A DNA stretch of 38,169 bases from assembly GCA_007694095.1 (NCBI GenBank), contig RECI01000203.1, forward strand, positions 1-38,169. The letters run 5' to 3'. Positions 1 to 38,169 of this stretch are shown here, one piece after another. Every line of letters begins with the position of its first letter. The stretch's first letter is position 1. This DNA is from Balneolaceae bacterium (GTDB lineage Bacteria; Bacteroidota; Rhodothermia; Balneolales; Balneolaceae). The translations under genes and the position numbers were made by a program. The notes under the pieces were generated by a model. It was not told the origin of the DNA and made no database searches. It saw only the letters and a program-made list of their open reading frames with translations.

Positions 1-856
1 ATGCCTGTCCTTTCACCCGAGGAAATGGCATGCCATTGTCAGACGTTACCACAACCAGTGTATGTTCAAGTTCACCGGACTTTTCGAGCAGTTCAAGCAT
101 TTTTCCAAGGTGATAATCGAAGTGCTCTATTTCAAAAGCGTAATCGAGCATATCAATGCGGATTTCATCATCATCCGGCCAGAAATCAGGCACATTTTCA
201 ATATCTGAAATCTCTTTACCGCCAACTTCAATTCCTGACCGGTACTCATACGCCCGGTGTGGTTCTGTGGCACCGTACCAGAAGAAGTAAGGTGTTCCCT
301 CAGGGCGATCATTCAGAAAAGCTTCAAAATTGGCGGCATAGTCGTTTGTCGAAATACCAGTTGTGGGTGGTTCTGCGCGATGTTCATCATAGGCCAAACC
401 GGTCAGGCTTCGGGGCTCACCTTCTTTGGTTACTGCAACACCCGGCGCCCACTTTTTACCAGTTGCCCCCACAAAGTAGCCGTGCTCTGCAAGAACTTCT
501 GTAAAAACTTTGAACTTATGGGGAAAATAAGGCCAGTGATTGGCCGCTTCTTCCAGTTGCCAGGAGTTACGGCCGGTTAAAATAATGGCACGAGACGGTG
601 CACATTTTGGATTGGGTACATAGGCACGATTAAACAAAACACCTTCGTCTGCAACCCGGTCAAAAGCAGGTGTCTGAACCCATTCAGTCCCATAAGCACT
701 TTTATGTGGGAATGAGATGTCATCAGAAATGGCAAACAGAATGTTCGGCCTTTGAACCTGATAAAGGTTTTGTGCTTTCAGAGAAAGTACAGAATGAAGT
801 AAGATGAGCACTGCAGCAGCCGCAAACAAAAGAAATTTTAAAAATACCGGTTTCAT
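1..856 (-). CDS. Sulfatase, N-terminal part (cut by window edge)
   Basis: The minus strand stays open from an ATG at 856 to the window edge, giving about 285 residues of a type I sulfatase that hydrolyses sulfate esters in the periplasm or outside the cell. Residues 1-29 form a signal peptide ending near LKAQ. The metal-binding pair is at residues 45-46 (ISDD). The C-x-P-S-R motif at residues 85-89 places Cys85 as the residue converted to formylglycine, and a TSDNG motif lies near the cut end. The C-terminal half is missing, so the substrate cannot be narrowed. It lies upstream of no other gene in this window and has the same strand as the next two sulfatases. The 171 bases separating it from the next gene could hold its own promoter. 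The family call is firm; the sulfated substrate is unknown. Confidence 0.9.
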
Positions 857-1027
857 GATCAGGTAAAATCTATACATATGAGTTCACTGTAACAGGTTGT
901 TTTAAAAGTTGAATTTTTTTAAAAGATTCAAACATACTTAGATTTTTTAGGTTTAAACTGTTGTAAAATCATGTATGAATTGTCGAATGTAACCTCCGCA
1001 AACCTGGCAGGTTTTATTGACTCAACA

Positions 1028-2572
1028 CTATTCAAAAAGTGGAAACACCTTGTTGGGGATATGAGCTTCTTTCATGTATTCCACCATTCGTTCCAAGATT
1101 TCAGGATGGTTGTCTGCCACGTTGTTTTCCTCACCGATATCTTCGGAAAGATTATAGAGTTCAATGGGTGTATTATCCTGATTTACCCTTACATTAAGCC
1201 GGACACCTTTCCAGTCACCCCAGCGCACTGCCTGCTTTCCTCCCTGTTCATGAAACTCCCAATAGAGATATTCATGCTGTTTTTGGTCACCGGTGCCCAA
1301 CAGTGAAGGTACCATTGTAATACCGTCTATTCCCGGAGGTGGTACTGCACCGGCAAGCTCGGCAAAGGTGGGCATCATATCCTGGAATCCGGAGATGTGA
1401 TCGCTAACGGTTCCCGGGTTGATTGCTCCGGGCCACCAGGCAATGGTGGGAACACGGATTCCCCCTTCATAGAGATCGCGCTTGCCGCCCCGCAACGGGC
1501 CGTTGGAATCGAGCATGGAGTAGTGATAGCCACCCTCGGAATGGCTGCCGTTATCGCTGGTAAAAATTACCAAGGTATTTCCGTCAATTCCCAGTTCCAC
1601 AAGTTTATCCAGTATTTCACCCACCTGCATGTCGAGATGGGTTACCATCGCGGCATAGGCCGCTTTTGGCATGGGCTGTTCGGTGTAGTGTCCGAAGTTG
1701 TGGGGATCTTCCTCAAAGATGCTGTTCCCATCCTCATCGAGGTAGAGGGCAAGCGATTCATCAGGCACGGTAAGCGATGCGTGAGGAATTTGAGTGGGGT
1801 AAAAAAGAAAAAATGGGCCGTCACGATTCTCTTCAATGAAACGGACAGCCTCTTTGTGAATAACGTCTGCGCTGTAGTGGACCCGTTCAATCGGCCTTCC
1901 GGAACCGGGGCGTGTAAATGAGGGTGATGGAGGTGTGTCATCAACTACGTTTCCTTCGAGGTATACTATCTTTAACTCCTCACCTTTAACATCATGAAAA
2001 AGAAATTCAGGATAGAAAAAATGAGCCCTGCGCTGGCCCAAAAACCCGAAAAATTCATCAAATCCCTGCAGCGAAGGCACTCCGCTTGAACCGGGATATC
2101 CAAGTCCCCATTTTCCGAATCCACCGGTTGCGTAACCTTTTTGCTGTAACAGGTTTGAAATGGTAACCGTACCAAACATAAGCGGATACTGCCCGATGGG
2201 CAGCTGCTCCCTGTTGCCGCGTATTTGGGTTCTGCCGCTGTGAAATCCAGTCAACAAAACCGAACGTGCCGGGGCACATACCGTACTTCCCGAATAATGT
2301 TGTGTAAATCGGATCCCTTCAGCAGCCATCCGATCGAGGTTGGGCGTTTGAATATGCTGCTGCCCGAATGATCCAAGATCGCCATAGCCAAGATCATCAG
2401 CGATAATATAGATGATGTTGGGTTTTACATGTTCCTGTGAAATACGCTCAGCTGCCGGTTCACATCCTGCCTGGAATGAAAGTATAATAATTGCATATAC
2501 AAATAAACAGGCAAATAGATTCTTGTATTGCTGTCTTAATACCGGCAGGTTTTTTTGTTTTGGCTGATTCAT
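1028..2572 (-). CDS. Arylsulfatase-like sulfatase lipoprotein
   Basis: A complete 514-residue type I sulfatase, a normal length for the family. A hydrophobic leader at residues 18-36 ends in FQAGC, so Cys37 is a possible lipid-anchoring site, although Gln at position -3 is not ideal. The motif IADDLGYGDLG (residues 57-67) carries the metal-binding aspartates. C-A-P-A-R at residues 99-103 gives Cys99 as the formylglycine precursor. Further on, FTSDNGSH and GGKRDLYEGGIRVP are typical of arylsulfatase A-type enzymes. A formylglycine-generating enzyme is needed for activity and none is seen in this window. Only 77 bases separate it from the sulfatase gene upstream on the same strand, so the two may be cotranscribed. 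The substrate is probably a sulfated glycan (inference from the sugar genes around it). Confidence 0.92.
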   Translation of the reverse strand: MNQPKQKNLPVLRQQYKNLFACLFVYAIIILSFQAGCEPAAERISQEHVKPNIIYIIADDLGYGDLGSFGQQHIQTPNLDRMAAEGIRFTQHYSGSTVCAPARSVLLTGFHSGRTQIRGNREQLPIGQYPLMFGTVTISNLLQQKGYATGGFGKWGLGYPGSSGVPSLQGFDEFFGFLGQRRAHFFYPEFLFHDVKGEELKIVYLEGNVVDDTPPSPSFTRPGSGRPIERVHYSADVIHKEAVRFIEENRDGPFFLFYPTQIPHASLTVPDESLALYLDEDGNSIFEEDPHNFGHYTEQPMPKAAYAAMVTHLDMQVGEILDKLVELGIDGNTLVIFTSDNGSHSEGGYHYSMLDSNGPLRGGKRDLYEGGIRVPTIAWWPGAINPGTVSDHISGFQDMMPTFAELAGAVPPPGIDGITMVPSLLGTGDQKQHEYLYWEFHEQGGKQAVRWGDWKGVRLNVRVNQDNTPIELYNLSEDIGEENNVADNHPEILERMVEYMKEAHIPNKVFPLFE

Positions 2573-2649
2573 TACTAGAAAGTTTAGTGTATTTACCGCA
2601 AAAATTTAATTCTGTTATGTTTGATCAGATTCATTTAATGGTAATAAAA

Positions 2650-4086
2650 TTAGAATGAAATATTCTCGATTTTTTCCATCATCTTATCCACTTTTACGGG
2701 ATGATCGTCTGGATTTGTTCGTATACCATTTTTATTGTTCCTGAAATCAAACAGTTCAAAACCTTCAATTTGAGTTTCGGGACGATGAATGATGAGCCGC
2801 CATTCATCCGTTCGAACCGTTGATTGTCCCCTGGTCCAGTGAGCAAAGGCTGCCTCTTTTGAGAATGCCGACGGGTTAATGAGCTGGGGCCTGAGGCTTA
2901 TTCCTTCAAGTTCTTCCGGAGCGGTGAGACCCGCTAAATCCGTAAGTGTTGGAAAAATGTCGATGGTTTCAACGATGGCCTCACTGACAACACCCGGCTC
3001 TTTTATACCGGGATAATAGATGATAAGGGGGGATTTCAGTGCCGTTTCATAAAGGGAGTGCTTGCCCCAGATCCCCTGTTCACCAAGAGCAAATCCGTGA
3101 TCGCTCCAAATCACAACAATTGTCTTCTCCAGCAGCCCCAGTGCTGCCATTTGATCCAGAACCCGCCCGACCTGTGTATCCACATACGAGGTGGCTGCCG
3201 CATAAGCGTGGCGAAGTTGACGGGCATAGCTGCTGTCTTCATTGGGATTCGATGGATGCCGTCCATAGTTATTCATAAATTCACCGCTTCCATGCCAGCT
3301 TGATGGCGGACGTGGAATTTCTGTATCCTCAGGTTCAGGAATATCATCCCGGTCATACAAATCGAAATACTTTCGGGGAGCAGCAAACGGAAGGTGCGGC
3401 TTGAAAAAGCCAACGGCAAAAAACCATGGATTTTCGACCGCCACAAGTTCTTCGAGAACCTGGACCGCTTCATTGGCAACCCAGCCGTCCGGATATGCAG
3501 TATCCGGCCCGTCATGTGCCTCCCATGTTGGTGAAACACCCCGCTCCCTTGGAATACCGTTCGCATATCCATGCATCATATCTTCAGGTGTATGCCAAGG
3601 GCTGTCTGGAATCCAGCTGCGATCCCACACTCCGGGAAGTTCTTCCGGGCCTTCTGCCCATCCCTCTCCAGTAAGGCCTCCCGGGTAATGGGTAACTTTT
3701 CCAAGTGAAAATGTCTGATAACCATGATTTCGAAACCAGCCAGGCAAGCTTCGGTGAGCCCACTCCTCATGGGTTTCAAGGATAGCCGTGTTCGGCAGAA
3801 ACTTCGTATCTGTTGCACGTTGACCGCGCATCAGTGCCGCTCTAGAAGAGCCGCAGGTTGGCACCTGAACGTAATGGCGGCTGAACAATCTCGCCTGAGA
3901 GGCAAATGCATCCAGGTTGGGAGTGATTACATGATCTGTTCCGAGTGCGTTCAGATCATTTCGAAGGTCGTCAATTGCGATAAACAGTATGTTATATTTA
4001 TCACCGTGTTCCGAATCATTTGTGGCAGATTCACAACCGGAAATCAAGTATAGAATAGATACAAATGTAATAAATTTTATCAGCAT
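2650..4086 (-). CDS. Iduronate-2-sulfatase-like sulfatase lipoprotein
   Basis: A 478-residue type I sulfatase. The leader ends in the lipobox LISGC, making Cys18 the probable lipid-anchored residue. IAIDDLRNDL (residues 37-46) supplies metal-binding aspartates. VPTCGSSR (residues 75-82) holds the formylglycine cysteine at position 78, with a C-x-S-x-R rather than C-x-P-x-R motif. That variant, the DDLRNDL stretch and the later WSDHGFALGEQGIWGKHSLYE-type segment point to the iduronate-2-sulfatase-like branch. This is a subfamily resemblance, not proof of iduronate as substrate. It is the first gene of a three-sulfatase run transcribed leftwards, and the DNA before its start is repeat-rich. The neighbouring sulfatases belong to different subtypes, so the set looks assembled for several sulfate positions rather than made by recent duplication. 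Confidence 0.92.
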   Translation of the reverse strand: MLIKFITFVSILYLISGCESATNDSEHGDKYNILFIAIDDLRNDLNALGTDHVITPNLDAFASQARLFSRHYVQVPTCGSSRAALMRGQRATDTKFLPNTAILETHEEWAHRSLPGWFRNHGYQTFSLGKVTHYPGGLTGEGWAEGPEELPGVWDRSWIPDSPWHTPEDMMHGYANGIPRERGVSPTWEAHDGPDTAYPDGWVANEAVQVLEELVAVENPWFFAVGFFKPHLPFAAPRKYFDLYDRDDIPEPEDTEIPRPPSSWHGSGEFMNNYGRHPSNPNEDSSYARQLRHAYAAATSYVDTQVGRVLDQMAALGLLEKTIVVIWSDHGFALGEQGIWGKHSLYETALKSPLIIYYPGIKEPGVVSEAIVETIDIFPTLTDLAGLTAPEELEGISLRPQLINPSAFSKEAAFAHWTRGQSTVRTDEWRLIIHRPETQIEGFELFDFRNNKNGIRTNPDDHPVKVDKMMEKIENISF

Positions 4087-4103
4087 GTTATGCTTTCATT
4101 AGA

Positions 4104-4225
4104 TCAGTTACCTGATAGAAAAACTGTTCGAGTATAATCAATCTGATGAACTTTGTCATCTATTCTCCTGATAATGATATTCAGACGATTGACTATCCTA
4201 TATCGTTCTGCTAAAAATTTTAATA
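4104..4225 (-). pseudogene. Possible remnant of a RelE/ParE-type toxin C-terminus
   Basis: On the minus strand this stretch reads FLAERYRIVNRLNIIIRRID followed by DKVHQIDYTR. That resembles the last beta strands of RelE/ParE toxins, where a YR-x-IIYRIDD-x-V pattern is common. There is no start codon or N-terminal half: reading upstream runs directly into the 7-bp tandem repeat. If the resemblance is real, the gene was truncated by repeat growth or insertion. The match is short and judged by eye, so chance remains possible. Confidence 0.3.
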
Positions 4226-4228
4226 GGA

Positions 4229-4287
4229 GTGAAAAGTGAAAAGTGAAAAGTGAAAAGTGAAAAGTGAAAAGTGAAAAGTGAAAAGTG
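4229..4287. repeat. Heptamer tandem repeat (gtgaaaa)n
   Basis: Eight perfect copies of gtgaaaa followed by gtg. The array lies just before the start of the three-sulfatase run. A related array with gtgaaaa and gtgagaa units occurs at 35586-35638. Heptanucleotide arrays of this kind are known in other bacteria as short tandemly repeated repetitive sequences. Length variation by slippage is likely. Confidence 0.95.
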
Positions 4288-4345
4288 CTCCTCATTTATC
4301 CCGCGAAGCGAAAAGCTGGAGCGGAGCAACAGTCCCGACCCCTCG

Positions 4346-4733
4346 AAGAATTTTCAAGGGGAGTTTATATAATAAAGATTATCAAAATAGTAGTATTTCA
4401 AAGGATAAAAATTGGATTTTAGGAAATATTGTATAATGAATTATGGCGCAACGCCCAGAAGTTATTCTCATTTCACAGAACATACCGTACCTGACGGCAC
4501 GGATTAGTTTTGCGGCTTGCGTGTTCTACAAACATATTGTCCCGTCCGGGACAGTATATTTGTAGAAACAGAGACCTTCACCAGAATTGCCATCGTGCCT
4601 TTAGGTACGGTATGTTTTGTCTCTGCACGCTGCCAAGAATTAAATTATAAATACCGGCGATTATCTATCTGTCATCCATCATGATAAACATATATGAATA
4701 CCTTTGTAAGATTAACTACCCTTGAAAATTCTT
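4346..4733. repeat. Region bounded by a perfect 15-bp inverted repeat
   Basis: The sequence aagaattttcaaggg at 4346-4360 recurs in reverse complement at 4719-4733. The 358 bases between contain the nested hairpin element at 4479-4616 and no supported gene. The ends could be those of a small non-autonomous mobile element, but no transposase or target-site duplication was seen. The rest of 4087-5013 holds no gene I can support. Confidence 0.5.
4479..4616. repeat. REP/BIME-like nested inverted-repeat element
   Basis: Two inverted repeats are nested. The outer arms are 23 bases each (4479-4501 and 4594-4616), begin with aacataccgtacct, and differ at two positions. The inner arms are 21 bases each (4524-4544 and 4547-4567), begin with ttctacaaa, and differ only at two positions that would form G-U pairs in RNA. 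An aacataccgtacctg sequence like the outer arm also occurs at 29216-29229, so it is a dispersed family. It resembles REP-type palindromes mobilised by REP-associated tyrosine transposases. No such transposase is in this window. Confidence 0.75.
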
Positions 4734-5013
4734 TGATCCCTCGGGGCCGGTGCGACTGTGATAATCCCCATATCTCCTATTTCTGAGGAAATTCCCACAA
4801 AAAAATCTCCTTGTCGAAGTGCTTGGGACAGACATGAGGAGACTTTTGGACTGTCGCCTCCTCAATGATGTTTCCCGTTCTACTACATTTAAATCGAAGA
4901 TATGCTGAAGATTTAGCGCAGGTGTATTTCGTAGAGCATGATTTTGGGACAAATTAATGGCTCAGAATAAAAAATACTGTTTCACGAAAAGGTGGACAGG
5001 AGAGCTAACGATA

Positions 5014-5862
5014 TTATGTCAGCAGGTTTCTCAGAAAATGTAATCCTTCAGTTGCAAGTGTATCCGGGCTCTCGGCCAGCGGGCGCCAGATGGCAGCGGC
5101 CTTGGCAAGAATCTCGTTACCCGGCGAAAATGTTTCGATCACTACATGCCTGTTGTAACCGATATCTTTTAATGCCACTGCCACCTCTTTCCAATTAAAC
5201 TGGCCTGTACCGGGTATTCCCCTGTCGTTTTCCGCTACCTGGAGGTGGAATAAATGCTCGCCGGCAATACGTATAGCATCTCCCAGGTTTTTTTCTTCAA
5301 TTCCAGCATGAAAGAGATCAAATCCAATTTTGCATGATGGTTCGTTTACTTGTTCTATAATGCTTTTTACCTGAGACGTCAGGTTCAGAAAGCTTGTTTC
5401 AAATCGGTTCAAGGGCTCAACACAGATCGTAACTCCATGTGAACCTGCATGCTTTGAAAGCTTCGAAAGCTGGGCTGTAAGCAGATCCTCCTGTATTTTC
5501 CGCTCTTCAACCGTCATGCTCCAAAGGCGCCCAACCTCGGCATAAATCGGGCCTGCCAACACATCAGATCCCATATCCGCAGTTGCCTGAATTGCTTTAC
5601 GGATATATTCGATTCCCTGATTTTGTACAGACTGATCCGGGTGGACCAGGTCTCTGCCTGCCCCCATTGCAGCGCAGCATGTTACGCTCAGGCCATTCTC
5701 TTCAATAACCTTTCTTGCCGCCGGACAATCAAGTGAATCGGGGTCTTCGAGAGGCACTTCTATTGTGTCGAAACCCATTTCAGCAATCTTTGGGGCATAT
5801 TCTTCAATGATTTTATTTGTGACCGGGGATGTCCATAACCACAGGCTTACACCAAATTTCAT
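5014..5862 (-). CDS. Sugar epimerase/isomerase, tagatose/psicose 3-epimerase type
   Basis: A 282-residue TIM-barrel protein with no signal peptide, so probably cytosolic. It fits the D-tagatose/D-psicose 3-epimerase family, whose members epimerise ketoses at C3 using a metal ion. The four expected metal ligands can be placed: Glu149 (CVEPLNRFE), Asp182 (GFDLFHAG), His206 (LFHLQVAE) and Glu243 (VIETFSPG). The spacing agrees with the known family pattern. The GIPGTGQFNW segment after the histidine is also typical. The gene stands alone on the minus strand and diverges from the oxidoreductase at 6294 across a 431-base gap, which may hold promoters for both. A role in handling ketosugars made by the neighbouring oxidoreductases is plausible but inferred. 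Hydroxypyruvate isomerase activity is an alternative. Confidence 0.85.
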   Translation of the reverse strand: MKFGVSLWLWTSPVTNKIIEEYAPKIAEMGFDTIEVPLEDPDSLDCPAARKVIEENGLSVTCCAAMGAGRDLVHPDQSVQNQGIEYIRKAIQATADMGSDVLAGPIYAEVGRLWSMTVEERKIQEDLLTAQLSKLSKHAGSHGVTICVEPLNRFETSFLNLTSQVKSIIEQVNEPSCKIGFDLFHAGIEEKNLGDAIRIAGEHLFHLQVAENDRGIPGTGQFNWKEVAVALKDIGYNRHVVIETFSPGNEILAKAAAIWRPLAESPDTLATEGLHFLRNLLT

Positions 5863-6293
5863 AAGGTACTTTTTAAAGTTAAACTGAGTTCGGGATAAGA
5901 ATCATATAATAATAGAGTGGGTTTTCGTATAATTATATTATTTATTAACAATGGTATATAACGAAAATACATACTACGAATGAATATAAAATAACAGAAA
6001 TTTTGGTAAAAAATGGATGATTATTATCAAGCTAACCTTTCAACGATTTAATCCGCCCGATTTCTTCTGTGTGTTACACCCCGGCTGTTTGATCAAGCCA
6101 ATGTTACGTCTCACTATTCCATCTGTTTGATTTTTGAGTTCGGTATATTCGGGGTACATTAAACTTCACATCACAAAAATCCAATTTCATTCGAAAACAC
6201 TAAAATAGTGGTGGCAGAAATTATGAATAAGGTTCCCTGAAGGCCCTAAAATAATACCACCGTCGAAATAATAACAATCAACTATTTATATTA
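5863..6293. promoter_or_regulatory. Divergent intergenic region
   Basis: This gap separates two divergently transcribed sugar genes, so it should contain two promoters. No open frame was recognised. A weak imperfect dyad, with gttttcgtat at 5921-5930 and an inverted acgaaaatac at 5961-5970, could be a regulator site. No promoter box can be assigned with confidence. Confidence 0.4.
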
Positions 6294-7550
6294 ATGATGA
6301 ACCGAAAGAAATTTATCAAAAAATCGATTCTAGGCCTTGGCGCATTTACCATTTTGCCAAGACATGTATTGGGCGGAAACGGTTTTACTGCACCAAGTGA
6401 TCAACTCACTAAAGCTGTGATTGGTGTAGGTGCAATGGGCCGCGGTCATTTGAATTACCCGGGTTCGCGCCTGGTTGCCATTTGTGATGTGGATTCCAAT
6501 CACCTGAATCGGGCGCTTTCCATTAGCCCTGACGGGGTACGCGATTATCACGATTACCGGGAGGTTCTTGAGCGGGATGATGTCGACATCGTCCATATTG
6601 TAACCCCGCCCCACTGGCACGGTGTGATGGCTGTTGATGCTGCCAATGCCGGGAAAGACATCTGGCTGGAAAAACCGATGACCCGAACCATTGGAGAAGG
6701 CCAAAAAGTTGTTGAAGCGGTTCGAAGGAACGGGTCCATATTCCGGCTGAATACCTGGTTCAGGTTCCAGAGTAATTTTTATGGAATGGGAACAACGGTG
6801 AACCCCATCAAAAAACTGGTGGAGAATGATATTTTTGGCTGGCCGCTGAAAGTTACACTGAGCGAAACCACCGGTTTTGACTGGAAATTTGACTGGAGAG
6901 GCAGGACCGACCTTGTTCCGCAATGGATTCCCGAATCGCTTGATTACAATATGTGGCTGGGGCCGGCTCCCTACAAGCCCTACCACGAACACCGGGTTCA
7001 CAACAACTTTAGAGGATATTGGGATTATGACGGTGGCGGACTGGGCGATATGGGCCAGCACTATCTCGACCCGGTTCAATATCTTCTTGATAAAGATGAT
7101 ACCAATCCGGTTTATATCGATGTTGATGCGCCACAACAGCATCACGATGCAGCATCAAGCTGGCGCAGGGTTGAGCTGACGTATAAAGACGGCTGCAAAA
7201 TTGTTCTCGACGGAGAAAACAGAGACAAAGACGCGGCATTTATCGAGGGGCCGAAAGGAAAACTCTACAGGGGTTTCCGATCAGATATTCCAAACATCAG
7301 GGACCTGGCAAGATCGCTTCCGGAACCAAAACCTCAGGTTACGGATTTCAGCGAAGCTGTGAGGGAGAGAAAAACATTTGCACTCAATGAGATGAACGGA
7401 CACCGATCGTGCAACCTGGTAAATCTCGGGATTATAGCCGTCCGACTCGGCCGGTCGCTGGAGTTTGATCCTGATAATGAACGGTTTGTAAATGACGACG
7501 CGGCAAACCGGCTGATCCATCAGCCCATGCGGTCGCCATGGAAAATCTAA
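6294..7550 (+). CDS. Exported Gfo/Idh/MocA family oxidoreductase
   Basis: A 418-residue NAD(P)-dependent sugar oxidoreductase. The leader NRKKFIKKSILGLGAF is close to a twin-arginine signal, but the expected second arginine is lysine, so export by Tat is likely rather than certain. The Rossmann motif is VIGVGAMG (residues 42-49). The family EKP motif, with its catalytic lysine, is at 126-128. GDMGQHYLDPVQYL marks the catalytic C-terminal domain. Two adjacent ATG codons (6294 and 6297) are possible starts. The next gene begins 42 bases downstream on the same strand, so the two form an operon. In related systems such enzymes oxidise glycosides to 3-keto derivatives, which suits a DUF1080 partner. 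The actual substrate is unknown. Confidence 0.9.
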   Translation: MMNRKKFIKKSILGLGAFTILPRHVLGGNGFTAPSDQLTKAVIGVGAMGRGHLNYPGSRLVAICDVDSNHLNRALSISPDGVRDYHDYREVLERDDVDIVHIVTPPHWHGVMAVDAANAGKDIWLEKPMTRTIGEGQKVVEAVRRNGSIFRLNTWFRFQSNFYGMGTTVNPIKKLVENDIFGWPLKVTLSETTGFDWKFDWRGRTDLVPQWIPESLDYNMWLGPAPYKPYHEHRVHNNFRGYWDYDGGGLGDMGQHYLDPVQYLLDKDDTNPVYIDVDAPQQHHDAASSWRRVELTYKDGCKIVLDGENRDKDAAFIEGPKGKLYRGFRSDIPNIRDLARSLPEPKPQVTDFSEAVRERKTFALNEMNGHRSCNLVNLGIIAVRLGRSLEFDPDNERFVNDDAANRLIHQPMRSPWKI

Positions 7551-7592
7551 TTCAAATTGTATCAAATAAACTTAAAGAGATTTAACTGAATA

Positions 7593-10388
7593 ATGATGAA
7601 ACAGGTTTACAAAATTACATTTTATTCGATGATGTTTTCATTCCTGCTCATTTCATGCAGAACAACGGAGGTGATCCGGGAAATCGATGAATTTCCACCC
7701 GTTGAGGTTCAGCAGGATGTGATCAGGTTAATTGCGGATATGCCGGCCAATGTTCAGAACGAAGAATTTTGGGTGAATGAGCAGCTTGTCGGAATGGGCA
7801 GTGATGCCGTTCAGGTGCTGGCAAGTTTGCTTTCTGATCCGTCGGTGGGAAGTGACACTCAGGCAAGATTTGCGGTCACCAGTATGGCCAATTATGTGGC
7901 AAGGCCCGGTGCAGAGGCTGAACGGGAAGAGTTTGAAGCAGCACTTTTAGACGAGATTAATAAAGACAGACCGGCAGGGGTGAAACGATTTCTGATCGAT
8001 CAGCTGAAGCTGGTGGGAAGCGATGAAGCCGTGTCTGTACTGGAGCCGCTTTTAAGAGATCCGCACTATCACCAATTGGCATTGGATGTGTTATTTGTCA
8101 TTGCATCGGATGAAGCACGTAATGCAATTCGAAACACAGTTCCGCATATAGATGGTAACCTGAAAGTTGCTGCCATCAAATCCCTTGGGGAGCTTCGGGA
8201 TGCCGGTTCGGTTGACATGTTGCAATTGTATGCTGCCTCCGATCGTTGGCCGTATCAGCGAATGGCGTTGTTTGCACTTTCGGAAATCGGTCAGCCCGGT
8301 TCATCTCAGCTATTCCGGGATGCAATAGATCAGCAGGACGGCTTCAGGAAAACCGAACTGAGTGGCCACTACCTGAACTATGCCGGCAGCCTTGTTGGCA
8401 ATGGCCATCATGAGGAGGGGAGACGCATCGCGGTTGATTTTCTGAATGGTGATTCCCCGGCTAATATCATCAACAATTCGCTGGAAATCCGGTTCAGGGT
8501 GGAAGGTGAACATATGCTGGATGAATTGCTGGAAATAGCTCAAACCGCAGAAAAAAATGTTGCGGCTGCTTCGCTAAAGCTGGTGAATTCGCTGAGTGGT
8601 GGAGAAGTGACGAATAAAATGATCCTGGCGATGGAGAACACAGCCGATTCCCGGAAATCACTTTTTATCAATACACTTGCAGAGCGAAATGATGTGGCTG
8701 CAATACCGGCAATCAGAAATTATCTGGGGCATGATAACAGTGAAATCCGGATTGTTGCACTGAGTGCCATTCACCGGCTGGATGAACATTTTGAACCGGC
8801 GGATGCCATCGCTGCAATCCTGCGGGCAAAATCATACGATGAAATCCACGAAGTTGAAGGTGTACTGCGACAGATTGAATCAGAAACGTTGATTCCGGCT
8901 CTCATCGAACATCTGCCGGCAGCCGAAGCTCATTCAAAACCGGTGATGATTGGAATTTTAACCGACAGAATGGTTAAAGATGCCCGCCACTATATTGCGA
9001 ATGAATTGAATTCGAACAGGGAAGATGTTCGAATCGAGGCATTGAATTATTTGTATCACTTTGGTGAATCGGATAATCTGGACCAGCTGTTCAGAATGAT
9101 GGACAACAGCTTGACCGATGATGAAAAGCAATCGCTGTTAAACACTTTTACGGCCATTCTGAACAGGGTGGAACCGGATACTGACCGGCAAAACCGGTTC
9201 AATCGATTTCGTGGTGATGGATCCCAACGCCAGAGAGCCCGCCTTGTGGAAACCGCACCGCATGTTCAAGGGTTACAACAGATAGCAGATATGATCCGGC
9301 AAGGATTGAATCATTCATATAGTGAATTGAGGGAAGCATCGCACAGTAGCCTGATCAGCTGGAATGATCCGCGCGCACTGCCCCTGATAGTTGAAGCTGT
9401 ATCACTCAATACCACTCCCCAAAAGCGAATCGAACTGGCCAATGCTTATATTCGAATTGTGAATACACTGAATGAACCGGTGGATGAAAAAGCTGGCCGG
9501 TTAAATCATTTGGTTGCTGCCGTATCCAATCAAAATGAAAAGGCAGCCATTGTTGACCGATTTACACAAGCTGATGATCTATTGGCGTTGCAGGCATCGA
9601 GTGTACATTTTGATGCATCCGGGAGTGCTCTGCGAAATGCCGCTTTTCGTGTTGCCGCTTCGGTTCTGCAACCCCATTATGCCGGGAATTCCGGGTTGTT
9701 CACCAGCTCAAACGCGGTTCTTGCCGTGCTGAATGAATCAGCAAGAGCAGCAATTAAATCGATACTGGATGACGGGATCGTGACTGTACCGGTTACACCG
9801 GAAGCTCCCCGGGAAAAAGCTCACTTTGGGGCATTGTTTAACGGTGAAAATCTCGATGGATGGGAAGTGGTGGGTGGCCAGCCCGGATCTTGGGGAGTGG
9901 AAAATGGAATGTTATATACTACTGGTGTTGGCAGCGGCTGGATTTCCACTACTTCCGTATATGATGATTTTATCATTGAGCTGGAATACCGCGTACCTGT
10001 GGGCGGAAACAGCGGGGTCTTTATCCGTGCCCCCAGAGATGGCAATCCGGCTTACCAGGGGCTGGAAATCCAGATTCTGGATGATTATGCCGAACGGTAT
10101 GCCAATTTGCAGCCATGGCAATACACCGGAAGTATTTACGATGTATTGGCTCCATCCAAAAGAGTGACCAAACCCGCAGGAGAATGGCAGCAGATGAAAA
10201 TAGTTGCAAAAGGGCCAAGGGTTCAGGTTACCCTGAACGGAGAAATGATTTTGAGTGCAAATCTCATAAACCACATGGAAAAAGCGTCAGGCCATCCGGG
10301 CCTTGTCCGGCGCTCGGGTTACATTGGCCTGCAGAACCACAGTGACAGGGTGGATTTCCGGAATATCAGGGTTTCACCTGTAGAGTGA
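7593..10388 (+). CDS. HEAT-repeat lipoprotein with C-terminal DUF1080 domain
   Basis: A 931-residue protein with a lipobox leader (LLISC, Cys22), so probably anchored in a membrane facing the periplasm or the outside. Residues from about 40 to 730 are alpha-helical repeats of HEAT type. The run from about 744 to 931 is a DUF1080 (3-keto-disaccharide hydrolase) domain: it opens with ALFNGENLDGW and carries GGNSGVFIRAP, LEIQILDD, GEWQQMKIVAKG and a closing VDFRNIRV. DUF1080 proteins adopt a concanavalin-like fold and several act on 3-ketoglycosides. The HEAT part may be a scaffold or a binding surface. It is cotranscribed with the oxidoreductase 42 bases upstream, which may make the ketosugar this domain cleaves. 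That coupling is inference; the domain calls are firm. Confidence 0.88.
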   Translation: MMKQVYKITFYSMMFSFLLISCRTTEVIREIDEFPPVEVQQDVIRLIADMPANVQNEEFWVNEQLVGMGSDAVQVLASLLSDPSVGSDTQARFAVTSMANYVARPGAEAEREEFEAALLDEINKDRPAGVKRFLIDQLKLVGSDEAVSVLEPLLRDPHYHQLALDVLFVIASDEARNAIRNTVPHIDGNLKVAAIKSLGELRDAGSVDMLQLYAASDRWPYQRMALFALSEIGQPGSSQLFRDAIDQQDGFRKTELSGHYLNYAGSLVGNGHHEEGRRIAVDFLNGDSPANIINNSLEIRFRVEGEHMLDELLEIAQTAEKNVAAASLKLVNSLSGGEVTNKMILAMENTADSRKSLFINTLAERNDVAAIPAIRNYLGHDNSEIRIVALSAIHRLDEHFEPADAIAAILRAKSYDEIHEVEGVLRQIESETLIPALIEHLPAAEAHSKPVMIGILTDRMVKDARHYIANELNSNREDVRIEALNYLYHFGESDNLDQLFRMMDNSLTDDEKQSLLNTFTAILNRVEPDTDRQNRFNRFRGDGSQRQRARLVETAPHVQGLQQIADMIRQGLNHSYSELREASHSSLISWNDPRALPLIVEAVSLNTTPQKRIELANAYIRIVNTLNEPVDEKAGRLNHLVAAVSNQNEKAAIVDRFTQADDLLALQASSVHFDASGSALRNAAFRVAASVLQPHYAGNSGLFTSSNAVLAVLNESARAAIKSILDDGIVTVPVTPEAPREKAHFGALFNGENLDGWEVVGGQPGSWGVENGMLYTTGVGSGWISTTSVYDDFIIELEYRVPVGGNSGVFIRAPRDGNPAYQGLEIQILDDYAERYANLQPWQYTGSIYDVLAPSKRVTKPAGEWQQMKIVAKGPRVQVTLNGEMILSANLINHMEKASGHPGLVRRSGYIGLQNHSDRVDFRNIRVSPVE

Positions 10389-10461
10389 TATCGTTTCTGT
10401 GATCAGAGATTCATGATAGCTCTCCCTGTGCTATGCTGATTTTTGTGGATACTGGATCAAC

Positions 10462-10528
10462 CTGACAGTCGCAGATGCCAGCCCCCGGTACACCCACCGG
10501 CCCCGAAGCGCCGGGGCAGGTCTGTCAG
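10462..10528. terminator. Nested GC-rich hairpin after the DUF1080 gene
   Basis: An outer 7-bp stem (ctgacag at 10462-10468 with ctgtcag at 10522-10528) encloses an inner GC stem (gccccg at 10500-10505 with cggggc at 10512-10517). It lies 73 bases after the stop codon at 10388, where an operon terminator is expected. There is no clear T-run, so it may instead be a dispersed palindrome. Confidence 0.45.
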
Positions 10529-10566
10529 CGTTGCGGGATGCTGGATACCGGATGCTGGCAATCATG

Positions 10567-10629
10567 TCGCACATCACAGAACGCACATCGTGTCGGTTTG
10601 ATTTACGATGTACGTTCTTTGATGTGCGA
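10567..10629. repeat. 25-bp inverted repeat (long hairpin)
   Basis: Arms of 25 bases at 10567-10591 and 10605-10629 differ at only two positions and enclose a 13-base loop. The arms begin tcgcacatca. The hairpin sits between the plus-strand operon ending at 10388 and the minus-strand gene ending at 10734, so it could end transcription from both sides. The remaining bases of the 10389-10733 gap show no gene. Confidence 0.7.
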
Positions 10630-10733
10630 TGTGCGATAATATGTCCATCTCTTATGTATTGAACCCCTATAAACCAGTCAAATCAGATATGTGATTGGTT
10701 AGGGTTAAAGTTGGGTTAAAATTTGTTGACTTG

Positions 10734-11201
10734 CTACGAACTCACGATTCTGGCATGCCTGGCAACAAAAATCCAGGCATCGCCTCGCAGTTCCCATAGG
10801 TCCGTGAAGCGGCGACGGTCTAATCGTCCAGCGGCAGGAGAGGGCTCCGCGTAGACTAAGTGATCTTCGCCCATAACGACGGCGATATTTCCGAATCGCC
10901 GGATACTCTCGATCTCCTGTTGAAAGGTCGAGATAGAAATAACTCCGGCCTCCACCATTCTGAGCAGTTCACCTTTCTCAATGATGCGGTTCTGGGGACT
11001 ATTTACTATAAAATCGTCCTCAAGCATTGCGTCGATTGCTGCCACGTCATTGGTGAGAAACGCGTTTAGATGGCGTTCCTCGGCGGCACGGACGTGCCGC
11101 TCCCAATCGTCATCAAATTTGAGTGATGAGTCAGGACCAGTACAACCCGTCATCATCAGCCCGAGTCCAAATACAATCACGGCAAGCACATTTTTATTCA
11201 T
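10734..11201 (-). CDS. NTF2-like (SnoaL/DUF4440-type) lipoprotein
   Basis: A 155-residue protein with a lipobox leader (MMTGC, Cys20). The mature part has the pattern of the NTF2-like fold: an opening helix (EERHLNAFLTNDVAAIDAML), then DDFIVNSPQNRII, a central helix and a closing set of strands with FTDLWELRGDAWIFVARH. Proteins of this DUF4440/SnoaL-like group are about 120-150 residues long and include enzymes and binding proteins with varied substrates, so no reaction can be named. It stands alone on the minus strand. A possible ribosome-binding site (aggagg) lies just before the start. It separates the sugar operon on its left from the degraded region on its right and shows no evident link to either. 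Confidence 0.8.
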   Translation of the reverse strand: MNKNVLAVIVFGLGLMMTGCTGPDSSLKFDDDWERHVRAAEERHLNAFLTNDVAAIDAMLEDDFIVNSPQNRIIEKGELLRMVEAGVISISTFQQEIESIRRFGNIAVVMGEDHLVYAEPSPAAGRLDRRRFTDLWELRGDAWIFVARHARIVSS

Positions 11202-11467
11202 CGGAATTCCTCCTTTGTCTTGGTTTAGAAAAAACTAGGAATCTGGAGCCTAACGGTCTGCCATTTCTGTTGCCAGCCAATTAACTTTGAAGTACTGCAA
11301 GAAACCGGAACCGGTCCACAGGCTCATTATTTGTATACGAAGTGAAAAAAATTGAAGAACTAAGACGCAGCCCTTATCCACTATTTTTTAAGTGACTTCA
11401 TCAAGAGTGGGCCATATTATGCCTTCATGGGTATCTAACTCATTAAATATCTTATTGGAGGCACACT

Positions 11468-11572
11468 ATGACACCATTCAAATCACGGTTGATCGAAGAT
11501 ATGAGGCACTTCGGTTATTCCCAACGCACCCAGGATACTTATCTATCTGCGATACGCATTATCTGCCGGTAA
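11468..11572 (+). pseudogene. N-terminal remnant of a tyrosine integrase/recombinase
   Basis: A strong ribosome-binding site (ggagg) precedes an ATG that opens a 34-residue frame beginning MTPFKSRLIEDMRHFGYSQR and continuing with TQDTYLSAIR before TAA at 11570. This matches the start of the SAM-like N-terminal domain of XerC/D- and integron-type tyrosine recombinases, where an R-T-x-x-x-Y-x-x-A-I/V pattern is usual. The catalytic domain is absent downstream, where repeat DNA begins, so only a decayed stump remains. It is direct evidence of past mobile-element activity in this degraded stretch. Confidence 0.65.
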
Positions 11573-11605
11573 ACTGGGTTTGTCCAGTTTATAGAGGGTC
11601 GGTAT

Positions 11606-11850
11606 ATGATACCAACATTTTGGAATTTGGAATTTGTGATTTGCCCCGAAGGGATCACTTTGTGGGAATTTCGTTAACACGCCTGTCCCGATATTTCTGT
11701 CGGGGTTCAAAAAATGAGCCGGATTATCCGGATCAGGTTATTTGATATTTTCGACTATTGAGAGATTAATCGTCCCTGCATCATCGTAAAATGTCCCGGA
11801 TAGGTACAGATATAGGGGTATGATCCCGGTGGCGGAACAGTTACTGTAAC
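11606..11850. repeat. Copy A of a direct repeat carrying a gene 3' end
   Basis: This stretch repeats the sequence at 14481-14660 in the same orientation. Both begin atgataccaacattttggaa, continue through an AT-rich spacer, then ggatcaggttatttgatatt, and end inside the last codons of the cupredoxin fusion gene. Copy A carries about 55 extra bases near 11680-11725. About 2.9 kb of pseudogenes, vapBC and one small gene lie between the copies. Confidence 0.85.
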
Positions 11851-11853
11851 GGT
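11755..11853 (-). pseudogene. Duplicated C-terminal end of the cupredoxin fusion gene
   Basis: On the minus strand the sequence encodes VPPPGSYPYICTYPGHFTMM and QGRLISQ followed by TAG. Those 27 residues are the same as the C-terminus of the 1153-residue protein at 14566-18027. Similarity fades a few codons further upstream, at about 11853. The copper ligands Cys, His and Met are kept but the rest of the gene is missing. It is a stump of a second copy or a product of recombination between repeats. Silent differences between the copies show the duplication is not brand new. Confidence 0.85.
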
Positions 11854-12068
11854 TTGGCACTTAAGCAGTTTTGCCAAGTCAAGCTGATAAAGTGGTGAAT
11901 ACTCAGGATTTCTACCGGTTTAGCAGTATTAATAAAGGCAATAAATGGCAAAATCTGATTGATTCGAAGAACCGCGAAGCGCTATGCTTGTTAGCGGTAC
12001 AATATTTCTTTGATTAAAGCAGTTTTGTGTATAGATTACAATTCCAATACACATTAAAAATGCTTGCT

Positions 12069-12266
12069 ATGAGAACCAATATAGTTATTGATGACGATTT
12101 AATGGAAGAAGCTTTGAAAGTCAGCCGATTAAAAACCAAGAAGGATGCAGTTGAGGAGGGCTTGCGATTGTTGGTACAGCGTAAAAAACAGGAAAATATC
12201 AAAAACCTGCGAGGTAAACTCCAATGGCGCGGTGATCTGGAACAAATGAGAACCGACGATAAATGA
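12069..12266 (+). CDS. vapB: VapB-type antitoxin
   Basis: A 65-residue protein matching the type II antitoxin family found with PIN toxins (DUF2191/VapB). MRTNIVIDDDLMEEALKVSR is the typical ribbon-helix-helix N-terminus that binds DNA, followed by KKDAVEEGLRLLVQRKKQ. The C-terminal tail (GDLEQMRTDDK) would wrap the toxin. I chose the ATG at 12069 because the family starts with R-T-N-x-x-I-D; in-frame starts at 12027 and 12060 would only add unrelated residues. The stop overlaps the toxin start by four bases (ATGA), the classic coupled arrangement. The pair is expected to repress its own promoter through this protein. Confidence 0.9.
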   Translation: MRTNIVIDDDLMEEALKVSRLKTKKDAVEEGLRLLVQRKKQENIKNLRGKLQWRGDLEQMRTDDK

Positions 12267-12658
12267 TCCTTGTAGACACCAGTGTATGGATTGACTATTT
12301 CAATGGGGTACAGACCTGGCAAACCGATTCACTTGATACCATCCTTTCTGAAGATTCAGTTTTAGTTGGAGATATTATTCTTGCCGAAATATTACAGGGT
12401 TTTGACAAAGACTCTGACTATAAGAAAGCTAAAGAAGCCCTGGAACCTTTGGAGTGCATTGATCTTGGGGGCAAGAAGCTGGCGATAAAAACAGCCTCCC
12501 ATTTTCGATTCTTAAGATCTAAGGGAGTTACCATTCGTAAAACGGTAGACATGCTTATTGGAACATGGTGTATAGAAACGGAGATAGAATTATTACATAA
12601 TGACAAGGATTTTGATCGAATAGCCCTCCATTTACCTCTGAAAGTCATCAAGAACTGA
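12263..12658 (+). CDS. vapC: VapC-type PIN-domain ribonuclease toxin
   Basis: A 131-residue PIN-domain protein, the normal VapC length. The acidic metal-binding residues are all present: Asp5 (LVDTSVWIDYF), Glu42 (AEILQGF), Asp96 (VDMLIGTWC) and Asp114 or Asp116 (HNDKDFD). VapC toxins are Mg-dependent ribonucleases that cut tRNA or rRNA and are held inactive by the cognate VapB. The gene overlaps the antitoxin by four bases. It looks intact although everything around it is decayed, which fits selection on an addictive module. The RNA target cannot be told from sequence. Confidence 0.92.
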   Translation: MILVDTSVWIDYFNGVQTWQTDSLDTILSEDSVLVGDIILAEILQGFDKDSDYKKAKEALEPLECIDLGGKKLAIKTASHFRFLRSKGVTIRKTVDMLIGTWCIETEIELLHNDKDFDRIALHLPLKVIKN

Positions 12659-12702
12659 TAGTAGATTGGTGTACCGCTAATTATTTGGCACAACTATGAA
12701 TA

Positions 12703-13550
12703 CGAAAGCAAGAAACTACGCCGGCTGTTGATGTGCTGGCACTCCTGATGGAAGACCAGCTCGAACGGGAATCTCCAACCCCGGTACCTCTCCGGTTCGG
12801 CTTTGCTCATGATGTTAATCTTGATATTCACAGAAATGGAACATGGACCGAATTGGAAGATGGCGCCCGGCTTTGACGGCTCAGCATCCATACTGCCGGG
12901 ACCTATTCCATTAATCTGATTTATGATGAATTCTTTTTGCCGCCAGAGGCGACATTTTTTGTGTATAACAGTGACAGAACAGAGGTAATCGGCGTCTTTA
13001 CCGAGCTTAACAACAAGGAATATGGCAAGTTTTCAACGTCGCCTGTGGCCGGAGATGTAAGTATTCTGGATATTTATGTTTAATTATGAAAGCCCCGGAT
13101 GCAATAATAACAATGATCCAACACATCAGACAGTATCCGGTATAACCCCCCGGGCAATTATGCCGTCATCGATATTGCCTTGCTCCAGTTATCCAGTAAA
13201 CACCATCCCACCTATAACACTTATTATTTGGGTTGGACCTCTCAAAACGTGACTCCTCAGTCTTCCACAATTATTCATTATCCAAGGGGTGATACAAAGA
13301 AAATTACCCGGAATTCCCCACTGCATTCCAACTTTATCCGAATTATCCCAACCCATTCAATCCGGCAACCAACATCCGATGTGATCTGCCGGAGACGATT
13401 CATGTCCGGTTAACCGTTTATGATATGTTGGGCAGGGAAATTGCCCGGCTTGCCGACGGCATCTTGCCTGCCGGTGAGCATCAATCCATAAGGGTCGCTC
13501 GTTCAAATCCCAGCGGGATGTACATCATTCGCCTGGAAGCAGGCGCGTAA
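12703..13550 (+). pseudogene. Broken lysyl-endopeptidase-like serine protease with T9SS tail
   Basis: Reading from about 12709 gives the pro-region of a secreted trypsin-like endopeptidase: RFGFAHDVNLDI, GTWTELEDGARL, then SINLIYDEFFLPPEATFFVY. A TGA at 12874-12876 replaces the expected tryptophan codon. A TAA at 13081 marks a frameshift. The frame then resumes with DIALLQLSSK, where the Asp fits the catalytic aspartate, followed by YYLGWTSQN and IIHYPRGDTKKITRN. After about 13320 the frame shifts again into a T9SS sorting domain: QLYPNYPNPFNPATNIRCDL, VYDMLGREIARL and SGMYIIRLEAGA, ending at TAA 13548-13550. The signal peptide, catalytic His region and catalytic Ser region are missing. It is a dead gene, and shows that the lineage uses type IX secretion. 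Confidence 0.8.
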
Positions 13551-13606
13551 ATCAATAACAGTACCATGATATTGTTTAAATAAATAGTAAAAAAGTGGTT
13601 ACAGCA

Positions 13607-14125
13607 ATGAAGAATTTTCATTTTTTTATCTTTTTCGTGATGGTTTCTATCTGTGCCGGTTGTGAGCTGATGGGCTTAACACCTGGCAATAACGATTCAA
13701 AAGACACCTCCCTTACTGACACTTGGTGGTGGCTGGATTCTTTTGAAGATGGAAATGGAGAAAAATCGGGCATTGGCAGTGAAAATGTGGCGATCCTGTT
13801 CCGAAGCGATAGCACGTTGGGCGGAGTTGGTATCTGGAGTGATACCGCCAAAGGCAACGAAATCTATGGTGTTTACCGGCTTGAACCTGCAACCGTCTGT
13901 GTCGGTTCTACCCGCAAAGGAGTCCCCGAAGGTTCGCGTTCCGATGAATTTGTGCAGTCTCTGAAATTCACAGAAACAATTCGGATAACATCAGACAGGT
14001 TGATCCTCACTCTTCAGAATGGATCTGGTCGTATTTATTTAAAACAGGGTGAACAACCTCCACATGAAGTAGACTTTAATTTGGCAGTCAGCTTGAGACA
14101 AGAGTTGTTTCAAAATTGCTTTTAA
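13607..14125 (+). CDS. Small lipoprotein of unknown function
   Basis: A 172-residue protein starting at the ATG at 13607; an in-frame GTG at 13595 would add four residues. The leader ends in ICAGC, so Cys19 is the probable lipid anchor. After a low-complexity linker (GNNDSKDTS) comes TDTWWWLDSFEDGNGE and a beta-rich body with AILFRSDSTL and TVCVGSTRKG. The opening loosely resembles META/HslJ-like or lipocalin-like lipoproteins, which also start with a tryptophan-rich strand, but this is weak. It begins 57 bases after the dead protease and is the one gene besides vapBC in the degraded region that looks whole. I do not recognise a function. Confidence 0.6.
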   Translation: MKNFHFFIFFVMVSICAGCELMGLTPGNNDSKDTSLTDTWWWLDSFEDGNGEKSGIGSENVAILFRSDSTLGGVGIWSDTAKGNEIYGVYRLEPATVCVGSTRKGVPEGSRSDEFVQSLKFTETIRITSDRLILTLQNGSGRIYLKQGEQPPHEVDFNLAVSLRQELFQNCF

Positions 14126-14248
14126 CCGGAAAATAAAGTTCATATTACAGGATCTGGAACAAATAACCCGGGGCTTTTATGATGAAAATCTTATGCATAG
14201 TATCCGTTTTGAGTTTTGGAATAGAGAATAAATGATTATTTAATTAAC

Positions 14249-14314
14249 CGGATTTTCATCTTAGACATTACGGGCAGGAAAATTGCCCGCCTTTATCATA
14301 CAACTTGTGGGTGA
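14249..14314 (+). pseudogene. Possible trace of a second T9SS sorting domain
   Basis: The frame reads IFILDITGRKIARLYHTTCG before TGA at 14312. It resembles the YDMLGREIARL part of the sorting tail at 13430. No start or upstream gene body remains. It is a short scrap, supported only by that resemblance. Apart from this and the repeat at 14362-14540, the gap 14126-14565 shows nothing. Confidence 0.35.
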
Positions 14315-14361
14315 TTCCCCCAAAGGGGCCTATTTTTCAAGCTTTGTCTTGAAAAAAATGT

Positions 14362-14540
14362 AGTGTCTTTAAATTAAAATTCTGACCAAAAATGGGAAAA
14401 ATCCAAAATTCAAGCACCAAATTTCAAACATTTTCTACCCACAATGCAGGCCTCGAATTTTCGAAAAAGTCAGATAAAAAATGATACCAACATTTTGGAA
14501 TTTGTTATTTGCCCCGAGGGATCACTTTGTGGGAAATTCC
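14362..14540. repeat. Dispersed AT-rich intergenic repeat
   Basis: This stretch shares blocks with 32916-33078: tttaaattaaaattctgacc, caagcaccaaatttcaaaca, a cctcga segment and aagtcagata. Related inverted copies lie at 19452-19482 and 19586-19675. A gccccgagggatcactttgt block also appears at 11644-11664 and, inverted, at 32957-32981. The blocks are shuffled between copies, so this is a mosaic repeat family. Confidence 0.75.
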
Positions 14541-14660
14541 GGATCAGGTTATTTGATATTTTCGACTACTGAGAGATTAATCGCCCCTGCATCATTGTAA
14601 AATGTCCCGGATAGGTACAGATATAGGGATATGATCCCGGAGGCGGAACCGTAATCGTTA
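14481..14660. repeat. Copy B of the direct repeat with the cupredoxin gene end
   Basis: This is the resident copy of the sequence also found at 11606-11850. It starts atgataccaac, passes through the AT-rich spacer and covers the last 32 or so codons of the large fusion gene on the minus strand. Confidence 0.85.
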
Positions 14661-17600
14661 CATAGGCAACTTCTCCCGGTCTTGCCAGCCTGGTGTATCC
14701 AAAAATTTTCCCATAGGCTTCATCATCTACGGGAATATATTCATGTTGAAGAGCTCTCAGCGCGGCCATCCCGACAGGATAAATGTCACCTTCAGCATAA
14801 ACAAATACGACATTATGGGGCATTTCACTTTGTGTGTTGTCGTATCGGATCGTGATTGTAGAACCTGCAGCCGCCCTGATTTCGGTGACATCATAGCTTA
14901 AATCGGCGCCAAAAGATCTCACCACCAGTGTATCGCCATCAGCCGCTGTAACAGTTGCAGCTTCATCGTATGGCACTTCTCTTTGTGCTGGTGCAGCGGG
15001 CTCGGTGTGTACATGGCGTTCTTCGGTTGCAGGAGGCTGAACCTCCTCTGCTATGGCATCAAATAACCCCGGTCGGCCCCATTTATCTGCCAATTCCATC
15101 AGTTTCTCACGGAACTCATCGGGCATAGTTCGGCTCATTTCCCGCAGGTGCTCTACAAGGAATTCATCCAGGATTGGTTTTTTATCTTCCTGCCATTCTT
15201 CTGTAAGCCCATCAAGAAATGCTGATCCGATGATCACATCCGCAGATTCAAGGCTGAGCAGCATACCAGCCACAACTAAATCGGGCCTTTCTCCCATGGC
15301 AAAATGTCTGGCTACTCTTTCGACCACAGTTGATACATGATTTTTGTAATCATCGTCAGCACTATCTGAAAAAGTTTTCAGCAATACATTTTCTAAAAAT
15401 TCTGTTTCATTTCGCGCGGCTGCAATCGAAATACCGTCCCTGAGCCAGCGGTCGTTTACATTTTCTTCCAGCATCACCATTTCGGACAGTGCCCTTCCAA
15501 CCCGCGCGTCTGCCGGCATTTCTGCAGCCGCAAGCAGTGCCTCAAGCTTTACCTTGGGATCGGCATTAAACATGAGCCTTGCCGGCAGGGTATAACCCAT
15601 TTTACCCGGCGCATCACGCGTAGGGAAAAAGCCTGCTGCAATAACCTCTTCCAGCATTTGCCGGTTTCGTGGCAGCACTATTAATGCGGCCCGCCGCACG
15701 GAGGAAGCAGGGTGGTACAAAGCCCTCACTACAGCTTTCGTCACATCCGGGTTGCTGTCGTGAATCAGGCCAAGGCCGTGAAGGGTCCAAAGAGCGTGAA
15801 GTGCGCCGGGATTCAGTCCAAGGTCATCAACCCTTTGGTCAGCCAACAGATCGAGGAGTTCGGAAGTTACATCATCATTCCCTCTTTCTACCAGCAATCT
15901 CTGGGCAGTGAGCCTCCAGAACATGTTGTCATTACCCAATGCTTCTACCAATTGGTCAGGCGATGCATCCTTAAGGTTGAGCGATTGTTCATGACTGGCA
16001 TCTTTGTGTACTATACGATAGATGCGGGCATGTTTTTGGTCGCGAAGTTCATTGATATACGCGTTGCCTTCCCCGGTTTCAAAATCAGGAGGGGTGGGGT
16101 TGTGCTGTATAATCAGGTTGTACCAATCCAGAACCCAAAGTGCGCCATCGGGGCCAACTCTCGATTGAATGGGGGAGAACCATTCATCACGGCTTGCCAT
16201 CTTGTTCCAGGTATTTAGGGCGCGATAAGTGCTCCCGTGCGGCTCCAGGATAAACGACCCTAACAGATGGCCGGTTGGCTCGGATACGAATGCTTTCCGG
16301 TTCCAGTAAGATTGAGGAAAATCACGGGCGGTATAAACTTCAAAACCGGAACCTGCTGTATACCTGCCATGCTGGTCAACCTGGCGAACTTCTTCAAAAA
16401 GCGGAAAAATTCTGTTTGTATTTGCGATCATAGGCAGACGGGGTTTTTGCCCGAAACCACGAATCAAATCATAATACCGGTTGGGGATTACACTGTGTAC
16501 AGGAACATCAAGGTTTGCCGTTGAACCAAAAACGATGCCTTCTTCATTGAAATGAATGCCCCAGGTATTGTTGCTTGTGTTGGAAATGTATTCAAGTTTT
16601 GATCCATCGGGCCGGAACCTGTAGAATCCGCTGCTGAAGCGGTGGTCTTCATCGCCAACGGTTCCTTCAAACGCAGAATATCCCACCGTACCCCAGATCT
16701 GGTTATCGAATCCATACCGGAGGTTGCTCGGCCCGGCGTGTGTATCGAAGGTGCCCCAGCCGGTGAAAAGTACCTCGCGGTAATCGGCTATTCCGTCTCC
16801 GGTTGTATCTTTGAAGAAGATAAAGTCAGGCGCCTGTGCAACAATCACACCGCCATTTACAAGCACCAGGCCGGTCGGAATATTAAGCCCTTCCACAAAA
16901 GTGGTAACTTTGTCAGCCCGTCCGTCTCCGGTTGTATCTTCCAGTATTTTGATGCGGTCGCTCCCTGTACGGTCATCTGTAAATTTGTTTGGATAATCAA
17001 CTGTTTCGAGAACCCAAAGCCTGCCCTGCTCATCCCATGTGAGATCGATAGGGTTAATAACCTGCTCTTCGGATGCGAACAGTTCAACTCGAAAATCGGG
17101 ATGGGTAACAATGAGCTGCCAGGATTCTTCGGGGCTGAGCGGGTTTTGGACTTCAGTAATCGGGTCGCCAATTGTTCCCCACCTTTCTCCGGGCGGATAA
17201 TAAGGAAGCAATCCCTCACCATATGTGATTTGAGGAAATTCAAATTCAGCTTCCAGTGCCCAGTCTCCTGAAACCCAGCGAATTCCCCTGTCGATAAGCT
17301 GCTGGAATCCGGGTTGTTTCCAGGTACGTTCATCATGCCCCCAGGCGGTGTAAAATACGCGTCCGTCGCCATGATTTCTCACCCACGTCCACGGCTCTTC
17401 ATGATCACCCTCAACTCTCACTGAAAGTACCGTTTTATCAGGGTTATGTTTCATGTGAACGTACGTTTCGTCCCAGCTTTCAAACACCTGGACACCGGAT
17501 TTAACCGGGTGATCGGGTAAGACATGCCTCACACTGAACGTCCCATCCCCATGCGCCTTAAAAGCGCCTCCCACAAGATTCACAAAGGCGTCAGAATCAT

Positions 17601-18027
17601 TAAAAGAAGCCGAGGCCGAGTGTACAGCAACCAGGCCGCCGCCTGACTGTACATACTGCATTAAATCGGATTCCTGCTGAGATGTTAAACCGGACCTGTT
17701 TCCGTAAATCATCAAAGCATCAAAACGTTGCAGGTTTTTCAGGTTCAGGTCATCCTGCCTGTCGGAATAATGGAAAAAGATTCCCTGATCAGCAAAATTT
17801 GAAACAATCACACGAAGCCGTTCTCTTGGCTGGTGATGGCCTTCATCACCAAGAAAAAGCACATGGAGGCGGTCAGGCAATTCTGCCTGTGCCTGAAGAT
17901 GTTCATAATCCGTTACTTCCACTGCTGTATTATTTGTTGCAGCAGGTTCTGTTGAAGTACACGAATAGAGGAAGAATACAGATGCAAGCAAAACACTGCT
18001 TGATCCAAAAAAGAAGAATCTGGACAT
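14566..18027 (-). CDS. ThuA / beta-propeller / HEAT / cupredoxin fusion lipoprotein
   Basis: A 1153-residue lipoprotein (lipobox LYSC, Cys23) with four parts. Residues 53-255 are a ThuA-like domain (HVLFLGDEGHHQPRERL, GGGLVAVHSASASF, RVFYTAWGHDERTW). Residues about 305-650 form a beta-propeller like the membrane-bound dehydrogenase N-terminus seen in Planctomycetes (RLWVLETVDYPN), with two Ca-binding-type loops (DTTGDGRAD at 364, DTTGDGIAD at 407). Residues about 670-1000 are HEAT-like helices. Residues about 1040-1153 are a type 1 copper domain with His1071 (MPHNVVF), Cys1137, His1142 and Met1146, at azurin-like spacing. Relatives often end in a c-type haem domain, but no CxxCH is present here. 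It may oxidise or bind sugars and pass electrons to copper (inference). The Gfo/Idh/MocA gene ends 51 bases upstream on the same strand. Confidence 0.88.
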   Translation of the reverse strand: MSRFFFFGSSSVLLASVFFLYSCTSTEPAATNNTAVEVTDYEHLQAQAELPDRLHVLFLGDEGHHQPRERLRVIVSNFADQGIFFHYSDRQDDLNLKNLQRFDALMIYGNRSGLTSQQESDLMQYVQSGGGLVAVHSASASFNDSDAFVNLVGGAFKAHGDGTFSVRHVLPDHPVKSGVQVFESWDETYVHMKHNPDKTVLSVRVEGDHEEPWTWVRNHGDGRVFYTAWGHDERTWKQPGFQQLIDRGIRWVSGDWALEAEFEFPQITYGEGLLPYYPPGERWGTIGDPITEVQNPLSPEESWQLIVTHPDFRVELFASEEQVINPIDLTWDEQGRLWVLETVDYPNKFTDDRTGSDRIKILEDTTGDGRADKVTTFVEGLNIPTGLVLVNGGVIVAQAPDFIFFKDTTGDGIADYREVLFTGWGTFDTHAGPSNLRYGFDNQIWGTVGYSAFEGTVGDEDHRFSSGFYRFRPDGSKLEYISNTSNNTWGIHFNEEGIVFGSTANLDVPVHSVIPNRYYDLIRGFGQKPRLPMIANTNRIFPLFEEVRQVDQHGRYTAGSGFEVYTARDFPQSYWNRKAFVSEPTGHLLGSFILEPHGSTYRALNTWNKMASRDEWFSPIQSRVGPDGALWVLDWYNLIIQHNPTPPDFETGEGNAYINELRDQKHARIYRIVHKDASHEQSLNLKDASPDQLVEALGNDNMFWRLTAQRLLVERGNDDVTSELLDLLADQRVDDLGLNPGALHALWTLHGLGLIHDSNPDVTKAVVRALYHPASSVRRAALIVLPRNRQMLEEVIAAGFFPTRDAPGKMGYTLPARLMFNADPKVKLEALLAAAEMPADARVGRALSEMVMLEENVNDRWLRDGISIAAARNETEFLENVLLKTFSDSADDDYKNHVSTVVERVARHFAMGERPDLVVAGMLLSLESADVIIGSAFLDGLTEEWQEDKKPILDEFLVEHLREMSRTMPDEFREKLMELADKWGRPGLFDAIAEEVQPPATEERHVHTEPAAPAQREVPYDEAATVTAADGDTLVVRSFGADLSYDVTEIRAAAGSTITIRYDNTQSEMPHNVVFVYAEGDIYPVGMAALRALQHEYIPVDDEAYGKIFGYTRLARPGEVAYVTITVPPPGSYPYICTYPGHFTMMQGRLISQ

Positions 18028-18077
18028 ATTTCCCGGATTAATTATGAAATAAATTAGTAGTTGAAGGAGTTGGCCGG

Positions 18078-19208
18078 TTATTCCGGCAATGTAAAGTCTG
18101 GCAGTTTCATAATTTTTCCTCCATTCATGGATGATTCATGAGCCAGCAGGCCTACACATGTCCAGTTCGCGGAGGTTACCGCGTTCGGATAAGGGTCACG
18201 TCCTTCGATAATAGCTGAGACAAATTCGTGTGCAAGGTGCGGATGTGAGCCTCCATGCCCGGCCCCCTGGATAAAGGAGAGGTGGGCAGAGTCTTCGGCA
18301 TCGTAAACTCCTGCACGTGTAAACGGCTGGATCTCTTCAGGCAGCCTGTGGCCGTAATCCGGAACGTCCACGAGTTCGGGAATTTCATGTTCCGGTTTTT
18401 TTGCGGTATGAATTACAGGTTTTTCACCTTCAATCAGAGGCCATTCAAACGATTTCTTCGTGCCATAGGCATCAAAACTCTCCCTGTACTGCCGGGCGGT
18501 ATCAAAGAGGCAGCGGTAAATATGAGCTGATACATCGCTGTCTTTCAGTTTGATGTGCGCTGATTGAACGGCAAAAGAGCATCCTGATTTTTGGGCAAGG
18601 TCATCATTGATACGTCCTGAACCAAAACAGGAAACATATTCAGCCGGTTTGTCCATCAGGCCCAAAACAGGGCTTACCACGTGAGTGGCGTAATGCATCG
18701 GCTTCATACGCTCCCAGTATTCAGGCCAGCCCTCCATGTCTTGCGGGTGACTTGCCTGCAGGTACTGGATTTCGCCCAGTTCTCCCTTTTCATATAATTC
18801 CTTCACAAACAAATATTCCCGGCTGTAAACCACTGTTTCTGCCATTGTGTACTTCAGGCCGGTTTGTTTAACGGTATCCACAATCTCCTCGCATTCTTCA
18901 ATCGTTGTAGCCATGGGAACTGTACAAGACACATGTTTGCCTGCCCGCAATGCCATCAGTGTATGCTTCGCGTGCAGATGAATAGGGGTGTTGATATGAA
19001 CGGCATCGACATCCGGATTTTCGAGAAGTTCTTCGTATGATGTATATCGTTTATCAACTCCAAACTGGTCGCCGATCGCATTAAGCTTGGTTTCATTCCT
19101 TTGACAGATCGCGTACATGTTGGCATTTGGATGGCGCTGGTAGATAGGAATAAATTCGGCGCCGAAGCCAAGGCCTATGATAGCAATATTTACTTTTTTA
19201 TCAGACAT
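18078..19208 (-). CDS. Gfo/Idh/MocA family protein with altered EKP motif
   Basis: A 376-residue protein without a signal peptide, so probably cytosolic. The Rossmann motif is IIGLGFGAEF (residues 10-19) and NTPIHLHAKHTL marks the usual cofactor-side segment. At residues 96-98, where the family has Glu-Lys-Pro, it has Thr-Val-Pro (CTVPMA), so the usual catalytic lysine is absent. The C-terminal domain holds GAGHGGSHPHLAHEFVSAI, a histidine-rich segment that may take part in binding. It is the first gene of a minus-strand pair with the cupredoxin fusion 51 bases downstream. The missing lysine may mean a different reaction, a changed substrate or loss of activity. The fold is otherwise intact and shows no decay. 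Confidence 0.87.
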   Translation of the reverse strand: MSDKKVNIAIIGLGFGAEFIPIYQRHPNANMYAICQRNETKLNAIGDQFGVDKRYTSYEELLENPDVDAVHINTPIHLHAKHTLMALRAGKHVSCTVPMATTIEECEEIVDTVKQTGLKYTMAETVVYSREYLFVKELYEKGELGEIQYLQASHPQDMEGWPEYWERMKPMHYATHVVSPVLGLMDKPAEYVSCFGSGRINDDLAQKSGCSFAVQSAHIKLKDSDVSAHIYRCLFDTARQYRESFDAYGTKKSFEWPLIEGEKPVIHTAKKPEHEIPELVDVPDYGHRLPEEIQPFTRAGVYDAEDSAHLSFIQGAGHGGSHPHLAHEFVSAIIEGRDPYPNAVTSANWTCVGLLAHESSMNGGKIMKLPDFTLPE

Positions 19209-19451
19209 CGTATTACTTGTTGGTTAGCAATATAAGTTTACTCGTTTTAGTTAGTGAAGCAGGCTTTAAAGACAATTTCCAAATTCCAAACTATAGACTA
19301 TTTGGGCTAAGCACTTGGTGCTGCTCACACTGCAAACAAGTTATGCCCAAAAAATAGTCCGTGACTCAAAATCGTGTTTTGTATTTTGTGTTCAAACGTT
19401 AGCACAATAATACGTTGAAATTTGATGTCTGGATTTTGAATTTTTTGCAAT

Positions 19452-19675
19452 GAATGGTCAGAATTTAAAATTAATGACACTAATCATACATAAATATTTT
19501 TACACTATTTTAAAAAATTGGTAAATCGGCTTGTATTTTTGTTAGAAGATCTAATTACAACCTAACCCGGATAAACAGGAAAAACCAAGCACAAATACCA
19601 AAATGTTTGAAATTTTGTGACTGTTTTTTGACTTTTTTGCCAATTTTGGTCATAAGGTAAATTTAAAGTCACTAA
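19452..19675. repeat. Inverted copies of the dispersed AT-rich repeat
   Basis: Two segments (19452-19482 and 19586-19675) match, in reverse complement, the repeat at 14362-14540 and face the opposite way to it. Shared blocks include ggtcagaatttaaaatta and aaaatgtttgaaattt. They fill part of the 594-base gap between genes. The rest of 19209-19802 holds an imperfect hairpin near 19296-19360 (gactatttgggc with gcccaaaaaatagtc) and no gene. Confidence 0.65.
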
Positions 19676-19761
19676 GTAGGCGCTTCAATTGCAGTTAATA
19701 CCAACATGATGTTCAAAATAAGATTTGCGATGAATCAATAATCTGATATTTGAATAAAAAA

Positions 19762-19811
19762 AATCGATAATTCGGTTTATCGGTTTATCGGTTTATCGCA
19801 AATCATTTAGG
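19762..19811. repeat. Octamer repeat (cggtttat)3 with conserved tail
   Basis: Three copies of cggtttat are followed by cgcaaatcatttag. The same tail follows related octamers (cggttctt, cggtttat, cggtctat) at 37918-37963. Both copies also share an upstream gatttgcga and tttgaata. The tail runs into the stop codon region of the methyltransferase gene here. Confidence 0.75.
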
Positions 19812-20876
19812 TTCTAACTCCCACAACTCAACAAATTCGTTCTTCCGGTGATCTCTTCTTTTTGTTTTTTTGGATGACTGTTTCACCTTGCGTTTCAACA
19901 ATCGGGTCTGCCTGTAACGGCTGTGATTAGCCAGCTCTTCCTTAACGGGGTGCTGCCCTGTTACGCCCTGTGATTCTGCCAGGTTGGAGAACAACAATAC
20001 CAGCTTACCTTTATCATGAATATAATCGGCAGCTTTTTCAAAAAAGCGTTCGAACAGGCCGGATTCATAGTAAATTGCATTGTCGAGGCCTTCAATTTCT
20101 TTTTGGGCCGGCAGCCACGGCGGATTAAAAACCACAAGATCAGTTTTTTGATCATGTTTTTCGAAAAGGTCTGACTGAAAAGTGTGAACCCTGTCGGATA
20201 CCCCGATTTTTTGAGCATGTTCTCTAACCGACAGGATAGAGTTCGGGTTGATATCGGATGCAATCACCTTCTCAAATCCCCGGTTCAGCATCTGGAAAGC
20301 CAGTACCCCGCAGCCTGTGCCGATGTCTATTGCCAGGTTTTTAGGGCCATTGAATTTTTTCAGCCAGTTATCAAACAGGTGAAGATGATCGAAACGTGTT
20401 GGAAAGTAGGTGCCGTAATACGGGTGGATTTTCTCTTTCAATCCGGGATATTTGATTCCCTTCAGATACCACTGCCATGAACTGTTGAGCCCCTGGATTT
20501 GGGGGAAAGTGAGCAGGAAATCTTGCAGATCCGGATACAGTAAATTCAGCCAGCCGATTTCCGGGGATTTTTTAAGGGCAATGGTGTTGTCTTTTACAGG
20601 AACGAGAAGACGGTTCGATGCCTGGTAGAATTCGCTGCGTTTGTCGCGGTAGGCTGTGAAATCTTGTTTATTTTTTCCCCTGAACACCAGCTTTTTTAAG
20701 TCTGACAAAACGGCCATTCCGGTGGAGTACCGGTCTTCCACTAACAGATAATTACCGGCAGATAATTGTCTTGCAGCCTTTGCCCGGTCCGATTTTTTTG
20801 TAATCTGAATAACGTTATCATCAGATTCAGGAGGTTCCGGTCGTTTTATTTTGATATTCAATGGCTTACTATTCAT
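19803..20876 (-). CDS. Class I SAM-dependent methyltransferase, PrmC/RlmF-like
   Basis: A 357-residue cytosolic protein. Residues 181-192 (LAIDIGTGCGVL) are the S-adenosylmethionine-binding motif I, SDINP at 207-211 is the acidic motif II, and VVFNPPWLPAQ at 248-258 contains the NPPW motif of enzymes that methylate a nitrogen in a planar group, such as PrmC (release-factor glutamine) and some rRNA adenine or guanine methyltransferases. About 180 residues precede the catalytic core and may recognise the substrate. The C-terminal tail is rich in Lys and Arg (LLKRKVKQSSKKTKRRDHRK), which hints at RNA binding. It is a single gene with repeats at its 3' end. It is probably a housekeeping gene unrelated to the sugar clusters. 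Confidence 0.8.
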   Translation of the reverse strand: MNSKPLNIKIKRPEPPESDDNVIQITKKSDRAKAARQLSAGNYLLVEDRYSTGMAVLSDLKKLVFRGKNKQDFTAYRDKRSEFYQASNRLLVPVKDNTIALKKSPEIGWLNLLYPDLQDFLLTFPQIQGLNSSWQWYLKGIKYPGLKEKIHPYYGTYFPTRFDHLHLFDNWLKKFNGPKNLAIDIGTGCGVLAFQMLNRGFEKVIASDINPNSILSVREHAQKIGVSDRVHTFQSDLFEKHDQKTDLVVFNPPWLPAQKEIEGLDNAIYYESGLFERFFEKAADYIHDKGKLVLLFSNLAESQGVTGQHPVKEELANHSRYRQTRLLKRKVKQSSKKTKRRDHRKNEFVELWELEPK

Positions 20877-21081
20877 TTATTTAAATAGATATTCATGATT
20901 TCACTGAAACAACATATTCCGTAATAATTTAAGTACAGATTATTTTTTAGATTATCTCTGTAATCGGTTGAAAGATATCACAAACAAATTATCATGATAC
21001 TATAGGTTCCAATACAATCATAGTTGTAACGATCCTAAATTTTTAAGGTGAAAGTAATGCTAAAAGAATAAGGCAACCTTC

Positions 21082-22163
21082 ATGAAGATTTACTTCTTTT
21101 GTTATCCACAGGGGCCACCAGACAAAGCTGGGTACCAGCATCAAACGGTTGTATTGGCAGAAGGCTTGAGAGAACTCGGGATAAAGTTTTCTTCGAACTT
21201 GAATTATTGGAAAATAACAGCCGATTCAGACGAATATTTACTCAAAGAAGAACAGAAACATCATTATGAAGACTTTGATGTTGTTGTTGTGAGCTCCATG
21301 TTCTATTATTACAAACGTGAAGATCTTTTACCTGCTAATTTATTCAAATCAAAAAGAAGTTATAAGCTGGTATTTATTGATAGTTCTGATGGACAAAACA
21401 CTCCCGGATACAGGCCTGAAATCAGGTATGCAGATCTTGTATTGAAATCGTACTATTGCAGTAAATATTCTTATCCGTATAATTTTACACCATGGCAATT
21501 TGGGCTAAGCCGACGAATCATTTCATCTTTAGTGCCACTGCCATTCGCTGATCGTAATAATGATGTGTTAGTGAATTACAGGGTGGAACATTCTGTTAGG
21601 ATGTTGGCAGAAAGAACAGTGATGGAAACAGTTTACAAAACCCTTTATTTAAATTCTGAAATTGATGTATTTGATGAAATAAAATTTTCCCGGCAGGATA
21701 AACTCTATTGGGAACAGTCTGGCAGAAGGCATTACCCTGAATACTATAAGAGACTGGGCGCGAGTAAGGCTTGTGCAGCTTTTGGTGGCAGATTACAAAC
21801 TCATTTACTGTAAAACAAAATTTTCTATCAAAATTAGTGAACAGGGTTGATGACAGGTACCACATTCTCACACATGATAGAATATTACAGTATGATTCAT
21901 GGAGATTTTGGGAATCACTTGCATCAGGCTGTGTAACTTTACATGCCGATCTTGAGAAGTATGGTGCAATATTACCTGTTATGCCAAAAAATGGGAAACA
22001 CTATATTGGTATCGATTTTTCTGACTTGAATAACTCCCTGAAAAGGGTTGAAGAATTACATAAATATGAAGAAATCGGATTTAATGGCAGAAAGTGGGTA
22101 TTAGAACATTACTCTCCGGAAAAAATTGCAAAAAGATTTCTAAATCTCATAGAATTAATTTAA
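21082..22163 (+). pseudogene. Glycosyltransferase interrupted by a frameshift
   Basis: The first frame (21082-21813, 243 residues) starts MKIYFFCYPQGPPDKAGYQH and runs to KACAAFGG before losing the frame at about 21790-21812. The continuation is in another frame (to 22163): LVNRVDDRYHILTHDRILQY, DSWRFWESLASGCVTLHADL, then EKYGAILPVM and a C-terminal HYSPEKIAKRF typical of GT1/CgeB-like glycosyltransferases. The shift fits loss of one base near an A/T-rich run (gtaaaacaaaatttt). Joined, the product would be about 360 residues. The intact reading on both sides suggests a recent mutation, a phase-variable site or a sequencing error. It would act on cell-surface glycans in the cytosol. Confidence 0.7.
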
Positions 22164-22375
22164 CCATAATTAATATAAAATCAATTAGTTATATCATAAA
22201 ATTGCTTCTCTGGCTATCAAAATTTATAAAATGACCATACTTCCTTCATTTTATTGAAATTCAAGTATTAAAAATGCAAACAGCATTTTCTTTATGATGC
22301 CGTTTCTCCACCTTGGTATTTCATCGTATAAGTAAAGATTCATCAGGAAATCAGCATCCGGAATAATAAATTTAA

Positions 22376-23230
22376 TCAGTACTCACAAGCCCCAGGTTCC
22401 AGCACTACATAATATGATTTGTAGTTTCTTGCATCGGGATCTGTACATCCTATTAAAGGTAAAATTTTAACCAGTCTGAAGTCGGTTGGGTGTGTTTCGG
22501 CCTGGAATGCGATATACCCGCTTCCCAACGGTTCACCGTATCTTTTTACTGCCGGATCGTAATGGAGCGGGCCTTCACCTCCCATGATCACATCCGTATA
22601 TTCCAATACAACTTCGCCATCGAGTATGTGTTGTACAAGGGAATCGCCCAAAACTATCGCTTCAGCACGTACCCAGTCATCACCGTGATAGGTTCGTGAA
22701 TTGGAAGCTATCCAGTCTTCTTCCTGCAGTACACCGTCAATTTTAACCTGTGTACCCGGGGCATAGAGATTACCGTTTGTTCTTTCATTAACCCCATCGC
22801 CACCCAAAAGCTGCATCTCAATTGAGATGGGCAGAAGTTGATTTAATGTCACACTTTCAGCGGATTGAGAATGCATCATAATTCCATTATTCCGAAAACC
22901 CCAGTCAGGGCCGTCAGTAACCTGGTCTCCTATAAATCTGTACTCAACAACGATATGATAGTGTGAGAAAGGTTTGTGATAGTAGATATGGCCAAGTTCA
23001 CCGTCCCATCGGTCATAATCCACGTAGGAAACGCGGAGCATGCCATCTTCAACCCGGAAGGTATTAAACGGGTTTTCATTGAGTTCGTATCCTGCAATTT
23101 TTATGTCCCATCCGTCAAGATTCTCTCCGTTAAAAAGATATATCCATTCTTCTGTTTCATCTGCAACTTCTGCGCAGTTGTTAATCAGTAATGCACTTGC
23201 CAACAATAAAGTGTAGATCCAATTTTTCAT
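22376..23230 (-). CDS. DUF1080 lipoprotein with GCTDP-type C-terminal motif
   Basis: A 284-residue protein with leader ending in LINNC (Cys19), a weak lipobox. Residues about 28-255 form a DUF1080 domain: WIYLFNGENLDGWDI, FRVEDGMLRV, HIVVEYRFIG, RNNGIMMHSQ, ISIEMQLLGG and a closing TDFRLVKI. This family includes 3-keto-disaccharide hydrolases. The last 24 residues (261-284) follow the pattern G-C-T-D-P-x-A-x-N-Y ... C-E-Y, a short cysteine-paired module found at the ends of secreted Bacteroidota proteins. A hairpin at 23327-23368 separates it from the oxidoreductase gene upstream on the same strand, so it may be transcribed separately. A 212-base AT-rich gap follows it. Confidence 0.85.
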   Translation of the reverse strand: MKNWIYTLLLASALLINNCAEVADETEEWIYLFNGENLDGWDIKIAGYELNENPFNTFRVEDGMLRVSYVDYDRWDGELGHIYYHKPFSHYHIVVEYRFIGDQVTDGPDWGFRNNGIMMHSQSAESVTLNQLLPISIEMQLLGGDGVNERTNGNLYAPGTQVKIDGVLQEEDWIASNSRTYHGDDWVRAEAIVLGDSLVQHILDGEVVLEYTDVIMGGEGPLHYDPAVKRYGEPLGSGYIAFQAETHPTDFRLVKILPLIGCTDPDARNYKSYYVVLEPGACEY

Positions 23231-23326
23231 AGTCCCTGTTTTTATTCTGAATTATAGTCCCAATATGTAATATCGTTATCTGGGTACTTTTTTTTTGTTA
23301 AATCTTAAAAATTAATATCAATAAAC

Positions 23327-23368
23327 CAGGGAGTATCTTTAAAAAAAATCTTATAAAGATACTCCCTG
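23327..23368 (-). terminator. Perfect 14-bp hairpin between two sugar genes
   Basis: cagggagtatcttt (23327-23340) pairs perfectly with aaagatactccctg (23355-23368) across a 14-base AT-rich loop. It begins 26 bases beyond the stop of the oxidoreductase gene, so it fits an intrinsic terminator for that minus-strand transcript. The tract after it is not a clean T-run. Confidence 0.6.
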
Positions 23369-23394
23369 TAAGATATTAAATTGCCGTTATTCGA

Positions 23395-24693
23395 CTATGG
23401 TAATCGATAGCCTTCGCGATACTCCCGGTGTAAACGGCGGTCGGCTTCTATATCGTCCACGAAACGCTGCTCTGCCGGGTTCCAGCGAAGAGGTCTGTCG
23501 AGGAATGTGGCAATGTTGCCAAGAACTCCCACGGAGTTGCTTCTGTGTCCGGCTTCAACGGGTGCGATCGGATCGCGGCGTTCTCTGACACATTTCAGGA
23601 AATCGACAAGGTGCGGCGAAGCTGTTTCATATTCTTCCGCATCCACGTCTTCATCCTCCCGCGGCATCAGGGAATCATCTGACGCCCGGAATTGTCCGCG
23701 GTGTACTTCAATCCATGCATCATCACTGGCAAACCGCACTCCAAAATTCTCATCTTCCGTAAATGGTTCATTGGCCATTACCAGTCCCCCTTCATATACA
23801 AAGCGCACATATTCGCTGCCCTCATGGCCGCCTGGTATAATTTCCACGGGGCCGCTGTTGTCTTTATTGAGTGCCCATTGAACGATATCGAAATTGTGGG
23901 CACCCCAGTCTGTCATAAAGCCGCCACCGGTTTCCTTGTACCAACGCCAGCCTCCCCAGATTTGCTCGTTTTGCGGAGGGTTCAGCGTTATAGGGGGGTT
24001 CAGATCAGGATTGTAGTGAACATAAGGATTTGGTCCCAGCCATAAATCCCAGTTCAGATCGCCCGGAACCTCTACCTCAGGTTGATCGTATGGCCTTGGC
24101 GGCGGGCCTACCCAGGCATTGATTTTTGTTAGATCACCAAGGCGATTTTCCCTTACAAGGTTAACAGCATGCTGGAAGAAAGCATCCGAACGCTGCTGGC
24201 TGCCTACACCGAGAACAGTATTATTTTGCCTTACTGCCCTGGTCAATTCAATGCCTTCCCTGATGGTAAATGTAACCGGTTTTTCAAGATATATATCTTT
24301 TCCTGCGCGGCAGGCTTCGATTGCCTGAATTGCATGCCAGTGATCTGGTGTCACAATTACAACAATATCAATATCATCTCTTTCAAGAATCCTTGTGTAA
24401 TCTTCAGTAGTTTCGATGTCAACAGATTGCTCTGTTTCTTCCTGGAAATTTCTAACCAGCATTTCAAAACGGTCCCGTTTGCGCCCATAAACATCAGCGC
24501 CGGCTACAATTTTTATGCCGGGGTTTTCATGAAATCCATTCATCAGGGAAATCGTCTGTCTGCCAAGCCCGATAAATCCAAGCCGCAGTGTGTCGCTTGG
24601 AGGGGTACATCCCTTCATTAAAGGGAGCATCGACAGGCCTGCCGCTCCCATTATACTTGTTTTTATAAACTTACGTCGGGTAAAATTATTCAT
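23395..24693 (-). CDS. Tat-exported Gfo/Idh/MocA family oxidoreductase
   Basis: A 432-residue protein with a clear twin-arginine leader (FTRRKFIKTS) and a GC pair at residues 28-29, which allows a lipid-anchored form. The Rossmann motif is GFIGLGRQ (residues 39-46). VTPDHWHAIQAI leads to LEKP at 136-139, so the catalytic lysine is present. The C-terminal catalytic region contains FMTDWGAHNFDIVQW. Cofactor-loaded export through Tat is typical of such enzymes (glucose-fructose oxidoreductase is the known model). It lies 101 bases downstream of the next DUF1080 gene on the same strand, and the two may be cotranscribed. A role in oxidising sugars outside the cytoplasm is likely. Confidence 0.9.
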   Translation of the reverse strand: MNNFTRRKFIKTSIMGAAGLSMLPLMKGCTPPSDTLRLGFIGLGRQTISLMNGFHENPGIKIVAGADVYGRKRDRFEMLVRNFQEETEQSVDIETTEDYTRILERDDIDIVVIVTPDHWHAIQAIEACRAGKDIYLEKPVTFTIREGIELTRAVRQNNTVLGVGSQQRSDAFFQHAVNLVRENRLGDLTKINAWVGPPPRPYDQPEVEVPGDLNWDLWLGPNPYVHYNPDLNPPITLNPPQNEQIWGGWRWYKETGGGFMTDWGAHNFDIVQWALNKDNSGPVEIIPGGHEGSEYVRFVYEGGLVMANEPFTEDENFGVRFASDDAWIEVHRGQFRASDDSLMPREDEDVDAEEYETASPHLVDFLKCVRERRDPIAPVEAGHRSNSVGVLGNIATFLDRPLRWNPAEQRFVDDIEADRRLHREYREGYRLP

Positions 24694-24793
24694 AGCTGGT
24701 TCGGTTTTTTATTGATTTTTTTTTAACCACATTTTTCAATGTATGAAGAACAGTAATCATCCACATACATGATTTACTGGTTTACACAGAATT

Positions 24794-25588
24794 CTACCTG
24801 GGATCGCGCCAGATGCCATCACGGAAGCGGATTTCTTCGTTAAGTTCACGAACCCAAATATTACGGAAGCTCACATAGTCACCGTGATCCTGCAGCCGGA
24901 TACCTGCCGCACCATGGGCCGAGTAAGATGGCTCACCTATATATACCGTGTTGCCGAAAATCTCAACATTGTTTTGAACCAAAATGCCATTCAGAAGAAC
25001 GGTAATACGTGCAGGTTTTTCGAGTTCACCGTCATCAGTGAAAACTGGTGATTTAAAGAAAATCTGGTAAGTTTGCCATTCGCCCGGCCTCTTAGCAGGA
25101 TTTGCCAGCGGTATATGCTGCTTGTAAATACTTCCCGCCATTCCGTTCGAATAAGTTGGGTTTTCCCAGTTATCAAGCACCTGAACTTCATAGCGCTCTT
25201 GTAAAAATACACCGCTGTTGCCGCGACCCTGCCCCTCACCAACAATTACTTCGGGTGCCCGCCACTCTATATGAAGCTGTATATCCTTGAATTTTTGTTT
25301 GGATGTAATATCGCCGGTACGTGGTGTTACGGTCATATAGCCATCTCCAAGCGTCCAGAAAACTTCAGAACCGTCGCGTCTTTCCCAGTTGTCGAGTGAT
25401 GTGCCGTCGAACAAAATAATGGCGTCTTCAGGCGGCTCTCCATTTACTTCAACCGGCTGTACAACCGGAGGCTGAGGTTCCCAGATTTCTGTGAGTTCAG
25501 GATCTCTGATTTCTCCGCCTTGCTGGCAGTTTGCAACTGTTGCCGTTATTAACAATATCCCAATTAAAAGTGAAATTTTGTATGTCAT
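24794..25588 (-). CDS. DUF1080 lipoprotein (3-keto-disaccharide hydrolase family)
   Basis: A 264-residue lipoprotein with lipobox VANC (Cys21). After a proline-rich linker (WEPQPPVVQPVEV) the DUF1080 domain runs from about residue 55 to 250: AIILFDGTSLDNW, FWTLGDGYMTV, GRGNSGVFLQ, YEVQVLDNW, GEWQTYQIFFKSP and YVSFRNIWVREL. It is a different branch from the other two DUF1080 proteins in the window and is closer to the compact single-domain type. It diverges from the isomerase gene at 25813, with a 224-base region between them that holds a perfect palindrome. Its place upstream of the oxidoreductase suggests they act in one pathway. Confidence 0.88.
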   Translation of the reverse strand: MTYKISLLIGILLITATVANCQQGGEIRDPELTEIWEPQPPVVQPVEVNGEPPEDAIILFDGTSLDNWERRDGSEVFWTLGDGYMTVTPRTGDITSKQKFKDIQLHIEWRAPEVIVGEGQGRGNSGVFLQERYEVQVLDNWENPTYSNGMAGSIYKQHIPLANPAKRPGEWQTYQIFFKSPVFTDDGELEKPARITVLLNGILVQNNVEIFGNTVYIGEPSYSAHGAAGIRLQDHGDYVSFRNIWVRELNEEIRFRDGIWRDPR

Positions 25589-25721
25589 AATATTTGATAA
25601 TTGATTTCAGGTTGCCATTTAATGAAAATAGACTTTCTTTTTTTATTGCAAAAGCAAATCATTGCTAATAACTTCTTTGATATCCTGGAAAGTTAATTTT
25701 TTTGTGCTTCACAAGGGGCAG

Positions 25722-25744
25722 AATGTAAAAAACAGCTTTACATT
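25722..25744. promoter_or_regulatory. Perfect 8-bp dyad in divergent promoter region
   Basis: aatgtaaa and tttacatt are exact inverted repeats separated by seven bases. The dyad lies 68 bases before the isomerase start and 133 bases from the divergent DUF1080 gene. It has the size of a regulator binding site. The T-run after it also allows a weak hairpin terminator reading. Confidence 0.45.
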
Positions 25745-25812
25745 TTTTGTTTTTTCTGTTCAAATTTTCATTTCTTCAATCTTGTATACAAACTTAATTC
25801 CTGGAAACTGTT

Positions 25813-26793
25813 ATGAATCAATCCAAAAAAAATCAACCTACACGCAAATTCAGCCGTCGTGAAATGCTGAAAAGAAGTGCAACACTCTCTGCCGCAATGT
25901 TTGCCGGTGCTGCCCTGCCCTCGGGGCTTATCGCATCAAACCCCGATAAATCCCCCAAAGCGGTTCGAAATGGGCGCATCAAACAAGTGCTGGCTTCATG
26001 GCCGTTTATGGACCGTGCTGAATTCTGGAGCCTTGAGCAATTATGTGAGGCAGCTGTGGATCTCGGGGTTTCGGGCATTGAACTGGTTGGGCCTGATGAA
26101 TGGCCAACAATGAAAAAATATAACCTTGTTTGCGGGATGTCGCCCAATGGCATGCCCGGCTTGCCTTTTGTAAAAGGCCTCAATAATATGCGGTACCAGG
26201 AAGAGGTTATTGCCACAACCAAACGGCGGATTGAAGAGTGCGCTGAAGCCGGTGTCCCAAATGTAATTGCATTCACCGGATATAAATATCTTGATGTTGA
26301 CAATCCTGAATTGGGTGATGTTCCTCTTGACGAAGGAGCAGATAATACCGTAAAAGGCTTGAAGGAACTTGCTCTCCATGCCGAGAAATATGGTGTTAAT
26401 ATTTGCCTCGAACATTTGAATACCCGCGTTCCAGATCCTCATCTGTTTGGTACGCCGGGCTATCAGGGCGATGATGTGGATTACTGTGCTGATATTGTAC
26501 GAAGGGTCGGTTCGTCACGGGTTAAACTCCTGTTCGATATTTACCACGTACAAATCATGAACGGGGATGTGATTTCCCGGATACGTGAATACGGAACCGA
26601 TATTATCGGTCATATCCATACTGCCGGGGTTCCGGGCAGATGTGAATTGGATGAAACACAGGAACTGAATTACCCTGCTATTATGCGCGCACTGCTTGAG
26701 ATCGGATATGAGGGTTATGTAGGGCAGGAATTTGTTCCAACTCGTAACCCGATGCAAGGCCTCAGAGAAGCTGTTTCCATTTGTGATGTTTAA
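25813..26793 (+). CDS. Tat-exported sugar phosphate isomerase/epimerase-like TIM barrel (copy 1)
   Basis: A 326-residue protein with a canonical twin-arginine signal (FSRREMLKRS) and hydrophobic core to about residue 42. The rest is a TIM barrel of the xylose isomerase-like/hydroxypyruvate isomerase group. Likely metal ligands are Glu200 (CLEHLN), Asp242 (LLFDIYHVQ), His269 (GHIHTAG) and Glu306 (GQEFVPT). An exported enzyme of this fold suggests it works on free or bound sugars rather than phosphorylated ones. A paralogue of exactly the same length lies at 27923-28903, with a ThuA gene between. A gap of 147 bases follows. The substrate is unknown; the surrounding genes suggest ketosugars. Confidence 0.9.
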   Translation: MNQSKKNQPTRKFSRREMLKRSATLSAAMFAGAALPSGLIASNPDKSPKAVRNGRIKQVLASWPFMDRAEFWSLEQLCEAAVDLGVSGIELVGPDEWPTMKKYNLVCGMSPNGMPGLPFVKGLNNMRYQEEVIATTKRRIEECAEAGVPNVIAFTGYKYLDVDNPELGDVPLDEGADNTVKGLKELALHAEKYGVNICLEHLNTRVPDPHLFGTPGYQGDDVDYCADIVRRVGSSRVKLLFDIYHVQIMNGDVISRIREYGTDIIGHIHTAGVPGRCELDETQELNYPAIMRALLEIGYEGYVGQEFVPTRNPMQGLREAVSICDV

Positions 26794-26940
26794 TAAAAAC
26801 TTTTCAACGTTTTACACATTTTGTTTTTAAACTGTCAAGATAATGTAATTAAATGCCCAACTCTAATTCAGGACTCACCGATTAACATCGGGAATACGCC
26901 TGCAGGCACCTGACATTATCCTAAAAAAAAGAAAGATTCC

Positions 26941-27906
26941 ATGACCTTAAAAAATGTCCTCCCATTAATTCTTATTCAAATATTTTTGATCGCCGGTTTT
27001 ACGATGCTGTTTAGCGGGCTTACACATGCTTTTTCAACGGATAAACATATCCTTTTTATCTCAGGTGCGCCTTCCCATGGATTTGGGAATCATGAACATT
27101 ATGGCGGTAACCGGTTGCTTGCCGCCACTCTCGAAGAAGCGCTTGACGGAGTACGTACCACCGTGGTTCAGGGCTGGCCGGAAGACGTTACAATTTTTGA
27201 TGACGTTTCAGCCGTTGTGATTTATGCAAACGGCGGCGGCGGCCACCTGATTCTTCCACACCTTGAAGCATTTCGGGAGGTGATGGATCGTGGTATTGGA
27301 TTTGTTACCCTGCATTATGCCGTTGAAGTGCCTACAGGCGAAGCCGGAAACAGGTTCCTTGATTGGCAGGGGGGATTTTTCGAAACACACTGGTCGGTAA
27401 ATCCTTTTTGGACTGCAGGTTTTGAAAAACTACCCAATCATCCCATTCTGAACGGAGTAGAACCTTTTGCTATTCGCGATGAATGGTACTACCATATGAG
27501 ATTTCAGGAAAATATGGCGGGTGTTACGCCGATTTTATCTGATTTGCCCCCGGCAGAATCATTGAGCAGGGACGATGGGCCCCATTCAAACAATCCGCAC
27601 GTAAGAGAAGCTGTTCTTGAAAACCGGGAATCACAACATGTTGCCTGGGCGTATGAACGTCCAAACGGCGGACGGTCTTTTGGCTTTACCGGCGGCCATT
27701 ATCACTGGAACTGGGGTCATAATCAGTTCCGGCGGGTTGTTGCAAATGCCATTGCCTGGACAGCAGGAATCAAAATACCCGAGAATGGATTGCAATTTTC
27801 AACAATTGATGCATTGGAGTTAGCTGAAATGACCGATGATCCAATTCCCGCTCAATGGGATCCTGAACCCATTCAACAAATGCTTGATGAAGCAAACAAC
27901 CACTGA
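26941..27906 (+). CDS. Exported ThuA-like protein
   Basis: A 321-residue protein with a Sec-type signal peptide ending near THAFS (residue 32). The mature part is a ThuA-like domain of the glutamine amidotransferase-like fold: KHILFISGAPSHGFGNHEHY, AVVIYANGGGGHLI, GFVTLHYAVEVPTG, PNHPILNGVEPF, DEWYYHMRF and RSFGFTGGHYHWNW. ThuA of rhizobia works with the oxidoreductase ThuB in the use of trehalose and related disaccharides through 3-keto intermediates. Here the protein is exported rather than cytosolic. It lies between two paralogous isomerases on the same strand, and the second starts only about 17 bases after its stop. The three probably form an operon. Confidence 0.88.
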   Translation: MTLKNVLPLILIQIFLIAGFTMLFSGLTHAFSTDKHILFISGAPSHGFGNHEHYGGNRLLAATLEEALDGVRTTVVQGWPEDVTIFDDVSAVVIYANGGGGHLILPHLEAFREVMDRGIGFVTLHYAVEVPTGEAGNRFLDWQGGFFETHWSVNPFWTAGFEKLPNHPILNGVEPFAIRDEWYYHMRFQENMAGVTPILSDLPPAESLSRDDGPHSNNPHVREAVLENRESQHVAWAYERPNGGRSFGFTGGHYHWNWGHNQFRRVVANAIAWTAGIKIPENGLQFSTIDALELAEMTDDPIPAQWDPEPIQQMLDEANNH

Positions 27907-27922
27907 TTTAAATCATACTCTT

Positions 27923-28903
27923 ATGTATTCGCACATTCCACAGAATAAAAGCAAAAATATCAGCCGCAGAGAAATGCTAAAAAACAGTGCAGCTCTTTCG
28001 GCAGCAGTGATTGCCGGAACTGCCCTGCCGGGCCATTTACTGGCGTCTGATAAAACTTCATCAGGTAAAGTAGTTCGAAATAGCCGGATCAGGCAGGTAA
28101 TTGTTTCATGGACCTATATGTATTTTGGCGAAAACTGGTCACTTGATCAACTCTGCCAGGCTGCTGTTGATCTAGGAGTGGAAGGTATTGAGCTCGTTGG
28201 ACCAGATGAATGGCCAACAATGAAGAGATATGGACTCATTTGCGGTATGAGTACCAACGGGATGCCCGACCCGCCTTATGAAAAGGGCCTCAACAATCCA
28301 CTCTATAGCGGTGAGGTGATTCAACGCACCAAAAAACGTATTGAAGAGTGCGCCGAAGCAGGAGTTAAGAATGTGATTACGTTTACCGGGTATGAAAACC
28401 GTGACCTAAATAACCCGGCACTTGGTGTCATACCACCGGATGAAGGGGCAGAAAATACCGTGAAAGGCCTCAAGGAACTTGCCCTGCATGCCGAAAAACA
28501 CGGCGTAACGGTTTGCCTGGAACACCTGAATTCCCGTGTTCATGGCGACGATTTCAGGGGACACCCGGGCTACCAGGGCGACGATATCGATTATTGCGCG
28601 GACATCATTCGCAGAGTAGGCTCTTCACATATCAAACTCTTGTTTGATATCTATCATGTACAAATTATGAATGGGGATATTATTTCTCGGATCAGGGAAT
28701 ACGGAACCGACCTGATCGGCCACATCCATACAGCGGGTGTACCCGGCAGGGTAGAGCTCGATGTGAAACAGGAACTTTATTACCCTCCGATCATGGAAGC
28801 ACTGCTTGAAATCGGATATGAAGGTTACGTGGGCCAGGAATTTATTCCTACCCGAAATCCGATGGAGGGTCTACGTGAAGCTGTTGCATTGTGTGATGTA
28901 TAG
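27923..28903 (+). CDS. Tat-exported sugar phosphate isomerase/epimerase-like TIM barrel (copy 2)
   Basis: A 326-residue paralogue of the protein at 25813-26793. I chose the ATG at 27923 because it gives the same length and a gap-free alignment. A longer in-frame reading from 27836 would overlap the ThuA gene. The twin-arginine leader is ISRREMLKNS. The presumed metal ligands are kept at identical positions: Glu200, Asp242, His269 and Glu306. Over the last 105 residues I count 16 differences from copy 1, about 85% identity, while the loop near residues 62-70 (SWTYMYFGEN against SWPFMDRAEF) differs strongly and may change substrate choice. The ThuA stop is about 17 bases upstream. Confidence 0.9.
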   Translation: MYSHIPQNKSKNISRREMLKNSAALSAAVIAGTALPGHLLASDKTSSGKVVRNSRIRQVIVSWTYMYFGENWSLDQLCQAAVDLGVEGIELVGPDEWPTMKRYGLICGMSTNGMPDPPYEKGLNNPLYSGEVIQRTKKRIEECAEAGVKNVITFTGYENRDLNNPALGVIPPDEGAENTVKGLKELALHAEKHGVTVCLEHLNSRVHGDDFRGHPGYQGDDIDYCADIIRRVGSSHIKLLFDIYHVQIMNGDIISRIREYGTDLIGHIHTAGVPGRVELDVKQELYYPPIMEALLEIGYEGYVGQEFIPTRNPMEGLREAVALCDV

Positions 28904-29084
28904 GCGATGGATAGAACTCGGCCCCGGCAGTCTTTTCTTCTAACCGAAGACAGTCTATGGCCCTCTCGATTCGGTCCGGGGCTTTAACGGTACTATCCTC
29001 GGGGGGCACTTATTGTCTCTCCTGTCCCGGGGCGACGTTCGCTTGCATTCGCTGCGCTCACTTTGCCCCGGGTTGTGTTCGGGC

Positions 29085-29352
29085 GAGGCTGTCTCAAAAC
29101 TAAATTTAAAATTATGGAAACCTGGTATTGTTACTTTTGCAGAAATGTGGAAATGAAGCTCCCATCCATCCGGCGTTTTTTGCGTCGGAAGTCAGTTTCC
29201 GGTTGAATGATAAAAACATACCGTACCTGCGGCGTTTTTTGCGTCGGAGGCAGGAGACGGGGGAGGGTTGGAATAGTTGGAAATCGATTCTATCATTCAT
29301 CACCTAAATTTATAAACCTTAAAAAGGTATTAACGACTTTTGAGACTGCCTC
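29085..29352. mobile_element. MITE-like element with 16-bp terminal inverted repeats
   Basis: gaggctgtctcaaaac at 29085-29100 faces cttttgagactgcctc at 29337-29352; the 16-bp ends differ at two positions. The 268-base interior has no credible gene. It contains two copies of cggcgttttttgcgtcgg (29171-29188 and 29230-29247) and an aacataccgtacctg arm like that at 4479. About 105 bases of it recur inverted at 35745-35849. Similar ends occur on some Bacteroidota insertion sequences, so this may be a non-autonomous derivative. The rest of 28904-29547 holds GC-rich hairpins (gccccgg near 28921 with ccggggc near 28977, and cccggggc with gccccggg around 29025-29072) and no gene. Confidence 0.6.
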
Positions 29353-29547
29353 TGGAAACAACACCGAAAATCGAAAGGGAGGCGAACTGAAAACAATACA
29401 ATTGTCGAGGGGTTTATGTATCATTTTTTGGAATATTCGATGATAGAGAATATTCTGCAGATATATACCGTCTGTTCGAGAAGAACTTGAAATTGGTATA
29501 TACGATAGTTGTTGTCAATACGAATAACGAATCTGTAATCGGTAGTT

Positions 29548-30303
29548 TCAAAACCCGACCCTGAGGCCTGCCATGGCAAAATTTATCCACGAAAAATTAT
29601 AAACCTCATCCACATCCGCACCCCCTTCAAGTACACGATATCCAAGACTGGCATCCCAGCGTTCAGAGAAGCGGTAATTCAAAGCCAGTGCAGCATCCGT
29701 TGCCCTTCCCTGGGGGCCTGCAAGAGTTTCGGCATCAAATGACAGCGAAAAACTGGTACCAAATCCTCTTTCAGCGTATAAATGCAAAAGAGGGACAAAT
29801 CCAATATCGGTGTTCAAATCGGAACGATCGAGTTGAATGAGTTCAATTTTTGCGTCCCGGATAAGTGCAGCAACACCGGCTCCCAATATCCAGTTATTGC
29901 TGTCGTAAAATATATACCTGTACGTTAAACGGTAGGTATTGAACCGGTATATACCATCGATTGGAACACCGGCTTCAAAAAAGGTTTCTTCAAAAAAAAC
30001 TTCTTTGTCAAAAACCCCGGTTCCAATCTTACTGAGAGGGGCAATGAGAGCCCGGATCATATGCCTGTCTCCCAATCTGATATTCAATCTGAGTCTGTAG
30101 TAAGGCACGGCATTACTCCCGATAATCTCTAACATATCAAAACCGGTGCCCCCATCATTTGGAATGCGGACATCATTACGGCTAAACCAGACAAGGCCTG
30201 TCTCGGCTTCAAGAGAAATAGTTTGCCCGTACGAGTATGGGGTGTTCATTAGGAATAGCCCTGCAATGACCATAACCGCTGAATATTGAACAAGAAGTTT
30301 CAA
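29548..30303 (-). CDS. Outer-membrane beta-barrel protein
   Basis: A 251-residue protein with a Sec signal peptide ending at SYGQ (residue 27). The mature part consists of alternating hydrophobic/polar strands (YYRLRLNIRLGD, YRLTYRYIFYD, FSLSFDAETL, ALALNYRFSERW) and ends in phenylalanine (GLRVGF), the usual last residue of barrels inserted by the Bam complex. Length suits an 8- to 12-stranded barrel. I do not recognise the family; OmpW-like or generic porin-like proteins are candidates. It is a single minus-strand gene, convergent with the isomerase operon and divergent from the gene at 30529. The DNA between 30304 and 30528 shows nothing but AT-rich promoter-like sequence. Confidence 0.7.
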   Translation of the reverse strand: MKLLVQYSAVMVIAGLFLMNTPYSYGQTISLEAETGLVWFSRNDVRIPNDGGTGFDMLEIIGSNAVPYYRLRLNIRLGDRHMIRALIAPLSKIGTGVFDKEVFFEETFFEAGVPIDGIYRFNTYRLTYRYIFYDSNNWILGAGVAALIRDAKIELIQLDRSDLNTDIGFVPLLHLYAERGFGTSFSLSFDAETLAGPQGRATDAALALNYRFSERWDASLGYRVLEGGADVDEVYNFSWINFAMAGLRVGF

Positions 30304-30528
30304 GGGGACCTCAGTTTATTTAAAAAATTATCCAAATACGTAACAATTACAATATGGTGAAACATTCATAATGGTTTTATTACTGCGAGATCAAGCCTTC
30401 ACCTTTAAGGTTCTTCCCTACTGCAAATACCGTTAAATCCTTATTTCCGGATATTTACCCTTATGCTACATTACTCGTTCCGGGCCTTTTTTTAATCAAA
30501 AGACGTAATTATCTCATTAATTAAAGAT

Positions 30529-31350
30529 ATGGCAAATCTTTTTTTATTTAAGTCTTACAATTTGCCTGGGAATCTATTTCATAATGAGTTGAAACAACTT
30601 CAGGAGAAGTCAGAATTCAAACAGGATCATATTAAGGAAGAAGATATTACCCGGCTGCCCGGGGCCCTACAGAGGTATTTGCATTATGCTGGTTTTGTCG
30701 GGGCTCCATTATCGGATGTGACCGAAGTGCTATGGACAGATACAAAAATAAAGCTTTCCCCCGATAAAAAGTGGATGCCGCTTGATACTTATCAGTACAA
30801 TTTTACATCCGCCTCTGCGCGCCTGGCCTACATGAATGCCCGCCTGGCAGGGTTCATTCCCTTTGAAGGGCGCGACAGGTATCATGATGGTTCGGGACAT
30901 ATGTATGGCAAGCTGGCAAAAATGGTAACGGTATTCGATAACAAATCTAAGGAAGTTGCCCTTGGAGGGGCCGTGATTCTGCTTGCAGAGTCGCTTCTTG
31001 AACCAACAATCGCGCTGCAAAAATATATCACCTGGGAGCAGGGCGATTCCAATACAGCCATAGCCACACTTCGGAACAACAACCTCGAAGTAAGCGGCAG
31101 GTTTTTCTTTAATGATCGCGGCGAGTACATACGTTTTGAGAGTGACGACAGGCCTTTTGAAATCAGCAAAGGAAAATATGAAACAAAGCCCTTCAGTATT
31201 ACCCTGGATGAATATCAGGCTGCAGATGGTTACAGGATACCCGGAAGAGTTTATGCAACCTGGCATCTGGAAAGGGGAGATTTTACCTACTGGGATGGTC
31301 GGATTACCGGGCTGAGGCGAAATGTTAATCGGGAATCTTATGCGAATTAA
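30529..31350 (+). CDS. DUF6544-like protein lacking its membrane domain
   Basis: A 273-residue protein. DITRLPGALQRYLHYAGFVG and the later pattern W-P-L-x-x-x-Q, GRDRYHDGSGHMYGKL, LAESLLEPTIAL and FRFESDDRPF-type segments resemble the soluble part of DUF6544 proteins. In most relatives I know of, this part follows a four-helix membrane domain with HGLIHLLGF near the start. Here there is no such domain: the protein begins about 45 residues before the soluble part and has no signal peptide. The next gene, 55 bases downstream, starts with exactly that membrane domain. The function of the family is unknown. The split is either natural in this lineage or the result of rearrangement. Confidence 0.6.
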   Translation: MANLFLFKSYNLPGNLFHNELKQLQEKSEFKQDHIKEEDITRLPGALQRYLHYAGFVGAPLSDVTEVLWTDTKIKLSPDKKWMPLDTYQYNFTSASARLAYMNARLAGFIPFEGRDRYHDGSGHMYGKLAKMVTVFDNKSKEVALGGAVILLAESLLEPTIALQKYITWEQGDSNTAIATLRNNNLEVSGRFFFNDRGEYIRFESDDRPFEISKGKYETKPFSITLDEYQAADGYRIPGRVYATWHLERGDFTYWDGRITGLRRNVNRESYAN

Positions 31351-31405
31351 GAGATAAAAATGTAAATGAGACCTCTGAACAGGCGCTTCGGGAAAGAATG
31401 TATTT

Positions 31406-32899
31406 ATGAAAACTATTTTATTAATTATCATCCTTTTACATGGTCTCATCCATTTGTTGGGATTTGTAACATCTTTCGGCCTGGCCAAAATCAGTGAAAT
31501 TACACTCCCAATCAGACGCAGGTGGGGCATTCTCTGGCTGATCTCTGCCCTTTTTTTGTTGTTATCGGGAGGATTATTGCTGTTGAATATAAGTGCCTGG
31601 TGGATCCCTGCGATCACCGGCGCGATACTTTCACAGATTCTGGTGTTTAAATTCTGGCAGGATGCTCGATTTGGAACCATCCCGAACATGATCATTATGT
31701 TACTGGTCATTGCAATCCTCATTCAGCACACCCCGCCGGTTTCTGCCATTACGAAAGAGAATACACCGGCCCCATATGAAGCGAGATATGGTTCAGAAGG
31801 CCAAAATAATTTTGCTCAGATCTTGAATCCGTTTGAAATCAGCATCGTCCCGATGGAGCGGTTACTGCTGGTTAACATCGAAAACGATCCCGACAGCATC
31901 TATGTCGGGTTTGAACCGCAGGTATTTGATGATGAGGTAACCGGTACCGGCATACTGGTGATCGCCTGGCGGTACGATGGCAAAGTGGATGTATATCATC
32001 AGCCCTCCCTTTCACCAGATCCCGATGGATACGATATTGCCGGAAAGGGATTGAAAAGCATGGTTGCCCGTGATATGAACGGTGCCTTTCTTGAGATAAA
32101 TGAACAGGGTGCCCGGGCGGCAGTGAGTTTTGAGGATATCGAAGGGAGATTCATCGAACTGAAACTTGAAGAAGAGAGCACCAGGGCCCGTAAACCGTTC
32201 GGGCTATTGGCGCCAATGGGACTGGCCGCTGAAAATCCTTCGGCCATGCCGCTGATCCTTCTTCATGATTTTTATTTTGTGAGAAGAAACAACACGGAAC
32301 TGAGTTTGAAGATTAACGGACGGGACCATATACCAGATAACCTCCCGCTTCCTATCGATTTTTCCCGGATGTCCTTTGCCAGGTATTGCCCTGATCCGCT
32401 CATCGCAACATTGAACCCGGCTTATGATGGAATTCTTGAGACAATTCCCTTAACTGAAGAGATCACTTTTCAGCATGGTCAACACTCCATTGAAGTTTCG
32501 ATGAACCGGGATGTACCTGAAATCCGGAAAATCTCCCGGAACCACGGCCGCCACACCATTTCTCTTGCTTTTGATCCTGCATTTCCAAACCTGAAGGCTT
32601 TTACAGGCGAATCAGTAGAAGGAATGTTTGAGATTTCAGGAGACGTGACCACTGGGTTCATACGGGGTGAGTACCGCGCAGCTCGTTCTGGTGATACTTT
32701 AACGATTGAGATGATTCCGTCGGGTGGCTGGATTCCTAACGAGAGCAAGCTTTCACTTCGTTTTCTGTACACCGTGGAGCCGATGTTCAGACAATGGCCA
32801 ACTACTTATCGTTGGATGGCAGAGCTTGAGAATGATCCGGAAAGAGGTTTCCATATGAGATCAAACTGGGAAAGAATTCACGCACATGATACGGATTAA
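31406..32899 (+). CDS. Membrane-anchored protein with a large soluble domain of unknown function
   Basis: A 497-residue protein. Residues 1-115 contain four hydrophobic segments (TILLIIILLHGLIHLLGF, WGILWLISALFLLLSGG, WWIPAITGAILSQILVF, MIIMLLVIAILI), a module usually seen at the N-terminus of DUF6544 proteins. The remaining 380 residues are soluble and split in two: about 140-270 (NFAQILNPFEISIVPMERLL, GTGILVIAWRYDGKVDVYH) and about 290-490, rich in strands (SLKINGRDHIPDNLP, FLYTVEPMFRQWPTTYRWMA). I do not recognise this soluble part. The preceding gene ends 55 bases upstream, so the two are likely cotranscribed and may act as one split protein. Confidence 0.6.
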   Translation: MKTILLIIILLHGLIHLLGFVTSFGLAKISEITLPIRRRWGILWLISALFLLLSGGLLLLNISAWWIPAITGAILSQILVFKFWQDARFGTIPNMIIMLLVIAILIQHTPPVSAITKENTPAPYEARYGSEGQNNFAQILNPFEISIVPMERLLLVNIENDPDSIYVGFEPQVFDDEVTGTGILVIAWRYDGKVDVYHQPSLSPDPDGYDIAGKGLKSMVARDMNGAFLEINEQGARAAVSFEDIEGRFIELKLEEESTRARKPFGLLAPMGLAAENPSAMPLILLHDFYFVRRNNTELSLKINGRDHIPDNLPLPIDFSRMSFARYCPDPLIATLNPAYDGILETIPLTEEITFQHGQHSIEVSMNRDVPEIRKISRNHGRHTISLAFDPAFPNLKAFTGESVEGMFEISGDVTTGFIRGEYRAARSGDTLTIEMIPSGGWIPNESKLSLRFLYTVEPMFRQWPTTYRWMAELENDPERGFHMRSNWERIHAHDTD

Positions 32900-32915
32900 T
32901 ACAGAGTTATAAGTT

Positions 32916-33078
32916 ACTGTCTTAAAATTTAAATTCTGTCCAAAAATGGAAAAATATTCCACAAAGTGATCCCTTCGGGGCAAATTCTCCCAACGGGACG
33001 CCTTTGGCGCAAGCACCAAATTTCAAACATTTTCAATCCACAATATTGGCCTCGATGTTCCGAATAAGTCAGATACAA
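32916..33078. repeat. Dispersed AT-rich repeat overlapping a gene start
   Basis: Shares the blocks caagcaccaaatttcaaaca, ttaaattctg, cctcga and aagtcagata with 14362-14540, in the same orientation. An insert not present in that copy (ttccacaaagtgatcccttc and following) matches, inverted, the gccccgaagggatcacttt block of 11644-11664. The copy ends about 23 bases inside the next gene. Confidence 0.75.
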
Positions 33079-33606
33079 ATCAAATTTTTTATCACTTTTA
33101 CCGTATTGGGCCTGCTGATGGCTGTTCACGTTTCTGCGCAGGCTCAGGATACCGGCAACAAACCGGAGTGGAGCGCAGCGACCAGCCTTACCTATCCCAT
33201 TGCACGGATATATCAGGTCCATATCAGTTACAATCCGGGAGGTAATCATGAATACTTCTTCGGCCCTGCCTATCAGAATTTTACAAGCGGCAGTATCACT
33301 TCACATGCATTTACTTTTATTCTCGGCTACAGATACTATGTTTGGAAGAAGTTGCATCTGGAAGCTGAACTGTGGCCGGCATATAACCCGATGTATTCAG
33401 CTGTGACGGAATTGCGCTATCGCGGTATGGAAATATGGGGTGAAGTGAAGATCGGTTACAAAGTTACTCTTTACCGGAATCTGTTTATTCAGCCGGCTCC
33501 GGGAATAGGATTCGGAGTACTTAGAACCAACAAGCCGCCAGGTTTCAGTGATGATATCAATAGTCCCATTTTTGTACCGCAAGTGATCATCGGTTTAAAA
33601 CTGTGA
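33055..33606 (+). CDS. Small outer-membrane-like protein, possible beta barrel
   Basis: A 183-residue protein starting at the ATG at 33055. A signal peptide runs to about residue 29 (VHVSAQAQ). The mature part has alternating strands (ATSLTYPIARIYQVHISYN, AFTFILGYRYYVWKKLHLEA, EIWGEVKIGYKVTLY) and ends in VIIGLKL, compatible with a small barrel. The start codon and first codons lie in a dispersed repeat (32916-33078): the other copy has cctcgaattttcg where this has cctcgatgttccg. An upstream frame from 33004 would read through more repeat and is less likely. A CPBP protease gene starts seven bases after the stop. Confidence 0.6.
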   Translation: MFRISQIQIKFFITFTVLGLLMAVHVSAQAQDTGNKPEWSAATSLTYPIARIYQVHISYNPGGNHEYFFGPAYQNFTSGSITSHAFTFILGYRYYVWKKLHLEAELWPAYNPMYSAVTELRYRGMEIWGEVKIGYKVTLYRNLFIQPAPGIGFGVLRTNKPPGFSDDINSPIFVPQVIIGLKL

Positions 33607-33613
33607 GGTGTAT

Positions 33614-34429
33614 ATGAACAAAACTGACAAACCCCTGATCCTTTTTTTCTTCATTGCTTTTTCACTGGCATGGGCGTTAATGGCTCTGCCGGTTGCCCAA
33701 AACTATGGTATGATTTCGGGTCACCTTCCATTTGAAATTCTTCTCATCTTCGGATCGTGGATGCCAAACATTGCTGCTTTTATCGTTCTCGGATGGATCA
33801 TCAAACGAAAAGGGGGTATTAGAGCTCTTCTGAAAGGATGGCTGAAATGGAAGATGCATCTTTTCTGGTATCTGCTTGCTTTTTCACCAGTTTTGTTCGG
33901 GGTTATTACCATTATTGTTTATCAGTGGATTTACGGTTATACGCCCTATACAGATCTTTTTGCAGACCCTGCAGAATTTATTCCGCTCCTGGTTCTGATC
34001 ACAATCACAGGGGCAATGGGAGAGGAGCTTGGATGGCGAGGTTTTGCCCTGCCACGGCTTCAGCTGAAAATGAACGCCCTCAGTGCCAGCGTGTTACTTG
34101 GCATTATCTGGGCGCTTTGGCATCTTCCGTTGTGGTTTGCCGGTATGGGATTTGAGACGATACCCTATTGGGCCTACCTGCTGATTGGGGTCTCTTTTTC
34201 AGTTATGGTAACAGCAGCGTGTAACAGTTCCGGCGGAAGCCTTCTGATTGCAACGCTGTTTCATCTCTTTCTGAATGTTGCGGTGAATATGCTTGAAAAC
34301 GAAGCATTTCCAATACTTGCTGCAGTTTTTGTGATTGCTGCCATTTCAGTTACAGCCATTTTCGGCCCGTCAAAACTAAGCAGGGTTTCAACATTACCGA
34401 TTGATGAAGAGATAAAGGCATGGACCTGA
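33614..34429 (+). CDS. CPBP family intramembrane metalloprotease
   Basis: A 271-residue protein with about eight membrane segments. The catalytic signature of the CAAX protease/bacteriocin-processing (CPBP) family is complete: Glu137-Glu138 with Arg in EELGWRGFALP, His170 in WHLPLWF, and His217 plus Asn221 in FHLFLNV. I chose the ATG at 33614 over the GTG at 33608 because a GAGG site lies at the right distance before it. Such enzymes cleave proteins or peptides inside the membrane; in bacteria many confer bacteriocin immunity or process unknown targets. The upstream gene ends seven bases before it and the next gene starts inside it (ATG at 34420, 10-base overlap), so the three form an operon. 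Confidence 0.88.
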   Translation: MNKTDKPLILFFFIAFSLAWALMALPVAQNYGMISGHLPFEILLIFGSWMPNIAAFIVLGWIIKRKGGIRALLKGWLKWKMHLFWYLLAFSPVLFGVITIIVYQWIYGYTPYTDLFADPAEFIPLLVLITITGAMGEELGWRGFALPRLQLKMNALSASVLLGIIWALWHLPLWFAGMGFETIPYWAYLLIGVSFSVMVTAACNSSGGSLLIATLFHLFLNVAVNMLENEAFPILAAVFVIAAISVTAIFGPSKLSRVSTLPIDEEIKAWT

Positions 34430-35571
34430 AAATTCTAAAAAAAGAAGCCATGATGAAGATGTCTTTCCTTAAAATGATCATTCTGCTTTTCACTGTTTTA
34501 TTACCGTGTCAATTATTCAGCCAAAATGTTAATGAAGAAGAAATTTCAGATTCCACTTATAAAAGCAGGCTGACATTACTGCCGGTATTAGGATCGGCTC
34601 CCGAAACAAGTTTTATGTTCGGTGCTGTTGCCATGCAGCAGTTTAAAACGGCCGGTGCCGGGCCGGAAACACGTCCATCAAATATCATACTATCTTCAAT
34701 CTACACACTGAACAACCAGGTTTTAGTGGAATTTATTCCGGCTGTCATCCTTCCGGAAGAATCCTGGATTCTTGCCGGCGCACTGTTCGCCCACTATTTT
34801 CCCGCTAATTATTGGGGAATCGGCCCGGATACAAGAAGCGAAGATCAAATCAATTTCGAATACAAAATGTTCATGGCAAGGTTTATGGGGCTCAAAAGAA
34901 TCAGCCATTCCTTTTATGCAGGTCCAATCGTGCGATGGTACAAGAACTACGATTTTGCCTTTACCGACAAAGATGGCTTGACTTATGATCCGGCAGGGCT
35001 AACCGGGCAGGATGGCGGAAGTGCACTGGGTTTGGGTGGAGCAATACGGTGGGATAAGCGAAACAGTATTATGACACCAACCAAAAACCATTTCCTTGAG
35101 TTTATGGTAACTTTCCATTCCCGGGTTTTTGGGACTACTTTTTCATTCAGTGAATTTCGCCTGGATGGGAGGAAATATTACGATCTGAAAGGTGATGGAA
35201 CCTCTGTGCTGGCATTCCATACGCTTCTGCAGGCAACGGCCGGCGATACCCCTTTTCTTGACCTTGCAAAAGTCGGGGGAAGTCAAATTATGAGAGGTTA
35301 TTACCTGGGAAGATTCCGGGATAATCACTCACTTCAGGTTCAAACCGAGTTCAGGCAACACCTGAAAGGCCGATTTGGGTTTGCAATATTTGGCGGAATT
35401 GGAAATGTATGGCCCCAATGGAATGATATTGATTTGAATCATACAAAATGGGCTGCCGGTGCCGGTTTAAGATTCAACCTCAATCCGGGTGATACCACCA
35501 ACCTCAGGATCGATTTTGCAGCCGGCCCAAATACCACAGGTTTATATTTAACACTTGGTGAAGCATTCTGA
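34420..35571 (+). CDS. Omp85-superfamily barrel without POTRA domains
   Basis: A 383-residue outer-membrane protein. A signal peptide ends at LFSQN. Start choice is open: ATG at 34420 overlaps the protease gene by 10 bases, and ATG at 34450 or 34453 gives a tighter signal peptide. The mature part is a surface-antigen (BamA/TamA C-terminal) barrel, with the L6-type motif IMRGYYLGRFRD near residues 288-299 and a closing FAAGPNTTGLYLTLGEAF. The POTRA repeats of BamA and TamA are absent, as is normal for a group of short Omp85-like proteins in Bacteroidota. It could be a lone porin or a lipase-like translocator. It shares an operon with the CPBP protease. Confidence 0.8.
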   Translation: MDLKILKKEAMMKMSFLKMIILLFTVLLPCQLFSQNVNEEEISDSTYKSRLTLLPVLGSAPETSFMFGAVAMQQFKTAGAGPETRPSNIILSSIYTLNNQVLVEFIPAVILPEESWILAGALFAHYFPANYWGIGPDTRSEDQINFEYKMFMARFMGLKRISHSFYAGPIVRWYKNYDFAFTDKDGLTYDPAGLTGQDGGSALGLGGAIRWDKRNSIMTPTKNHFLEFMVTFHSRVFGTTFSFSEFRLDGRKYYDLKGDGTSVLAFHTLLQATAGDTPFLDLAKVGGSQIMRGYYLGRFRDNHSLQVQTEFRQHLKGRFGFAIFGGIGNVWPQWNDIDLNHTKWAAGAGLRFNLNPGDTTNLRIDFAAGPNTTGLYLTLGEAF

Positions 35572-35585
35572 TGTTGCTGAGAGAA

Positions 35586-35638
35586 GTGAGAAGTGAAAAG
35601 TGAAAAGTGAGAAGTGAAAAGTGAGAAGTGAGAAGTGA
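35586..35638. repeat. Heptamer tandem repeat (gtgaaaa/gtgagaa)n
   Basis: Seven units of gtgaaaa or gtgagaa (order: gtgagaa, gtgaaaa, gtgaaaa, gtgagaa, gtgaaaa, gtgagaa, gtgagaa), then gtga. It is the same family as the pure gtgaaaa array at 4229-4287. It starts 15 bases after the Omp85 gene stop. Confidence 0.92.
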
Positions 35639-35744
35639 CCCAACTGCGCTGTCAACTTCACTAAAGCTACGAAGACCAGGGAGTGATTGTGAAAATTTTT
35701 CCCCTCTCTCCCTCTCTCCGTCCCCCCCTCCCAGCCTCCTGCCA

Positions 35745-35849
35745 CCGACGCAAAAAAAAACCGCATGGAGGGGAGCTCCTTTTCCACATTTCTGCAAACG
35801 TAACAATTTTAGGTTTTCTCAATTTTAAATTTAGTTTTGAGACAGCCTC
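35745..35849. repeat. Inverted partial copy of the 29085 element
   Basis: In reverse complement this begins gaggctgtctcaaaactaaa and continues with agaaatgtgg and ttgcgtcgg, matching 29085-29187. The second terminal repeat of the 29085 element is missing here, so it is a truncated copy. The rest of 35572-36003 holds a heptamer array and a pyrimidine-rich run at 35694-35745, with no gene. Confidence 0.8.
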
Positions 35850-36003
35850 GGGCGATTCACGGTTGGTGAAAAAAACTGCTTGGAGTCCATTTCGCCCTTT
35901 CACGGGTTAACAGTGTTAAGCAATAATATTTGTAAATAATTAGGTTATTAATGTCTTATTATCTAATTTTGAACATCCAAATTATACCAACACAGTTAAA
36001 ATA

Positions 36004-37809
36004 ATGATTCAAAACCAACATCTCTTTCACATCCCGGTAATGGGCACCGGGCATTCCATAGACAGCCCTATTCGTGTGGCACATCTTGGCATTCATTCTG
36101 TTATTTCAGTTGTTGATGACCTGCTTTGCGAAAAAATCAGAAAATATTACTCAGACCAATATGGTTATGAGTACAAAAACATACCCCGTTCTGCCTCAGA
36201 CGGCAGAGCCGAAAGAATCCGGGCTTATCTCGATACAGTCGCTGATATCGTTTCTGAAAAGTTTGAAGAACTGAAAATGATGTCGCTTTTCGAAGACACT
36301 GAAAAAGACCGCTATTTTCACCTGTTGCCGGAGAACAACAGTCTGAAAACAAGTTATAATTTCATTTCCGGTCTTACAGAAAAAGAAAACCGGCAGAAAT
36401 TGATCAAAGACCTTACAGAATTAATGACACCCGGCGCTATCGATGTAAACATTATGGCAAAGGTGGATGCACTCAAAACCGGTAATGACGGCGAACCGTT
36501 GAGCCCGGAATTCAGTGATGCCAATGCCGCTTTTCGGGGATTTGCAATGAGTAAATTATCATCCAGCGTGGTTTTATCTGCTGGATTTAACCCAAGGTTG
36601 TACAGCTACCTTGCAGAATTTAGGGATTTTTACAGAGATCAGGCAGGGCAAATAAAAAAGAAAATCATTCTCAAGGTGAGTGATTTCCGGTCTGCGTTGA
36701 TTCAGGGGAAATTTCTCGCCAAAAAAGGGCTTGAAGTTGCCGAGTTCAGAATCGAATCAGGCCTCAATTGCGGTGGACATGCTTTTGCGTCAGACGGTTT
36801 GCTTCTGCCCATATTACTAAGAGAGTTTAACGAGAAAAAAGATCAGCTTCTTGAAACTTTCCGGCCAATGATCATAAGCTTCTATGAATCGCAGGGCTGG
36901 GAATATCCCGACAATGAAGAGACAAACACCGCCCCGCGGATTACGGTTCAGGGCGGCATTGGCAATAATGGGGAAATGACCCGCCTGCTGAATGATTTTC
37001 AAATGGATGCCACCGGCTGGGGGTCTCCGTTCTTACTGGTTCCGGAAGCAACATGCGTGGATGATGTAACCTCCGCCGTGTTGGCAGAAGCGGGAACAGA
37101 TGATGTATACCTGAGCAACGTATCGCCACTTGGAGTTCCTTTTAACAATATCCGTGGCACCGGTTCTGAACTTCATACAAAGGATTTGATAGAAAAAGGA
37201 AAACCCGGTTCAAAATGCCCGAAAGGTTTCCTGGTATCAAACACGGAGTTTACAGAGAATCCAATCTGCACCGCATCTGCACAATACCAGATTTTGAAAA
37301 TTAGTCATATCCATGAAAGCGACCTCACTCCTGAGCAGAAAGAGTCGGAAAAAAGAAAAGTAATGGAGAAAACCTGTCTGTGCACAAACCTTGGAACCGG
37401 TTCATTGATCCGGCTCGGAATTATGAATCCATCATACGGCCGGCAGGCCATTTGCCCGGGACCAAATATCGCATGGTTCAACAGGCTTTACTCACTTGAA
37501 GAGATGGTAGACCATATCTACGGGCGAAGAGAATCACTCGTACCGGCAGAACGCCCGCATATGTTCGCAAAAGAATTAGAGATGTACGTTGATTATATGG
37601 AACAACTGATGCTCAGTATAGATGACGATCATCCGGAAATGCGAAGAATGAAGAAAATGCATAAAAACCTTGAAGAAGGTATGGATTACTGTCTTGAAAT
37701 AGCATCCAAAACACCTTACCCGGGAGAGAACCTGGAGTCAATAAAAACCAGTGTGAAAAAGAGCAGGATAAAATTGGAGGAATTGATGGGAGTAGCAGCA
37801 GCCGTATAA
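36004..37809 (+). CDS. Uncharacterised protein resembling nitronate monooxygenase-type TIM barrels
   Basis: A 601-residue cytosolic protein. Two segments recall FMN-binding nitronate monooxygenases: SGLNCGGHAFASDG (residues 252-265), like their GGH active-site motif, and TVQGGIGNNGEM followed by DATGWGSPFLLVPEA (residues 314-349), like their phosphate-binding AGGI and GTRF segments. The N-terminus (HIPVMGTGHSIDSPIRVAHLG) also fits. It is far longer than the usual 320-350 residues: there is an insert before residue 220 and a cysteine-rich C-terminal part (Cys351, 405, 422, 458, 460, 484; motifs KTCLCTNLGTG and QAICPGPNIAWF) which could bind an iron-sulfur cluster. The assignment is inference by eye. 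It stands alone between repeat-rich gaps. Confidence 0.55.
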   Translation: MIQNQHLFHIPVMGTGHSIDSPIRVAHLGIHSVISVVDDLLCEKIRKYYSDQYGYEYKNIPRSASDGRAERIRAYLDTVADIVSEKFEELKMMSLFEDTEKDRYFHLLPENNSLKTSYNFISGLTEKENRQKLIKDLTELMTPGAIDVNIMAKVDALKTGNDGEPLSPEFSDANAAFRGFAMSKLSSSVVLSAGFNPRLYSYLAEFRDFYRDQAGQIKKKIILKVSDFRSALIQGKFLAKKGLEVAEFRIESGLNCGGHAFASDGLLLPILLREFNEKKDQLLETFRPMIISFYESQGWEYPDNEETNTAPRITVQGGIGNNGEMTRLLNDFQMDATGWGSPFLLVPEATCVDDVTSAVLAEAGTDDVYLSNVSPLGVPFNNIRGTGSELHTKDLIEKGKPGSKCPKGFLVSNTEFTENPICTASAQYQILKISHIHESDLTPEQKESEKRKVMEKTCLCTNLGTGSLIRLGIMNPSYGRQAICPGPNIAWFNRLYSLEEMVDHIYGRRESLVPAERPHMFAKELEMYVDYMEQLMLSIDDDHPEMRRMKKMHKNLEEGMDYCLEIASKTPYPGENLESIKTSVKKSRIKLEELMGVAAAV

Positions 37810-37887
37810 CCATCTGAAAAAGCCAGTGTTGCTTTTTAGACGCTTATAGCGCTGTTATTACCAACAAGTTGTACATCATTTGATTTG

Positions 37888-37963
37888 CGAAGAACCGATT
37901 TTTGAATAGGAAAAAATCGGTTCTTCGGTTTATCGGTTCTTCGGTCTATCGCAAATCATTTAG
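37888..37963. repeat. Hairpin plus octamer repeat after the 601-residue gene
   Basis: cgaagaaccgattttt (37888-37903) pairs perfectly with aaaaatcggttcttcg (37912-37927). It runs into octamers cggttctt, cggtttat, cggttctt, cggtctat and the tail cgcaaatcatttag, also found at 19762-19811. The hairpin lies 79 bases after the stop at 37809 and could end its transcript. The remaining DNA to 38169 includes a palindrome-rich stretch near 37990-38050 (tcgactccagtcgtcac, gctcgacatgaca) of a kind common between Bacteroidota genes, and no gene. Confidence 0.7.
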
Positions 37964-38169
37964 CTTCTCTTGTCAAATTGAATTCTTACATGCTGGGAGA
38001 TGTCTCGACTCCAGTCGTCACTTTGTTCCTCCTTGCGCTCGACATGACAATCGCGGTTGGGGTGCAGGACGCGGCGTATGACTTTTAGGGCTGGAACCAA
38101 ATGGGTTTTTACGGATCAGCTACAAAAGTTGGGGAGTAAGTTAAAATAATGCTAATGTAGGGCTATGGA

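Follow-up and report, generated by a model that had tools for sequence, protein, structure and literature searches.

The analysed protein joins a ThuA domain, a DUF7133 propeller and helical repeats to a C-terminal domain predicted to bind type 1 copper, at the place where relatives often carry haem. Sequence comparison gave good support to the replacement of haem by copper at this tail position. The protein was identified in the window, the whole 38,169-nucleotide stretch of DNA from a Balneolaceae bacterium that was analysed. We consider it moderately probable that it is a multidomain enzyme that modifies sugars, is exported and probably anchored by a lipid, and delivers electrons from its propeller to the type 1 copper domain at its C-terminus.

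Domain layout and the copper domain

The gene is an uninterrupted open reading frame on the minus strand (14566..18027) and encodes 1153 residues, the single chain that the original prediction had described. Its layout (ThuA, DUF7133 propeller, helical repeats, cupredoxin) was established from the reading frame, Pfam searches and an AlphaFold2 model built on an alignment of 40 sequences (whole protein, mean pLDDT 85, pTM 0.78). All features below are on the minus strand. A signal peptide with a lipobox-like LYSC, ending in Cys23, was recognised by eye (17959..18027), and the protein is probably an exported lipoprotein to judge from its sequence. Membership of the ThuA family at residues 58-252 (17272..17856) was supported by profile (PF06283, E = 5e-37) and by fold (Foldseek, 4jqs and 1t0b). 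The DUF7133/TIGR02604 propeller covered residues 298-676 (16000..17136; PF23500, E = 2e-120). An auracyanin/azurin-type cupredoxin was placed at residues 1033-1151 (14575..14931) from Pfam, ligands, alignment to 2AAN and Foldseek, and the Copper-bind model PF00127 matched residues 1040-1150 with an E-value of 2e-9. The Pfam search thus confirmed the predicted union of ThuA, propeller and cupredoxin in one chain.

The predicted HEAT region held in part. AlphaFold2 placed helices at approximately residues 690-982 (15082..15960), and HEAT_2 (PF13646) was recognised at this region in close homologues; within the 1153-residue protein itself, no Pfam HEAT model scored over threshold, so that helical, HEAT-like repeats is the description that stands. 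A disordered linker (residues 992-1022, 14962..15054, pLDDT below 50) precedes the cupredoxin.

The NCBIfam model TIGR02604, "PVC-type heme-binding CxxCH protein", scored 240.5 bits against a cut-off of 122.2. A motif check of the whole chain found no CxxCH, as had been predicted, and cysteines occurred only at position 23, in the lipobox-like LYSC, and at position 1137. The automatic label is therefore wrong for the whole copper-tailed branch without CxxCH.

A ligand check located the four copper ligands exactly at the predicted residues His1071 (14815-14817), Cys1137 (14617-14619), His1142 (14602-14604) and Met1146 (14590-14592). All four aligned with those of auracyanin A (2AAN), the best match to the tail among solved structures (E = 1.3e-19). 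The modelled C-terminal region formed a beta-sandwich at residues 1024-1152 and was matched to 2AAN by Foldseek with a TM-score of 0.90 and an rmsd of 1.5, which identifies it as a cupredoxin fold. Across the 80 copper domains checked, of which 48 are fused and 32 separate, the pattern of one His followed by Cys-His-Met was kept without exception. The tail is thus predicted to be a type 1 copper protein from its complete ligand set and modelled auracyanin fold. It shares the fold, the four ligands and the CTxPGH...M motif with azurin and with the auracyanins of Chloroflexus and Roseiflexus (2AAN, 6KOL). Those proteins are free-standing, whereas the tail is joined to a 1000-residue enzyme. A free-standing auracyanin-like gene was also observed directly after a copper nitrite reductase-like gene at two other loci (L018 and L019).

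Haem and copper tails among relatives

Planctomycetota and Verrucomicrobiota encode many TIGR02604/DUF7133 proteins. These have the same propeller, with ThuA before it, helical repeats after it and a redox tail in the same place, but that tail is a CxxCH cytochrome where the window protein has a cupredoxin. A search of the open-access literature found no described ThuA/DUF7133/cupredoxin fusion. Tail types were assigned by HMM and motif in 80 ThuA-propeller genes from a species-level genome collection, the best 80 of at least 590 loci. Among these best 80, 49 carried a CxxCH tail, which agrees with the claim that haem is frequent at this place, and 28 from several phyla carried a fused copper tail, so that the linkage of the cupredoxin to the other domains recurs in homologues. 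None of the 80 had both, and the two tails were mutually exclusive in the 77 fused genes. Of the remaining three, one is followed by a separate gene for the cupredoxin (L030), one is cut by a contig end (L065) and one has neither tail (L045). At one locus (L013), the domain order was altered to propeller, cupredoxin and then C-terminal ThuA.

In a tree of the ThuA and propeller parts, at least four changes between haem and copper were counted, two of them forced by well-supported (starred) branches. The same alternative was found in SGNH-propeller proteins, with copper tails in seven loci (L004, L114-L119) and haem tails in two (L020, L113).

The apparent exchange of haem and copper might come from phylum differences or from sampling, without the two tails being equivalent in function. 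Within this set of the best 80 from at least 590 loci, Bacteroidota/Balneolota mostly had copper tails and Planctomycetota mostly haem tails, and both this distribution and the size of the survey fit such an explanation. However, Verrucomicrobiota hold copper tails (L086, L104) as well as haem tails (L047, L064), a copper tail occurs in one Phycisphaera-type planctomycete (L059), and both kinds of propeller protein are present in the window's own genome, all of which make a phylum or sampling effect very unlikely. That genome encodes copper-tailed propeller proteins (C3, C35, C320 and C287) and haem-tailed ones (C280, C7 and C52). Since it keeps the latter, copper is no wholesale replacement. 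C287 (L155, 2057-4225), a protein of 722 residues, combines a copper tail of this kind with a propeller of another type. In another protein of this genome (C172, L003), the cupredoxin is N-terminal rather than C-terminal on a DUF7133 propeller protein.

Among the matches listed, the closest came from Balneolaceae metagenome-assembled genomes at 85%, 83% and 70% identity. A genome belonging to the genus group of the window (G173/L109) has the gene pair of Rhodohalobacter sulfatireducens (L030) as well, and the host genus is therefore taken to be that of Rhodohalobacter. Within this genus, the copper module exists in fused and separate states. Enzyme and cupredoxin are fused in the window's genome and at L027-L029. 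The enzyme stops after the helical repeats in L110 (G172), L009 (G108) and L030, and a separate exported cupredoxin with its own signal sequence follows 45-49 nt downstream; these cupredoxins are 62-64% identical to the window's tail. In L111 (G169), the separate cupredoxin lies 1.2 kb downstream of the enzyme. The gene boundary and the cupredoxin signal peptide of the sister species fall at the window's linker, residues 992-1022. L051 and L071, the nearest fused relatives, fall outside the genus.

In a cupredoxin tree, the window's tail and the separate genes grouped with stand-alone auracyanin-like proteins (98/97), and the tails of Bacteroidota, Verrucomicrobiota and the paralogue L002 sat apart from this group. 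This split indicates at least two recruitments of a copper tail. The repeated haem-to-copper exchange at one position, together with the fused and separate states in one genus, argues that the propellers are electron-producing enzymes. The fused and separate copper modules of this genus are natural constructs for testing.

The propeller and a possible electron path

The best structural matches of the propeller were PQQ sugar dehydrogenases (VIA-align, Z 24-28); lactonases and DFPase, which are six-bladed propellers, scored slightly lower (Z approximately 22). Soluble glucose dehydrogenase, ThuA-like proteins and auracyanin were among the Foldseek matches of the protein. DUF7133 is a remote relative of the GSDH profile (hhalign, E = 5.5e-11) and has the six-bladed propeller fold in common with the PQQ sugar dehydrogenases of the GSDH family (PF07995) and with fungal AA12 pyranose dehydrogenase. 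Some of these dehydrogenases have an electron-carrier domain joined to them, a cytochrome in AA12 and cytochrome c on GSDH.

Canonical PQQ binding by the DUF7133 propeller was considered and rejected. The PQQ-pocket motifs of the GSDH family (RN.QG, HGPRGGDE and R.RD) were present in most of the 12 GSDH rows compared but in none of the 113 DUF7133 propellers, and the invariant His430 was offset by one residue from the GSDH histidine in the profile alignment. A query search of the window's genome for PqqE gave no match over the cut-off; external PQQ could be taken up despite this. Since DUF7133 lacks this pocket in its canonical form, we can only infer that an oxidation takes place, and with which cofactor and substrate. 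No biochemical study of any DUF7133 protein was found in the open-access literature.

Seven residues (D428, H430, N487, W616, D634, H642 and R668) were practically invariant in the haem- and copper-tailed ThuA-propeller proteins. Since these candidate catalytic residues are the same in both classes, the enzyme half appears unchanged and the tail seems to be an interchangeable electron acceptor. Of the original proposal that copper stands in for haem as acceptor of a sugar oxidation, the exchange itself was upheld by the exclusive tails, the changes in the tree and the shared active-site residues; the role in sugar oxidation is plausible only. It draws on the PQQ-dehydrogenase fold, the operon of sugar genes and an oxidase operon that bears a cupredoxin.

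The absence of the canonical pocket (113/113 propellers) and the similar fold scores of lactonase-type propellers would also suit a protein in which ThuA and propeller are non-redox, acting as a hydrolase, lyase, lactonase or sugar-binding scaffold, and in which the cupredoxin serves another partner such as a docked dehydrogenase. HEAT repeats are typical scaffolds, and several NAD-type and 3-keto-sugar enzymes are encoded nearby, which are in keeping with such a protein. However, haem or copper electron carriers have repeatedly been attached to the DUF7133 propeller. Moreover, a protein of the same genome (C52, L158, 606-3059) combines ThuA, a PQQ-type GSDH domain and cytochrome c in one chain and retains TRN and GPRG-type motifs; it is the best parallel for a redox role of the window protein. 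The repeated attachment and this parallel favour a redox propeller, and we regard the non-redox arrangement as rather unlikely.

If the propeller is a redox enzyme, it would take electrons from a sugar and pass them to the copper domain, or to haem in the haem-tailed forms. The copper domain would thereby take the place, and probably the job, of the cytochrome c domain of the haem-tailed relatives, and an oxidase or a periplasmic carrier would be the next acceptor. The ThuA domain might then act on the oxidised sugar, probably a keto sugar; alternatively, this sugar might be imported and processed by the co-encoded Gfo/Idh dehydrogenase and epimerase. In this scheme, we infer the redox activity of the propeller, the sugar substrate, the direction of electron flow and the order of the steps.

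Other periplasmic dehydrogenases have been proven to donate electrons to cupredoxins, for instance methylamine dehydrogenase to amicyanin (PMC12723479). Quinoprotein amine dehydrogenases (2H3X; PMC12723479) use amicyanin or azurin as acceptor in the way proposed here; their cupredoxin is separate and their cofactor is known, whereas the cupredoxin of the window protein is fused.

In the window's genome, genes for CoxI, a short CoxII of 149 aa, a cupredoxin and an SCO-like protein lie together in an oxidase cluster, and ActD of ACIII lies approximately 4 kb from a second CoxII. The oxidase operon with its own cupredoxin, together with ACIII, is a plausible electron sink. In this cluster the SCO-like copper gene adjoins the separate cupredoxin, and some cupredoxin-fold proteins carry copper, so the tail could instead be imagined to store, deliver or confer tolerance to copper, with no electron-transfer link to the catalytic part. 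We regard copper handling as highly improbable, because the tail excludes haem at the same place and the type 1 ligand sets are full, two findings that point to electron transfer.

More speculatively, and with less confidence than for the window protein, DUF7133 may form a large periplasmic class with a non-PQQ redox centre and an exchangeable acceptor (haem, fused copper or separate copper) gained by several independent recruitments.

Neighbouring genes and debris

A gene for a Gfo/Idh/MocA-family dehydrogenase, with no signal peptide recognised by eye, lies 50 nt upstream of the enzyme gene (18078..19208, minus strand), and its orthologue is found in the same cluster of the sister species. 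An AP_endonuc_2 sugar epimerase/isomerase was identified by profile match (5014..5862, minus strand). At L027, the order is Gfo/Idh, ThuA-propeller-copper protein and, directly after the enzyme, epimerase; in G108, it is ThuA-propeller protein, cupredoxin, epimerase and Gfo/Idh. Most other copper-type loci have homologues of one or both partners beside them. Within the window, approximately 9 kb separate the epimerase from the enzyme gene, and this interval holds DUF1080 and Gfo/Idh genes and approximately 4 kb of debris. DUF1080 proteins have been tied to 3-keto-disaccharide hydrolysis (PMC9007349). The neighbouring sugar genes are no proof that the window protein oxidises a sugar.

The operon may have been split by a mobile-element event. 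A remnant of the cupredoxin tail, corresponding to its 3' end and lacking a gene body, was found at 11727..11877 on the minus strand (115 bp, 95% identical to 14538-14652). Together with the sequence downstream of it, this 3' end is present twice, at 11606-11877 and 14481-14652 (115 bp at 95% and 67 bp at 85%). Beside the remnant, the start of a tyrosine-recombinase-like frame (11468-11575) ends after approximately 35 codons. The debris also contains a small antitoxin-like gene followed by a gene for a PIN-domain protein, resembling a VapBC pair (12069-12658), and a remnant at 13360-13550 resembles a type IX secretion C-terminal sorting domain.
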